A stretch of DNA of 64,000 nucleotides from Bacillota bacterium (GTDB lineage: Bacteria; Bacillota; Clostridia; Caldicoprobacterales; Xylanivirgaceae). Below are positions 1 through 64,000 of this stretch, piece after piece; position 1 is the stretch's first letter; each line of letters opens with the position of its first letter. A model generated the notes under the pieces. It searched no databases. It saw nothing but the letters and a program-made list of their open reading frames with translations, and had not been told where the DNA came from. The stretch lies in the NCBI GenBank assembly GCA_023621995.1, contig JAMOAB010000029.1:1-64000 (forward strand), read 5' to 3'. The translations under genes were made by a program, and so were the position numbers.

Positions 1-1
1 T

Positions 2-640
2 TCAAAGGTCCAAATTATAGATGAGGTTGATTACGCAGCATTAGTGGATTATAAAGAAGCAGCATTGTATTATATATTTCTGTATAGTTGCAACAATGTG
101 AGTAGGCTTGTTGGGTTTATAAAGAGAAACATTCTGCAAGGGAGACCAGTAGAAGATTTGGCTCCTTATGAGGAATGGTTAGATATAATTTACAATGAGG
201 GACTGGATAAAAGGGAACTTGCAAACGGTAGAATTCAGAGAAAAAATGCAGGCGAGATTTCGATTTGTGTTCTAAGTTATATATTTTCCTATTTTTACAG
301 TGAAAATATTGATACTATTACTATCTTCAGCAGTGATAGGGATGCTTATGACTTTATCTTTAAAGCAAAGGAAAGGATTTATAGAGAAGATTATTTTAGA
401 GATAAAAGATATACGTCCATAACTTTTAAGTCAAACGACTTTTTAATATATGAATGGACAAGGCTTGGATATATAAAGCGTGATAATATTGATTCATTTG
501 TAAATAGTTATAGGCAGGCGAGAAGGATTAAATTTACTAGGAAAAAACAGGATAATTCAATTGAAGAGCAAGAAAGAGTGATAGATAATATAGCATTTTT
601 GGAGATGTTAGAAGATGACACGTTACATTTAATTTTCTGA
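2..640 (+). CDS. Hypothetical protein, 5' end lies outside the window
   Basis: Frame stays open from base 2 (SKVQIIDEVDYAALVDYKEAALYY...) to the stop at 638-640; no recognised family. Confidence 0.55.
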   Translation, partial: SKVQIIDEVDYAALVDYKEAALYYIFLYSCNNVSRLVGFIKRNILQGRPVEDLAPYEEWLDIIYNEGLDKRELANGRIQRKNAGEISICVLSYIFSYFYSENIDTITIFSSDRDAYDFIFKAKERIYREDYFRDKRYTSITFKSNDFLIYEWTRLGYIKRDNIDSFVNSYRQARRIKFTRKKQDNSIEEQERVIDNIAFLEMLEDDTLHLIF

Positions 641-670
641 TAGATTAGGTTAAACTCTATAGCGGCATCA

Positions 671-711
671 AAAAGGTTTTAGTAGACTATGAATCTACTA
701 AAGCCTTTTTT
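671..711 (+). terminator. Rho-independent terminator
   Basis: aaaggttttagtaga-ctatgaa-tctactaaagccttttttat: stem-loop plus T-tract. Confidence 0.75.
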
Positions 712-931
712 ATTACTAGCAATATTGGATTATGTAAACATTTCATGTCTTCCCCATATTGTTCCAAAAGGGATTCAGAAGAATAGGGGGATAAAAACCG
801 TACAATTTTTTTGTGTTATGCTATAAATGTAGGGACAAAACTTACCATAAAAAGTTGAATCCCAATCAGAACTTTTTATATAAAGAGTCATATGAAAACA
901 GGCATTAATATCATTAAAACACAAAGGAGGA

Positions 932-1144
932 ATGGAAATGACTAGGAGCATTGAAGATTATAAAAAGCAGGCTACTTTAACTGTTTCTGAGGTGGCAGAG
1001 ATTCTAAGGATTGGTCGAAGTAAGGCCTATGAGGTTGTACACCAGAACATATTCCCTCATATAAGAATAAAGAATGCTATTAGGATACCGACACAACCAT
1101 TTTTTGAGTGGCTTAACTCCTCACATGAAGAGAACGTCCCATAA
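932..1144 (+). CDS. Excisionase/helix-turn-helix DNA-binding protein (MerR/Xis-like)
   Basis: TLTVSEVAEILRIGRSKAYEVVHQ...RIPTQPFFEWL is typical of small Xis-type HTH proteins; lies just before an integrase. Confidence 0.75.
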   Translation: MEMTRSIEDYKKQATLTVSEVAEILRIGRSKAYEVVHQNIFPHIRIKNAIRIPTQPFFEWLNSSHEENVP

Positions 1145-1197
1145 ATAGCAAGTGGCTGCGTTTCTTTAACAGAGGCGCAGTCTCATAACATCTTGTA

Positions 1198-2203
1198 ATG
1201 GAGGAATCTAAATTGAAAAATGAGACTAACAGAGCAACTCGAAAGTATGGAAAACGGGGCAATCTGTTTAAGCGTGGTAAAACCTGGACAATAATATATT
1301 ACCCAATAGACCCTAAGACGGGGAAAAAGAAATAAAAGTGGAAAGGTGGCTTTAAAACCAAGAAAGAAGCCCAAGAAGCATTATACGAGATAAACGCTAA
1401 AATCAATTCTAATACTTATATAGAACCAACTAAGATTACTTTAGCGGAATATCTAACTAAATGGTACGACACACATTGTACGCCACGATTAAGCAGCAAT
1501 ACACTAAGAGGTTATAGGATCAATATTGAAAATCATATAAGAAATCCGGCGGAAGGTGTATCAAGGCCTACTGTGAGGAAATACCAAAACAATATTTATG
1601 ATGCTAATATGCTGAAAATACTACTAGAAGCTGCAAATGGAACAGATTTGTATATACCTGTAACTTTAGGGGCTTCTTTAGGGTTAAGGCGTGGCGAGGT
1701 TTTGGGACTTCAGTGGAAGAATATTAATTTAAATACTAGAAGAGTAGAGATAAGACAGTAGGCAAGTTATAACGAGTAGAAAAAGATTGTTGAGTTAACT
1801 ACCTTGAAAACAGAAAATAGTATAAGGACACTCCCTATGCTAAGGGTTTAGTGGAATTATTGCTTGAACATAAAGAGAAACAAGAGAAAATTAAAAAATG
1901 ATAGGGTCGGACTATATCGATAATGACCTTGTCTGCTGCCATAATTACGGAAGACCATTAAACCCTAAAAATTTTAGCAAGAAGTTCAGGAAATTATTGG
2001 AGAAAAACAATTTTCCTATAATTAGGTTTCGTGATTTACGCCACAGTTATGCCACATTAATGCTAGAGTCAAATGTAGATTTAAAAGTGACCTCTGCGAT
2101 GCTAGGGCATAGTTCTGTAACTATTACCGCTGACATATACCAAGATGCCTTGGAAAGAAAGAAGCAGGCCTCTGATGCTGTACAGGCAAATATATTTGAA
2201 TAA
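1198..2203 (+). pseudogene. Tyrosine recombinase/phage integrase, degraded
   Basis: Starts MEESKLKNETNRATRKYGKRGNLFKRGKTW; in-frame TAA at 1333; the N-terminal SAM-like region (TLRGYRINIENHI) runs straight into RNPAEGVSRPTVRK, implying an internal deletion; further stop near 1759 and frame disruption before 1898; the C-terminus keeps FRDLRHSYATLMLESNVDLKVTSAMLGHSSVTITADIY. Confidence 0.85.
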
Positions 2204-2323
2204 ATTATGAAGGAATCAAGGGGCAAGATTGGCAACAAAACTTTTCAATTTATCCTTTTCTATTCTGTTCTGTCCAGAATCATTTTTTAGCAAAAAGGGT
2301 TTTTAGCAGAAAAATCAGCATTA

Positions 2324-2357
2324 AACAAGGGTTTGCAAAAGTCTGCAAACCCTTGTT
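2324..2357. terminator. Perfect 14-bp inverted repeat, probable tRNA terminator
   Basis: AACAAGGGTTTGCA-AAAGTC-TGCAAACCCTTGTT immediately 3' of tRNA-Ser. Confidence 0.6.
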
Positions 2358-2360
2358 GTT

Positions 2361-2455
2361 TGGCGGAGAGAGAGGGATTCGAACCCTCGAACGGAATTTG
2401 AGTCCCGTTACACGATTTCCAGTCGTGCGCCTTCAACCAACTCAGCCATCTCTCC
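2361..2455 (-). tRNA. tRNA-Ser (GGA anticodon), encoded CCA
   Basis: Reverse complement GGAGAGATGGCTGAGTTGGTTGAAGGCGCACGACTGGAAATCGTGTAACGGGACTCAAATTCCGTTCGAGGGTTCGAATCCCTCTCTCTCCGCCA folds as a long-variable-arm tRNA; anticodon loop CTGGAAA. Confidence 0.95.
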
Positions 2456-2884
2456 AAATAATTAGTTGTAGGTTATAGCATTTTTATAAAATCACGTGTG
2501 ACACTTATATAGTATATAGTGTCATGCAAAAAAAATCAAGGGTATTTTTCTATTTTCCCATAATTGTTCAAGTGCAATACTAAAAACATTAACTATGAAA
2601 CTTAGGTAATTTTATGGAGAATTCGTATTATGAAATTACCTCTAACATTGGTAGTGGTTATCCATATAAAATAGAGGAAGTTTATCCATGTATTTAAAGG
2701 TAGATGTATTTTTGATATATGACTGGGAGCTTTATGACTGACACAACAAAAATCAAACCGAAATATAATAAATTTAACAAAAGGTAAGAAAAATATTAAA
2801 ACAATTAAAACAAATATTGAAATATTTAATAAAGTGTATTATAATAAATATAAACAGTTACACATATTACCTAGGAGGTATAAA

Positions 2885-3253
2885 ATGGCATACCAAGTAA
2901 TAACTAAGTGTCCTGTGTGTGACCACAAAGTTGAGGTGGTAAAAATCCACTGTCCTCACTGTGATACTAGCTGTGAAGGACGATTCATTCTTGATAAATT
3001 TAGTTATCTCACCCAGGATGAGAAATATTTTATAGAGATCTTCTTAAAATGTAGAGGCAACATAAAAGACGTAGAAAAGGAGCTTGGCATTTCATATCCT
3101 ACTGTACGCAATAAACTAGATGAGATTATAACCAATTTAGGTTATGATGCAAGGTCTACGAAAAGGGCAAGTATCAATAAGGATGAGATACTAAGTAAAA
3201 TAGAAAAGGGGGAGTTGTCAGTTGATGAGGCTATTAAAAGGCTCAAAGAATAA
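2885..3253 (+). CDS. DUF2089-like zinc-ribbon/HTH protein
   Basis: CPVCDHKVEVVKIHCPHCDTSCEGRFILDKFSYLTQDEKYFIEIFLKCRGNIKDVEKELGISYPTVRNKLDEII; ATG at 2885 behind taggaggt. Confidence 0.8.
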   Translation: MAYQVITKCPVCDHKVEVVKIHCPHCDTSCEGRFILDKFSYLTQDEKYFIEIFLKCRGNIKDVEKELGISYPTVRNKLDEIITNLGYDARSTKRASINKDEILSKIEKGELSVDEAIKRLKE

Positions 3254-3269
3254 AAGGGGAGGGTTAGGC

Positions 3270-3656
3270 ATGGGAGAAGAGCTTAAAAAAATATTAAATA
3301 TGGTGGAGGAAGGTATAATAACTGCCGATGAGGCGGAAAGTCTTATAAGGGCAATGGATGATGAGGGTAGTAATACTAATTTTTCAGAAGAGGACAGGGG
3401 CAGGAGGAATAGGTTTATTCGCATAAGGGTATCGGAAGGAGGAGAATCCAAAGTCAATATCAATATTCCTCTATCTTTGGTAGATATAGCAACTAAGGTG
3501 GGAACAAAGTTTATACCATATGATGAGATACCAAACGGTGAAGATTTAAAAGATATTGATTGGGATGAAATAGTGGCGGCAATAAAGGAGGGTACTTCCG
3601 GTAAAATAGTAGATATACAAGATGGAGGTGACAGCGTAGAGATCTATGTAGAGTAA
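3270..3656 (+). CDS. SHOCT-like domain-containing hypothetical protein
   Basis: MGEELKKILNMVEEGIITADEAESLIRAM resembles SHOCT-like N-terminal helices found beside DUF2089 genes; RBS gggaggg. Confidence 0.6.
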   Translation: MGEELKKILNMVEEGIITADEAESLIRAMDDEGSNTNFSEEDRGRRNRFIRIRVSEGGESKVNINIPLSLVDIATKVGTKFIPYDEIPNGEDLKDIDWDEIVAAIKEGTSGKIVDIQDGGDSVEIYVE

Positions 3657-3794
3657 TAGATTGGAGGACAGTTTTTTCTTAAAGCTATATCATAAAGAAT
3701 TAATAATGTACTAGTTATGGTTTTATAAACTATTTATAGGGTATATATGTTATAATAGAACTATAATTAAATAAGGTGAATTTAAAACTTTTCA

Positions 3795-3882
3795 CCGATA
3801 AAGGCAAACCATGCGAAAGTGTGGGACGCAAAGCCATAGGGCCTTTCAGGTGTTATGAATGGCAGCCGTGCTACCGAAGGAG
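3795..3882 (+). ncRNA. Cyclic-di-GMP-I (GEMM) riboswitch
   Basis: GGCAAACCATGCGAAAGTGTGGGACGCAAAGCC...GGCAGCCGTGCTACCGAAGGAGG contains the GEMM GAAA tetraloop and the GGGACGCAAAGCC signature. Confidence 0.93.
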
Positions 3883-3891
3883 GAGTTTTAA

Positions 3892-4722
3892 TTGAGTTGT
3901 AGAGGTAAAAACATCTTTGTTTATACTATATTGTTCTATATTGTTTTAAATTTATTAGGTGGTGTGGGTATTTTAAATACGACAGTATATGCTACTGATA
4001 TTCCTAATATAGATACCCAGAGTCTAGATAAGGGAATCGTAGGAGTTAATTTTTTAAATACTAGTGATAGACGTATAAAGGTCATAATCGATAAAGGTAA
4101 TGATAAATATATATATGATCTTGATGCTGATGGACATACACATTATTATCCCCTGCAAATGGGAGAGGGTATATATAAGATCGGAATACTAGAGCAGGTT
4201 GAAGGAAAGAGATATAAGTATTTGACAAAAAAGACCATCGAATATAAACATAAAAACTCACTAGATGTGTATCTAAACTCTATTGAAACGATAAAATGGG
4301 ATGGGAGCTTTCAAGCAATTGAGGTTGCACAATCTCTTGTGGATGGTATTGAGCAAGAGGAGCAAAAAGTAAGAGTTATATATGAGTTTATTTTAAATAA
4401 TTTCGAATACGATGATAAAAAGATATACGATGTAGATACAACATATAAGCCGGATATAGAAAAGCTCTATTCAGAAGGTAAGGGCATGTGTTATGATTTT
4501 TCATCAATTTTTGCAGCTATGCTGAGAAGTGTTGGTATTCCATCCAAACTTGTAAAAGGATACGGAAAAGGGATAGCTGGATATCATGCTTGGAACGAAG
4601 TATATATAGACAATAGATGGCATGTGATAGATATATCTACTGATGTCCAGATAAAAGCCAAGGGTCGACAATATACCATGTATAAATCTGCTAAAGATTA
4701 TACAAAGACAAGGGAATATTGA
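3892..4722 (+). CDS. Secreted transglutaminase-like domain protein
   Basis: N-terminal signal/TM segment; GKGMCYDFSSIFAAMLRSVGIPSKLVKGYGKG..GYHAWNEVYIDNRWHVIDISTD carries the Cys-His-Asp triad; TTG start behind gaaggagg. Confidence 0.88.
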   Translation: MSCRGKNIFVYTILFYIVLNLLGGVGILNTTVYATDIPNIDTQSLDKGIVGVNFLNTSDRRIKVIIDKGNDKYIYDLDADGHTHYYPLQMGEGIYKIGILEQVEGKRYKYLTKKTIEYKHKNSLDVYLNSIETIKWDGSFQAIEVAQSLVDGIEQEEQKVRVIYEFILNNFEYDDKKIYDVDTTYKPDIEKLYSEGKGMCYDFSSIFAAMLRSVGIPSKLVKGYGKGIAGYHAWNEVYIDNRWHVIDISTDVQIKAKGRQYTMYKSAKDYTKTREY

Positions 4723-4801
4723 TAGCCAACATTACTTCTACTACTCAAGCTAGGCCTTATATAAGAGTTGAAAAGGTTGGCAAGAATATGGAGGAAGTAA
4801 T

Positions 4802-6043
4802 ATGCTTAAGGATGGTCAACAACATGAAAATTTCATGGATGATATCGTCTACGTGTCAACGTTAGGTTGCTTTGATATTGTCTATAGGGGAAGGTCCATT
4901 TTCGAGGACACTAGTAGATCTTATAAATCTTGGGAGCTCTTCAAATATCTACTAACATATAAAGAAAAGATGTTAATACCTGAGCATATTGCTGAATCTC
5001 TGTGGCCAGACAATGTATATACAGATCCTAAGAATGCAATAAGTACCCAAATTTTTAGACTTAGGAGACTTCTTGATGCAAATAGGCTATTGGATAATAC
5101 AAAGGGTAAATATTTTACTATAGAATCGAAAAATGGGTGTTATGTTTTAAATGTGGGGCATGGATGTATAGTAGATTCATATGAGTTGGAGAGACTATAT
5201 GCGTATGCAAACACATTAGATTATACCTTTTCTTCTGAGCTATATCGTACATATAGAGAAATAGTGGACATATATAAAGGAATATATCTCCCTGATTTGT
5301 TGTACGACGAATGGGTAATTCCCATGCGTAGTCGATATCACAGACTGTTTTTAAATTCGCTGACAGAACTGCTTTACATTATGAAAGACAGGGAAGAATA
5401 TGATGAGATCTTATTCGTGTGTGAAGATGCTTTTGTAATAGAACCTTTAGAAGAAAAATTCCATCTCTTTTATATGGATGCATTGGTACAGTGTGGCAGG
5501 GAGCAGGATGCTATAAGGCATTATGGTTATGTGACTTCTAAGATATATAGAGAGCTTAGAATAAACCCATCACATGAGATGCGAAAATTTTATAGCGATC
5601 TTAAAAAAGGAGATAAGCCCAAATTGGTGGGCAAGGATCTATCTATAATAGTAGAGAGGCTGAATGAGACACGGGAAGAGGTAGGTGCTACCTTATGTGA
5701 TGTGGAGTCATTTAAAGTGCTTTTCAATATAGAGAAGCGTAGGGCACCGAGGACAACTAAAAAGGTGTTCATTGGCATGATTACCATAGTTCCCTCAGAT
5801 AGGGTAAGATATGATATGGAGGCAAAGATAAAGGCAAGTGAAGAATTAAAGGCCACAATTGAGACATACCTGCGTAAGGGCGATGTATATACTATGGTGA
5901 ATAGAGAACAGTTTCTCATTATGCTGCCAAATATGGAAAGTGATAATGTAGAGTTGATAATAGATAGGATTAGTTGGCGTTATAAAGAAAACTCTAGTGC
6001 TAAGGATTTTGATTTAGAATTTAAATTTCAACCAATAACGTAA
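4802..6043 (+). CDS. Transcriptional regulator, winged-helix plus BTAD (SARP-like), with GGDEF-like C-terminus
   Basis: LGCFDIVYRGRSI...SWELFKYLLTYKEKMLIPEHIAESLWPD...STQIFRLRRLLD (OmpR/SARP wHTH), then BTAD-like TPR helices; C-terminal KGDVYTMVNREQFLIMLPN resembles a degenerate GGDEF region. Confidence 0.75.
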   Translation: MLKDGQQHENFMDDIVYVSTLGCFDIVYRGRSIFEDTSRSYKSWELFKYLLTYKEKMLIPEHIAESLWPDNVYTDPKNAISTQIFRLRRLLDANRLLDNTKGKYFTIESKNGCYVLNVGHGCIVDSYELERLYAYANTLDYTFSSELYRTYREIVDIYKGIYLPDLLYDEWVIPMRSRYHRLFLNSLTELLYIMKDREEYDEILFVCEDAFVIEPLEEKFHLFYMDALVQCGREQDAIRHYGYVTSKIYRELRINPSHEMRKFYSDLKKGDKPKLVGKDLSIIVERLNETREEVGATLCDVESFKVLFNIEKRRAPRTTKKVFIGMITIVPSDRVRYDMEAKIKASEELKATIETYLRKGDVYTMVNREQFLIMLPNMESDNVELIIDRISWRYKENSSAKDFDLEFKFQPIT

Positions 6044-6060
6044 AATAATTAAATAGAAAA

Positions 6061-6103
6061 AAGAGATCAGATTCAGATTTTATGAATCAGATCTCTTTTT
6101 TTT
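6061..6103 (+). terminator. Rho-independent terminator
   Basis: aagagatcagattca...tgaatcagatctctttttttt. Confidence 0.85.
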
Positions 6104-6193
6104 ATTTGTGTAATCGTATTGTAATTGAACTGAAATTAGTCTGTAAATGCAAGATGTTATATTGACAAATAGATGTTAGGCAGGTGACAGGTA

Positions 6194-6427
6194 ATGGGGT
6201 GTGTAAGGTGCAGCGGCGAGCAGAGATGTGTAATCGGTGGTTCCACATTTTTGATAAGGATATTATATACGCAAAATGCAACATGGCAAGGTACCATAGA
6301 ATGGATAGAAGGGGAGAAAACAAAGACATTTGGAAGTGCTTTAGAACTTGTATCCCTCATAAATGAAACGTTGGAAAAGAATATGAGTACAAAGTGCGGA
6401 TCGAAGATACGTTCTTGGAAGCAGTAA
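6194..6427 (+). CDS. Small conserved-type hypothetical protein
   Basis: FLIRILYTQNATWQGTIEWIEGEKTKTFGSALELVSLINETLEK looks like a recurrent small Firmicutes protein; chosen over the overlapping 6184 frame. Confidence 0.5.
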   Translation: MGCVRCSGEQRCVIGGSTFLIRILYTQNATWQGTIEWIEGEKTKTFGSALELVSLINETLEKNMSTKCGSKIRSWKQ

Positions 6428-6466
6428 AATAATGACAATTATATTTGTAATACGGGGGTGAGATAG

Positions 6467-9028
6467 CTGTTTAAAGGTTATTCTAGAAAGATTGCAATAC
6501 TTATCCTTTCACTTTTTATATTTGTATCGGTGAGTGGGATGACTATGGTGGGTCAAGATATGACAGACGAACTTACAGTGAAGGAGTATAATCTTGAGTA
6601 CGAACCAGAGTGTCAAGCTGAAGAGCAGGTAATAGAAAGTATAACTAAAGAAGAGATAGTAGAAGACGATGCTGGGGATAAGAAGTCAGAAGGAGAAGAT
6701 GAGGAGCCAATTCCAAAGAATGGGATTGAAAACATCATAGATGATGTAGAAATAACCAATGAGGCAGGAGAGCCCCAAGACAGCTACAGACCGTACGAGG
6801 GGATAAATATAAATGTATATTGGTCTGTAAAGTCAGATATAAATAAAGGCCATACTTTCAGTTTAAAGTTACCAGAAGAATTACGGGGGTTTGATGGGAC
6901 TATTGCATTAAAAGATAGCGAAGGTAATAACCTTGGTCAGGGTCTGGGATCGGGGGATACTATTACTTTCACATTTTTAGATAATGTAAAACAATATGAG
7001 GCTATGTCCGGTTCCTTCTATATTCAATCTGAAATTATATACGTTGCTGAAGGACAAGGTCCAATAGAGGTTCCACTAGAGTTTAATGTAGAAGATAGAG
7101 TAATTCGCCAGATAGTCACAGTAGATATGGGGTATGACAATGGTGAAGCTTCGAAAGATTTGAAGCAACACAAGGGTCAATTGAAGATCATTAAAATAGA
7201 TGAAATCACTCAAGAACCATTGGAAGGTGCCCTATTCAAATTAGTAGATAACGAAGGCCAGATAGTTGCAAAGCTTGAAACAGATGTGAATGGTGAAGCG
7301 ATGACAGATGAAATTCCAACTGGAATTTATACATTGATGGAGATTAAGGCACCGGAGGGATATGAGAAGGAGCAAGGGCCAAAAGAGTTAATTTTAAATT
7401 TTAAAGATAATAGTATGATTGAGATGGTTGTGACTAATAGGAGGCTTGATAGCTTAAATAAACAATATAGCAATTCAACTATGAGGCCTGGTGAGCTCAA
7501 TATAGATAAGGTGGGAGAGCAAGTTTCTGGTGTTGGCAATCAATGGGATATAACCTTAGAGATCGAAGGTCAAAATTATAATGAGACATCAGACATAGTA
7601 CTAGTGATAGATCGCTCTAACAGTATGAGGGGCCATAGAATGGAACGGGCAAAAGGGGCGGCAAAGGCTTTTGTAAATAGGTTACTATCTAACGAGGAAT
7701 GTGACAATGTGAGAATAGCGATAGTATCCTTTGCTGGTGATGTCACAGTCAATTCTGAATTTAAAGGCTATGATGACAAGCAGGCACTGCTAGATGCCAT
7801 AGATAGTATTGAAACATGGGGCGGGACCCATATACAGGCAGGGTTAAGACAGGCGAGCATTTTGTTAAATGATAGCAGTGCAAGTCGCAAAAACATAGTA
7901 ATCCTTGGAGATGGAGCCGCTACTTACAGTTATTTGATAAGGGATCCAGACAATTACTTAGAATATTGGTACGTTGAACCATTTCGTGTTCATTATAGAA
8001 CTACTTTTAATATACCACAAAAGCAATTTAACTATAAGTATAACTTTGGTGATGGCACTAGTGAATATACACTATACAATATGTTTTATGGCTATTGGGG
8101 AAAGTATTATTGCTACTATAGGCATGGTGCCAGTGCTATAGCAGAGGCGAATTTTGCAAGGGAAAAGGGTCAAGTTATATACTCAATTGCCCTGTCTGCA
8201 GGGGAAGAAGGCGAATGGACTCTAAGGAATATTGCAGATAGGGGGAACTATTATGAACTTTCAGATCCAGATTCTCTCGAGCCTATATTCTTAGAGATTG
8301 CAGGAAGGATAGATTATGTAGCCACCGATGTAGTGGTGACAGATCCCATAGGAGATATGTATTCTATACCGGGTATAAATACAGAAGACATTGATTCTCT
8401 GATAGAGGTAAGTCATGGGAAAGTATATTACGATATGGAGACAGACACCATAACTTGGGATATAGGCACTATAAGTGAAGGAATTACTTATTGGATGAAA
8501 TATAGAGTTATGTTGGACTATAGTGCAGAAGGTGGAGTGCTTTATCCGGCTAATGGACCTACCTATATAAACTACAGGGATACAAATGGAGATGATGTAC
8601 GAAAACACTTTCCAATACCAGAATTTAGACTCAGGGCACTGACTTTTACGAAATATGTAGAGGGCTTAGGGAAAGAAGATAGGGAGTTTGACATCATAAT
8701 AGAAGGCCCTGTGGGGAAGTTTAGTAAGACTTGGAGCATATCCCTTAAAGAAGGGGAGACAAAGTGTATAAAGGGCTTACTGCCAGGGATATATACAATA
8801 AGGGAGATTGTCCCAATGAATTTTGATCTTATAGATATGAGGGGTGTAGGCATAACCTACAAGTCAGGAAATATGTATGAGCTGTCAATAGCTGAAGATG
8901 ACTGGAATATATCTATAGACATAGTCAATAAGAGAAGAAATGAAGGATGGTTTTGGAGTGATCCACTACCTAAACTAAACAGGTTTAGGATAGGTCATAA
9001 AAAATTGGCAAGACCCAATTACGATTAG
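6467..9028 (+). CDS. Secreted VWA-domain/SpaA-like (Cna-B-type) surface adhesin
   Basis: KIDEITQEPLEGALFKLVDNEGQIVAKLETDVNGEAMTDEIPTGIYTLMEIKAPEGYE (SpaA fold) and DIVLVIDRSNSMRG..GGTHIQAGLRQA (VWA/MIDAS). The signal peptide LFKGYSRKIAILILSLFIFVSVSG extends upstream of the listed ATG to a possible CTG start at 6467 after gggggtgag. Confidence 0.85.
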   Translation: MFKGYSRKIAILILSLFIFVSVSGMTMVGQDMTDELTVKEYNLEYEPECQAEEQVIESITKEEIVEDDAGDKKSEGEDEEPIPKNGIENIIDDVEITNEAGEPQDSYRPYEGININVYWSVKSDINKGHTFSLKLPEELRGFDGTIALKDSEGNNLGQGLGSGDTITFTFLDNVKQYEAMSGSFYIQSEIIYVAEGQGPIEVPLEFNVEDRVIRQIVTVDMGYDNGEASKDLKQHKGQLKIIKIDEITQEPLEGALFKLVDNEGQIVAKLETDVNGEAMTDEIPTGIYTLMEIKAPEGYEKEQGPKELILNFKDNSMIEMVVTNRRLDSLNKQYSNSTMRPGELNIDKVGEQVSGVGNQWDITLEIEGQNYNETSDIVLVIDRSNSMRGHRMERAKGAAKAFVNRLLSNEECDNVRIAIVSFAGDVTVNSEFKGYDDKQALLDAIDSIETWGGTHIQAGLRQASILLNDSSASRKNIVILGDGAATYSYLIRDPDNYLEYWYVEPFRVHYRTTFNIPQKQFNYKYNFGDGTSEYTLYNMFYGYWGKYYCYYRHGASAIAEANFAREKGQVIYSIALSAGEEGEWTLRNIADRGNYYELSDPDSLEPIFLEIAGRIDYVATDVVVTDPIGDMYSIPGINTEDIDSLIEVSHGKVYYDMETDTITWDIGTISEGITYWMKYRVMLDYSAEGGVLYPANGPTYINYRDTNGDDVRKHFPIPEFRLRALTFTKYVEGLGKEDREFDIIIEGPVGKFSKTWSISLKEGETKCIKGLLPGIYTIREIVPMNFDLIDMRGVGITYKSGNMYELSIAEDDWNISIDIVNKRRNEGWFWSDPLPKLNRFRIGHKKLARPNYD

Positions 9029-9131
9029 AACTTTTTTCTAGGTGAACTTATAAACTTTATATTAACATGAAAATTAGATGGATGATTTAATTTTGAATAT
9101 ATGTAAATCCATATGGAGGAGGTGGGCTGGC

Positions 9132-9674
9132 ATGGAAGATAGAAAGGATAGGAAATGGCCAAAGCTCTTTGGGAATATTCTATTTACAATCTTTATAATA
9201 TTTATGGCATTTTTAATAATAGTAACTGCAAAGACAAGGTTTACAGGAGGCGAGCCCAAATTATTTGGCTACCGATTTTATATAGTCAACAGCGGAAGTA
9301 TGAGTCCCACCATAGATATGGATTCTATGATAATTGTGAAGGAGACAGATCCACAATATATAGATAGGGGTGATATAGTTACTTATTATGGGCATGACAG
9401 GGATTCTAAAGTGACCCATAGGGTAGTGGAGATAGAAGGAGCGGGTACTTCCTTTATAACTAGGGGAGACGCCAATGATTCCAATGATCCCATACCCCTT
9501 GAGGGCAATAAACTAATAGGAAAGGTAATAATATCAATTCCTTGGATAGGGAAGGTGTTTAGATTCTTAAATACAAGGCTAGGTGTAATTATTATTGGGC
9601 TCTTAATAACTTTATGGATTATAGTACCAATGGTTAGCCAAAAATTTAAGCAATTAAATAAACCGGTAGTATAG
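9132..9674 (+). CDS. sipW: Signal peptidase I, SipW/archaeal-ER type
   Basis: YIVNSGSMSPTIDMDSMIIVKE...DIVTYYGHD..VTHRVVEIEGAGTSFITRGDANDSNDP; ATG at 9132 behind ggaggaggtgg. Confidence 0.9.
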   Translation: MEDRKDRKWPKLFGNILFTIFIIFMAFLIIVTAKTRFTGGEPKLFGYRFYIVNSGSMSPTIDMDSMIIVKETDPQYIDRGDIVTYYGHDRDSKVTHRVVEIEGAGTSFITRGDANDSNDPIPLEGNKLIGKVIISIPWIGKVFRFLNTRLGVIIIGLLITLWIIVPMVSQKFKQLNKPVV

Positions 9675-9680
9675 GGATGG

Positions 9681-10226
9681 ATGAATATGAAGAAAAAGGT
9701 GATTTTATTCTCTATAGTTTTGTTGATAATCCTGTTGACAGGTACTACTTTGGCTTGGTTTTCATCTGCCGATTCAAAGATAAATACCTTTAAGACAGGT
9801 ACTGTAGAGCTTGAGATACTAGAACCTGGCTTCACTGATATAGATGACGTTCAATTAGGTACCTATGATAAAAATATAAAAATAAAAAATACAGGAACTG
9901 GGACTACATATGTAAGGGTCAGGTTAATCCCCCAATGGAGTGAGCCTAGTTTGCCTATATCCAATGTTCAGTTGAATTTAGATAATGATGATTGGCTGCT
10001 CCATACAGATGGCTACTATTATTTCAAATACTATTTAAAAAGTGGCCAAGATACTAGCTTATTGCTAAACAGTGTAACTTTTACAGATTTAGGGCCAGAG
10101 TATGAAAATAAGACTTTCACAATTAAGGTTGTGGCAGAGGGGGTCCAGGCAAGCAACGGAGCATGGAGGGATGTATGGGGATTGACAGAGTTGCCTTTTA
10201 AAGGCGATCGACAGTGGAAACCATAA
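9681..10226 (+). CDS. TasA/camelysin-like protein with SipW-dependent signal peptide
   Basis: KKKVILFSIVLLIILLTGTTLAWFSSADSKINTFKTGTVELEI; adjacent to sipW. Confidence 0.85.
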   Translation: MNMKKKVILFSIVLLIILLTGTTLAWFSSADSKINTFKTGTVELEILEPGFTDIDDVQLGTYDKNIKIKNTGTGTTYVRVRLIPQWSEPSLPISNVQLNLDNDDWLLHTDGYYYFKYYLKSGQDTSLLLNSVTFTDLGPEYENKTFTIKVVAEGVQASNGAWRDVWGLTELPFKGDRQWKP

Positions 10227-10311
10227 TTTATAAGGTATTTAAATAAATATTAAGGTCATTAGAACACTAAAAATATAGTTCTAAACATTATTATTATAAG
10301 GAGGATATAAA

Positions 10312-10863
10312 ATGAAAAAACGCAATATTATATTAGTTTCAATTATTACTTTAATGGGGTTGTTAGCAGTGGGAACCATGGCATGGTTTACAGCTGAGAG
10401 TGATCCAGTAGTTAATAGGTTTAAAGCAGGTACAGTAGCCATTGAGTTGCACGATGATTTTGATAAAGAGACAGCACAAAATGTAAACCCTGGAGATAGC
10501 TATAAAAAGGTGGTAAATGTGGAGAACAAGGGAACAGAGAAGTCTTTTATCAGAGTCAAGTTGGAACCTAAATGGGCAGATGGCCTTCCCAATGAAGTTG
10601 ATGGAGTGAAAATTGCGGATTATCCAATATTAAATGGTTGGGTGCTCCATACAGATGGATGGTATTATTATCCCCAGATAGTTGAGGCAGGCAAGAGTAC
10701 ACCTAATATAATTGAAGAAGTAAATTTTAAAGGCAAAGAGATGACAAACGATTACCAAGGTAAAGAATTTGAGTTGACGGTGGAAGCTCAAGCCATTCAA
10801 GCTTCTAATGGTGCAGCATTAGATGAGTGGGGCGTCGATCCATTAAAGCTATCAGCCAAGTAG
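10312..10863 (+). CDS. TasA/camelysin-like protein with SipW-dependent signal peptide (second copy)
   Basis: MKKRNIILVSIITLMGLLAVGTMAWFTAESDPVVNRFKAGTVAIEL; shares the WxLHTDGxYYY and QASNGAxxDxWG motifs with the preceding gene. Confidence 0.85.
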   Translation: MKKRNIILVSIITLMGLLAVGTMAWFTAESDPVVNRFKAGTVAIELHDDFDKETAQNVNPGDSYKKVVNVENKGTEKSFIRVKLEPKWADGLPNEVDGVKIADYPILNGWVLHTDGWYYYPQIVEAGKSTPNIIEEVNFKGKEMTNDYQGKEFELTVEAQAIQASNGAALDEWGVDPLKLSAK

Positions 10864-10957
10864 GAATGGTTATTTGTACTGTCAAAACTTCCTCCCAAGG
10901 TATAGTATTAGAGGAACCAGCAGATAGGTATATTTAGAGGAAGGGAGATAATGTGAT

Positions 10958-11821
10958 GTGGGGATAAAGCTTGAAATCAAATATGTAATGATACTCATAC
11001 TCACAATTATAGTTATAGGGCCTAAACTTGCTATGGCAGGCGGATTTGAGGTCATTGGTAATAGCGCAGGACTTGTAGTAGAGCCAGAGGATACTAGGTT
11101 ATTTGATATGGGCAATATGAACCCAGGAGATGAAGTAACGTCAAGTATTTTAGTTAAAAACAGATATATAAAACCTTTTAATCTATATCTTAGAGTTGAA
11201 AGGATAGGAGAGGCACCTAAGACCGATGCACCAGATCTATATGACAAGCTCATAATGACTATCAAACAAGGGACAGACCAACTCTACTCTGGTTCTATCA
11301 TTCCTTCCCTTCCCATTGAAATTGGAAGTTTTACTCCTGGAGATGTAGCTAATTTGGATATAAGTGTGTCTCTACCAGGTAGTGATACAAGCAATGAGTA
11401 TCAAGGGATGCAAGTAGATACAGAATGGATATTTATAGCACAGCTACATGATGGCGTAGATCCGGACGAACCTCCCAGTGACCCTATTCATTCTAAGCCA
11501 CCGGCAGGCCCTGAAGAACCAGCGAAACCTGAAAAGCCAGGTGATGATGACGATGATTTCATAGATATAGATGATGAAGAGATTCCTGCAGGCCCTATAG
11601 TGGAAGATAATTTGGAGGATAAGAGGGAAGAAGGGCACGACAAAGAAGGAGATAATAGTCAAAAGATAGAAGACGTTGGAATTTCAGATAATGAAGAGGA
11701 CCCTAAGGGTAAAATAACCATGCCAAAGACAGGCGAATCGATACCGTATGCACTATATAGTGTAGGTGTTGGACTTATAATATTGGGCCTTATAATAGGT
11801 AGAGATAGAAAATTGAAATAG
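10958..11821 (+). CDS. Cell-wall-anchored surface protein, LPXTG-like (MPKTG) sorting signal
   Basis: GTG start; acidic/Pro-rich spacer and C-terminal MPKTGESIPYALYSVGVGLIILGLIIGRDRKLK. Confidence 0.8.
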   Translation: MGIKLEIKYVMILILTIIVIGPKLAMAGGFEVIGNSAGLVVEPEDTRLFDMGNMNPGDEVTSSILVKNRYIKPFNLYLRVERIGEAPKTDAPDLYDKLIMTIKQGTDQLYSGSIIPSLPIEIGSFTPGDVANLDISVSLPGSDTSNEYQGMQVDTEWIFIAQLHDGVDPDEPPSDPIHSKPPAGPEEPAKPEKPGDDDDDFIDIDDEEIPAGPIVEDNLEDKREEGHDKEGDNSQKIEDVGISDNEEDPKGKITMPKTGESIPYALYSVGVGLIILGLIIGRDRKLK

Positions 11822-11830
11822 GTATATAGA

Positions 11831-11868
11831 TTAAGCCAGATACGAAAGAAGGTATCTGGCTTAATTTC
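11831..11868 (+). terminator. Rho-independent terminator
   Basis: Perfect stem ttaagccagatac-gaaagaag-gtatctggcttaa. Confidence 0.8.
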
Positions 11869-11887
11869 TATATGCACTGGCGGGGTA

Positions 11888-12547
11888 GTGATGATGAAAA
11901 AGTGTATAAGTTGGTTGCTCATAATAATAGGGATATGTATGGTCTTATATCCTAAAGTTCAAGATTTGTATAATAGAAGGCAACAGAAGCAAATAATGGA
12001 GGCGTGGCAGTTAGACCTATTGATAATAGGAGATGTAGATGGTGGGGATACACTATTAGAAGATGACGTTATTCAAAGGTATGCAACGGAAGAGGAAGGA
12101 AATAGCCTAGATAAAAATGATATTGGCCCTACTTTTAACAAGGAATATAATATGGAAGCAGAAGGCGTTCTTATGATTGACAAAATAGATCTTAAGATTC
12201 CCATATTGACAGATGCTACAAAGGAGAATTTAGCCATATCGGTAGCCCGGATAACAAATACAGGCAAGGCTGGTGAGATAGGTAACTGCTGTATAGCAGG
12301 ACACCGGAGTAGAAGATATGGTAAACATTTTAATAGGCTAGGTGAACTGGAGGAGGGAGATATAGTAAAAATAGATAATGGTGAACATATATTTAGCTAT
12401 GTGATATTTGAAAAGAAGATAGTAAAGCCCACCGATATATGGATACTAGAGGGAGACGGCAGTAGAAAACTTGTGACCCTTATAACCTGTGATTATTCAA
12501 CAAGGCCACCTAGCAGACTTATTGTCAGGGGCGAGCTGGTAGAGTAA
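11888..12547 (+). CDS. Sortase, class D-like
   Basis: EGVLMIDKIDLKIPILTDATKENLAISVARI...CCIAGHRS...KLVTLITCDYSTRPPSRLIVRGEL: sortase His and TLxTC motifs. Confidence 0.9.
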   Translation: MMMKKCISWLLIIIGICMVLYPKVQDLYNRRQQKQIMEAWQLDLLIIGDVDGGDTLLEDDVIQRYATEEEGNSLDKNDIGPTFNKEYNMEAEGVLMIDKIDLKIPILTDATKENLAISVARITNTGKAGEIGNCCIAGHRSRRYGKHFNRLGELEEGDIVKIDNGEHIFSYVIFEKKIVKPTDIWILEGDGSRKLVTLITCDYSTRPPSRLIVRGELVE

Positions 12548-12653
12548 AACAGTTAGACTTTTTATTAAGCAAAAGGTATAATATAAACTAATCATAAAAA
12601 ATTGATTTCAATATATAGTAATTTTTTAGGAATATAAAAGGGGGAGCAAGTTA

Positions 12654-13529
12654 ATGGATGATTATAAAGTAGGATTGTCGGCAGCCCGGATTGCCATAGT
12701 GGTAAACATAGTTCTATGTGCATTTAAGATATTGGCTGGTATTATAGGCAAGAGTAATGCCATGCTGGCCGATGGGGTACATACCCTTTCGGATATTTTG
12801 GCTACATCCGTTGCAGCCATTGGTCTTAAGATAGCAGCTAAGGATGCCGACGATGAACATCAATATGGTCATGAGAGATACGAACCACTGTTTGCAAAGG
12901 TTGTAAGCACTATTTTGATAATAACTGGAGTCTTTATAGGCTTCGAAGGAATTAAGGCGCTTATACAGGGGGATATTGAAACGCCAGGAAAGATAGCCCT
13001 CTATGCTGCAATAATATCTATTGTTGTCAAGGAAGGACTATACTGGAACACTATTAGGGCAGCTAGGAAAATAAAGAGCATATCCTTAGAAGCCGATGCA
13101 TGGCACCACAGATCAGATGCACTATCATCTATAGGTACATTTGCAGGAATACTAGGTGCGAGGCTGGGCGTGGGAGTGCTGGACCCTATAGCAGGTGTAG
13201 TAGTCAGTCTGTTGATAATAAAAGTAGGGGTAGAATTTTGGATTAAGGCAAGTAAGGGGCTAGTAGATACAGCAGCACCTTCTAAGACGGTGGATGAGAT
13301 AGAGAGACTCACTATGGCCGTTGAAGGAGTGAAGGGAATAAATACTTTAAAGACAAGGATGTTTGGCAGCAGATTATATGTAGACATAGATATTGCAGTT
13401 GACGGTGATATTACAGTACATGAAGGCCATTGTATAGCACAGGAAGTCCATGATAGAATTGAGAAAAACATAAAGGACATAAAGCATTGTATGGTCCATG
13501 TAGATCCATATAAAAAAGATCTAGATTGA
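12654..13529 (+). CDS. Cation diffusion facilitator (CDF) transporter
   Basis: ARIAIVVNIVLCAFKILAGIIGKSNAMLADGVHTLSDILAT..DDEHQYGHERYEPL..DAWHHRSDALSS. Confidence 0.93.
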   Translation: MDDYKVGLSAARIAIVVNIVLCAFKILAGIIGKSNAMLADGVHTLSDILATSVAAIGLKIAAKDADDEHQYGHERYEPLFAKVVSTILIITGVFIGFEGIKALIQGDIETPGKIALYAAIISIVVKEGLYWNTIRAARKIKSISLEADAWHHRSDALSSIGTFAGILGARLGVGVLDPIAGVVVSLLIIKVGVEFWIKASKGLVDTAAPSKTVDEIERLTMAVEGVKGINTLKTRMFGSRLYVDIDIAVDGDITVHEGHCIAQEVHDRIEKNIKDIKHCMVHVDPYKKDLD

Positions 13530-13554
13530 TTAAGATAGGGGTGGATGACTATAT

Positions 13555-14712
13555 ATGAAGATACTTATAGCACCTGATTCCTTCAAAGGCTCGTTGTCGT
13601 CTAAGGAGATAATAGGTATAGTAGAAGAGACAATCTATAGGCATTTTAAAGATGCCAATGTCATTGGTATACCCATTGCCGATGGTGGCGAAGGTACTGT
13701 GGAAGCCCTAGTTACTGCATGCGCCGGCACCTATGCTACAGCAGAGGTATTAGATCCACTTTGTCGCCCTATAACTGCTACCTACGGAATAATAGATGAT
13801 GGTAAGGTAGCTGTAATTGAGATGGCACAGGCTTCAGGCATAATGCTTCTTGAGGAAAGTGATCTAGATCCTCTAAATACTACTACATATGGCACAGGAC
13901 AGCTTATAAAAGCTGCACTGGATAGGGGTATAAGGGATATAATAATCGGTATAGGAGGAAGCGCCACAAATGATGGAGGGATGGGCGCAGCTAGAGCTGT
14001 TGGAGTGAGATTTCTCGACAAACTAGGCAGGGATGTGGGGCATGGAGGTGGGAACCTCAGGGATATAGCCACGATAGATACAAGTGGTCTCGATTCAAGG
14101 CTTAAAGAGTGCTCCATAAGGGTCATATGTGACGTGAAAAATCTCCTTACAGGGCCAAATGGAGCAACGTATATATATGGACGTCAAAAAGGAGCAGGAG
14201 ATAGGGAACTTTCTATTCTAGAAGAGGGTATGAAAAATTATGAAGCCCATCTGCAGGAGCTTACAGGAAAAGACATAGGGGGTAGGGAGGGCGCCGGCGC
14301 AGCTGGAGGTCTAGGCGCGGCACTTATTGCGTTTTTTGGTGCGACCCTCTCTCCAGGCATAGAGACAATATTAGATATTATAGAATTTGATAAGCTATTA
14401 GATGGGGTAGATTTGGTGATAACGGGAGAGGGAAATATCGATGGCCAGTCCATATATGGTAAGGTACCCGTTGGTATAGGAAAGCGCTGCATGGAGAGGG
14501 GCATACCTGTACTTGCCATAGTTGGAGGAATGGGTGATGGTGCCCAAAGGGTATACGATTTTGGTATCGATAGTATAATGGTAACGGTTAATAAGAGTAT
14601 GTGTATCGATGAAGCAATAGACAGGGCCGAAGAACTACTATCTGATGGAATAGATAGGGCACTTAGAATGATAAAGATAGGTCTTAGCATGGATAGAGCA
14701 AGCTATAGTTGA
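13555..14712 (+). CDS. Glycerate kinase (GarK/GlxK family)
   Basis: MKILIAPDSFKGSLSSKEI...PIADGGEGTVEALV...GIGGSATNDGGMGAARAVGVRF. Confidence 0.95.
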   Translation: MKILIAPDSFKGSLSSKEIIGIVEETIYRHFKDANVIGIPIADGGEGTVEALVTACAGTYATAEVLDPLCRPITATYGIIDDGKVAVIEMAQASGIMLLEESDLDPLNTTTYGTGQLIKAALDRGIRDIIIGIGGSATNDGGMGAARAVGVRFLDKLGRDVGHGGGNLRDIATIDTSGLDSRLKECSIRVICDVKNLLTGPNGATYIYGRQKGAGDRELSILEEGMKNYEAHLQELTGKDIGGREGAGAAGGLGAALIAFFGATLSPGIETILDIIEFDKLLDGVDLVITGEGNIDGQSIYGKVPVGIGKRCMERGIPVLAIVGGMGDGAQRVYDFGIDSIMVTVNKSMCIDEAIDRAEELLSDGIDRALRMIKIGLSMDRASYS

Positions 14713-14776
14713 TTGTAGTTTGCTCTATTATTCTATAGAGATACATAGTTCTTACTGCAGGATAGGTCTTGTCATC

Positions 14777-14838
14777 TTGACAAAATAAACTTATGGATAT
14801 ATGCTATTATCCGTAAACTTCGTTAATAAATTAACGAT
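14777..14838 (+). promoter_or_regulatory. SigA-type promoter with overlapping/downstream Rex-like operator
   Basis: TTGACA (14777) -17- TATGCT (14800), then TCGTTAA-TAAA-TTAACGA palindrome at 14820-14837, matching the Rex form TTGTTAA-N4-TTAACAA. Confidence 0.75.
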
Positions 14839-14865
14839 CCTACCGACGAGAGGATGTGAAGGGGA

Positions 14866-15114
14866 TTGGAAATCATCATTTGCGTTGGCAGCTCCTGTCA
14901 TCTTAAGGGTTCTCATAAGGTGATAAAGGAGTTAGAGAGACTTATAAAAGAAAACAATTTAGAAGATAAGGTAGTGCTCAAGGCATCATTTTGTATGGGG
15001 CACTGTACCCAGGGCGTTTGTGCAACACTTAATGGCAAACCTGTTAATTGTTTAACAAAAAATAATGTGGAAGAGTTTTTCTATGAAAACATAGCAGGGA
15101 GGGTAACCCCATGA
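14866..15114 (+). CDS. Thioredoxin-like [2Fe-2S] ferredoxin, HfsA-like
   Basis: IIICVGSSCHLKGSHKVIKELERLI..VVLKASFCMGHCTQGVCATLNGKPV; ATTG-type start region, overlaps the next ORF. Confidence 0.8.
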   Translation: MEIIICVGSSCHLKGSHKVIKELERLIKENNLEDKVVLKASFCMGHCTQGVCATLNGKPVNCLTKNNVEEFFYENIAGRVTP

Positions 15115-16832
15115 GTGTGATAAAGTTTAAAGAGGCAAATTGCAAGAATTGTTATAAATGTATAAGGGTATGTCCTGTAAAATCCATAAGGGTGGAAGAT
15201 GAACAGGCCCAGATTATGAACGACGAGTGTATACTATGTGGTGCCTGTCTTTCGGCCTGTCATCAGAATGCTAAAATTGTAAGAAGTGATATATGGCGTG
15301 TTAAACAATTTTTAGATGATGGTGAGAAAGTGGTGGTGAGTCTGGCTCCATCATTTGTTGCTGCCTTTGACTACGATCATCCTGGTCAGATAGTTGGGGC
15401 CCTAAAGGCACTAGGTTTTTACTCAGTACAGGAGACTGCTATAGGAGCACTAAACGTCTCAAGGGAGTACAGGGAACTTATGATGGAAGGTTCTATGAAT
15501 AACATAATTACCACTTGTTGTCCCACCATAAATCTACTAGTAGAGAAATACTATCCTGAACTGATACCATATCTAGCACCTGTAATAACCCCTATGCTTG
15601 CACATGGCAAGATAATAAAATACACCTATGGCTGGGAAAATGTAAAGGTAGTATTTATAGGTCCATGTATATCTAAGAAGGAAGAGGGGCAGGACCATCA
15701 AACAGAAGGTGCCATAGATGCTGTACTGACATTTAGTGAGTTACTCTCTTGGTTGGAAGATGAGGGTATTGTAATAGGTGAGCAAGAGGCAGAGTTATTT
15801 GATGGAATAGAACCTCTGACTACTCGTAGTTACCCTATTCCCATGGGTGTAATAAAGAGTATGGATTTTAAAGACGAAAGCTATGGCTATCATGTTACAG
15901 GTATAGATGGAATAGAACAGTGTAAGGAGATGTTAGAAGCCTTAAAGACAGGGGAATTAAATGGATATTTTATAGAGATGAATAGTTGTCTAGGTGGCTG
16001 TCTTAGGGGACCTGCAATGCCCCATTCAAATGCCCTATACTTTGCCAAACGTCAGCAACTTATTGAATATGCAAGGGAACAGCAAAATATATGTACAGGG
16101 ATTGGCAGTAGCCATACAGATATAGATATGGGGAGGGTCTTTGCAGATAAGAGTAGCCATGATCCCATCCCAGATGAAGACATCATAAGGGATATATTAA
16201 AAAAGATTGGCAAATTCACAGAAGATCAGGAGCTAAACTGTGGAGCTTGCGGTTATCCCTCATGTAGGGAGAAGGCCATTGCGGTATATCAGGGCAAGGC
16301 AGAACTGTATATGTGTCTACCTTATATGAGGCAAAGGGCAGAGTCCCTATCTAATGCTATAATAGGATCTGCTCCAAATGTGATAATGGCAGTGGATGAG
16401 AACCTTGAGATACAGGAATTTAATGCGGCAGGAGAGCGTATGTTTTCTATGTCTAGGCAGATAGCTATTGGCAAAAAGGTATATGAACTGGTGGACAGTA
16501 GTGATTTTGAATATGTACTATCTACCCATCATCCAATCATAAATAAAAAGGTAGAATATCCTGAATATGGTGTGGTGACTGCCCAGACTATAGTATATGT
16601 AGAGGATCAGAATTTTATAATAGCCATCTTTAGAGATATAACCCGGGAAGAAAAACAGGCACAGCAGATATATAAGATGCGTATGGATACTGTAGATATG
16701 GCACAAGAGGTAATAGATAAACAGATGCGGGTAGCTCAAGAGATAGCTAGTCTACTTGGAGAGACTACAGCCGAGACAAAGATGACTTTAACAGAGCTAA
16801 AAGACCTTATACTATATGATGGAGAGGATTGA
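15111..16832 (+). CDS. [FeFe]-hydrogenase-like sensory protein with 4Fe-4S and PAS domains, HfsB-like
   Basis: 2x4Fe-4S (CKNCYKCIRVCP, CILCGACLSACH), H-cluster-like motifs TTCCPTINLL, IGPCISKKEE, NSCLGGCLRGP, a [4Fe-4S] GACGYPSC element and a C-terminal PAS domain. Confidence 0.88.
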   Translation: MSVIKFKEANCKNCYKCIRVCPVKSIRVEDEQAQIMNDECILCGACLSACHQNAKIVRSDIWRVKQFLDDGEKVVVSLAPSFVAAFDYDHPGQIVGALKALGFYSVQETAIGALNVSREYRELMMEGSMNNIITTCCPTINLLVEKYYPELIPYLAPVITPMLAHGKIIKYTYGWENVKVVFIGPCISKKEEGQDHQTEGAIDAVLTFSELLSWLEDEGIVIGEQEAELFDGIEPLTTRSYPIPMGVIKSMDFKDESYGYHVTGIDGIEQCKEMLEALKTGELNGYFIEMNSCLGGCLRGPAMPHSNALYFAKRQQLIEYAREQQNICTGIGSSHTDIDMGRVFADKSSHDPIPDEDIIRDILKKIGKFTEDQELNCGACGYPSCREKAIAVYQGKAELYMCLPYMRQRAESLSNAIIGSAPNVIMAVDENLEIQEFNAAGERMFSMSRQIAIGKKVYELVDSSDFEYVLSTHHPIINKKVEYPEYGVVTAQTIVYVEDQNFIIAIFRDITREEKQAQQIYKMRMDTVDMAQEVIDKQMRVAQEIASLLGETTAETKMTLTELKDLILYDGED

Positions 16833-18007
16833 GCATGGATTTTTACGTAGATGCTTTCTATGAAAGCTTAAATAAATACAATGAAGAGCTATGTGGAGAC
16901 AAGGTAGAGATTATAAGAAATAGGGAATCAGTAATAGTAGTATTGGCTGATGGTTTGGGTAGTGGTGTTAAGGCAAATATCCTTGCAACCCTAACCAGTA
17001 AGATAATAGGCACGATGTTAAAGAAGGGAGCAGATTTGGAGGAGGCAGTGGATACCATAGCCCAGACACTGCCCATATGTAATGTGAGAAAACTTGCCTA
17101 CTCCACCTTTACAATACTTCAGATATTCAAGAACGGTGAGGCATATTTGGTTGAATTCGATAATCCAACAATATTTTTCTTGAGGCAAGGGAAACTCTTG
17201 GAGATTCCCTTTGAATTCCGGAATATAGATGGTAAGAGTGTGAGGGAATGTCGGTTCAATATTGGGGTTGGCGACACCATCGTCATGGTAAGCGATGGTG
17301 TAATACATGCAGGGGTGGGTGCCTCACTGAATTTAGGATGGAAATGGGAGAACGTAGCTGACTATCTATTAGATAATGTAAAATCCCATATGCCTGCCCG
17401 CGAAATATCCCAATCCCTTGTAGAAGTGTGCAACCATCTCTATGGTCAAAAACCTGGTGATGATGCCACAGTGGTAGCAGTCACTATAAGGGAGCCCTTA
17501 GAGGTCAGTATGATGGCCGGTCCTCCTGTATCTAGGGAAGATGATAGTAAAGTGGTAGAAAAGTTTATGTCAGATACGGGTAAGAAAGTAGTCTGTGGAG
17601 GAACCACTGCCCAGATAGTAGCTCGGGAACTTGGACGGAAGATTGAGACCACCATGGAGTACTATGATGAGAACGTTCCCCCAATTGCATATATAGATGG
17701 CATAGATCTTGTAACGGAAGGTGTACTAACCTTGACAAAGGTTGTGGACATCATAAATAAGCATGTAACCTCAAATGGTAAGGGTACAAATAAAGATGGC
17801 CTAGAGGGTAAAGATGGAGCTATTTGCCTTGCTCGTATGCTCATGGATGATTGTACCCATCTTAAATTATATATAGGTAGGGCTATAAACCCTGCCCATC
17901 AAAATCCAGATCTTCCTATAGATTTGAGTATAAAGTTAAAATTGCTAGAAGAACTTGCCCAGCTCATGACAGCTCTTGGCAAGAGAGTAGAAAAGTATTA
18001 TTTCTAA
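16829..18007 (+). CDS. SpoIIE/PP2C-type phosphatase, HfsC-like
   Basis: VLADGLGSGVKANILATLTSKIIGTML...VMVSDGVIHAG...KPGDDATVVAVTIR; overlaps the previous ORF. Confidence 0.85.
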   Translation: MSMDFYVDAFYESLNKYNEELCGDKVEIIRNRESVIVVLADGLGSGVKANILATLTSKIIGTMLKKGADLEEAVDTIAQTLPICNVRKLAYSTFTILQIFKNGEAYLVEFDNPTIFFLRQGKLLEIPFEFRNIDGKSVRECRFNIGVGDTIVMVSDGVIHAGVGASLNLGWKWENVADYLLDNVKSHMPAREISQSLVEVCNHLYGQKPGDDATVVAVTIREPLEVSMMAGPPVSREDDSKVVEKFMSDTGKKVVCGGTTAQIVARELGRKIETTMEYYDENVPPIAYIDGIDLVTEGVLTLTKVVDIINKHVTSNGKGTNKDGLEGKDGAICLARMLMDDCTHLKLYIGRAINPAHQNPDLPIDLSIKLKLLEELAQLMTALGKRVEKYYF

Positions 18008-18012
18008 GAAGG

Positions 18013-19491
18013 GTGGAAATAAGATTGGTAGAGTTTGCAACAAGTGTTCAACAGATAAGATATGAAGTACTCAGAGAGATATCATATCTTGCTTTTAATG
18101 ACGAATTGGATGAAGGACTAGATGAGGTTCCATATAAGATAATCCCAAAAGGTAAGGCAAGATTTCGCTGTTGTATATATAAAGAGCGGGAGATAGTGAG
18201 GGAGCGTGTGCGACTTGCCTGTGGTTTATTACCCCATGGGGTGAATGGTGAAAGGAAAAATGGACAGGTCATATATGTCATAGAAGAGGCATGCGAAGGC
18301 TGCCCTATAGCTAGATTCCAAGTGACAGAAAACTGTCAAGGCTGTATGACTAAGCGTTGTAGAGAGGCATGTCCCTTTGGCGCTATAACCATAGCGGGTA
18401 AGCGGGCTCACATAGATCAGGATAAATGTAGGGAGTGTGGAAGGTGTAGAGATGCCTGCCCCTATAATGCTATTGCCGATCTCATGCGGCCGTGTAAGAG
18501 GAGTTGTCCTGTAAATGCCATATCAATGGATGAGGACAAAAAGGCAGTGATAGATGAGGAAAAATGTATAAATTGCGGAGCTTGTATACATGAGTGTCCA
18601 TTTGGAGCAATGGCAGATATATCGTATATAGTCGATGTGATAGAGGCACTTAAGGGCAATGGGAATGTATATGCAATATTTGCACCTTCAATAGAAGGAC
18701 AATTTGGTGAAGAGGTAAATTCCAGCATGATTAAAGGGGCCTTCTTAAAACTTGGCTTCGACAGAGCATTTGAGGTAGCCCTTGGAGCAGACGCAGTTGC
18801 CCTCCACGAGGCAGAAGAGGTTATGGAGGCAATAGAAGAGGGAAGACTTACAACTACTTCTTGTTGTCCTGCATTTGTATCCATGGTAAATAAGCATTTC
18901 CCAAAACTCATACCCAATATTTCAAACACTGTGTCGCCTATGGTAGCCATGGCAAGATATATAAAGGATGAAGATCCGAAGGGCAAGGTGGTATTCATAG
19001 GTCCATGCATGGCAAAGAAGGGCGAGATGTTATCTGACTGGGCAAGGGATTATGTTGACTATGTGCTTACATTTGAAGAGATTTTTGCCATGTTTGATGC
19101 AAAGGGAGTTAAATTCGATGCACAGGAAGGGGAGAGGGAAGGTTCAGCCTATGGATTGGGATTTGCTCAAAGTGGAGGTGTGGCAAAGGCAGTCATTCAA
19201 ATTATAAATGAGAAGAAGATAGAGAATAAGGTAATTCCCCGTAGTTGTAGCGGTGCTACCGAATGCAAAAAAGCTCTTACCATAGCCAATGCAGGTAAGC
19301 TCATGGAGAACTTGATAGAGGGCATGGCTTGTGAAGGTGGGTGTATTGGAGGACCAGGGTCTATAACCCAGACAAAAATTGCAAGAAAAAATATAAACAA
19401 AAAAGTTTCAAGTAATTTCATAGATAGAATTACAGAGAATGTGGAGAGATTCGGTTTTGATAAGATAGATTTAGATAGAAAAAAGAAATAG
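18013..19491 (+). CDS. [FeFe]-hydrogenase with multiple 4Fe-4S sites, HfsD-like
   Basis: Ferredoxin motifs CRECGRCRDACP and CINCGACIHECP; H-cluster motifs TTSCCPAFVSMVNKHFP, FIGPCMAKKGE, EGMACEGGCIGGPG. Confidence 0.9.
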   Translation: MEIRLVEFATSVQQIRYEVLREISYLAFNDELDEGLDEVPYKIIPKGKARFRCCIYKEREIVRERVRLACGLLPHGVNGERKNGQVIYVIEEACEGCPIARFQVTENCQGCMTKRCREACPFGAITIAGKRAHIDQDKCRECGRCRDACPYNAIADLMRPCKRSCPVNAISMDEDKKAVIDEEKCINCGACIHECPFGAMADISYIVDVIEALKGNGNVYAIFAPSIEGQFGEEVNSSMIKGAFLKLGFDRAFEVALGADAVALHEAEEVMEAIEEGRLTTTSCCPAFVSMVNKHFPKLIPNISNTVSPMVAMARYIKDEDPKGKVVFIGPCMAKKGEMLSDWARDYVDYVLTFEEIFAMFDAKGVKFDAQEGEREGSAYGLGFAQSGGVAKAVIQIINEKKIENKVIPRSCSGATECKKALTIANAGKLMENLIEGMACEGGCIGGPGSITQTKIARKNINKKVSSNFIDRITENVERFGFDKIDLDRKKK

Positions 19492-19517
19492 ATATGGAAA
19501 ATTATTGAGAAAAGGTA

Positions 19518-19576
19518 TTGACAAATTTTTAACAATGTTCTATAATTACACTATCATTCGTTAAAAAATTAACAAT
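19518..19576 (+). promoter_or_regulatory. adhE promoter with Rex-like operator
   Basis: TTGACA (19518) -17- TATAAT (19541), then TCGTTAA-AAAA-TTAACAA at 19558-19575. Confidence 0.82.
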
Positions 19577-19665
19577 ATAGTGCCAAATATTTAACTTTGT
19601 CAATTCACAGGTATATCCTGTTTGAATATAAAATTTTAAAATTTTTAAGAGAAAGAGGGTAGCTT

Positions 19666-22275
19666 ATGAATCAAGATGGGAAGAAGGTAGACAAAAAGCC
19701 AGAAGTAGATGTGAAAACCATGATAGATGAATTGGTAAGCCGTTCTCATAGAGCTTTAGAAGATATGATAAAGCTCGACCAAGAGCAAGTTGATGAGATT
19801 GTAAAAGCCATGACATTAGCTGGTATTGACAATCACATGGGCCTTGCTAAACTAGCTATTGAAGAGACAAATAGAGGAGTATATGAAGATAAGATCATAA
19901 AAAATCTATTTGCGACAGAATATGTATATCACAGTATAAAATATCAAAAGACTGTGGGAGTAATTGAAGACAATGAACACGAAGACTATATAGAAGTGGC
20001 AGAGCCAGTAGGTGTCATAGCCGGTGTAACCCCGGTTACCAATCCGACCTCTACCACCATGTTTAAGTCTATAATTTCAATGAAGACTAGAAATCCTATA
20101 ATATTTGCATTTCATCCATCTGCTCAAAAGAGCAGTAGTGAAGCTGCAAGAGTGATGAGGGATGCTGCAATAAGGGCAGGTGCCCCTAAAGATTGTATAC
20201 AATGGATTGAAACACCTTCTCTAGAGGCCACCCAGACTCTTATGGGACATAGTGGAGTATCTCTAATTCTTGCAACAGGCGGATCGGGCATGGTAAGATC
20301 GGCGTATAGTATGGGAAAGCCGGCGCTAGGCGTAGGGCCAGGTAATGTGCCCTGTTTTATAGACAAGACTGCCAATATAAAGAGGGCAGTTACTGACCTT
20401 ATCCTATCTAAGAGTTTTGACAACGGGATGATATGTGCATCAGAACAGGCAGTCATACTAGATAGGGAGATAGCTGACGAGGCAATGGCTTTCATGAAGG
20501 AAAATGGATGTTATATATTAAACGAGAATGAAAGATCTAAGGTAGAGGAGACAGTAATAAATATGGAAAAGGGTGCTGTAAATCCTGCCATTGTTGGTCA
20601 AAGTGCCTATAGCATTGCAAAGCTTGCAGGGGTATTGGTGCCAGAGGATACCAAGATACTTGTGGCCCCACTAGATGGAGTAGGACCGGACTATCCCCTA
20701 TCTAGAGAGAAGTTAAGTCCTGTACTTGCCCTGTATATAGTAGATGACACAGATGAGGGCATAAAGAGGGCCCACGAGGTGATCTCATTCGGAGGATTGG
20801 GACACTCGGCAGTTATACATTCAGAAGATGAGGATGTAATCGACAGATATGCAAATACCATGAAGGCAGGAAGGATAATAGTGAATTCACCTTCTAGCCA
20901 CGGGGCTATAGGTGATATATATAATACAAATATGCCCTCCCTTACCCTAGGTTGTGGTTCTTTTGGTAGAAATTCGACCACAGCAAATGTATCAGCAGTA
21001 AACCTTATAAACAAAAAACGGGTGGCAAAGAGGAGGGTGAATATGCAGTGGTTTAAAGTACCGCCAAAGATATATTTTGAGGCAGGCTCACTTCAGTATC
21101 TGGAGAAGATGCCAGATATAAGCAGGGCATTCATAGTGACCGATCCATATATGGTAGAATTAGGTTTTGTAGATGATGTGCTATACTATCTAAGGAAGAG
21201 GGAAGACTACGTAAATAGTAAGATATTCTCCGAGGTAGAGCCAGATCCATCCATAGAGACAATCGAGCGGGGTGTGGCGATGATGAGGGAGTTTGAGCCC
21301 GATGTAATAATTGCGTTAGGTGGCGGTTCGGCAATGGATGCGGCAAAGGGTATGTGGCTATACTATGAATATCCTGATACAGACTTTAGGGCCTTGAGAC
21401 TCAAATTCATGGACATAAGAAAGCGGGCTTTTAAATTCCCCAAATTAGGGCGGAAAGCCCAGCTAGTAGCAATCCCGACTACATCGGGTACTGGCTCTGA
21501 GGTTACTTCATTTGCTGTAATTACCGATAAGAAAAACAATATAAAATATCCATTGGCAGATTATGAACTTACCCCCAATGTGGCAATAATTGATCCAGAT
21601 TTTGTAATGACGGTTCCACCTCAGATAACTGCCGATACAGGTATGGATGTATTGACACATGCCATAGAGGCGTATGTATCTAACATGGCGTCGGACTACA
21701 CTGATGCATTGGCAATAAAGGCAATACAACTAGTGTTTGAATATCTACCTAGGGCATATAGGGATGGAAGTGATAAAGTAGCTAGGGAGAAGATGCACAA
21801 CGCATCGTGTATGGCAGGAATGGCATTTACCAATGCATTCTTGGGTGTAAATCACAGTATGGCCCACAAGCTAGGTGGAGAATTTCATATACCCCATGGA
21901 CGGGCCAATGCAGTGTTACTTCCATATGTAATTGAATATAATGCAAAGAAGCCTACAAAATTTGTTTCTTGGCCTAAATATGAATACTACATTGCTGATA
22001 AGAAGTATGCAGAGATAGCAAGATATATTGGTTTGCCAGCTAATACAACAGAGGAAGGGATTAATAATCTCATAGACGCCATAAGGAATCTTATGAGGGA
22101 GCTAAATATGCCTCTGACGATTGCTGAGTGTGGCATAGATAGGAAAGAATTTGTGAATAAGGTAGATGAACTTGCCGACAAGGCCTTTGAAGACCAATGT
22201 ACAACAGCTAACCCAAGGCTTCCCTTGGTATCTGAGTTAAAAGAACTATATATGAAGGCATATGATGGTAAATAA
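19666..22275 (+). CDS. adhE: Bifunctional acetaldehyde-CoA/alcohol dehydrogenase
   Basis: 869 aa; ALDH half with SFDNGMICASEQAVI, Fe-ADH half with GGGSAMDAAKGMW and NHSMAHKLGGEFHIPHGRANAVLLPYVIEYN. Confidence 0.97.
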   Translation: MNQDGKKVDKKPEVDVKTMIDELVSRSHRALEDMIKLDQEQVDEIVKAMTLAGIDNHMGLAKLAIEETNRGVYEDKIIKNLFATEYVYHSIKYQKTVGVIEDNEHEDYIEVAEPVGVIAGVTPVTNPTSTTMFKSIISMKTRNPIIFAFHPSAQKSSSEAARVMRDAAIRAGAPKDCIQWIETPSLEATQTLMGHSGVSLILATGGSGMVRSAYSMGKPALGVGPGNVPCFIDKTANIKRAVTDLILSKSFDNGMICASEQAVILDREIADEAMAFMKENGCYILNENERSKVEETVINMEKGAVNPAIVGQSAYSIAKLAGVLVPEDTKILVAPLDGVGPDYPLSREKLSPVLALYIVDDTDEGIKRAHEVISFGGLGHSAVIHSEDEDVIDRYANTMKAGRIIVNSPSSHGAIGDIYNTNMPSLTLGCGSFGRNSTTANVSAVNLINKKRVAKRRVNMQWFKVPPKIYFEAGSLQYLEKMPDISRAFIVTDPYMVELGFVDDVLYYLRKREDYVNSKIFSEVEPDPSIETIERGVAMMREFEPDVIIALGGGSAMDAAKGMWLYYEYPDTDFRALRLKFMDIRKRAFKFPKLGRKAQLVAIPTTSGTGSEVTSFAVITDKKNNIKYPLADYELTPNVAIIDPDFVMTVPPQITADTGMDVLTHAIEAYVSNMASDYTDALAIKAIQLVFEYLPRAYRDGSDKVAREKMHNASCMAGMAFTNAFLGVNHSMAHKLGGEFHIPHGRANAVLLPYVIEYNAKKPTKFVSWPKYEYYIADKKYAEIARYIGLPANTTEEGINNLIDAIRNLMRELNMPLTIAECGIDRKEFVNKVDELADKAFEDQCTTANPRLPLVSELKELYMKAYDGK

Positions 22276-22291
22276 TATGTCTTAAAAGATT

Positions 22292-22327
22292 AAAAACTCG
22301 CTAGATTTATAAATCTAGCGAGTTTTT
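22292..22327. terminator. Bidirectional terminator between convergent genes
   Basis: aaaaactcgctagattta-taaatctagcgagttttt. Confidence 0.88.
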
Positions 22328-22336
22328 GTATATATT

Positions 22337-23044
22337 CTAATCGTCCCTGCCCCTGCCAAACATACCTGATATGAGCATAAGTCTAAACAGTTGCATAATT
22401 GCCATCAATGTGGCAGCCACATATGTGAGTGCTGCAGCTCTTAGAACTTTGCTCGTAGGACGAATTTCGTCGTTTTGTATATATCCACCAGCTGCCAAAC
22501 CTTCAATGGCCCGGCGACTTGCATTATATTCAACGGGCAAAGTTACAAGCTGGAAGAGTACTGCAAGTCCAAAGGCATATACCCCAATCTCTGCTAAAGC
22601 GGGTAATCGAAATATTAAACCTATAAAGAGAAGGGGAAATGCAAGCTGTGACCCAATAGTAGCTAAAGGTACTATTGCCATTCGTATGTTAAATGGTATA
22701 TATCCAAGCTCATCTTGGAGAACATGACCTACCTCGTGGGCAGCAACGCCTAGGGCTGCAAGGGAATTTGAGTGGTATACATCTGGAGACAATCTAAGTA
22801 CCTTTTTACGTGGATCATAATGGTCAGACAACATACCTGTGGTCAATTCAATAGGGATATCGTATAGGTGATTTGCATCTAAAAGTCGTCTTGCAACTTG
22901 TGCACCTGTAAGACCAGATCGGGCACCTACCTTAGAGTAACGGGAAAATGTAGATTGAACTTTTATCTGGGCATATGTTGCAAGTATGATAGCGGGTATG
23001 AGGATGACCATTGTTGGATCAAAATAATATGATGGAAAAAACAT
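22337..23044 (-). CDS. YugP-type membrane zinc metallopeptidase
   Basis: LAALGVAAHEVGHVLQDELGYIPFNIRMAIVPLATIGSQ and LPVEYNASRRA. Confidence 0.9.
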   Translation of the reverse strand: MFFPSYYFDPTMVILIPAIILATYAQIKVQSTFSRYSKVGARSGLTGAQVARRLLDANHLYDIPIELTTGMLSDHYDPRKKVLRLSPDVYHSNSLAALGVAAHEVGHVLQDELGYIPFNIRMAIVPLATIGSQLAFPLLFIGLIFRLPALAEIGVYAFGLAVLFQLVTLPVEYNASRRAIEGLAAGGYIQNDEIRPTSKVLRAAALTYVAATLMAIMQLFRLMLISGMFGRGRDD

Positions 23045-23417
23045 GGTTTCAGCTCCTTTCTATCTGTAGATAAAGCTTTATTAAATGTATTTTATGGACT
23101 AATATATATAGTTATCTTTCTATAGTATATAAAATATAGCATAGATAAATGTAAAAGTCAATGATAGTCAGACAAATGTTCAGTTTTCATTATAACATAT
23201 ATAATAGTCATTAAATATTTTGGCAATATCTTAAGTTGCTATGCAGTTTTACACTATTTAAAAATGGATATACAAAAAACAGTTTAAAGAATATTGATTT
23301 TAGTATAGAATATAGATAAAGTAAATCTTAATTTATTTACATAGGGAATTTTCACAAGCTAGCAATTAATCGACTTAAATAGATGTTTGACTGTAGAAGA
23401 AAGGCGGTTGAAGTTTT

Positions 23418-25424
23418 ATGAAGAAGAAACTTGTATGTATCTTGATAGCCATCATGTTTGTCAGTATTTTATCTGTTCCCTTTGAGGCATCTGCCCAGGG
23501 AAAGATAGATGTTTCAGCTGACACTAAAGGTTCCAAAATGGAATACTCTATAAAAAACAAGACAGAAAGCGATATAGATGAGATTCAGATAGATGAAATA
23601 TTAAAGGACAAGGGTGGCAGTGTGGTAGATTCATCCTCTATAAGTGGAGGGCGGATAGCTGCTGGTGACAAGGCAAAATTGGTTGGAAAACCATATAATA
23701 GTTTTATGGGGGATTTTAATCTAGAGTATAATGTAAGATGTAAGATGTCAGGATCTAATGTGCTAGAGGAGATTGCCTCAGGTAGTAAAAAGCTTAATCT
23801 ATCTGATGTTAGGATAAGTGTCTCCTATAGTGCCCAGCCGGCAGATAGAGTACAGAAGGGTAGTTCTGTCACATATACAGCTGAACTGACATCAAAATCT
23901 AATATACCAATCTATAATATAGTAGTTATTGATAGTGTCCATGGTGAGTTAGGTGTAATCGATGTACTAGAGCCTGAACAGAAGAAGACAGTATCTAAGA
24001 ATTTTAATCTATCACAATCGGTTGAGAGCCATGTAATCTTAAAATTTGATGATCCCTTTGGGGTAAGGGGAGGGATAGAACAGCCCCTATATAATACAAA
24101 GATAGGCGTAAATGTAACCGAAGAAGTGCCAGAGCCGAAGATTAGCATAGATGTAAAACCAAATAAAACTGCTATAAAAGGGTCTACAGATGTGGCTTTT
24201 AATATAGATGTCCAGAATACTGGCAATGTGGCACTTCATAATATAGAGCTTACAGATTGGGATGGTAAACTTATTTCACGAAATGTTAAGCTTCAGCCGG
24301 GAGACAGTTATTCGGTTCAATTTACAGGCAAGGTAGAGCCAGAGAAGAGCTATGAGATAAGCTGTATAGCGTCGGCAGAGGGTACAGATAAAGGGGCAAA
24401 GGCGTCATATACGGTAAAATTATCTAAATTGGATCCATCAGTGGAGATTGATAGGAGAATAGTTCCCGATTCATATAAAATAGGTGATACTATAAAGTTA
24501 GAATATATTGTGCGCAATACTGGTAATGTTGGACTTAAGGATATAGTATTAGAGGAGTCTGAATGGAAGGAAAAATCTATAGGGAAGCTAGATAGCTTAG
24601 ATCCAGGTGAGGAAAAGGTAATATCTATAAAGATAGATTTGACGGCTCCCATAGTCAGTAAAGTGATACTTAAAGGATATGATAAAGTAGCAGGTGAAGA
24701 GTATAAATATGAAGCCCCCTCCCTTGCCATAGGGGGGAAGGAAGGAGAAGCTTCTAAACTAGATATAAGATTAAAGGCTGATCCTGAGCGGCTAGATAAA
24801 CCAGGTTCTATAATACTAGAGTGTAGGCTATCAAATAAAGGCAATGGAAGTCTAAAAAATGTGGAGGTCTCAATAGAGGAGAGGGGTATTGTACTGGGCA
24901 GTCTCTTAGAGCTACCTGCAGGCAGTGAAGAGACAATGAAGAGTATGCCTATAGATGTAGAGGAGACCGAGACTTTTAGAGTAGTAGTAAAAGGTATTAA
25001 TAGTGCAGGGAATAAGGTAGAGTTTACAAGTAGCCCCCTTACTGTAGAGGTAGGTGGACAGAAAAAGCAGGATGATACAGGAGATGGTAGAAGAGCTATT
25101 TTAAAGACAGTGATGGTGGTCATAACTCTACTTATCATATTTGTAGCAGGTACTTTGATATATGTAGTGAAGAATCCAAAGGCCTATGGAAAAGGAGACT
25201 CTATTGGTAAACCTAAGGGGGAACCCAGTGACAAATCGGATGGAGGTCCTATTGAGAAACCTGGCCAAGAGCCTATTGATCAACCAGGTGAAGACCTTAT
25301 TGATCAACTAGACAGAGAGACAATCGGCAAATATGACGAAGAATCCATCGATAAATCTAATGTGGAGGACGGACAAGAGGATGGACAAAAAATTCTTAGG
25401 AGGAGATGGAAAAACAAACGTTGA
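23418..25424 (+). CDS. Secreted/membrane protein with repeated CARDB/DUF11-like beta domains
   Basis: Signal peptide; repeated NTGNVALHNIELTDWDG / NTGNVGLKDIVLEESEW / NKGNGSLKNVEVSIEE modules; C-terminal TM and low-complexity PIEKPGQEPIDQPGEDLIDQ tail. Confidence 0.75.
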   Translation: MKKKLVCILIAIMFVSILSVPFEASAQGKIDVSADTKGSKMEYSIKNKTESDIDEIQIDEILKDKGGSVVDSSSISGGRIAAGDKAKLVGKPYNSFMGDFNLEYNVRCKMSGSNVLEEIASGSKKLNLSDVRISVSYSAQPADRVQKGSSVTYTAELTSKSNIPIYNIVVIDSVHGELGVIDVLEPEQKKTVSKNFNLSQSVESHVILKFDDPFGVRGGIEQPLYNTKIGVNVTEEVPEPKISIDVKPNKTAIKGSTDVAFNIDVQNTGNVALHNIELTDWDGKLISRNVKLQPGDSYSVQFTGKVEPEKSYEISCIASAEGTDKGAKASYTVKLSKLDPSVEIDRRIVPDSYKIGDTIKLEYIVRNTGNVGLKDIVLEESEWKEKSIGKLDSLDPGEEKVISIKIDLTAPIVSKVILKGYDKVAGEEYKYEAPSLAIGGKEGEASKLDIRLKADPERLDKPGSIILECRLSNKGNGSLKNVEVSIEERGIVLGSLLELPAGSEETMKSMPIDVEETETFRVVVKGINSAGNKVEFTSSPLTVEVGGQKKQDDTGDGRRAILKTVMVVITLLIIFVAGTLIYVVKNPKAYGKGDSIGKPKGEPSDKSDGGPIEKPGQEPIDQPGEDLIDQLDRETIGKYDEESIDKSNVEDGQEDGQKILRRRWKNKR

Positions 25425-25481
25425 TTCTAACTATTATCAATATTGGAAATCAAAGTTATTAAAATATTGGGAGTGGTTATT

Positions 25482-26654
25482 ATGCTCGATCTATCTAAAC
25501 TGAGTAGACAGATATATAATATGACATTTGAATTTGGTCAACAGCTAGAAGAACTTCAGGATAAATGCCATGAGGCATATAGGTTATTTGAAGGGTTTGA
25601 TAGGGATCCTGAAGAATGGCTAAGTAAGATAGATTCTCATGATAGCCATTTTTTCGTAGCCTTTCCCGAAGAATCCATATCCACAGTTCATAGTCTTCCA
25701 GCTTCTGTACTTCCCTATTCGATTTTTGCCACCGATGGTTCACAAATCGAATTAGACACCCATGAAGTGGCTCTATGCTACGTGATAAACATAGGTCTAG
25801 TTGCCATACACTATGATGGAAAAACTGATCCCTATCTAGATAGCATACCTAAGCTATTTTATAGAGATGATGAAATATATGAATATTCAGGTGGCGAAAA
25901 GACCCTAATATCGGGGACAAAACTTTCAGAGGTAAGAAGTTCCATGGAGGCAGAGAAGCTTTGCAAACTAATATTGGAGGAGAGGCAAGATGGTGTACCA
26001 TCAGTAGGGCTTGTGGACGGTACTCTGGTGTCATGGGACAGAGCGGCATCTGCCAAGAAAGATATAGGAGCTTTCACAGCCCCATTATTTGAAGAGGCGT
26101 TTGATGTAAGTAAGAAGTTTAGAACTCCCATAGGTGGCTATATATCGGGTTCACGTACATCCCTTGTGATAAACACACTTAGGGCTAAGCTCTGTAATAG
26201 ACCTGTTATGGACTGTTCTAAGTGTACAAGGGACGAGCCATGTAGGAGAATAGAGGGGATTAGGGATACCATTCTATTTAAGGATCTGTTAAATAAAGGA
26301 CAGCGTTCCACTGTCTTCTATGGAGGTATAAATACTTTAGATAGGGAAGACTGGCCGGAGCATAGAATTGGATTTTTTTATGTAAATACAGGTGAGGAAA
26401 TAGCACGAATAGAGGCACCTGACTATGTACTTGAAAATGATGGACTTTTAGATCTCCTTCATTTTGTGGCATATGATCAAGCAAATAAGGGTATGGGATA
26501 TCCTATATCACTTCAAGAAGCCCATCATCTAGCAGTTGTTAGGGGACCGGAGCGAGAGACGTTCTATAGGCTTGTGGCAAACACCTTGATTGATGCAGGG
26601 CTACCTTCTAGGGTGACTAATAAGAAACTTCGGAAGGTTACAAGGTTATTTTAA
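25482..26654 (+). CDS. nurA: NurA-domain nuclease
   Basis: FATDGSQIELD and VGLVDGTLVSWD acidic motifs typical of NurA; first gene of a group leading to HerA/Mre11/Rad50. Confidence 0.85.
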   Translation: MLDLSKLSRQIYNMTFEFGQQLEELQDKCHEAYRLFEGFDRDPEEWLSKIDSHDSHFFVAFPEESISTVHSLPASVLPYSIFATDGSQIELDTHEVALCYVINIGLVAIHYDGKTDPYLDSIPKLFYRDDEIYEYSGGEKTLISGTKLSEVRSSMEAEKLCKLILEERQDGVPSVGLVDGTLVSWDRAASAKKDIGAFTAPLFEEAFDVSKKFRTPIGGYISGSRTSLVINTLRAKLCNRPVMDCSKCTRDEPCRRIEGIRDTILFKDLLNKGQRSTVFYGGINTLDREDWPEHRIGFFYVNTGEEIARIEAPDYVLENDGLLDLLHFVAYDQANKGMGYPISLQEAHHLAVVRGPERETFYRLVANTLIDAGLPSRVTNKKLRKVTRLF

Positions 26655-26809
26655 TGTTGGTATTGAAAAGGTTTTTTGATAGATATTAGGTTATAGGGGT
26701 AACATGGCATCTATAATGGTATAGGTTTTGTACTATTTAGGTGTCATATTGGGGATTAGAGATAATCTAGGTTATAAGTTAGAGATCTATATAAGGGAGG
26801 ACGGGTACT

Positions 26810-27379
26810 GTGATAGGGGAGATAATAGAGAGTAGAACATCAGAGTTTATAGTAGAGACTGTAGAGTATGATTTTAAGCTGCCGTATGGTTCATTTATCC
26901 GGACAGTAGATGATAATCGGATCATATATGGGATAGTAGCAGGTATGTCAACCACTAGTATAGATAATAATGTTCGTGCTAAGGCATTTTTTAAGTCGTT
27001 AGATGAGCTAAAATTAGAGCAGCCCCAGATCTTTTCCTTGTTGAGGACGGAAGCCTACTGCATAGTACTTGGCCATAGTGAAGGGGGAATATTTAAGCCT
27101 TATTACCCTCCCAACCATCCAACACTCCATCTTCAAGTGGAGTTTGCCGATGATAAGGAGATAATAGAGGTAACAGAGAGCTTCACATATCTTTTAAAGA
27201 CTATAAGCTGCAAGGATGCCGATGGTGAGGAACTCACAGCTGCAGCACTTAGGAAGGCAGCTAGCCTCAGGGAGAATAGGAGACAATATCTGGTAGAAGC
27301 AGGTCGGGAACTTTTCAAGATATTAGATTATGACACACAGAAACTAAAGAGCATAATGGAGAGGGTTGATGTCATATGA
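26810..27379 (+). CDS. HAS-barrel-like protein, HerA-associated
   Basis: MIGEIIESRTSEFIVETVEYDFKLPYGSFIRTVDDNRIIYGIVAGMST resembles a HAS-barrel; ATGA overlap with herA; GTG start. Confidence 0.6.
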   Translation: MIGEIIESRTSEFIVETVEYDFKLPYGSFIRTVDDNRIIYGIVAGMSTTSIDNNVRAKAFFKSLDELKLEQPQIFSLLRTEAYCIVLGHSEGGIFKPYYPPNHPTLHLQVEFADDKEIIEVTESFTYLLKTISCKDADGEELTAAALRKAASLRENRRQYLVEAGRELFKILDYDTQKLKSIMERVDVI

Positions 27380-29040
27380 AGGGAACAATTCTTAGAGGGT
27401 CGCTTTCAGGAGGATTTGATGTACGCCTTGCCATAGGTGAGAACATAGAGGAGATAAAGGTAGGTACGTTCTGTGTAGTAGAGGGAAAGAGGTACGATTT
27501 CTTTTCCATGGTAGTAGACGAAGAGATAGAGGCTACCAATCCTCAAGTATTATATGACACATTCAGTGATAACCCCCTCATAGATGAAATTGTAATGGGT
27601 ACAGGAGTTATAGAAAAGGTAAAGATTCAGCCCATGATAATGATAGATAAACTTGAGGGTGGCGTGAGGCCTGTAAAGAGTATACCATCCCATATGTCGC
27701 CTGTGAGGGCAGCCATTGACCAAGATGTGTTCACCATATTTGGAGAGCCGGATGAAGACCATTTCCATGTGGGTTCACCACTTGACATGGAGGATATACC
27801 ACTTTGTGTAAATCTAGATAGGTTTATAGAGAGATCTAACGGTATATTTGGTAAATCGGGGACAGGTAAGACCTTTTATACGCGTATAATGCTATGTGGC
27901 ATGATAAAGAGTCAAAAGGCAAATGTACTTGTATTTGACGTACACAATGAATATGGCTGGAAGGGAAGTAGCGAAGATATAGGTGCAGAGGTAAAGGGAC
28001 TAAAGCAGCTGTTTGGATCACAAGTTGCCATATTTACATTGGATGAGAAGTCTAGCAAAAATAGGGGAGTTAGACCAGATTTTGTAGTGGAGATTCCCTA
28101 TAGGGCAATAGAGCCAGGGGATATTGCCCTTGTATGGGAAGAACTTAATTTGAATCCCACTGCCCTTGAATCCATATATATACTGCAGAGGTACTTGGGT
28201 TCGGATTGGCTACTTACATTTTTGAAGATGGATGTACAGGACATAAAGGACATGACAGATGAGGTAAATGCAAGTCAAGCGTCACTCCAAGCCCTACAGA
28301 GGAAGTTAATGGCATTGGAGCGACTTCCCTTTATAAAGGAAAACCCTGCCGACGATGCAGTGAAACGTATAATGGAATATCTAGACAACGGTATAAATGT
28401 AGTGCTAGAATTTGGACGATATCAGAACAATATGCTTGCATATATGTTGGTTGCCAATATACTTACCCGAAGGATACATGAGAGGTATGTCACGAGGAGT
28501 GAGCGGGCGCAGGCAGGACAAGGAGAGATGAACAAACCTCTTGTAATAGTTATAGAGGAGGCTCATAAATTTTTAAGTCCTGAGCTATCTAATCAGACTA
28601 TATTTGGCATGATTGCAAGGGAGATGAGGAAGAACAATGTGACACTTCTAGTGGTGGATCAAAGGCCTTCAGGGATAGATCCAGAGGTTCAATCACAGCT
28701 AGGAACCAAGATAATAGCACTTTTGACTGATGAGAGGGATATAGAGGCGGCCTTAAGTGGAAGTAGTAATGCCCGTATGCTCAGGAATGTATTGGCAAGT
28801 CTTGAGACAAAGAGGCAAGCCATAATATTGGGACATGCGGTGCCCATGCCTGTAGTGATACGCACCCGTGAATATGATTTCAAATTTTATGAAGATATGA
28901 CAGATGGATTAATCGATGATGACGAGGACTTTACTGGGAAGAGATTTTTAGATGATATGGCGGAATATCTAGAGGACAATGGAGATGTACAGGTAGATGT
29001 GAGTGATATAGATGGAATAGAGGAGTTGTTTAAGGGATGA
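27376..29040 (+). CDS. herA: HerA-family ATPase/helicase (DUF87)
   Basis: SNGIFGKSGTGKTFYTRIML (Walker A), PLVIVIEEAHKFL (Walker B), ARGMRKNN-like IAREMRKNNVTLLVVDQRPSGIDPEVQSQLGTKI. Confidence 0.92.
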   Translation: MKGTILRGSLSGGFDVRLAIGENIEEIKVGTFCVVEGKRYDFFSMVVDEEIEATNPQVLYDTFSDNPLIDEIVMGTGVIEKVKIQPMIMIDKLEGGVRPVKSIPSHMSPVRAAIDQDVFTIFGEPDEDHFHVGSPLDMEDIPLCVNLDRFIERSNGIFGKSGTGKTFYTRIMLCGMIKSQKANVLVFDVHNEYGWKGSSEDIGAEVKGLKQLFGSQVAIFTLDEKSSKNRGVRPDFVVEIPYRAIEPGDIALVWEELNLNPTALESIYILQRYLGSDWLLTFLKMDVQDIKDMTDEVNASQASLQALQRKLMALERLPFIKENPADDAVKRIMEYLDNGINVVLEFGRYQNNMLAYMLVANILTRRIHERYVTRSERAQAGQGEMNKPLVIVIEEAHKFLSPELSNQTIFGMIAREMRKNNVTLLVVDQRPSGIDPEVQSQLGTKIIALLTDERDIEAALSGSSNARMLRNVLASLETKRQAIILGHAVPMPVVIRTREYDFKFYEDMTDGLIDDDEDFTGKRFLDDMAEYLEDNGDVQVDVSDIDGIEELFKG

Positions 29041-30260
29041 ATGAAAGAATAAGACTCATACATACGGGAGATCTCCATATAGGAGTACAAAACTATGGGC
29101 GAATAGATAGTAAGACAGGGATTCACAGTCGGCTGAGGGATTTTTTAGAGACCTTCGATAGCCTTGTAGACTATGCCATAGACGATAATGTAGACGGCGT
29201 GCTAATATGTGGTGATGCATTTAAGAACAGGGAGCCAACTGTCACAGAGCAGCGGGAGTTTGCCAAGCGTATAAAGAGGCTATCTGATAGAGGTATAAAT
29301 GTATATATAATAGTTGGGAATCATGATCTTCACAATGCGCCACATAAGGCAACATCGGTTGAGATATATGATATTGTAGATATGCCAGGTGTATATGTGA
29401 GGCGAAAGCCATCAATTGATATTTTAGACACAAAAAAAGGGCCTATGCAGATTGTGGCCCTTCCCTATGTATCAGCGAGTATGATAAATGCAGAGGGTAG
29501 CACCATAGAAGAACTATCACTAGATATGAGGCAAAAACTTTGTACTATAGTGGATGGTCTTGCAAAGCGGTTGTACAATGATCTTCCCACAGTGTTCATG
29601 TCCCACTATTCAGTTATAGGGGCAGTGCCAGGGTCGGAGAAGTCTATAATGTTGGGGCGGGAGATAACTCTACCCCTATCTTGTTTTGCAAGACAACAGT
29701 TTGACTATGTAGCCTTAGGCCACATACACAAACATCAGGTAATGGGGGGGGACCCTCCAGTTGTATACTGTGGCAGTATGGATAGGGTAGACTTTAGTGA
29801 AGAAGACGACAAAAAGGGATTTGTAATGGTAGAGCTCAGTAAGGGGGATGTCCGTTATGAGTTTATTGAGCTTCCTACCAGGCCCTTTAAGACGATATAT
29901 GTAGATGCTACAGAAGGCAATGCTTTCCAGTTAGTGAAGGATGCAATCGAGCCCCTATCCATAGAGGATGCTATTGTAAAGCTTAAAGTCAAGATAAAAG
30001 CTACCCAGTTAGCTGATCTCAGAGAGGGCGAAGTATATAAACTTTTAAGGAGTAGAGCCTTCTATGTTGCCGGTATAGAGAAGGATATAATATCCGACAA
30101 GTCACATCTCAGACATCCAGGTATTACTGAACGGATGGATATAGGAGAAGCAGTAGCCGAATATATAGATAAAAAGGAAGAATACGCGGACATTAAAGAG
30201 GAACTTCTAGAGTTAAATGATAAGCTCTTACATAAGCTTAGGGAGGGAGATACTGTATGA
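29037..30260 (+). CDS. Mre11/SbcD-family DNA repair exonuclease
   Basis: LIHTGDLHIG, GDAFKNREPT, IVGNHDLHN, VFMSHYSV, VALGHIHKHQ phosphodiesterase motifs; ATGA overlaps on both sides. Confidence 0.95.
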   Translation: MNERIRLIHTGDLHIGVQNYGRIDSKTGIHSRLRDFLETFDSLVDYAIDDNVDGVLICGDAFKNREPTVTEQREFAKRIKRLSDRGINVYIIVGNHDLHNAPHKATSVEIYDIVDMPGVYVRRKPSIDILDTKKGPMQIVALPYVSASMINAEGSTIEELSLDMRQKLCTIVDGLAKRLYNDLPTVFMSHYSVIGAVPGSEKSIMLGREITLPLSCFARQQFDYVALGHIHKHQVMGGDPPVVYCGSMDRVDFSEEDDKKGFVMVELSKGDVRYEFIELPTRPFKTIYVDATEGNAFQLVKDAIEPLSIEDAIVKLKVKIKATQLADLREGEVYKLLRSRAFYVAGIEKDIISDKSHLRHPGITERMDIGEAVAEYIDKKEEYADIKEELLELNDKLLHKLREGDTV

Positions 30261-32818
30261 AACCTGTGGCCCTTTATATGAAAAATTTCAAATCATATGG
30301 AGAGGATACGCCCGTATTTGACTTCAATGCTTTTGATATAGTACTGTTGACAGGAGAAAACGGTAATGGAAAGTCGTCCATAGCTGATGCAATAGCATGG
30401 TGTATATGGGGACAGTGTAAGGGCATGACTGGACGAGGAGGAATAGATGATCTTGTCAGGTCTGGTGCCGAGGATATGGAGGTTTCATTTACCTTTGAAG
30501 AAGATGGCAATCAATACAAGATAATAAGAAAACGGGATAAGAGACGGGGCCAATCATCTCTAGATTTATTTATAGAGGAGGGTGGGGTATTTACTCCCAT
30601 AAGCGGAAATAGGATAGATGAGACCCAATCCAAGATACAACAGCTTATAAAATTAGACTATGATACGTATCTGTGTACGGCGTATCTAAGCCAAGGAAAA
30701 GCAGATATGTTTGCCATAAAAAAACCAAATGAGCGAAAAGAGGTACTATCGGAGATATTGAACCTATCTAGTTATGATAGGTTGGCAGAGCTTGCCAAGG
30801 AGGAAAGAGGCGGGCTACAGAGTGAAGCTGAAATACTAAAGAGGGAAGTGTATGGACTTGAGGCAAGAGTAGGTGACGAAGATAAGGTCTCTAAAGCGAG
30901 AGATATGGTAGAAGAAGAACTTAGAACTAGACAGAAAAAGGAACAGGCTATTGGCGAAAGGCTAGATGCATATTATAAGACATATAGGGAAAAGAGCAGT
31001 CTTATAAAGAGTTTAGAGGGATATAGGGGAAATCTAGAAAGGGTAAAGGAGGAGCTTCAACAATTAAAGAAGGAAGAGGCGCAACTCCTTACCCGCATAA
31101 AATCCTATAGAGAGGTTCTTAAAAGGGAAGAGGAGATAGAGATCTCTTATAAAAGAGCTAGGGAACTGTCTGAGAGGGAGAATCTGTATAGGGAAAAGCT
31201 ACAAGAGAGGACAACCCTTATAAGACAGCTCGATATCATAGACAGCACCATAGATAAAAAGAGACAGGAGCTTGAGTATAATATCAAACTTTTACAGCAG
31301 GAAATAGAATCTGAGAAGAGAAAACTATATAGGGAAGATAAGGTAGCTAAAGAGGTAAAAAGTTTTAGTGAAGCCCTAAAAAAAATGGTGGATCTAGAGA
31401 AGAGACTATACCTTATGGAGCGTGATGTAAAGAAAAACATTGAGGAGATAGCAGCCCTAAGGGCTAGAGAGGGGAGCTTGTTAGAGAGCTTAGATGATCT
31501 GAGGAAACGATATAAGGATCTGTCAGGAGCTAAGTCAAATTGTCCGACATGTTATACTCCCCTCACTGATAGTTCAAAAGCCAATGTACTAAAGACCATG
31601 GCTGAGAATGGAAAGAATATACAAGAGGATCTAGAAAATACGCAAAACTCCATAAGAAAGCTAGATAAGGAGAGAAAGGGATTAGAGAGGGAAATAGATA
31701 AGGCAAAGACCGTATTAAAAAATAAAGGTAAGGTAGAGAGCCATCTAGCCATTATGCAACGGGAACTAGAAGAGGCAGAGGAAGCCAAAAAGAGAATTGA
31801 GGCTCTGATGGTAAAGCTTATACCCTTGAAAGAAAATATGGCAGATAAGACATATGCATCTGAACTGCTGGCAGATAAGAGAAAGCTTCAAGAAGAGATG
31901 AGTAAGCTTGATTATGACGAAGACATCCATAGAAAAATTAGAGAAGAACTGAAGGAGTTAGCACATATAGGTGAGTCCTACCAAGAGGTTCAACTGGCAA
32001 AGGTTAGGCTCTCTGCAGACGAGGAGAGTATCAATAGAATTAGGGCACTTATAGAGGCTAGAGAGAGCTATGGTATCGAACTTACAACACTCATCGGCCA
32101 GCTTGAAAAGGCTACAGAGGGTATAGAGACTATAAAAAAGGACATATACGGGCTAGAGATGGAAAAAAAGAAGATGGGAGACGAGATAAGGCAGCTCCAG
32201 TCTAAAAAAGGTGCCCTAGATGAGAGACTTAAACAGATAGAAGATGCAAAGCGAGAGATAAAAGAGAAGAAAAATGCTATTTTAGAACTGAATAGGGAGA
32301 TAGAACTCTATAGTACTCTCATAGAGATATATGGTAAGAGGGGGATACAGGCAGCCATAATAGAAAATGCCATACCTGAATTGCAAGATGAGACCAATCG
32401 TATACTGGCTAAGATCACAGATGGGAGATTGACGGTGGAATTCTTGACACAGCGGGACACGAAGGCAGGCAATACTGTAGAGACATTAGATATAAAGATA
32501 TCAGATGGACTGGATACTAGAAAGTATGAAACCTATTCCGGTGGCGAAGAATTTCGTATAAATTTTGCCATACGTATAGCCCTATCTAAGATACTAGCAC
32601 GGCGGGCAGGGGCCACAGTGCGTATGTTAGTCCTAGATGAAGGTTTTGGAACTCTAGACGAGAAGGGCCGGGAGCGACTAGCCCAAGTTATAAATGCCAT
32701 ATCTGATGAGTTTGAAAAGATAATAGTGATAACCCATATACAGGATCTGAAAGATTACTTTTCCAATCAGATAGAGGTATATATGACACCCAAGGGCTCC
32801 ATGTTTAAACCACTTTGA
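30257..32818 (+). CDS. Rad50/SbcC-family SMC-like ATPase
   Basis: TGENGNGKSSIADAIAWCIWG (Walker A), long coiled coil with CPTC zinc hook at about 31541-31552, YSGGEEFRINFAIRIALS signature, MLVLDEGFGTLD Walker B. Confidence 0.96.
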   Translation: MKPVALYMKNFKSYGEDTPVFDFNAFDIVLLTGENGNGKSSIADAIAWCIWGQCKGMTGRGGIDDLVRSGAEDMEVSFTFEEDGNQYKIIRKRDKRRGQSSLDLFIEEGGVFTPISGNRIDETQSKIQQLIKLDYDTYLCTAYLSQGKADMFAIKKPNERKEVLSEILNLSSYDRLAELAKEERGGLQSEAEILKREVYGLEARVGDEDKVSKARDMVEEELRTRQKKEQAIGERLDAYYKTYREKSSLIKSLEGYRGNLERVKEELQQLKKEEAQLLTRIKSYREVLKREEEIEISYKRARELSERENLYREKLQERTTLIRQLDIIDSTIDKKRQELEYNIKLLQQEIESEKRKLYREDKVAKEVKSFSEALKKMVDLEKRLYLMERDVKKNIEEIAALRAREGSLLESLDDLRKRYKDLSGAKSNCPTCYTPLTDSSKANVLKTMAENGKNIQEDLENTQNSIRKLDKERKGLEREIDKAKTVLKNKGKVESHLAIMQRELEEAEEAKKRIEALMVKLIPLKENMADKTYASELLADKRKLQEEMSKLDYDEDIHRKIREELKELAHIGESYQEVQLAKVRLSADEESINRIRALIEARESYGIELTTLIGQLEKATEGIETIKKDIYGLEMEKKKMGDEIRQLQSKKGALDERLKQIEDAKREIKEKKNAILELNREIELYSTLIEIYGKRGIQAAIIENAIPELQDETNRILAKITDGRLTVEFLTQRDTKAGNTVETLDIKISDGLDTRKYETYSGGEEFRINFAIRIALSKILARRAGATVRMLVLDEGFGTLDEKGRERLAQVINAISDEFEKIIVITHIQDLKDYFSNQIEVYMTPKGSMFKPL

Positions 32819-32872
32819 CAGAAACTGTCTTGTGTACTGAGATTATATAATAGTGAGATAGGGGGTCCAAAT

Positions 32873-33427
32873 ATGACGGGGGAGACTCAGCTCATAGAAA
32901 AAGCCAAGCAGGGAGATGTTGATGCCTTTGAGGAGCTTATATCAACCTATCAGAGGATGATATATAATTATTGTTACAGAATGTCTGGCAACTTGCATGA
33001 TGCAGAGGATTTGACCCAGGAAGTCTTTATAAAAGTGTATAAGAGTTTAAGAAAGTTTAAAGGGAAGAGTCAATTTTCAACATGGATATATAGAATAGCA
33101 CATAATACCTGTGTAGATAGACATAGGAAGAAAAGACCTACTGATGACAATATGATATTTTTAGATAATGAAAAAGAATATAGAACGTTAATATCAGATA
33201 GCTACATACCAGAGGAAGAACTCTTATCAAAGGAAAAGCAGGATATAATACAAAAGTGTATTGACTCTTTAAAGCCAGAATATAGATCGGTTATAATACT
33301 TAGGGATATACAAAATTATAGTTACAAAGAGATTGCCACAATTCTTGATATACCTCTAGGAACGGTGAAGTCCTATATAAGTAGAGGACGCTCAGCCCTT
33401 AGGGAATCTCTGAGGTCAAGGATATGA
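32873..33427 (+). CDS. ECF-type RNA polymerase sigma factor
   Basis: FEELISTYQRMIYNYCYRMSGNLHDAEDLTQEVFIKVYKSLRKFKGKSQFSTWIYRIAHNTCVDRHRKK...YSYKEIATILDIPLGTVKSYISRGRSALRE. Confidence 0.96.
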   Translation: MTGETQLIEKAKQGDVDAFEELISTYQRMIYNYCYRMSGNLHDAEDLTQEVFIKVYKSLRKFKGKSQFSTWIYRIAHNTCVDRHRKKRPTDDNMIFLDNEKEYRTLISDSYIPEEELLSKEKQDIIQKCIDSLKPEYRSVIILRDIQNYSYKEIATILDIPLGTVKSYISRGRSALRESLRSRI

Positions 33428-33431
33428 GGGG

Positions 33432-34217
33432 GTGTATGTATTGAAGTGCCAAGATATGTATAAACTTATTAACCTCTATATAGATAATATGCTAGATGAG
33501 GACGGTCAAAAAGAATTAGAGGCACATATTGAAGAATGTGAAAAGTGCAGAACCGATTTTAAAGAGCTGGAGGCTACAAAAAAATTGCTAGGGAGCCTAC
33601 CAGATGAGGACACACCTCCCGGTTTTGAAAAGCGACTTCATAATCGACTTGTAGAGGTAAAGCTAGAGTCTTCAGGTAATAATAAGAAATATACATCTAG
33701 GGGGATTTTAGCAATAGCGACTGCTCTAGTAGTTTTTGTAGTTCTTAAAATAGGCCTCTATAACGCACCAATGGAGATGTCAGATGATATGGTGGCTGAA
33801 ATGGAAGTGGCAGAGGATAAAGGGAAAGATATGGATACTAAAGAGGAATTATATACACAGGGTGACGGCTATGGAGCCGAGGTTATAGCCACTGGGGAAG
33901 ATGAAGTGGATATAGAAGCTAGAGATATGGATGAGACCATTAAAGAAGACAAAAAGGGAAGTGAAGAGGGACTTCTTACCGAGGATGTAGCTGTAAAGGT
34001 ACAAGATGTATGTGCTAATACTCAAGCAATAGAAAGAATCGCTTTAATGCATGATATAGAAGTAGTAGAAATTGAGGATGATAGCATAATAGTTGAAGTT
34101 GACACTTTAGAGAAGCGAAGAACTCTCTATGAAGAGTTATCTAAACTTGGGAAAGTAGAAAACTTAGGGAGGGATCAACATAGTGGCAAAGTAAAGATAA
34201 CTATTGTTTCGGAATAA
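33432..34217 (+). CDS. Anti-sigma factor, zinc-finger (zf-HC2) type
   Basis: YIDNMLDEDGQKELEAHIEECEKCRTDFKELEATK, then one TM segment; directly follows the sigma gene. Confidence 0.85.
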   Translation: MYVLKCQDMYKLINLYIDNMLDEDGQKELEAHIEECEKCRTDFKELEATKKLLGSLPDEDTPPGFEKRLHNRLVEVKLESSGNNKKYTSRGILAIATALVVFVVLKIGLYNAPMEMSDDMVAEMEVAEDKGKDMDTKEELYTQGDGYGAEVIATGEDEVDIEARDMDETIKEDKKGSEEGLLTEDVAVKVQDVCANTQAIERIALMHDIEVVEIEDDSIIVEVDTLEKRRTLYEELSKLGKVENLGRDQHSGKVKITIVSE

Positions 34218-34243
34218 ATATGCAACTATTTAAGTAAGGGGTT

Positions 34244-34642
34244 GTGCTTATGAATAAAAAACATATAATATCTTTTATCATATTATGTGCAATTGTCATT
34301 GTGCTCATATTTGTATTAAATATAGATAGATCAGATATGAAAAATACATACAAGATATTGGTGACAGTAGGTGAAAACGGTGAAATCTACGAGATAGATG
34401 ATAGAAAAATTATACGTAAGATAGTGGATGTAGTTATAAAAGACGAAAGACCAGGGTTTGATATGATAATAGATGAACCCTATGCCTATTCCCTAGAATT
34501 CTTCACAAAAGAAAGTGGATATGGTCCTCTTCATTGTTATAGAGGATTGGGTGTATGCATATTTGAAAAGGATACTGCTGGCAACTATATACAGGTAGAT
34601 GAGAGATTTTTTAACTGGATAGAGGAAGGCATAGGAAAATAA
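34244..34642 (+). CDS. Hypothetical membrane-anchored protein
   Basis: N-terminal TM; no recognised family; operon-like with sigma/anti-sigma genes. Confidence 0.6.
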   Translation: MLMNKKHIISFIILCAIVIVLIFVLNIDRSDMKNTYKILVTVGENGEIYEIDDRKIIRKIVDVVIKDERPGFDMIIDEPYAYSLEFFTKESGYGPLHCYRGLGVCIFEKDTAGNYIQVDERFFNWIEEGIGK

Positions 34643-34659
34643 AGAAAAAACCATTAAAG

Positions 34660-34700
34660 TGTAGTATACTCCAAATAAAAGAGTATGCTACATTTTTTTA
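34660..34700 (+). terminator. Rho-independent terminator
   Basis: tgtagtatactc-caaataaaa-gagtatgctacattttttt. Confidence 0.82.
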
Positions 34701-34799
34701 GTTGATAACGTCCTACTTTTTAACATATATTTTTGTATAATGAAAGTGCAAGTTGCTAATAATATATGTAACGTTTCCAAAGAATGGAGGATTTAGATT

Positions 34800-35717
34800 A
34801 TGTTTCATACAGATAAAGCTAATACACAGAGGTCGGAATTCATATCCATAATGGAGCAGGAAGTGGAGAAGGCCAAAACAGGCAACTTGCCAATAATAAG
34901 GGCATTCGAAGCTATATCGGAGAGGACTGGACTTAAAGTTAACACCGTTCGTAATTATTATTATCGCTATATAAATAGTATTACTGATGGTGAAGATTCA
35001 TCTCAAGGAGTAAGAAAAACTAAAAGTACTAGGGCAAAAGGCAGACCTTTTACCCAAGAAGAAGTAGACATGCTCATGACAACTATGCTAAAGGCCCAGG
35101 CAGAGGGAAAATCAGTGCGAGGTTGTGCCAATGAATTAAGTGGTGGAGATGCCAAACTTCTAATAAGATATCAGAATAAATACAGAAATGTAATTGCAAA
35201 TAAAGTAGGATATGTAGAGAGCTTAATGGAGAGGATGGCGGCAGCAGGTGAGACATTCTACAATCCTTATACCAAGGAATATATAATAAATGGCAAGCGA
35301 TCTAGTTATGATAGCTATAGAGCACAAGAAAAATTTGATGAGATGCTTAAGGAGACAGTGGCGAGCTTAAGTCAAATTCAAAATATGACCATACAACAAT
35401 TTGTCAAAGGTGTGTGGGATATTAGTCGAAGATTGTCTAAAGAATATAACGGACAAGGTGCTGATGTTAATCACATTAAGCTGGAAGGGAAGATAGATGA
35501 GCTTGAGACTATGATTAGTGATTATGAAAGAAGATTAGAAGAAGAGCGGTGGAAGAGTGCCAGACTGTTTACTCTATTGAGACAGCTTATAACCATAAAC
35601 AAGAATTTCCTGGCACTTCCCAACAAGACGCGAAATAAAGAGATAGATGACTATATGTTAGCATTAAGAAACTGTATAGATATATATAAGGTGACAGTGG
35701 ATGAATATATTTCTTAA
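34800..35717 (+). CDS. Putative DNA-binding (HTH/Myb-like) protein
   Basis: IIRAFEAISERTGLKVNTVRNYYYRYI and RPFTQEEVDMLMTTMLKAQAEGKSVRGCANEL suggest two helical DNA-binding segments plus a coiled coil. Confidence 0.6.
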   Translation: MFHTDKANTQRSEFISIMEQEVEKAKTGNLPIIRAFEAISERTGLKVNTVRNYYYRYINSITDGEDSSQGVRKTKSTRAKGRPFTQEEVDMLMTTMLKAQAEGKSVRGCANELSGGDAKLLIRYQNKYRNVIANKVGYVESLMERMAAAGETFYNPYTKEYIINGKRSSYDSYRAQEKFDEMLKETVASLSQIQNMTIQQFVKGVWDISRRLSKEYNGQGADVNHIKLEGKIDELETMISDYERRLEEERWKSARLFTLLRQLITINKNFLALPNKTRNKEIDDYMLALRNCIDIYKVTVDEYIS

Positions 35718-35769
35718 ACTTGATTTAAACCTTCCAGATTGCTATAATATAGTGTAAACTAAATAGTCT

Positions 35770-36055
35770 ATTAGGTGTCCTAGTGAACACTGGGGTGAAA
35801 AGGGAAAGTGGTGAAAATCCACTGCAGCCCCCGCTACTGTAAATGGGGATAGGTTGATCAAATATGCCACTGGATATTTATATATCTGGGAAGGCGATCA
35901 AATCCTATATGAACCATGAGCCAGGAGACCTGCCTAATAGAGAGATAACAGTTCCTTCGGAGGGGAGGATTGGAATACTGTGCATAGGCTATGCCATGCC
36001 ACATAAAATGCTATGTATACAGCGCTCCAATCCTAAAAAGGTTGGGGCTTTTTGT
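35770..36055 (+). ncRNA. Cobalamin riboswitch with terminator expression platform
   Basis: ttaggtgtcc..gtgaaaagggaaagtggtgaaaatccactgcagcccccgctactgtaa...gagccaggagacctgcct (B12 box); terminator GCTCCAATCCTAAAAAGGTTGGGGCTTTTT at 36024-36053. Confidence 0.93.
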
Positions 36056-36116
36056 TGTCCAAAATGGCCCTTCTTTTACCGAAGAGAGTAATACAAATTT
36101 AAGGAAGGTGTAGAGA

Positions 36117-37124
36117 ATGAAAAGGCAAAAGTCACTTAGGATTTTAACATTAATTACAATTATGGCGTTATTGTTTTCAATAGTCACTGCATGTAGTAAT
36201 CAGGATAATTCCGATGTATCTAATAAACAATCAAATATTGAAAGCGACGATAGAGTAGAGGAAAAGGATGAAGATAAAAGTGATGCTGAAGCTGGAAGTG
36301 TAGTCTATCCGATAGAATATGAAGATAGTGTAGGTAGGGTTGTAAAGATAGAAAAACAACCAGAGAAGATAGTGTCATTGGCCCCATCTAGTACAGAGAT
36401 ATTATTTGCCCTTGGTCTAGGGGACAGAGTGGTAGGTACGACAAGTTATTGCGACTACCCAGAGGAGGCAAATTCTACGGAAAAAGTTGGGGACTATTCC
36501 GAAGTCAATGTGGAGAAGATTGTGTCTCTAGAGAGCGATATAGTATTTGCCAGTACTGTTATTGAGGAAGATATAGTAAAAAAGCTAGACGATGCAGGAG
36601 TGGCAGTAGTGGTGATAGAAGGTACTGACTTTGAAAGCGTATATAATTCTATCATTGATATAGGTATGATAACCGGTAGACAAGATGAAGCTAAGAAGCT
36701 GACAGATGACATGAAAGCAAAGGTAGACGAGATAAAGGACAAAGTTAAAGGAATTGAAAAAAAGGACTGTTACTTTGTATTAGGCTATGGGGAAGGAGGC
36801 AACTGGACATCTGGGCCCGGAAGCTTTATCCACGAGATGATGGAAATGGCAGGTGGCAATAATATTGCAGCAGATGGAGATAGTCCATGGGTAGAGTACA
36901 GCATGGAGAAACTCATTGAAAAGGATCCAGAAGTACTGATTATTTCCAGTATGGCAGGGGATGTTGAAGAGATAAAGGAGACAGAAGGTTACAAGGAACT
37001 TCAAGCCATAAAAAAGGATAATTTAAAGGTTATAGATGCAAATATTGTATCGAGGCCTGGTCCAAGGCTCTCTGAGGCGCTGGAAGAGGTTGCAAAGGCT
37101 CTCCATCCTGATCTTTTCGAATAG
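36117..37124 (+). CDS. btuF: Cobalamin/corrinoid ABC transporter substrate-binding protein
   Basis: Lipoprotein signal; PEKIVSLAPSSTEILFALGLGDRVVGTTSYCDYPEEA; downstream of the cobalamin riboswitch. Confidence 0.88.
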   Translation: MKRQKSLRILTLITIMALLFSIVTACSNQDNSDVSNKQSNIESDDRVEEKDEDKSDAEAGSVVYPIEYEDSVGRVVKIEKQPEKIVSLAPSSTEILFALGLGDRVVGTTSYCDYPEEANSTEKVGDYSEVNVEKIVSLESDIVFASTVIEEDIVKKLDDAGVAVVVIEGTDFESVYNSIIDIGMITGRQDEAKKLTDDMKAKVDEIKDKVKGIEKKDCYFVLGYGEGGNWTSGPGSFIHEMMEMAGGNNIAADGDSPWVEYSMEKLIEKDPEVLIISSMAGDVEEIKETEGYKELQAIKKDNLKVIDANIVSRPGPRLSEALEEVAKALHPDLFE

Positions 37125-37147
37125 TATATGTAGGATGTGGAATTTAA

Positions 37148-38200
37148 ATGGCATATATTCAAAAAAAGCAGAGTTATAGGATAGGTCTTTATGTGCTCAC
37201 TATTCTCCTCTTTGTTGTAATACTATTCAGCTGTTCAGTTGGAGCAGCTGATATAGGTATGCTAGATGCTCTAAAGATAATATTGGGGAAACTCCCAGTA
37301 GTCGGAACAAGACTTAATATTAAAAGCTTACCAGATTCCGCAATAACCATAGTATGGAAGATAAGGTTTCCAAGGGTATTGCTTGCCATGTTTGCGGGGG
37401 CTGCCCTTGCTCTGGCAGGTACTACATATCAAGGACTTTTTAGGAATCCTCTAGCAGAACCTTATATATTAGGTGTGTCTGCAGGCGCGGCTTTTGGGGG
37501 TACGCTGAGTATAGTATTTGGACTGTCAAAGCTCCTTGGTATAGGTGGCACTAGTCTTATGGCGTTTATAGGTTCTGTTTTGACGACTTTTATAGTATAC
37601 AGATTGGGTAGGGGTCAAGGCAGAACATCCATGACCCATCTCATATTAGCGGGGGTTGCCATAAACTCCCTCCTATCCTCCTTTATATCCCTTATGATGA
37701 TACTAAATAGGGAAAAGCTAGATAGAATAGTTCTGTGGACGATGGGTAGTTTCACTGGTGCCAGTTGGGAAAAAGTACTTTTAGAAGCCCTATCTACCGT
37801 TATCGGTATGTTCATAATCTGTGTCTATGGTCGAGAGTTAAATGTGATACTTACTGGAGAGGAGAATGCCAAGCATCTAGGAGTGGATGTGGAGCATGTA
37901 AAGAGGAGACTTTTAATTGTGTCCTCATTTATGTCAGCAGTTACAGTGTCAGTAAGCGGGATTATAGGTTTTGTAGGACTTATAATCCCCCACGGGGTTC
38001 GTCTAGTCGTGGGGCCCGATCATAGGGTCCTCCTTCCATACTCTGCAGTAGTAGGTGCCATTTTTTTAGTGCTGGCTGATACCATGGCAAGGGCCCTCAT
38101 GCCTCCTGTGGAGATTCCAGTAGGCATTATAACTGCAATGTTTGGTGCCCCATTTTTTCTATACCTCTTGATAAAATCTAAAAAAAGTGGAGCAATGTAA
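37148..38200 (+). CDS. btuC: FecCD/BtuC-family ABC permease
   Basis: RFPRVLLAMFAGAALALAGTTYQGLFRNPLAEPYILGVSAGAAFG; GLIIPHGVRLVVGPDHR. Confidence 0.93.
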   Translation: MAYIQKKQSYRIGLYVLTILLFVVILFSCSVGAADIGMLDALKIILGKLPVVGTRLNIKSLPDSAITIVWKIRFPRVLLAMFAGAALALAGTTYQGLFRNPLAEPYILGVSAGAAFGGTLSIVFGLSKLLGIGGTSLMAFIGSVLTTFIVYRLGRGQGRTSMTHLILAGVAINSLLSSFISLMMILNREKLDRIVLWTMGSFTGASWEKVLLEALSTVIGMFIICVYGRELNVILTGEENAKHLGVDVEHVKRRLLIVSSFMSAVTVSVSGIIGFVGLIIPHGVRLVVGPDHRVLLPYSAVVGAIFLVLADTMARALMPPVEIPVGIITAMFGAPFFLYLLIKSKKSGAM

Positions 38201-38222
38201 AATTGATTAAAGGAGTGATGTT

Positions 38223-39086
38223 ATGCATGGAAATTTAAAATATAATCCACTTATATCAGTCAGATGTCTCAATTGGTATTATGGCAATAATCATATACTA
38301 AAGGATATATATCTAAATTTTGAAGAGGGAACATTTACTACCATATTAGGACCTAATGGTTCGGGGAAGACTACACTCTTGCGTAACATTACAACTGCTC
38401 TTAAGCCGGGAAGGGGCACTATATTCTTAAAAGATAGGGATATACTATCATATACAAATAGGGAGCTTGCCCATTATATGGCCGTTGTACCTCAAAACAC
38501 CTATATAGATTTTGGTTTTTCTGCTTTGGATATAGTACTCATGGGAAGGCAAGCCCATCTAGAGCGTTTCAAAGATGAGGGGGCAGAGGATGTTAGGATT
38601 GCTAGGCAAGCAATGGAATATACAAATACTTGGCACCTTAGGGATAGAATTGTAACAGAATTGAGCGGTGGCGAGATGCAAAGAATAGTAATAGCTAGAG
38701 CACTTACGCAGCAAGCTGCCATCCTTATAATGGATGAGCCAGTATCTCATCTTGATGTATACCATCAGATGGAACTTTTAAACCTTATAAAGAAACTTCA
38801 ATATGAAAAGGGCTTGACGGTAATATTGGTCTTGCATGATTTGAACCTTGCAAGTCAGTATAGTGATACCATCGTCTTACTTAAAGATGGGTATATAAAG
38901 TCAAAGGGCACTTCTCAAGAAGTTATAACTAAGGCAAATATAGAGAATGTATATAACATAGATGTACATCTCATAGATCATCCACGGACGGGGCTTCCAT
39001 ATGTGATACCTGTAAATGGTATGGAGACAGTAAATAGACACAATAAAAATATAAAGAACATGGCACGACTTAATCTGTTGAAATAA
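38223..39086 (+). CDS. btuD: ABC transporter ATP-binding protein (BtuD/FecE-like)
   Basis: ILGPNGSGKTTLLRNI, LSGGEMQRIVIARAL, ILIMDEPVSHLD. Confidence 0.93.
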   Translation: MHGNLKYNPLISVRCLNWYYGNNHILKDIYLNFEEGTFTTILGPNGSGKTTLLRNITTALKPGRGTIFLKDRDILSYTNRELAHYMAVVPQNTYIDFGFSALDIVLMGRQAHLERFKDEGAEDVRIARQAMEYTNTWHLRDRIVTELSGGEMQRIVIARALTQQAAILIMDEPVSHLDVYHQMELLNLIKKLQYEKGLTVILVLHDLNLASQYSDTIVLLKDGYIKSKGTSQEVITKANIENVYNIDVHLIDHPRTGLPYVIPVNGMETVNRHNKNIKNMARLNLLK

Positions 39087-39100
39087 TTACGAAAGTATAA

Positions 39101-39153
39101 AGGTCTTTTAAAGCTTCGGTATTACTTGGGCTTTAAAAGACCTATTATCTTTT
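39101..39153. terminator. Bidirectional terminator between convergent genes
   Basis: aggtcttttaaagc...gctttaaaagacct. Confidence 0.85.
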
Positions 39154-39549
39154 TTCTATCTTTTTATTTTTTGTTATACACTTTCTTGCCTTTATTCCTT
39201 CTAAAAGGAGAGCCATGAGCTCTTGCTCATCTTCATCTAATTCGCCTATTTCATACAAAAGTCTTAGACAATCAAAACCTATAATATTTTCTATACCAGT
39301 ATAATTATAGTTTTCACCTATGCGGGGGCTATTGGGATTTATGTTGGTATTACCTAATAGATAATCTATACTGGTATTATATACTTCGGCGAATTTTTTT
39401 AAAGTATGGACATCAGGTGTCCGCTTATTTCGTTCGTAATTGGAAAGGGCGCCATTTGTTATTCCAAATATATTGGCTGCCTGTTTCTGGGTCCAATCCT
39501 TTTTCTCGCGAAGAAGACGTAGTCTTTCACCTAAAGTTATATCCACCAT
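39145..39549 (-). CDS. XRE-family transcriptional regulator
   Basis: GERLRLLREKKDWTQKQAANIFGITNGALSNYERNKRTPDVHTLKKFAEVYNTSIDYLLG. Confidence 0.93.
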   Translation of the reverse strand: MVDITLGERLRLLREKKDWTQKQAANIFGITNGALSNYERNKRTPDVHTLKKFAEVYNTSIDYLLGNTNINPNSPRIGENYNYTGIENIIGFDCLRLLYEIGELDEDEQELMALLLEGIKARKCITKNKKIEKR

Positions 39550-39806
39550 ACCACCTGCATCCTAAATCTATACAATTTATATCATTGTAACATGGAAGCA
39601 ATAGGAATTTTACAAAACTCAACGAATCGAATAGATGTGGGAAAATATAAACATTATGTATATATAAAAACATACTATTTTCAAATAAAGATACGGTATT
39701 AGGAGGATAGTATATTGACAATGGACTCTACACATTGGTATAGTAGTTTTTAAGGATAGAAACTTTTACGAGATCTAGAACTAAGATATAGAAGGAGAGA
39801 AAAAAT

Positions 39807-40490
39807 ATGGATTATGAAAATATATTAAAACAAATTCACAAAGGGCTCATCGTATCGTGTCAAGCACTTACAGATGAACCATTGTATGGGAGTCATATAA
39901 TGGCAAAGATGGCTATTGCTGCAAAGAAAGGTGGAGCAGTTGGAATTAGGGCTAACTATGCAGACGATATTAAGGCAATAAAGGAAGTGGTAGATCTACC
40001 TATAATAGGCCTTGTAAAGAGAGATTATCCCGACTCTGACGCATATATTACTCCTACTATCAAGGAGGTAGAGGAAGTAGTTGAAGCAGGAGCAGATATA
40101 GTTGCAGTAGATGCAACCAACATAGTGAAACCAGGAGGAGTGACAACTGAAAAACTCATAGCTGATATTAGAAGACAATTTGATACCATAATATTGGCAG
40201 ACATTTCTACTCTAGAAGAAGCAATTATAGCAGAGAAGGCTGGTGCCCATATGATTTCTACCACCCTATCTGGATATACTCCACATAGCCCCCAGTTAGA
40301 GGGTCCAGATTTTAAACTTATAGAAGAAACCGTGGAAAAACTGAATATTCCAGTATTGGGTGAGGGGCGTATATGGACACCAGAAGAGGCCAAGAAGGCT
40401 TTAGATCTAGGAGCACATGCTGTAGTAGTCGGTTCTGCCATAACAAGGCCTATGGAGATTACAAAGAGATTTGTAAAGGGGATTCAATAA
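39807..40490 (+). CDS. nanE: N-acetylmannosamine-6-phosphate 2-epimerase
   Basis: GLIVSCQALTDEPLYGSHIMAKMAIAAKKGGAVGIRAN..GLVKRDYPDSDAYITPT..ILADISTLEEA. Confidence 0.95.
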   Translation: MDYENILKQIHKGLIVSCQALTDEPLYGSHIMAKMAIAAKKGGAVGIRANYADDIKAIKEVVDLPIIGLVKRDYPDSDAYITPTIKEVEEVVEAGADIVAVDATNIVKPGGVTTEKLIADIRRQFDTIILADISTLEEAIIAEKAGAHMISTTLSGYTPHSPQLEGPDFKLIEETVEKLNIPVLGEGRIWTPEEAKKALDLGAHAVVVGSAITRPMEITKRFVKGIQ

Positions 40491-40517
40491 CCAGTATGTA
40501 GCTTGGGAGGTATAACG

Positions 40518-41462
40518 GTGAAGGAGATTATTGCCATAGATATAGGAGGTACCAATATTAAATATGGCACTATATTAGAAGACGGTACACTTAAAAATAC
40601 AGGAACTGTCCCAACTGAGGCACATAGAGGTCGGACAGGGCTTTTAGATAAGATAGAAGAGATAATTATAGATAAGCTTAAGGATAAAGACTATACAATG
40701 GGTATAGGTATTAGCACAGCAGGACAGGTCAACAGTTACACCGGTTCCATAACCTTTGCGACCGATGCGCTACCTGGCTGGACAGGTACCCCTGTTAAGA
40801 CCATTCTCGAAGAGCGTTTTAAACTGCCTGTCAAAGTAAATAACGATGTGAACTCTGCCATTTTAGGCGAGTATTGGATGGGGGCTGCTAAGGGCAGAGA
40901 TGATGTACTTATGATCACTCTTGGGACTGGAGTTGGTGGTAGCATAATAAGGGATGGAAAGCTTTACTACGGTTCAAATTATCTTGCCGGTGAATTTGGA
41001 CATATGAAGCTCTATCCTAATGGGCGTCCTTGTGTATGTGGGTTGAATGGATGTTATGAACAGTATGCATCTACCTCTGCCCTTGTGCGAATGGTAAACG
41101 AGGAGCTTGAAGATGATAAAAGTTCTATTTTACATTCATACTCCCATATCGATGGAAGGGCTATTTTTGAAGCGGAAAAGGAGGGAGATGCTCTTGCAAA
41201 GTCGGTGATGAATAGGTGGATCTTCTATATATCGTGGGGACTTGCGTCCCTTATCCATTCATTAAATCCCTCCATAATTGTAGTAGGTGGTGGCGTATCT
41301 GCACAGGGCAGGCCATTTACTGATAGAATTAAGGAGAAGACATTAGATATGATAATGCCATCCTTTGCTAAAGGGTTGGATATTGTTCCTGCAAGTCTAG
41401 GCAATGATGCTGGGATTATAGGTGCTGCCTATTCCCTAAAGATTTCAGTAGAGGCTGGCTAG
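40518..41462 (+). CDS. ROK-family sugar kinase (possible N-acetylmannosamine kinase)
   Basis: IAIDIGGTNIKYG, TLGTGVGGSIIRDGKLYYG..GEFGHMKLYPNGRPCVCGLNGCYEQYAS; GTG start after gggagg. Confidence 0.92.
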   Translation: MKEIIAIDIGGTNIKYGTILEDGTLKNTGTVPTEAHRGRTGLLDKIEEIIIDKLKDKDYTMGIGISTAGQVNSYTGSITFATDALPGWTGTPVKTILEERFKLPVKVNNDVNSAILGEYWMGAAKGRDDVLMITLGTGVGGSIIRDGKLYYGSNYLAGEFGHMKLYPNGRPCVCGLNGCYEQYASTSALVRMVNEELEDDKSSILHSYSHIDGRAIFEAEKEGDALAKSVMNRWIFYISWGLASLIHSLNPSIIVVGGGVSAQGRPFTDRIKEKTLDMIMPSFAKGLDIVPASLGNDAGIIGAAYSLKISVEAG

Positions 41463-41546
41463 GCAATATGAGAATATTAGATCTATTGTCTGAACAGAAT
41501 ATTGAATATAAGAATAGAATAAACCCAAGAAAAAGGAGCACAGAAT

Positions 41547-42725
41547 ATGGAGCAATATTTTGTAGATCTACATGTGCATATAGGTCGTTCATCGGATGGC
41601 CATGTAATAAAGAGGGGTACAGCAAATAATCTCACGTTTGAGAATATTGCCTATGAAGCCAGATATCGGAAGGGAATAAATGTAATTGGTGTCGTAGATA
41701 CGATATCACCCTATGTGATCAAAGACATAGAAAAACTGATACAAGATGGGGATCTAAGTGAGCTTGAAGAGGGTGGATTTATATATAGGGATGACCTTGT
41801 GATAATCGCCGGCGCAGAGATAGAGACAAGGGAGAGGGAAGGTGGAAGCGCCCATTCCCTTGTATTTTTCCCCTATCTGGACGATATAAAGGCCTTTTCG
41901 CAAGAGATGGCAAAACATATGAAAAACATCTATACAAACAGTATTATGAGCCATTTAACTTTAAATGAGCTATCCCACATAGCATTGGATATGGGAGGCG
42001 TATATATTCCTGCCCACGTCTTTACCCCCTATAAAGGCGTATACGGAAATTGTACCCATAGGCTTGGCCACGTGTATGATGGGGACGTTTTGGATAACAT
42101 ATGGGCAATAGAACTGGGTTTAAGCGCCGACTCCTATATGGCATGTCAGTTATCAGAATTAGATGGTGTGACTTTTCTCAGTAATTCCGATGCCCATTCC
42201 CTTCCTAAGATGGGAAGGGAATACAATATAATGAGACTCAGCGGTCTAAGTTTTAACGAGGTGGTACTAGCATTAAAAGGTGAAGAAGGTAGAGAAGTAG
42301 TGGCCAACTATGGATTAGATCCTAAGCTTGGGAAATATCATCGTACCTTTTGCCTAAAATGTGACAGGATAGTAGAAGGACAGCCTCCAGTGACTGAGTG
42401 TAATCTAGATAAGAGACATAGGATTGTAATGGGTGTCATGGACAGGTTGAAACTCATAAGTGATGGAGACATTGACTGCTACGATGTACGTCCTCCCTAT
42501 CATTATCAGGTGCCACTAGAATTTTTACCAGGTGTAGGCCCGAAGACAATCGACAAACTCATAGATGAATTTGGAACAGAGATGGATATACTCCATAATA
42601 CGAGCTACGATAGTATTGCAGCTGTTGTGGGAGATAAAACTGCAAATATGATAATAAAGGCAAGGGAAGGGAGTCTTCAGATGATCCATGGAGGAGGGGG
42701 AAAATATGGAAAGGTGGAAGGGTAG
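41547..42725 (+). CDS. EndoQ-like PHP-domain endonuclease (TIGR00375-type)
   Basis: FVDLHVHIGRSSDG, AGAEIETRE, IPAHVFTPYKGVYGNCTHRLGHVY, LSNSDAHSLPKMGRE, zinc-type CLKC...C, C-terminal HhH FLPGVGPKTIDKLIDEFGTEMDIL. Confidence 0.85.
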   Translation: MEQYFVDLHVHIGRSSDGHVIKRGTANNLTFENIAYEARYRKGINVIGVVDTISPYVIKDIEKLIQDGDLSELEEGGFIYRDDLVIIAGAEIETREREGGSAHSLVFFPYLDDIKAFSQEMAKHMKNIYTNSIMSHLTLNELSHIALDMGGVYIPAHVFTPYKGVYGNCTHRLGHVYDGDVLDNIWAIELGLSADSYMACQLSELDGVTFLSNSDAHSLPKMGREYNIMRLSGLSFNEVVLALKGEEGREVVANYGLDPKLGKYHRTFCLKCDRIVEGQPPVTECNLDKRHRIVMGVMDRLKLISDGDIDCYDVRPPYHYQVPLEFLPGVGPKTIDKLIDEFGTEMDILHNTSYDSIAAVVGDKTANMIIKAREGSLQMIHGGGGKYGKVEG

Positions 42726-43554
42726 GCTCTGTCTGATTACTGCCCTTAGTGTTGAGGCAAAGCCCCTTATAGAGCATTATAAATTATCTAGCATAAACAA
42801 TCGATATTTTAGGATCTATGAAGGTAATGACATAATACTTATAATAAGTGGAGTAGGTAAGATAAAGTCTAGTATAGCCACTACATATATATTGTCACAA
42901 ATAGACAATTTAGATAGATGTGTTGCCCTAAATATAGGGCTGTGTGGTACACAAGATAGGAGCCATAATCGTGGCACACCTATATTGGTAAACAAGGTGA
43001 GGGATAGGGATACAGGATATGAGTATTTCCCAGATATACTATTTTCCCATAATATGATAGAGGGCGGGGTTGAGACCCATAGTGTGCTTGTCTCTCTAGA
43101 AAACCAACCTCCAATAGAAGAAAAATTTGTCGATATGGAAGCGTCAGGTTTTTTTGAAGGGGCGAGTACTTTTTTACCACCCCATAGGATTTCTTGTATA
43201 AAAGTAGTATCTGATTACTTAGATGGATATATACCTGATAAGACAGATGTTATACACATGATAGGGGAGGTTATTCCTGCCATTGATTGCATATATAGGG
43301 TTATGGAATATCATATGGAGCATTCAACTGTGGTATTGGATGACAGAGAAAAGACATATTTAGATAGAATAGCAGAGCATATAAGACTTACTGTATCCCA
43401 GACCCATGAACTATATGATATGGCATTTAAATATAAGCTTAGAACAGGCGAGGATATTCCATCTTTCGAGGATATATTTGCTATAGAGGTTAAGACGAAA
43501 GAGGAGGGGAAAAGAGAATTTGAAAGGATCAAAAGAATATTTTGGAGCAAATAG
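42706..43554 (+). CDS. Nucleoside phosphorylase/MTA-SAH nucleosidase-like protein
   Basis: LCLITALSVEAKPLIEHYKL..IILIISGVGKIKSSIATTYIL..ALNIGLCGTQD..FVDMEASGFFEGA. Confidence 0.78.
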   Translation: MERWKGRLCLITALSVEAKPLIEHYKLSSINNRYFRIYEGNDIILIISGVGKIKSSIATTYILSQIDNLDRCVALNIGLCGTQDRSHNRGTPILVNKVRDRDTGYEYFPDILFSHNMIEGGVETHSVLVSLENQPPIEEKFVDMEASGFFEGASTFLPPHRISCIKVVSDYLDGYIPDKTDVIHMIGEVIPAIDCIYRVMEYHMEHSTVVLDDREKTYLDRIAEHIRLTVSQTHELYDMAFKYKLRTGEDIPSFEDIFAIEVKTKEEGKREFERIKRIFWSK

Positions 43555-44527
43555 ATTTTCCCATATATATGTGGAGGATAGGGCCTATGAATATCCCATC
43601 ACCCACATGATTTTAGATAGATTTCAAAGTGCACATGTAGTATCTATAAAGCATTATAAGAATGTATTCAATAGATCAAAGCAGAATTTTTGGCTACAAA
43701 AGAGACATCAAAATATAATACTTGCTGTAAAGGACGCTCCGTTTTTATATGAAGGCCCCGATATATGTGAGGATTTTGGGAACAAGCATTTCTATTATGC
43801 CTCTACTATTTTAAATTGTATATACGACTGCCACTATTGCTATTTACAAGGTATGTATCAGTCAGCAAATATAGTTGTATTTGTAAATATAGAGGATTTT
43901 TTTCATGCTATAGATAAAAAACTATCCCACTTAGATTCTATGTATCTTTGTACCTCCTATGATACTGATCTTCTTGCCCTAGAAGGCATACTACCTTATT
44001 CTAGGGAATGGATATACTTTGCTGCCCAGAGGGGTAAACTTACTATGGAGATAAGGACTAAGAGTTCGAATTATAGTAAGATAGAGGATATACAGCCGTA
44101 CCCCAATGTCATACTTGCATGGACGTTGTCTCCCAAAGAGATAATAGAAAAATATGAAAAAGGCACACCGCCACTAGATTCTAGGCTCAATGCTATCTCT
44201 AAAGCAATAGACGATGGCTGGAATGTAAGGTTATCTCTAGAACCTATAGTAAGAGTAAAGGATTGGAGAAGGCTCTACACAGACTTTATCCATACAATAT
44301 GTACCTCGATTGATATGAATAAGATCTATGATATAAATATAGGGGTATTCAGAATGAATAAAGAGTATTTTAAAAAGATAGGAAGAAATAGGCTTGACAC
44401 TGATATATTCTCCCACCTGATAGATGTGGAAGATGGAGTGGTATGTTATGGAGAAGAGGAAGACATGAAAGGTACACTGGCCAAGGAATTATTTAAATAT
44501 TATCCTAGTAAAAAGATATACATATAG
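43520..44527 (+). CDS. Spore photoproduct lyase-like radical SAM protein
   Basis: CIYDCHYCYLQGMYQ (CxxxCxxC radical SAM motif) with SplB-like flanking VKDAPFLYEGPDICEDFGNKHFYYASTILN. Confidence 0.82.
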   Translation: MKGSKEYFGANRFSHIYVEDRAYEYPITHMILDRFQSAHVVSIKHYKNVFNRSKQNFWLQKRHQNIILAVKDAPFLYEGPDICEDFGNKHFYYASTILNCIYDCHYCYLQGMYQSANIVVFVNIEDFFHAIDKKLSHLDSMYLCTSYDTDLLALEGILPYSREWIYFAAQRGKLTMEIRTKSSNYSKIEDIQPYPNVILAWTLSPKEIIEKYEKGTPPLDSRLNAISKAIDDGWNVRLSLEPIVRVKDWRRLYTDFIHTICTSIDMNKIYDINIGVFRMNKEYFKKIGRNRLDTDIFSHLIDVEDGVVCYGEEEDMKGTLAKELFKYYPSKKIYI

Positions 44528-44674
44528 TAGAAAAAGCCCTTACATTAGCATGGCAATGGCTTTGAAATGTTTTAGATTATGCATTTCTTGTGTTTTTCTG
44601 ATTCTATCAAATAAAGGTAGTACAAAAAACTCCATATTCCATATCATTATTTATTTGAGTTTTGTAGGGGATGT

Positions 44675-44713
44675 AAAAAAAGGTACAATCAAATTTGATT
44701 GTACCTTTTTTTA
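44675..44713. terminator. Terminator-like perfect inverted repeat
   Basis: aaaaaaaggtacaatcaaatttgattgtaccttttttt between convergent genes. Confidence 0.85.
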
Positions 44714-44739
44714 AGTGTATCTGACTAGGCAACAGCTAA

Positions 44740-45495
44740 TTATCCAAGGCTTACATCTAGTATCATCATAATTACAAAGCCAATTAATACGCCATATGTG
44801 GCTATACGCTGATTGCCTCCTGAGTGGGTCTCAGGGATTATTTCATCGCTTATGACAAAGAGCATGGCGCCGGCGGCAAAAGCTAATGCTATAGGAAGTA
44901 TGGGTCTTGCAATGTGGACAAGTCCAACGCCTATAAGTCCTCCGATGGGTTCCACCAAGCCTGTCAAGAGAGCAATTAAAAACGCCTTCCATGGAGGGTA
45001 TTTCTCCCTGACCAATGCAAGGGCTACGGCTAGTCCTTCCGGCATATTCTGAAGGCCAATACCAATTGCAAGGGTGGTTCCATTGGAAATATCTCCATCA
45101 CCAAAGCCTACCCCAACTGCCAGACCTTCAGGAAAATTATGTATTGTTATTGCGATTACAAACAGCCATATCTTTTTAAGACTGGCTGAGGGACTCCCTT
45201 CCATTCCTGCCACTACGTGGAGATGGGGAAAAGATTTATCTACTAAATCTAAGAATATTCCACCTAACATTATGCCAGCAGCAGTGATCAATGATCCCTT
45301 AAACCCTCCTCCTCCCTTTTCAATTGCTGGTATTATAAGGCTAAAGGAGGTAGCAGCTAGCATAACTCCTGCCGCAAACCCCAATAGACCATCGAGGAGC
45401 TTGTCAGATATGTCTCTTGTAAAAAGTACAGGAATTGCTCCAATGCCAGTTGCCAGCCCGGCCAATAAGCTTGCTAAAAGCCCTATCCAAATCAT
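44740..45495 (-). CDS. ZIP-family metal transporter
   Basis: IHNFPEGLAVGVGFGDGDISNGTTLAIGIGLQNMPEGLAVALAL. Confidence 0.94.
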   Translation of the reverse strand: MIWIGLLASLLAGLATGIGAIPVLFTRDISDKLLDGLLGFAAGVMLAATSFSLIIPAIEKGGGGFKGSLITAAGIMLGGIFLDLVDKSFPHLHVVAGMEGSPSASLKKIWLFVIAITIHNFPEGLAVGVGFGDGDISNGTTLAIGIGLQNMPEGLAVALALVREKYPPWKAFLIALLTGLVEPIGGLIGVGLVHIARPILPIALAFAAGAMLFVISDEIIPETHSGGNQRIATYGVLIGFVIMMILDVSLG

Positions 45496-45614
45496 AAGAA
45501 CATCTCCTTTCCTCTCCTATATGATCTATACACTAAAACACTATGGTTCAATCAATACAGGTCACGAGTTGTTTGGACATACCAATGTTTAAATGAGTGA
45601 ATTAGATATAAATA

Positions 45615-45655
45615 ACCGGGGCTTTCAAAATGAGAAACCCCGGTTGATTTTGTTG
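45615..45655 (-). terminator. Terminator of trpB
   Basis: aaccggggctttcaaaatgagaaaccccggtt. Confidence 0.75.
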
Positions 45656-45663
45656 TCATATTT

Positions 45664-46866
45664 TTAGGAATTAGGGTGGTTATTCATGTTTTGCATGAGA
45701 TCTAACACTTGTCTTACATCCTTATCTCCCCTACCAGAGAGGTTTACTATAATTAAATCGTCCTTAGGCAGATCTTTGGCTAGTTTGATAGCATGGGCTA
45801 CTGCATGGGCACTTTCAAGGGCTGGTATTATGCCTTCTATGTGAGATAGTGCAAAGAAAGCATCTAGGGCTTCTTCGTCAGTTATAGTTACGTATGATGC
45901 CCTACCTGTATCTTTAAAGAAGCTATGCTCCGGTCCTACACCTGGATAATCTAGTCCTGCAGATATTGAATATACAGGCATGGGATTGCCATTATCATCT
46001 TGTAATAGATAGGATTTAAAGCCATGGAGAATACCAGGCGAGCCAAGAGCAAGTGTTGCTGCATGCATGCCTGTATCAAGGCCTTTGCCTGCCGGTTCTA
46101 CACCGATCATATTGACGTCTGTATCATCATAAAAAGGAGAAAAGAGCCCGATGGCATTACTTCCTCCTCCTATGCAAGCTACAAGATAGTCGGGGAGTCG
46201 ATTTTCCACCTCAAGGATCTGTTCCTTTGCTTCCCTACCTATTATGGATTGAAAGGTATTTACCATGGCAGGGTAGGGATCCGGTCCTACAGCTGATCCC
46301 AGCATATAATATGTGGAGTCATAATTTTCGATTAGATCTTCAATAGCAGCGTCCACAGCTTCTTTTAGAGTTCTATTACCGTGTGTGACAGGTACGACTT
46401 CGGCTCCTAAGAGCTTCATACGAAATACATTGAGTTCTTGCCGCTTGGTATCCTCTTCACCCATATAAATAATACAATCCATACCAAATAGGGCGCAGGC
46501 AGTGGCTGTTGCAACTCCATGCTGTCCAGCACCTGTTTCTGCAATTACTCGTTTTTTGCCTAGTTTCTGGGCCAGGAGCACTTGCCCTATAGTGTTATTG
46601 ATCTTATGTGAACCTGTGTGATTTAGATCTTCCCGCTTAAGATATATCTTTGCTCCACCGATTTCATTCGTCAGTTTTTCGGCAAAATATAAGGGGCTTG
46701 GTCTTCCAATATAATGCCTATTGTAGTAGTCCAATTGACTTAGAAATTCGGTATCATCTTTTAGCTTGCTGTATACATCTTTAACCTCATCTAAGACTTG
46801 GTTGAGTACATCTGGCACATATCTTCCACCATAGGGACCATAATAACCTTTTACATCTCTTGACAT
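45664..46866 (-). CDS. trpB: Tryptophan synthase beta chain
   Basis: [83 protein letters not shown]. Confidence 0.97.
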
Positions 46867-46963
46867 AATTCATTCTCCTCTCTTCTCATCTCTTCTCTTC
46901 AATGAATATATATACATATTGTACATAAAAACATTAAGTTGTCAATCAAAAATAGATAAGTTT

Positions 46964-47371
46964 TTAATTCTGTGGTTTAACCACCAAAAAACGTTTAGTG
47001 GCAAACAATGCTGCGATTGCAATAGCTCCTACTAATAGTTCATAGGCATTTGATGAATGTATTAGCATCTTTCTTGCTATTGCGAATAACATCACGTCAA
47101 TAATACTTCCTGGCGTGTGTCTTAAAAGGGTTTCAGTGAGCTCAAGTCCTATGACTAGCAATAATACATGGGCTAGAAAACCATTGAATAGCTCATAAAA
47201 ATCCATTCCTTTCACCATATAGATTTGGGATATAAATTTAAGTATATCTTTTAAACTTATTACAACTGCAATGATTACAAATATTGCCAGCAAAAGCTCT
47301 AGCCACTTGATTAGAGATAAAATAGCATTATTTATTTTGTCCCTCATATTTTGGTTATTTTCTCCATTCAA
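46964..47371 (-). CDS. PsiE-like membrane protein
   Basis: Four TM segments; GLELTETLLRHTPGSIIDVMLFAIARKMLI resembles the PsiE family. Confidence 0.7.
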   Translation of the reverse strand: MNGENNQNMRDKINNAILSLIKWLELLLAIFVIIAVVISLKDILKFISQIYMVKGMDFYELFNGFLAHVLLLVIGLELTETLLRHTPGSIIDVMLFAIARKMLIHSSNAYELLVGAIAIAALFATKRFLVVKPQN

Positions 47372-47717
47372 AGATATCTCCTCCCATAGTTTTAAATTAA
47401 TACGAATTCTTAATATAGGATAACAGTATGGGTGAGAATTTACAATATCTTATATGCTCCAAAAATAAATAAAGGCCCTTGGGAAAACAAGAGCCTTTAT
47501 GTAAGGGGTTTGGGGGTTTGGGTAACTTACATTCTATATGATAACCTATTTAAAAATTTTTAAACATAAAAATAAAAAAGATTTTAAATTTTTTTTGACA
47601 TCTATTGTCGAAAGTTATAAACTAAAATAGTGGATTATAAATATGTTATATATGGAATTGTTTGTTTATATACGAATACACTTTTAATAATACACATATT
47701 TTGCTAGGAGAGGGAAT

Positions 47718-49592
47718 ATGCTAAAGATCATTCAAGATAGTTTTAAAGATTTTAAGGCAGATCTAAAAAAATATATAATATTTGAAGGTGTATATACTCT
47801 TATAACTAGTATCATATTTATTCCTTTAATATCATACATCTTTCATTTGATTATGAGGGGAATTGGTTCAGGTTCTCTACTAAATAGACAGGTATTTAAA
47901 ATAGGTTTAAATTATAGAGGTATACTTGGTTTAATAGCTATTTTAATATTATCTACTGTTGTGGTGTTTATTGAATATGGTTCTTTGATCGTAATGTCCC
48001 AAAAGAAATACTATGGAAAACAAGTGTCTATTTCAGACGCATTTCTTACTTCTGTAAATAATATACCTAAGATATTTAACTTTGGCATGATAAGGTTGGC
48101 AGTTTTATTCTTGCTCATAATACCGTTTCTAGAAGTCCCCATACCTTCTAAGATTGCAAAGGAAGTAGTTGTACCCAAATTTGTAATGGAAGCCATATTA
48201 GATTCTAATATGTTACTCATACTATATATAATAGGAGTTGTACTAGTATTTTATGTATTTATGAGATGGGTTTTTACAATTCATTGTGTAATAATTGAAG
48301 GAAAAGATACAAAGGAAGCAGTAATGACTAGTCTTAAGCTTACTAAAAATCGCAAAATAAACATTCTTCTAAGATTAGTTCTCCTAAATATAGTCTTCTT
48401 TGCGGCGATCTTCGTCATTTTAGTTATGGCGGCCTTGGGAATAAATTTGACAGGAAAACTTTTAAATTTAAATCCTAAAGATGTTATGACCCAGTCAGTA
48501 TTTTTAGTGATAATGAGTGCAGTTACATTTTTACTTACTCTTATTGTAACACCTATGAATATGATATTTCTTACAAGGCTCTATTATAATTTGAGGGAAG
48601 GGCAAGATGGCCAGGTGGAAGACACCTTAGTTTTAATCCAAAACGCAAGGCTTAATAAGTTTGAAATAGGAGTGTCTAACTTTTTTAAGGGCAAGAGGGG
48701 GCTTGTAATCTCGCTCATAACAATAGTCATAATTGCCTTCGGATTTATAGATAGCACCATAACGAAGGGAGTCATCCATTTAGGTAGGGACATTAATATT
48801 GCAGGGCATAAAGGTGACTGTGTAGATGCCCCTGAGAATTCTATAGCCGGCATAATGATGGCCTTTGACAAGGGAGCAGATTTTGCTGAAATAGATGTAC
48901 AGTTATCTAAAGATGGAGTAGTGGTGCTCTGTCATGACAAATCGTTAAAACGGGTGGCAGGCATTTCGTCTAATGTGGCGGATCTGACATATGAACAACT
49001 ATCAAATGTGGATATAGGCAACGTCTTTTCGGAAAGATATGAGGGAGAGACTATTCCTAGTCTGGAAGAAGCGCTTGTGGCTGCTAAAGGTAGATTAAAA
49101 CTCATTGTGGAATTGAAGACGTATGCTGACGACGGCACTGCTTTGGCAAAAGAAGTGGTAAGATTAATTGAAAAATATGATATGGTAGATGATTGCTGTA
49201 TACAATCGCTGGACTATAACGCTTTGGAGGCAGTCAGAAGGGAGAATGGTGATATAAAGCTAGGTCAAATAATAATAATCTCAGCAGGAGATTTGTCTAA
49301 TTTAGATGTAGACTTCTATACAGTAGAGCAGACCATACTGTCCAATAAGCTTGTAAGGGATATCCACAAATTAAATAGAGAGGTGTGGGCTTGGACGGTA
49401 AATGGCAAAGACGATATAATGAATGCCCTATCATATAACATAGATGGGATTATAACAGATTATCCTGAACGAATAAGGGAGATGATTACTATAAATACAG
49501 ATAGAATAGCATGGAATATTACCCCTAAATCACCTAGGTTTTCCCTCTATTTCAACCTACACTATAAGCTGTTTAACCTATGTAGAATATGA
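47718..49592 (+). CDS. Glycerophosphodiester phosphodiesterase with N-terminal multi-TM domain
   Basis: IAGHKGDCVDAPENSIAGIMMAFDKGADFAEIDVQLSKDGVVVLCHDKSLKR and C-terminal WTVNGKDDIMNALSYNIDGIITDYPERI. Confidence 0.9.
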   Translation: MLKIIQDSFKDFKADLKKYIIFEGVYTLITSIIFIPLISYIFHLIMRGIGSGSLLNRQVFKIGLNYRGILGLIAILILSTVVVFIEYGSLIVMSQKKYYGKQVSISDAFLTSVNNIPKIFNFGMIRLAVLFLLIIPFLEVPIPSKIAKEVVVPKFVMEAILDSNMLLILYIIGVVLVFYVFMRWVFTIHCVIIEGKDTKEAVMTSLKLTKNRKINILLRLVLLNIVFFAAIFVILVMAALGINLTGKLLNLNPKDVMTQSVFLVIMSAVTFLLTLIVTPMNMIFLTRLYYNLREGQDGQVEDTLVLIQNARLNKFEIGVSNFFKGKRGLVISLITIVIIAFGFIDSTITKGVIHLGRDINIAGHKGDCVDAPENSIAGIMMAFDKGADFAEIDVQLSKDGVVVLCHDKSLKRVAGISSNVADLTYEQLSNVDIGNVFSERYEGETIPSLEEALVAAKGRLKLIVELKTYADDGTALAKEVVRLIEKYDMVDDCCIQSLDYNALEAVRRENGDIKLGQIIIISAGDLSNLDVDFYTVEQTILSNKLVRDIHKLNREVWAWTVNGKDDIMNALSYNIDGIITDYPERIREMITINTDRIAWNITPKSPRFSLYFNLHYKLFNLCRI

Positions 49593-49683
49593 TATTTTTT
49601 CCCAGTGTATTTGTTTTTTTAGCATACAGATGGTATAATTTAACTAAATGGGTCATGTGTTCATTATAGGGAGGTGGGTCAAT

Positions 49684-50379
49684 ATGGCAACATCACCTAT
49701 CATCAGAACGGAAGGGCTGTGTAGAGATTTTGAAACAGGCGGTGAAGTAGTACATGCACTTAAAGATGTAAATATTACTATACAGCCAGGTACACTTACC
49801 ATACTCAGGGGCCGATCAGGTTCTGGAAAGACAACACTTATAAATTTACTTGGTGCACTTGACAGACCAACAAAGGGTAGAATTTTTTTTAATGATAGCG
49901 ATATCACTAAGATGTCTGAATCCAATAGAGATGATCTCCGAAAGACAGATATGGGATTTGTGTTCCAATCTGTAGCTCTCATATCTTTAATGTCAGCATA
50001 TGAAAATGTAGAATTTGGACTTAGAATATCAGAATACGATAAAAAATTAAGGAAAGCCCGTACCGAGGAATGTCTATCATTCGTAGGTCTCAGTAAACGG
50101 ATGGGTCATAGGCCCCACGAATTATCGGGCGGAGAACAGCAGAGAGTAGCCATTGCAAGGGCTATAGCCCACAATCCTAAGGTATTGTTTGCAGATGAAC
50201 CAACGGCAGAGCTTGATACTGGCATGGGCCTTCAAGTAATGAAAGTATTTAGAGATCTTGTAGAAAAAGAGGGTGTCACCATAGTTATGACTACCCATGA
50301 TCCTAATATGATGGAACTTGGAGATCGTGTTTACACCTTAGAGGATGGTGAGATAATTGACTGTGATGAAAGAATCTGA
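49684..50379 (+). CDS. ABC transporter ATP-binding protein (LolD/MacB type)
   Basis: LRGRSGSGKTTLINLLGALDRPTKG, LSGGEQQRVAIARAIAHNPKVLFADEPTAELD; ATG at 49684 behind gggaggtggg. Confidence 0.92.
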   Translation: MATSPIIRTEGLCRDFETGGEVVHALKDVNITIQPGTLTILRGRSGSGKTTLINLLGALDRPTKGRIFFNDSDITKMSESNRDDLRKTDMGFVFQSVALISLMSAYENVEFGLRISEYDKKLRKARTEECLSFVGLSKRMGHRPHELSGGEQQRVAIARAIAHNPKVLFADEPTAELDTGMGLQVMKVFRDLVEKEGVTIVMTTHDPNMMELGDRVYTLEDGEIIDCDERI

Positions 50380-51286
50380 GATAGATTTTGATGAAAATAT
50401 GATAGTCTGTGAAAATCTGGTAAAGATATATAAGACACATGAGATAGAGGTAATTGCTCTCCAAGGGTTAGATCTTATCGTCAAACGTGGGGAGCTGATG
50501 GCTATTATAGGGAATAGTGGTAGCGGCAAATCTACCCTTCTAAATATGTTAGGTGGACTAGATAGGCCTTCGGCAGGAAGATTATACGTAGATGGGAAGG
50601 ACCTACTTAAGTTTACCGATAAAGAACTTGTAAAATATAAGAGGGAGACAGTGGGTTTTATATGGCAGAATAATGCTCGAAACTTAATTCCCTATTTGAC
50701 AGCATTAGAAAATGTTGAAATGCCCATGATACTTAAGGGTAGAAGGCGAAGGGAACGGGCAGGAGAACTTTTAGATATGGTGGGTCTATCCCATAGAAAA
50801 GACAGCAAGCTCAGTCAGCTATCGGGAGGAGAGCAGCAAAGGGTTGCAATTGCCATTGCCCTTGCAAATGAGCCAAAACTACTCTTGGCAGATGAGCCAA
50901 CAGGGGCAGTTGATACGAATACAGCAATGCAGATACTTGATGTATTCAGAGAGTTAAATGAGACACTTGGGGTTACCATAGTCATAGTTACCCACGATAG
51001 ACAGATTTCAAAGAAGGTAGATAGGGTAGTGGCGATTCGGGATGGACGAACAAGTAGTGAATTCATTAGGAAGAGGTCATACGCCGAAGAACTTGCACAA
51101 ATTTCCAGTGGTATGTTGGTGGAAGACGATGATGAAGATACCCATGAGGAATTGGCAGTTGTAGATAGGGCGGGAAGGATACAGATTCCCAAGGAATATT
51201 TAAATTCTATAGGAGTAGAAGGGCGTGATAAACTGAAGGTAGAATTAGAAGATAATAAGATAGTACTTATGACACCAAGGGAATAG
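50366..51286 (+). CDS. ABC transporter ATP-binding protein with C-terminal SpoVT/AbrB-like domain
   Basis: IGNSGSGKSTLLNMLGGLDRPSAG, LSGGEQQRVAIAIALANEPKLLLADEPTGAVD; tail VVDRAGRIQIPKEYLNSIGVEGRDKLKVELEDNKIVLMTPRE. Confidence 0.88.
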   Translation: MKESEIDFDENMIVCENLVKIYKTHEIEVIALQGLDLIVKRGELMAIIGNSGSGKSTLLNMLGGLDRPSAGRLYVDGKDLLKFTDKELVKYKRETVGFIWQNNARNLIPYLTALENVEMPMILKGRRRRERAGELLDMVGLSHRKDSKLSQLSGGEQQRVAIAIALANEPKLLLADEPTGAVDTNTAMQILDVFRELNETLGVTIVIVTHDRQISKKVDRVVAIRDGRTSSEFIRKRSYAEELAQISSGMLVEDDDEDTHEELAVVDRAGRIQIPKEYLNSIGVEGRDKLKVELEDNKIVLMTPRE

Positions 51287-51379
51287 ATTATATTGCACTA
51301 TGGTTGAATCGTTGATATAATAAAAAAAGCTTTTATTGTCAATGTAATGTATGTATATCCCCACCCTGTATAAACTTAA

Positions 51380-53383
51380 GAACACATATATAAGGGATCG
51401 GATAGATATCAACTTTCTGTAAATACTATTAGAATTTTATCGGCTGAGGCTGTAGAGAGGGCAAAGTCAGGTCATCCTGGTATGCCTATGGGAGCTGCAC
51501 CGACTGCCTATACTCTATGGGCAAAACATATGAAGCATAATCCTTCCAATCCACAGTGGTCAGATAGGGATCGATTTGTACTATCTGGAGGCCATGCCTC
51601 TATGTTGATCTATTCACTACTCCACCTATTCGGATATGGACTTACCATAGACGACATAAAGAATTTTAGACAATTTAACAGTAAGACACCTGGCCATCCT
51701 GAATATGGTCATACCATAGGAGTCGAGACTACAACTGGTCCTCTAGGTCAGGGGTTTGCCACAGGTGTAGGTATGGCGATTGCAGAAGCTCATCTTGCTG
51801 CTAAATTTAACAGACCAGGTTATAATATAGTAGATCACTATACATATGTGTTGGCAGGGGATGGCTGCATGATGGAAGGGATATCTTCTGAAGCAGCGTC
51901 ACTTGCAGGGACACTCAAGCTTTCAAAACTTATAGTATTATATGACTCAAATCAAATATCTATAGAAGGAAGTACTGATATTGCATTTACAGAAGATGTG
52001 GGCAAGAGATTTGAAGCATATGGATGGCAAGTAATAGTTGTGGAAGACGGCAATGATATAGATGCCATCGGGAAGGCAATAGAAGAGGCAAAAGCAGATA
52101 CTGACAGGCCTTCTCTGATTGAGGTTAAGACAGAAATAGGATATGGTTGTCCTGATAAACAGGGAACTGCATCTGCCCACGGAGAGCCACTTGGAGCTGA
52201 GAACCTAAAGAAGACCAAAGAATTCCTTGGATGGAAATGGGATGAGCCCTTCTATGTACCTTCTGAGGTAAGACAGCACATGGAAGACATAAAGCAACAG
52301 GGGCAAAAACAGGAAGAGGAATGGAATAAATTATGGGAGTCATATAAAAAGGAATATCCTGAGCTCTCAAAGGAGTGGGAGTTGTGGCATGATGATAAGC
52401 TTCCTGTGGATCTCTTAAATGATGAAGATTTTTGGAAGTTTGACGGTGATATGGCAACCAGAGCTGCATCGGGTAAAGTAATAAATAGATTATCTAAACT
52501 TATACCCAATCTAATAGGAGGTTCTGCAGATCTTGCTCCATCTACTAAGACAATAATGGAAGATAGGGGGCATTTTTCCGCAGAGGATCGAACTGGTTCT
52601 AATATGCACTTTGGTGTTAGAGAACATGCAATGGCGGCTATTGGCAACGGAATGGCACTACATGGAGGTCTTAGACCCTATGTATCTACTTTCTTCGTAT
52701 TTAGCGACTATATGAAGGGTGGTATGAGGTTGTCTGCCCTTATGGGACTGCCTCTAATATATGTACTGACTCATGACAGTATTGGAGTGGGAGAAGATGG
52801 TCCTACTCATCAACCTGTAGAACATCTAGCCGCTCTGAGAAGTATGCCCAATATGACAGTATTTAGACCAGCTGACCCTAAAGAGACAGCTGCTGGATGG
52901 TATGCAGCCTTGACAAGGAAAAATAGTCCAACTGCTCTTGTGCTTACAAGACAAAATCTTCCCCTATACGATGAGACAGGCAAAGACGCATTAAAGGGTG
53001 GTTATATACTCAAAGATTCTGAAGGGGAAACTCCAGATATTATACTAATGGCTTCAGGTTCTGAGGTAGAGCTAATATATGAAGCACAAAAGGTATTAAA
53101 AGAAAAGGGTATAGACGCAAGGGTGGTTAGTATGCCTTCTTGGGAACTCTTTGAAGAACAATCCTGTGAATACAAGGAAAAGGTATTGCCAAGCCAGGTT
53201 AAAGCTAGACTTGCAGTGGAGGCAGGGTGTGAACTGGGATGGCACAAGTATGTAGGATTAGATGGAGATGTAATTGCAATCAATAGCTTTGGAGCTTCTG
53301 GCCCAGCTGATATATTGTTCGAAGAATTTGGATTTACCGTCCAAAATGTTGTAGCCAAGGCGGAAAAGCTATTGGATAAGTAA
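51380..53383 (+). CDS. tkt: Transketolase; start codon uncertain
   Basis: Homology-like reading begins [38 protein letters not shown], upstream of the first ATG (51482); start given here is the first codon after the upstream in-frame stop TAA (51377-51379). Later motifs: [43 protein letters not shown]. Confidence 0.88.
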
Positions 53384-53411
53384 TATATATGAAAAACCAC
53401 TAATATGATAA

Positions 53412-53449
53412 AAATGCAAGGAGTGTTTTAAATCTCCTTGCATTTTTTT
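53412..53449 (+). terminator. Rho-independent terminator
   Basis: aaatgcaaggag-tgttttaaat-ctccttgcatttttttg. Confidence 0.88.
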
Positions 53450-53470
53450 GTTTCAAACTATCTAAAATAG

Positions 53471-53560
53471 TTGACAAATAAAATTGTGAGTGCTAATATA
53501 CCGTTATATGAATATTTGGAAATTCCAAATAAATAACAGGGGTATCTGGAACTTCCCAAA
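53471..53560 (+). promoter_or_regulatory. Promoter and putative MarR operators
   Basis: TTGACA-17-TAATAT (53471-53499); palindrome ATTTGGAAATTCCAAAT (53514-53530) and variant ATCTGGAACTTCCCAAA (53544-53560). Confidence 0.7.
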
Positions 53561-53576
53561 GGAAAGGAGTGTAGAG

Positions 53577-54011
53577 ATGGAAGATGATATCTATCTATTA
53601 GATAACCTCATAAGGAGTATAGTCAGAAAATATGAGATGATAGAGAGTAAAAACAGGGCATTTAGACATCTGACTGCCCTTACAATTACTGAGATAAAGA
53701 CTATATATGCCATAGGAGACGAAGAGCCAAAGACTATGAAAGAGATTGCCAGGGCTTTGGACGTGTCAGTTAGCACTCCTACAACTACTATAAATAGACT
53801 TATAGATAAGGACTATGTCAATAGATTTACGGGTGTAGAGGATAGGCGACAGGTTCTTGTAGAGCTGACTAAAGAAGGGAGAAAGATATTAAAAGAGATA
53901 CGGCGAATAAAAATTGAGACAACTGAATTTGTTCTTCGCATGCTTGATGAAGGAGAGATAAATTCTCTAAAGAAAATATTACAGAAGGTAGATGCTAACC
54001 TACATGTATAA
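53577..54011 (+). CDS. MarR-family transcriptional regulator
   Basis: LTALTITEIKTIYAIGDEEPKTMKEIARALDVSVSTPTTTINRLIDKDYVNRFTGVEDRRQVLVELTKEGRKI; ATG 53577 behind aaaggagtg. Confidence 0.92.
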   Translation: MEDDIYLLDNLIRSIVRKYEMIESKNRAFRHLTALTITEIKTIYAIGDEEPKTMKEIARALDVSVSTPTTTINRLIDKDYVNRFTGVEDRRQVLVELTKEGRKILKEIRRIKIETTEFVLRMLDEGEINSLKKILQKVDANLHV

Positions 54012-54105
54012 TAAATAGCATTATTTTTTTAACAAAGTACTTGGAAATTCGAAATATATGGAACACCAAATATCTATATGTAGCAATATTAAGGAGATGA
54101 TTCTT

Positions 54106-56214
54106 ATGGAGACATTTGGTAAATTTATAGCCAAAAATAGGGTAGCAGTGATAATAGTGGCTACAATACTACTTATGCCAGCCCTATATGCCATGTCACA
54201 TACAAAAGTCAACTATGATTTACTGAGTTATTTGCCAGATGACTTAGATACTACTAAAGGGCAGAAGATAATGGAAGAAAGTTTTGATAGGGTGTCTACA
54301 GCTTTCTTAGTGATTGAAGATATGCCTTCTAAAGATGTGGCAAAAATAAAGGAAAAAATCACAGAAATAGAAGGGGTAGAAAGTATAACTTGGATAGATG
54401 ATATAGTCGATACTAGAATACCTAAAGAGATGCTCCCGAGTAAGATACGGGATATATTTTATAGCAATAATTCTACTCTTATGCTAATAAAGTTTGAAGA
54501 ACAGTCTTCATCTCCATTAACACAAGACGCGATTGTATCTATAAGGAAAGAGCTTAACAAGCAATGCTTTTTGAGCGGAGCAGCAGCAATAGCAAGGGAT
54601 ACAAAAGACCTATCAGATAAGGAGACACCACGTTATATACTTTTAGCTGTAGTACTTGCAGTTGCGGTACTTATGCTCACCATGGAATCTACATTTATTC
54701 CTGTAGTATTCTTAATATCTATTGGCTATTCAATAGTATATAACCTGGGTACAAACCAATTTTTAGATGGTATGTCCTATGTGACAAAAGCACTTGCAGC
54801 GGTGCTTCAATTGGGTGTAACCATGGACTACTCTATATTTCTCATGCATAGGTACGAAGAGGAGCTGGATAATGGTCTTGATAAGGAGAGTGCTATGGCA
54901 AAGGCTATAGCAAATACATTTACATCCATAACAGGTAGTTCCCTAACTACTATTGCTGGTTTCTTAGCTATATGCGCCATGCAACTTAAATTGGGAATAG
55001 ATATAGGCCTAGTCATGGCGAAGGGGGTTGCCTTTGGAGTATTGTCTACACTTACCATATTACCTGCATTTATATTGATATTTGATAAGATAATACACAG
55101 ATTTAGTCATAAGACAGTACTACCAAGTTTTGATAAGACATCGACTTTTGTCACTAAACACTATAAAGTGTTTATGGTTATATTTATATTGGCATTTTTA
55201 CCTTCAATATTTGGAGCTAAGAATACAGATGTTTACTATAATTTAGACGATTCTCTTCCAAGAGATTTAGAATCTATAGTTGCAACTAGAAAGTTAAAAG
55301 AAGACTATGATATGAATTCAACACATTTTATAATAGTAAATGATGATATCCCATCATATCGTCTAAAGGAGATGGCCGATGATATAGCCAAGTTGGAAGG
55401 TGTAAATGAAGTACTCTCCTACGATAGTTTTATTGGGCAGAGGATTCCTGAAAGCTTCATACCCCAAGAAGTTAAGGATATATTCAAGAGTGACGAGTAT
55501 AACCTTATAATAGTGAGTTCTGAGTATAAACCAGCTAGAGATGAGGCAAATGCTCAGATTGACAAGATACAGAGTATAGTAAAGAGACATGATGAGAATG
55601 GTATAGTAGCAGGTGAAGCTCCCTTGACTAAGGATTTGATCGAGATAACAGAGACAGACATGAAACGGGTAAATTATCTGTCGATTATAGCAATATTCGT
55701 CATAATTCTATTTGTATTTAAATCATTTTCTATACCAATAATTTTGGTTATGTCGATCCAGCTTGCAATACTTATCAATATGGGCTTGCCGTACTACATG
55801 GGTACTTCCATTCCATTTATAGCTTCCATTGTAGTAGGTACCATACAGTTAGGGGCTACAGTTGACTATGCAATATTGATGGCGACACGCTTTAAAGAAG
55901 AACTAGGAAAGGGACATGATAAATATACTGCTATGACAATAACGGTGAGGGAGAGTGCCCGATCTATAGTGGCAAGTGCCATGACTTTCTTTGCTGCAAC
56001 TGCAGGTGTAGCCATTATATCCCATATGGAGGTTGTAAAGACCTTATGTATGCTAATTGCAAGGGGTGCAGTAATAAGTATGATAGTTATAATCTGCATT
56101 TTGCCTTCCCTACTTATAGTCTTTGAAGGGTTTATCGCTAAGACGACTAAGGGTTGGACAAGCAGAGAGACTATGGAGCACTCTAAAAAACATAAACATG
56201 TGGTAACTGAATAG
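54106..56214 (+). CDS. MMPL/RND-family transporter
   Basis: Two halves of six TMs each; GVTMDYSIFLMHRYEEEL and GATVDYAILMATRFKEEL. Confidence 0.93.
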   Translation: METFGKFIAKNRVAVIIVATILLMPALYAMSHTKVNYDLLSYLPDDLDTTKGQKIMEESFDRVSTAFLVIEDMPSKDVAKIKEKITEIEGVESITWIDDIVDTRIPKEMLPSKIRDIFYSNNSTLMLIKFEEQSSSPLTQDAIVSIRKELNKQCFLSGAAAIARDTKDLSDKETPRYILLAVVLAVAVLMLTMESTFIPVVFLISIGYSIVYNLGTNQFLDGMSYVTKALAAVLQLGVTMDYSIFLMHRYEEELDNGLDKESAMAKAIANTFTSITGSSLTTIAGFLAICAMQLKLGIDIGLVMAKGVAFGVLSTLTILPAFILIFDKIIHRFSHKTVLPSFDKTSTFVTKHYKVFMVIFILAFLPSIFGAKNTDVYYNLDDSLPRDLESIVATRKLKEDYDMNSTHFIIVNDDIPSYRLKEMADDIAKLEGVNEVLSYDSFIGQRIPESFIPQEVKDIFKSDEYNLIIVSSEYKPARDEANAQIDKIQSIVKRHDENGIVAGEAPLTKDLIEITETDMKRVNYLSIIAIFVIILFVFKSFSIPIILVMSIQLAILINMGLPYYMGTSIPFIASIVVGTIQLGATVDYAILMATRFKEELGKGHDKYTAMTITVRESARSIVASAMTFFAATAGVAIISHMEVVKTLCMLIARGAVISMIVIICILPSLLIVFEGFIAKTTKGWTSRETMEHSKKHKHVVTE

Positions 56215-56236
56215 AAGGAGTAGGAGATGATATATT

Positions 56237-58483
56237 ATGGATAGAAAAAATTTAAAAAGAGGAATATGTACTTTACTAATTGCATGTATGGTATTGACGG
56301 GTGGAGCATATGCGGCTCCATCGGTTAAAAAAGATGAGTCAGTATATGTGATATTAAACTCAGATGGAACCGTGAAGGAGAAGATAGTAAGCGATTGGCT
56401 GCAGGGAAGTAAGGGACTTAAGATAGAGGATCAATCCATATTAGAAAATATTGAAAATGTAAAAGGGGATGAGGTGCCGACTAAAGACGGAGAGACACTG
56501 ATATGGGAACTAGAAAATGATGATCTCTTCTATCAAGGAACTACCGATAAGGAATTGCCTTTAGAAGTAGATATCTCCTATTTTCTCGATGGTGAGAAAA
56601 TAAGCCCTGAAGAGCTAGGAGGTAAGTCGGGTAAGGTTAAAATATGTGTCAAGATTGAAAATAAGGATGGACATAACAAAACTATAAATGGTAATCAAAA
56701 AACTGTATATACCCCATTTATGACCATGGTTGTTATGAACCTATCTAATGAACACTTTGACAATATTGAAGTCAATAGGGGAGAAGTAGTTTCAGATGGT
56801 AAAAATCAAGTGGTGACATTTGTGACAATACCAGGGCTTAAAGAGAGCCTAGACATAGATAGTGACATCCTAGATCTAGATGTAGATGAGGTCTTGGAAG
56901 TGACAGCTGATGTGGAAAACTTTGACATGGGCCCCATAATGATAGTAGCTACTCCAGATATTCCAAGTGTAGATAAGATAGAAAATGCAGATAACTTAGA
57001 TGAGCTAGAAGAAGGCCTTAACGAACTTAAAGATGTGGTAGAAAAATTGTGCAATGGTACAGATGAGTTAGCTGAAAATATGGAGCTCTTCTATGAAAAT
57101 TTCGAAAAATTAGAGAGTGGTGCCAAGGACTTAGGTAATGGTATAAGGGCACTTAGTGAAGGTATAGATAGGGCACGTAGTGGAGCTTTGGAGCTAAAAG
57201 AAGGAATTGGTGCACTCGGAAAAGGAGCAACGGACTTTGGTAGGGGCGGTATAGAATATTCAAAGGGTGCAAGTGAATTTGCAGCTAATGCCAAAGTTTT
57301 TGCCGATGGCACTAAAGATTTTGCAGGTGGTGTAGCTAAGCTGTCTGAGGGGTCACAGGCAATAGCTGCTGGTGCAACAGAGCTGTCGCAAGGGACCAAG
57401 GCGGTGTCAGAAAATACAGCTAAGTTAAGTGATGGACTAGGTCAGTTGGCAGAAGGTACAGGAAGATTGAATGCAGGACAACAGGAAGTTGTAGGTGGTA
57501 TAGATGAGGCACTGGCAGGTGTACAAAGATTAAAAACAGGTAAGATCAAGGAAAATAAGGCAATGGATATGCTTATTCAAGGTATAGGAGCATTTGATAA
57601 GATCGCTGAAAGTGTAGCAATGTTACCAGGTGGGGATGTAATTGTAGCTAAGGTAGATGAATTTAGACAAGGTCTCATTGCTACAAGACAAGGAGGAGAG
57701 GAGCTACTTGCAGGACTAGAGGAGCTAGAACAGGGCCTTATAAAACTGAAAGCCGGAGCAGAAGAGGTAAATGGTGGTCTTTCTACAGTACATGAAAAGC
57801 AGTTAGAGGCAGCAGAGGGAGCAAAACAATTGGCCCAAGGTACAGCTCAACTTAATGAAGGTACAGCTAAACTAGCTACAGGTGCAGGAGAGCTTGGCAA
57901 ACAGGCAAGCGCCGGTATGAGCGAGGTAGTTCAAAAATTTCAAGAAGGCAGTGCCGGTTTTGATGTAGGTGCAAAAGGACTTAGTGCAGCATCAAAACAG
58001 CTATACGATGGGGCAAACGCTTTAAATAATGGTGGCGTAGAGGCTACCATAGGTGCTGATAAGCTTGCAGGAGGTCTTGGAGAGCTATCAAATGGAGCCA
58101 ATCAGTTAGAAGCAGGGGCTTCAGAGTTTGTAGAAGGTTCTTCACTACTTGGGGAAGGAGCTAGAAAGCTAGCCGATGGTTCGAAGGAATTAAATGATGG
58201 CATGCACAAGTTCGATGAGGAAGGTATACAGAAGATAGATGACGAACTATCGGATAAGACAGATGACATAAAGACAATACTTGACACAAAGGACGAACTT
58301 GTAGACCTTTCAAAGAATTATAGGACATTTACTGGAGTAGGCGAGGATATGGATGGCAGTGTAAAGTTTATAATGAAGACGGAAGAGATAGAAGGCAATG
58401 ATGAAGAAGTAATAGAACTAGAGGAAGGGGAAGAGGAGAAGACAGGCTTTTTTGAATGGATAAAAGGATGGTTCAAAAAGTAA
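56237..58483 (+). CDS. Secreted X-X-X-Leu-X-X-Gly heptad-repeat protein
   Basis: Signal peptide and many LxxG heptads (LSEGSQAIAAGATELSQGTKAVSENTAKLSDGLGQLAEGTGRLNAGQQ...) following an MMPL gene. Confidence 0.88.
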   Translation: MDRKNLKRGICTLLIACMVLTGGAYAAPSVKKDESVYVILNSDGTVKEKIVSDWLQGSKGLKIEDQSILENIENVKGDEVPTKDGETLIWELENDDLFYQGTTDKELPLEVDISYFLDGEKISPEELGGKSGKVKICVKIENKDGHNKTINGNQKTVYTPFMTMVVMNLSNEHFDNIEVNRGEVVSDGKNQVVTFVTIPGLKESLDIDSDILDLDVDEVLEVTADVENFDMGPIMIVATPDIPSVDKIENADNLDELEEGLNELKDVVEKLCNGTDELAENMELFYENFEKLESGAKDLGNGIRALSEGIDRARSGALELKEGIGALGKGATDFGRGGIEYSKGASEFAANAKVFADGTKDFAGGVAKLSEGSQAIAAGATELSQGTKAVSENTAKLSDGLGQLAEGTGRLNAGQQEVVGGIDEALAGVQRLKTGKIKENKAMDMLIQGIGAFDKIAESVAMLPGGDVIVAKVDEFRQGLIATRQGGEELLAGLEELEQGLIKLKAGAEEVNGGLSTVHEKQLEAAEGAKQLAQGTAQLNEGTAKLATGAGELGKQASAGMSEVVQKFQEGSAGFDVGAKGLSAASKQLYDGANALNNGGVEATIGADKLAGGLGELSNGANQLEAGASEFVEGSSLLGEGARKLADGSKELNDGMHKFDEEGIQKIDDELSDKTDDIKTILDTKDELVDLSKNYRTFTGVGEDMDGSVKFIMKTEEIEGNDEEVIELEEGEEEKTGFFEWIKGWFKK

Positions 58484-58491
58484 CCACAATA

Positions 58492-58535
58492 ATAAAAGAG
58501 CTGTTATGTCTAAAAAGGCATAGCAGCTCTTTTAT
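58492..58535 (+). terminator. Rho-independent terminator
   Basis: aaaagagctgttatg...catagcagctcttttattt. Confidence 0.85.
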
Positions 58536-58655
58536 TTCTATAGATTCAAATCTATTACAGATTTTTCTTTTATTCGACAATTTCAATATGGTATAATAGA
58601 TAACATGAAGTGATAAATTTGACAATTTTGTCAGCAGAAAAACATATACTGAGGG

Positions 58656-59903
58656 GTGATAGTCACTGTGGGTTGGAAGATAGTTAAAGAGAAGTTGTAT
58701 GACTTTTTCAAAGAAGGTAAACAGTTTACCATTATTTTAATAGATAAGAAAAAGATATGGTTGGCTGTTTTACTTACTATTATAGTATGTATATCATTGA
58801 TTTTTTTTCAAGATGGTGTGTTATTGTGGAAAAAGGCTAACATAGATACGCCGATTATGGAAGAGAAGATAGTATCTGCTGACATTGGACAAGACATACG
58901 AGATGAAATTGCTATTACTGAGAAGGAACCTAAAGAACCAGTGTTAATTGACCTATCAAGTGACTACATAAAACTAGATACCACTATGCAGAGGATAAAC
59001 GAACCCATTTTCTTTAATGATGAAATTATCTACTCTGCAGGAGAGGGAGACAATATAGAAGATGGAGCAATACTTACCAAGCTATATATATGTAATATGG
59101 AAGATAGGGAAGAGAGAGTTATAGCAGAAAGCAGAATAAAGTTTGGCGAAATATATGAGGGAAGGTTAAGCGAGGATTGGATTGCTTGGCTTGATACCAA
59201 TCATGTGGGAACTAATATAATATATGGAATGAATAGAGATACAGGTGAAGTATTCGAAATAAAGAGATGTGAGTATAATAGACCTCAACTCAGACTATGG
59301 GGAGAAAATTTAGTGTGGGTAGAGCAGAGGGATTTAGAAAATGATAGCCTATATCTATATAATTTTTCTAGTGGGGAACCAGTTGTACTCGAGAGCTTTA
59401 GCAATTCTACATATGGAACATGTCCACCTTCCATATGGAATGATGTGGTTGTATGGACCTCACCTGGAGAGGGAGGCGGCAGTGTAATAAAGAAACTAGA
59501 TCTCAAGAAAATAGATAGATCTTCAGAAGAAGAGCCCAAATTAGAATTAATAGACCCTAAGGGATTTGCCATATATCCATCCACCAATGGAAGCACAATT
59601 GCGTGGCTAGATAATCTAGATCCTCAAAAGGCCTCTTTAAAGTTGACATTAGATGGGAAAGATATAATCACTGTTGCAACTGGTATAGGCAGATTCTTTG
59701 GTGTGGGAGACAAGTTTGTTGCATATACTCAAGAAGGAAAAATAATGCTATATTTTTGGGAAGAAGGGCAATATGCACATATAAATCCTAAGGATACTCA
59801 AGGTAGGTTATCCCAGTGTAGTGTAAGTGGTAATCATATAACTTGGTATTCTAATCCTCCCAGAGAGAGCCAGGATATTGTAAATGTCACTATAATAAAA
59901 TAG
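58656..59903 (+). CDS. Membrane-anchored beta-propeller-like hypothetical protein
   Basis: One N-terminal TM then repeated DWIAWLDTN / ENLVWVEQRD / DVVVWTSPGEG / STIAWLDNLD / KFVAYTQEG blades. Confidence 0.65.
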   Translation: MIVTVGWKIVKEKLYDFFKEGKQFTIILIDKKKIWLAVLLTIIVCISLIFFQDGVLLWKKANIDTPIMEEKIVSADIGQDIRDEIAITEKEPKEPVLIDLSSDYIKLDTTMQRINEPIFFNDEIIYSAGEGDNIEDGAILTKLYICNMEDREERVIAESRIKFGEIYEGRLSEDWIAWLDTNHVGTNIIYGMNRDTGEVFEIKRCEYNRPQLRLWGENLVWVEQRDLENDSLYLYNFSSGEPVVLESFSNSTYGTCPPSIWNDVVVWTSPGEGGGSVIKKLDLKKIDRSSEEEPKLELIDPKGFAIYPSTNGSTIAWLDNLDPQKASLKLTLDGKDIITVATGIGRFFGVGDKFVAYTQEGKIMLYFWEEGQYAHINPKDTQGRLSQCSVSGNHITWYSNPPRESQDIVNVTIIK

Positions 59904-59920
59904 AAGAAATGAGGAAGACT

Positions 59921-61212
59921 ATGTCTAAGATAAAAAAAGTCTTTATATGTCAAGAATGTGGATATATATCACCGAAATGGTTAGGTAGGTGCCCAGGGTG
60001 TCAAGAGTGGAATACTATGCTAGAGGAGATAGATCCACACAGTAGGGCTAAAGAGTCTACTTCTAAGATTACATCTCTAGGAACTAGGCCAGAACCTATA
60101 ACCGATATAGTAATTGATAAAGAAGATCGATATTCATCAGGTATGGAAGAACTAGATAGAGTAATGGGTGGAGGCATTGTTAAGGGCTCCCTTACACTTA
60201 TAGGCGGCGATCCAGGCATAGGAAAATCTACTCTGCTTCTTCAGGTGTGTAATTGGCTAGGTACAAACCATGGCACAGTGCTATATGTATCTGGTGAAGA
60301 GTCGGCGAAACAGATAAAGCTCAGGGCCGATAGATTGGGAGCTAATGCTAAAGGTCTCTATCTTCTATGCGAAACTAATTTAGATATCATATTAGGACAT
60401 ATTTAAGCCAGGTGCGGGCTAGCACTACTGTCCTGATGAATATGGCAAAATCTAGAGGAATTACTGTATTTATCGTAGGGCATGTTACTAAGGAAGGGGC
60501 TCTAGCAGGTCCTAGGGTACTTGAACATATGGTAGATACCGTTTTATACTTTGAAGGGGAGCGACATCATACATATAGAATACTGAGGGGAGTAAAAAAT
60601 AGGTTTGGTTCTACAAACGAGATAGGCGTATTCGAAATGCAAGAAAAGGGTATTGTACAGGTTGAAAACCCATCAGAGCTTCTGTTGTCTGGCCGTACAA
60701 AGGGAGTGTCTGGCTCTGTAGTACTATGTAGTATGGAGGGTACAAGACCAATACTTGTAGAGATACAGGCATTGGTCAGCACAACTGCGTTTGGAATGGC
60801 AAGGCGAATGGCAACAGGTGTGGACTATAATAGGGTGGCACTGCTTATGGCTGTTCTAGAGAAAAAGATAGGAATGCAGCTATATAACCAAGATATATAT
60901 GTAAATGTGGCAGGCGGCTTTAAAATAGATGAGCCTGCTGCTGATTTAGCAATTATATCTGCTGTAGCCTCGAGCTTTAGAAATGCTCCTACACCTTCTA
61001 ATTTGGTGGTCATGGGAGAAGTAGGTTTAACAGGGGAGATAAGGGGCATAGCACAGATAGAAAAGAGAATTAAGGAGTGTGCTAAATTAGGATTTAAGAC
61101 CTGTGTCATACCTAAAGCTAATGAGTTAAGTGTAAATATAGCTGATGGGGACATGGAGATTATCGGTGTCTCTAATATAGGTGAAGCGTTGGATGCAATA
61201 CTTATAAAATAG
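59921..61212 (+). pseudogene. radA: radA (Sms), disrupted by an internal deletion/frameshift
   Basis: 5' part: FICQECGYISPKWLGRCPGCQEWNT zinc finger and GGDPGIGKSTLLLQ, ends DIILGHI-stop at 60404. 3' part resumes at [50 protein letters not shown] and includes KNRFG and the Lon-like domain. The Walker B segment is absent. Confidence 0.88.
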
Positions 61213-61428
61213 AATAGTATGGTCATAACATATAAAAAATATGAGAGAGAAAATTTTCAGAGGTCTGTGTCACATATGTTTGACTTCTCTACAAAAGAAT
61301 TTTTAAAATTATATTTTTACTGTTGACATACTGCACTTATATATGTTACAATTATCAGTTTATTGACACTATAGGTATATTGTGCTATAATATAATAGAT
61401 TAAATAATTAAACTAAGGGGTTTTGCGT

Positions 61429-61917
61429 ATGTACTCTGTTGGTGATAAAATTGTATATCCTATGCATGGCGCTTGCATAATAGATGGCATAGAGGAAAAA
61501 GAGATATTAGGAGAAAAAGAAAAGTATTACATTCTCAGATTTCCATTTGGAAAGATGAGGGTGATGATTCCCATAAAGAAGGTAGATGAAATCGGAATTA
61601 GAGAGATAATATCCCAAGATGAAATAGAAGATGTAATTAGAGTTTTGAAAGGGGATCAGACAAAGATGCCATCTAATTGGAACAGGCGGTATCGTTATAA
61701 CATGGATAAAATAAAAAGTGGTGATATCTATCAGGTAGCAGATGTGGTGAGAAACCTCATGATAAGAGATAGAGATAAAGGCTTATCTACAGCTGAGCGT
61801 AAACTTCTGACCAGTGCTAAGCGAATATTGGTGAGCGAGCTTGCACTTTCACAAGATGCAGAAGAGCAAGATATAATCGACCTGGTAGATAGAACAGCAT
61901 TAGAGGAAAGCGTCTAA
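61429..61917 (+). CDS. CarD-family transcriptional regulator
   Basis: MYSVGDKIVYPMHGACIIDGIEEKEILGEKEKYYILRFPFGKMRVMIPIKKVDEIGIR. Confidence 0.93.
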   Translation: MYSVGDKIVYPMHGACIIDGIEEKEILGEKEKYYILRFPFGKMRVMIPIKKVDEIGIREIISQDEIEDVIRVLKGDQTKMPSNWNRRYRYNMDKIKSGDIYQVADVVRNLMIRDRDKGLSTAERKLLTSAKRILVSELALSQDAEEQDIIDLVDRTALEESV

Positions 61918-61937
61918 TTTAGACGCTCATTTTTTTA
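61909..61937 (+). terminator. Terminator overlapping the carD stop codon
   Basis: agcgtctaatttagacgctcattttttt. Confidence 0.8.
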
Positions 61938-62042
61938 TCTTAAAAGTGTGTTACCATGGTATACTTCATTTCTTAGTATTATAAAATTTGGTATAATGAA
62001 CATAATATAAATATAGAGAAATATCATTTAGGAGGTGAATGT

Positions 62043-63143
62043 ATGCTAAATAAGATAGCGAAGGGTATATTAGCTATCCTTGGAGCTCTTCTCGGTATTG
62101 GTGTTTCGTGGATTATAAATAAGACATTCTTGAGGTTTAATATCTACTTTTTACCTAACTACCAAGAGATGTTTATCTATATATGTGGCGGTGTTGGTTT
62201 TGCAATACTCGTCTATCTTTTGTCTAACAAAATTATCGATGGTATAGTTAGGTTGACCAACTCTATTGAACATAGGCTACAAGAGGTGCCCACTGCCAAT
62301 GTAATCTCTGGCGCATTTGGTCTTATAGTTGGTCTTATAATTGCTTATCTGCTCACTTCTCCTATAAATCAGATAAAACTTGCTTGGTTGTCAGGTCTTT
62401 TAACTGCAGTTATTTATTTATTGTTTGGGTATTTGGGTATAAGTGTAGCTACAAAGCGGGTAGACGAGATAAATTGGATTGCCAATTTGCGAAGAGCTCA
62501 CAAGGATAAAAATTTGGATAAGGAAAAATATAGTATTCCTAAGGTCTTAGATACAAGTGTTATTATAGATGGAAGAATATTTGATATATGTAAGACGGGT
62601 TTTATAGAAGGGCCACTTGTCATACCTAACTTCGTACTTGAAGAACTGAGACATATAGCAGATTCATCGGATACACTAAAGAGGAACAGGGGGCGTAGAG
62701 GGCTAGATGTTCTCAATCGAATTCAAAAGGAATTGGATATTCCTGTAGAGATATGGGAAGAGGATTTTGAAGATATAGCAGAGGTAGATAGCAAGCTTCT
62801 CAAACTTGCTCAGCTATTAGATGGGAAGGTTGTGACAAATGACTATAATCTTAATAAGGTAGCTGAGTTTCAAGGTGTATCTGTTTTGAATATAAACGAA
62901 CTTGCCAATGCAGTAAAACCTGTAGTGCTTCCAGGTGAGGAGATGAATGTTCAAGTTATAAAGGACGGAAAAGAGATGGGACAGGGTGTTGCCTATCTAG
63001 ATGATGGTACAATGATAGTTGTAGATGGAGGCAAAAAACATGTAGGGGAAACAATAGGGGTCATGGTGACAAGTGTGCTCCAGACGGCTGCTGGTAGGAT
63101 GATCTTTGCAAAGCCTAAACAGCCCATGGACAAAGTTGTATAG
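62043..63143 (+). CDS. YacL-type PIN/TRAM domain membrane protein
   Basis: Four TMs, KVLDTSVIIDGRIFDICKTGFIEGPLVIPNFVLEELRHIADSSD..RGRRGLDVLNRIQ, C-terminal TRAM GQGVAYLDDGTMIVVDGGKKHVGETIGVMVTSVLQTAAGRMIFA. Confidence 0.94.
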   Translation: MLNKIAKGILAILGALLGIGVSWIINKTFLRFNIYFLPNYQEMFIYICGGVGFAILVYLLSNKIIDGIVRLTNSIEHRLQEVPTANVISGAFGLIVGLIIAYLLTSPINQIKLAWLSGLLTAVIYLLFGYLGISVATKRVDEINWIANLRRAHKDKNLDKEKYSIPKVLDTSVIIDGRIFDICKTGFIEGPLVIPNFVLEELRHIADSSDTLKRNRGRRGLDVLNRIQKELDIPVEIWEEDFEDIAEVDSKLLKLAQLLDGKVVTNDYNLNKVAEFQGVSVLNINELANAVKPVVLPGEEMNVQVIKDGKEMGQGVAYLDDGTMIVVDGGKKHVGETIGVMVTSVLQTAAGRMIFAKPKQPMDKVV

Positions 63144-63150
63144 GACAAGT

Positions 63151-63190
63151 GCTGTCATTAAAGATGATATCTTTGATGGCAGCTTTTTTA
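63151..63190 (+). terminator. Rho-independent terminator
   Basis: gctgtcattaaagat-gata-tctttgatggcagctttttt. Confidence 0.8.
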
Positions 63191-63245
63191 TACTTGTTAA
63201 ATCACGCAAAAGTGGCTATAATTAGATCAGGAAGGGTGGAACTCT

Positions 63246-63944
63246 ATGAACCAGATATGTAGGGCAATAATAGTGGCTGCCGGCAGAGGGCAGCGTATGG
63301 GAGGGGATATACCTAAACAGTTTTTAAAATTAGAAGGGAAACCTATAATTGTACATACATTATTTAAGTTTGATTGTATTGAAAGAATTACAGATATTAT
63401 AGTAGTAATAGCCGATGAATATATGGAATACATGGAAGGACATGTATTAGATAGATATAGATTTAAAAAGCCTGTCAAGCTAGTAAGCGGTGCAGCGAGT
63501 AGACAACAATCGGTATTTAATGGGATTAAAGCCCTGCCCCAAGATACCGATATAGTCATAATACATGATGGTGTGAGGCCTTTTGTCGAAAGGAGATTTA
63601 TAGAGGAAAGTATAGATAGGGCAAATATCTATGGTGGAGCAGTAGTGGGTGTTCCGGTTAAAGATACTATAAAAAAGGTGGATAGTACTGGAACTATTGA
63701 GACTACACTTCAGAGGGATGTACTTTGGGCAGTTCAGACGCCACAGACATTCAAATTTGATATAATACTTAAGGCACATAGGCAGGCTATTGAAGATGAG
63801 TTTGTAGGTACAGATGATTCAATGTTGGTTGAAAGGATAGGTTTTGGTGTAAATATGATAATGGGCAGTTATGCCAATATAAAAATTACAACTAAGGAAG
63901 ATCTCATATTAGCTAAGGCAATGCTGGGTAGAATGCGAGGTTAG
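63246..63944 (+). CDS. ispD: 2-C-methyl-D-erythritol 4-phosphate cytidylyltransferase
   Basis: AIIVAAGRGQRMGGDIPKQFLKLEGKPIIVHTL..IIHDGVRPFVERRFIEE..AVQTPQTFKFDIILKAH. Confidence 0.96.
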   Translation: MNQICRAIIVAAGRGQRMGGDIPKQFLKLEGKPIIVHTLFKFDCIERITDIIVVIADEYMEYMEGHVLDRYRFKKPVKLVSGAASRQQSVFNGIKALPQDTDIVIIHDGVRPFVERRFIEESIDRANIYGGAVVGVPVKDTIKKVDSTGTIETTLQRDVLWAVQTPQTFKFDIILKAHRQAIEDEFVGTDDSMLVERIGFGVNMIMGSYANIKITTKEDLILAKAMLGRMRG

Positions 63945-63946
63945 AC

Positions 63947-64000
63947 ATGAAGATTGGAATTGGCTACGATATACATAGGCTTGTGGAAGGACGAAAACTA
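63947..64000 (+). CDS. ispF: 2-C-methyl-D-erythritol 2,4-cyclodiphosphate synthase, N-terminal fragment cut by window end
   Basis: MKIGIGYDIHRLVEGRKL directly after ispD. Confidence 0.85.
   Translation, partial: MKIGIGYDIHRLVEGRKL

Follow-up and report, generated by a model that had tools for sequence, protein, structure and literature searches.

Operon structure

The DNA analysed here, a 64,000-nucleotide stretch of a clostridial draft genome (the window), carries at positions 25482-32818 five open reading frames on the same strand, in the order nurA, HAS-barrel gene, herA, mre11 (sbcD) and rad50 (sbcC). From the HAS-barrel gene to rad50, each of the last four overlaps its neighbour in an ATGA, at 27376, 29037 and 30257; nurA has no such overlap and is separated from the HAS-barrel gene by a gap of 155 bp. 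We place the start of nurA at the ATG at 25482, which is conserved across homologues (an in-frame TTG lies at 25443), and the HAS-barrel gene begins with GTG. Promoter and terminator matches around the operon were at or below chance level. An earlier note on this DNA had proposed an operon of these five genes, and the reading frames, the Pfam matches and the conserved gene order bear it out; the three overlaps that it listed are real, and the motifs by which it named NurA, HerA, Mre11 and Rad50 are all present in the sequence.

A machine of this kind, which trims DNA breaks, is best known from archaea, and AddAB is the usual bacterial enzyme for this work. The host genome is a draft (3.08 Mb in 175 contigs, 98.5% complete, with 4% contamination), and statements on the absence of genes from it therefore carry that caveat. 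Its nearest named relative is Firmicutes bacterium UBA3920, whose HerA is 90% identical. The nurA gene of UBA3920 seems to be broken, which is only apparent, as the break is a scaffold gap of Ns.

A NurA subfamily with four invariant cysteines

The first gene, nurA (25482-26654, plus strand), encodes a NurA-family nuclease that matches the Pfam NurA model (PF09376) over its full length (positions 2-254 of 254; 1.8e-25). We compared 25 NurA homologues, diverged down to about 28% identity. Four cysteines, C238, C245, C248 and C254 in the numbering of the window protein, are invariant in all 25, with a spacing of about C-x6/7-C-x2-C-x(5-29)-C, as are D85, E156, D179, Y340, H348 and K381. Among these, D85, E156 and D179 are the predicted catalytic residues. 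The four-cysteine motif is absent from the other NurA proteins of the host's class, and also from two NurA proteins encoded on plasmids of Natrinema and Pontibacillus. Most likely the cysteines hold either a structural zinc ion or an iron-sulphur cluster, between which sequence cannot tell. The NurA assignment in the earlier note was correct, and the cysteine motif had gone unnoticed there. The window NurA matched no solved NurA in phmmer and profile searches of the PDB, and an AF2 model built from a two-sequence alignment was unusable (pLDDT 37.5).

An additional HAS-barrel protein between NurA and HerA

The second gene (26810-27379, plus strand) encodes a stand-alone HAS-barrel protein of 189 aa, which matches Pfam PF09378 at 5.1e-7 (30.1 bits, cut-off 25.2), as do 14 of its 17 homologues; in the loci inspected it sits between nurA and herA. 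The third gene, herA (27376-29040, plus strand), encodes a hexameric dsDNA translocase ATPase of the FtsK-HerA superfamily, recognised by its central DUF87 domain (2.9e-31), a Walker A motif (GKSGTGKT) at residue 159 and a Walker B motif (VIVIEE) at residue 390. Orthologous HerA proteins carry a HAS barrel of their own at the N-terminus (30.4 bits at locus L069 and 27.4 bits at L125, cut-off 25.2). In the window HerA this domain falls under the Pfam cut-off, and the protein is orthologous to those above it.

Each system thus has two HAS-barrel proteins, with the stand-alone one additional to HerA's own domain. We also considered that the HAS barrel of HerA had been split off as a separate gene; this was ruled out because Pfam finds the domain both in the stand-alone protein and in the orthologous HerAs. 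A profile comparison between the HAS-barrel protein and HerA N-termini had no clear outcome; the AF2 model of the protein is weak (58.3), and Foldseek returned nothing significant for it, with HerA entries only in the noise. The HAS domain of HerA is the docking place of NurA (PMC9960219, PMC8708640), so that our best guess for the stand-alone protein is a role at the NurA-HerA interface, most likely as a subunit or adaptor. The earlier note had rightly listed a HAS-barrel gene, and had overlooked that it comes in addition to the HAS barrel of HerA.

Mre11 and Rad50, and the separation of Mre11 from the ordinary SbcD of the order

The fourth gene, mre11/sbcD (29037-30260, plus strand), encodes a nuclease with a Metallophos domain (1.4e-14, Pfam) whose best NCBIfam model is bacterial SbcD (TIGR00619, 135.3 bits, cut-off 77.65) and whose best PDB match is T. 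maritima Mre11 (3qg5, 4.7e-28). The fifth, rad50/sbcC (30257-32818, plus strand), encodes a short ATPase of 853 aa with AAA_23 (1.9e-20) and SbcC Walker B (1.4e-9) domains in Pfam. Its closest NCBIfam model is SbcC (TIGR00618, 5.4e-76; 256.4 bits, under the cut-off of 478.5), and its closest PDB entry is M. jannaschii Rad50 (5f3w, 1.4e-25). The match to the Rad50 hook model (0.023) does not reach the cut-off; the CPTC of the zinc hook is nevertheless present at residue 429.

In a tree of 30 Mre11 sequences, whose few archaeal members sit on long branches, a branch with moderate support (72/83) separates off the operon Mre11s, and the ordinary SbcD of the same order groups apart from them, with other clostridial and bacterial SbcD (100/99). 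The tree therefore does not make the operon pair the ordinary SbcCD of the clade, a possibility that the earlier note had raised against its own reading. The note had also suggested looking for a second sbcCD; none was found in the host, where the SbcC model matched only the operon locus and SMC.

Distribution and neighbourhood of the operon

The same five-gene order is found in all 16 related Bacillota loci inspected, which span eight families, the one exception in spacing being locus L028, where one more ORF follows nurA, ahead of the HAS-barrel gene. Since the order recurs in distant genomes, it is not due to chance. Within the host's order, NurA (PF09376) is present in 11 of 30 genomes: 3/4 in family f1, 7/7 in f2, 0/13 in f3, and one weak match among the six genomes of f4. 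The f1 and f2 loci that were read have the five genes in the same order, followed by ORFs that resemble the ECF sigma factor and anti-sigma factor of the window. This shared order and synteny indicate that the operon is an inherited chromosomal feature of these two families.

Across the phylum, a HerA profile search found HerA of the operon type in 16 of 398 genomes, and loci L069-L076 all carry nurA, the HAS-barrel gene, herA, mre11 and rad50 in order. In one family (f132; L070, L076) the operon lies directly downstream of recA-recX, and in another (f150; L074, L075) it lies upstream of ybaB and recR, these four neighbours being named by reading their sequence, with no HMM behind the names. 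As a guess, the size and gene content of the genomes in these lineages would be compatible with thermophilic Bacillota. The operon is thus a conserved chromosomal unit of bacteria.

Part of the unit is also found in another phylum. A Gemmatimonadaceae MAG contig carries nurA, the HAS-barrel gene and herA, and operon-type HerA was present in 40 of the 64 Gemmatimonadota genomes searched. The full trio occurs in nine of ten Gemmatimonadota loci (the tenth contig is cut, with the HAS-barrel gene and herA present), with no mre11-rad50 beside it in the stretches read at these ten loci. Sets of nurA, herA, mre11 and rad50 also occur on plasmids of Natrinema and Pontibacillus.

In the HerA tree, the operon type forms a clade with 100/100 support made up of Bacillota and Gemmatimonadota, and the Gemmatimonadota proteins are nested among those of Bacillota, next to L069 (94/91). 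Transfer between phyla would be the simplest reading of this tree, which has few archaeal sequences, all on long branches, and a root that is not established. It also bears on whether the whole operon was imported horizontally from archaea into the host's clostridial lineage. Such a set of genes is characteristic of hyperthermophilic archaea (PMC2288612), a nurA-hypothetical-herA trio together with mre11-rad50 lies on a haloarchaeal plasmid, and published work infers that the HerA of Thermus is of archaeal origin (PMC5448004). We nevertheless consider such an import improbable, given the single Bacillota-Gemmatimonadota HerA clade, the conservation of gene order across the host's order, and the Natrinema proteins themselves, of which HerA is only 28% identical and NurA has no cysteines. 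The earlier description of a complete archaeal-like resection system stands for the gene content only: Mre11 matches bacterial SbcD best and HerA belongs to the Bacillota and Gemmatimonadota clade. 'Archaeal-style' is best taken as describing a gene set and not a demonstrated origin.

The operon is found mostly where canonical AddB is missing

We scored canonical AddB as a TIGR02773 match with E < 1e-50 and a clear NurA as one with E < 1e-10. In the class sample, 10 of the 11 genera that have a clear NurA were missing canonical AddB, versus 5 of 116 NurA-less genera, and 59 further genomes of the phylum, counted by genus, gave 11/13 and 11/36, respectively. For the pooled Bacillota genera the figures are 21/24 with NurA and 16/152 lacking it (Fisher p = 2e-14), in a tally made by hand from tables in which genus counts are not fully independent, phylogeny is handled only by genus and both NurA types are taken together. 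Left out of it are four genera whose only NurA-like match is weak, all of which keep canonical AddB. Within the host's order, canonical AddB is lacking from nine of ten operon genomes and present in every one of the 19 genomes of f3 and f4. One genome (G196) has both the operon and canonical AddB, and the two AddB forms occur together in an f3 genome (G204); contamination might explain either case.

The host itself is not free of AddAB. Contig C58 of its genome (G000) encodes a divergent AddAB-like pair, of which the AddB-like protein (987 aa) has ADDB_N (6.9e-23) and PDDEXK_1 (2.3e-23) domains and scores 143.7 bits, below the AddB equivalog cut-off of 903.7. The AddA-like protein (805 aa) has UvrD helicase domains only, with no C-terminal nuclease domain; in a relative (G145), AddA is 1090 aa long, aligns with it over 1-803 and has a PDDEXK_1 domain in the part beyond. 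Elsewhere in the host contigs, nothing matched the nuclease part of the AddA model. An AddB-like protein with its nuclease and an AddA that ends at 805 mean that the host has a divergent AddAB minus one nuclease domain. Such a loss fits HerA-NurA carrying the load and does not prove it; with the AddB-like nuclease domain kept, other resection enzymes may suffice in this host. The earlier suggestion that the operon replaces AddAB is accordingly supported for the clade by the strong negative association, and not for the host, where a divergent AddB and an AddA lacking its nuclease domain are still encoded.

These observations bear on another reading, by which Mre11-Rad50 is an ordinary SbcCD, NurA-HerA is a separate module that shares its operon, and resection is done by the divergent AddAB-like pair with RecJ. 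The presence of that pair, the SbcD score of Mre11 over the model cut-off and the Gemmatimonadota trio with no adjacent mre11-rad50 all speak for it. We regard it as unlikely, because the five genes are together in all Bacillota loci inspected, the operon Mre11 stands apart from the ordinary SbcD of the same order, and the host AddA has no nuclease domain.

Discussion

We consider it likely that the cluster is a bacterial DNA-end resection machine, on the grounds of analogy, gene neighbourhood and distribution. In the model that we propose, Mre11-Rad50 would recognise and open the broken DNA end. A NurA dimer would sit on that face of the HerA hexamer which carries the HAS barrels; the ring would next drive the duplex into this dimer, and degradation of the DNA by NurA would leave a 3' tail for RecA. 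The HAS-barrel protein would be a third component of the NurA-HerA core, and we infer that in these lineages most of what canonical AddAB does falls to this machine. NurA is known to dock on the HAS domain of HerA, and in Sulfolobus HerA is bound by Mre11 (PMC8708640, PMC9960219, PMC2288612); the title of PMC4351679 describes resection by HerA and NurA as essential in Sulfolobus islandicus. For the T. kodakarensis complex, a 2026 study doubted a role in resection and suggested antiviral DNA degradation (PMC12977600), and according to work cited in PMC9960219, D. radiodurans and Thermus strains that lack nurA or herA were only modestly affected or became more resistant.

The earlier note had also considered defence, and the operon might destroy invading DNA, as SIR2-HerA or DUF4297-HerA do, instead of repairing breaks. 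Among the PADLOC models, several for HerA match the operon HerA (best 4.7e-30) and those for LmuB match Rad50, archaeal HerA-NurA has been proposed to be antiviral (PMC12977600), and there are the plasmid-borne sets of Natrinema and Pontibacillus. The PADLOC matches are at superfamily level only; for NurA and the HAS-barrel protein PADLOC gives no match at 0.01, and neither a named effector nor a known effector partner is present in the operon. The locus keeps its synteny with the ECF sigma/anti-sigma pair in the order, has a conserved housekeeping setting beside recA-recX or recR in some other lineages, and is distributed according to the absence of canonical AddB. All this argues against defence, which we find improbable.

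Extending the resection reading, we tentatively raise the possibility of a distinct bacterial resection class, composed of a NurA with an Fe-S or Zn site, an obligate HAS-barrel subunit that gates or adapts nuclease docking, and HerA; this class would have taken the place of canonical AddAB on several occasions in Bacillota and been transferred between phyla.

The cellular role of HerA-NurA is disputed, with PMC12977600 set against the resection model. A widespread bacterial version, next to recA or recR in part of the lineages and found mainly in bacteria that lack canonical AddAB, is an independent argument for a role in recombination. The operon supplies bacteria in which the role of HerA-NurA can be tested, and it points to a conserved component yet to be characterised and to a four-cysteine site that calls for an explanation, both of which can be tested directly. 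To our knowledge, studies of bacterial HerA-NurA come almost entirely from Deinococcus and Thermus. A review mentions NurA and HerA of Firmicutes and does not analyse them (PMC8708640), and in the papers covered by our literature search, which lack Iyer 2004 and Constantinesco 2004, neither the cysteine motif nor a HAS-barrel gene of its own nor the association with AddB is mentioned.

The system is made up of known enzymes, plus an additional component and a subfamily of NurA that the papers found do not describe. It shares with the archaeal herA-nurA-mre11-rad50 clusters of Sulfolobus and Pyrococcus the same four enzyme families in an operon and the same types of catalytic and ATPase motifs; it differs in its bacterial clade, its stand-alone HAS-barrel gene and its NurA, which has four cysteines and matches no solved NurA by sequence. 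Bacterial SbcCD resembles it in the SbcD score of Mre11 and the best NCBIfam match of Rad50, whereas here Rad50 is short, Mre11 is apart from the SbcD of the order, and both share an operon with NurA-HerA. In Oceanithermus profundus, nurA and herA are likewise linked to sbcD and sbcC (nurA-hepA-sbcD-sbcC, PMC5448004); that set belongs to one Thermales genus, and the part of its description available to us includes neither a HAS-barrel gene nor the cysteine motif, so that the distinction is one of description and not of sequence. Deinococcus radiodurans (PMC9960219, PMC8708640) also has a bacterial NurA-HerA, in a host with no RecBCD or AddAB, but as a two-gene unit that is not clustered with the mre11-rad50 homologues (PMC8708640), with the HAS barrel inside HerA. 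A two-gene clostridial nurA-herA unit, which we call type II (for example L041, L040 and L037), similarly pairs NurA with HerA mostly where canonical AddB is missing, and is distinguished by a NurA of about 330 aa that lacks the four cysteines and a HerA of about 612 aa in a separate HerA clade.

Genomic surroundings of the operon and of the host AddAB-like genes

Immediately downstream of rad50, the window encodes an ECF sigma factor (SigW-like) together with an anti-sigma gene (32873-34217), and ORFs resembling this pair also come after rad50 in the inspected genomes of f1 and f2, the two families of the host's order that carry the five-gene operon. On the other side, the gene just upstream of nurA (23418-25424) encodes a secreted protein of 668 aa that contains DUF7507 and CARDB repeats and has a membrane anchor at its C-terminus.

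Elsewhere in the host genome, contig G000:C58 carries a divergent AddAB-like gene pair on the minus strand (L027:9168-11585 and 11539-14502), in which AddA stops at 805 aa and lacks its nuclease domain. The AddA gene is followed by what reads as a broken nitroreductase gene.

Other nurA-herA arrangements

A second, two-gene type of nurA-herA (type II) was found in other families of Clostridia (loci L034, L036, L037, L038, L039, L040, L041 and L042). It often adjoins rsmI, and in L036 and L041 also tmk/holB, and it likewise tends to be found in the absence of canonical AddB (TIGR02773 match, E below 1e-50). In genome G037, type II adjoins genes whose sequences resemble cas genes of a type I CRISPR system (L034:1-6400).

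A third NurA, weakly matching, is accompanied by a partner gene of 582-592 aa (L043:7565-10449 and L044:7698-10636). The genomes carrying it retain canonical AddB; this is perhaps a mobile or defence form.

Related sets are also borne on plasmids. The haloarchaeal Natrinema zhouii plasmid NZ_CP084885.1 (L089) carries nurA and herA with a hypothetical gene between them, followed by mre11 and rad50; the 221-aa product of this hypothetical gene, for which no significant match was found, may be a distant HAS-barrel analogue. The 898-kb Pontibacillus plasmid NZ_CP062975.1 (L093) carries nurA-herA-mre11-rad50, close to gyrA and DNA-metabolism genes.
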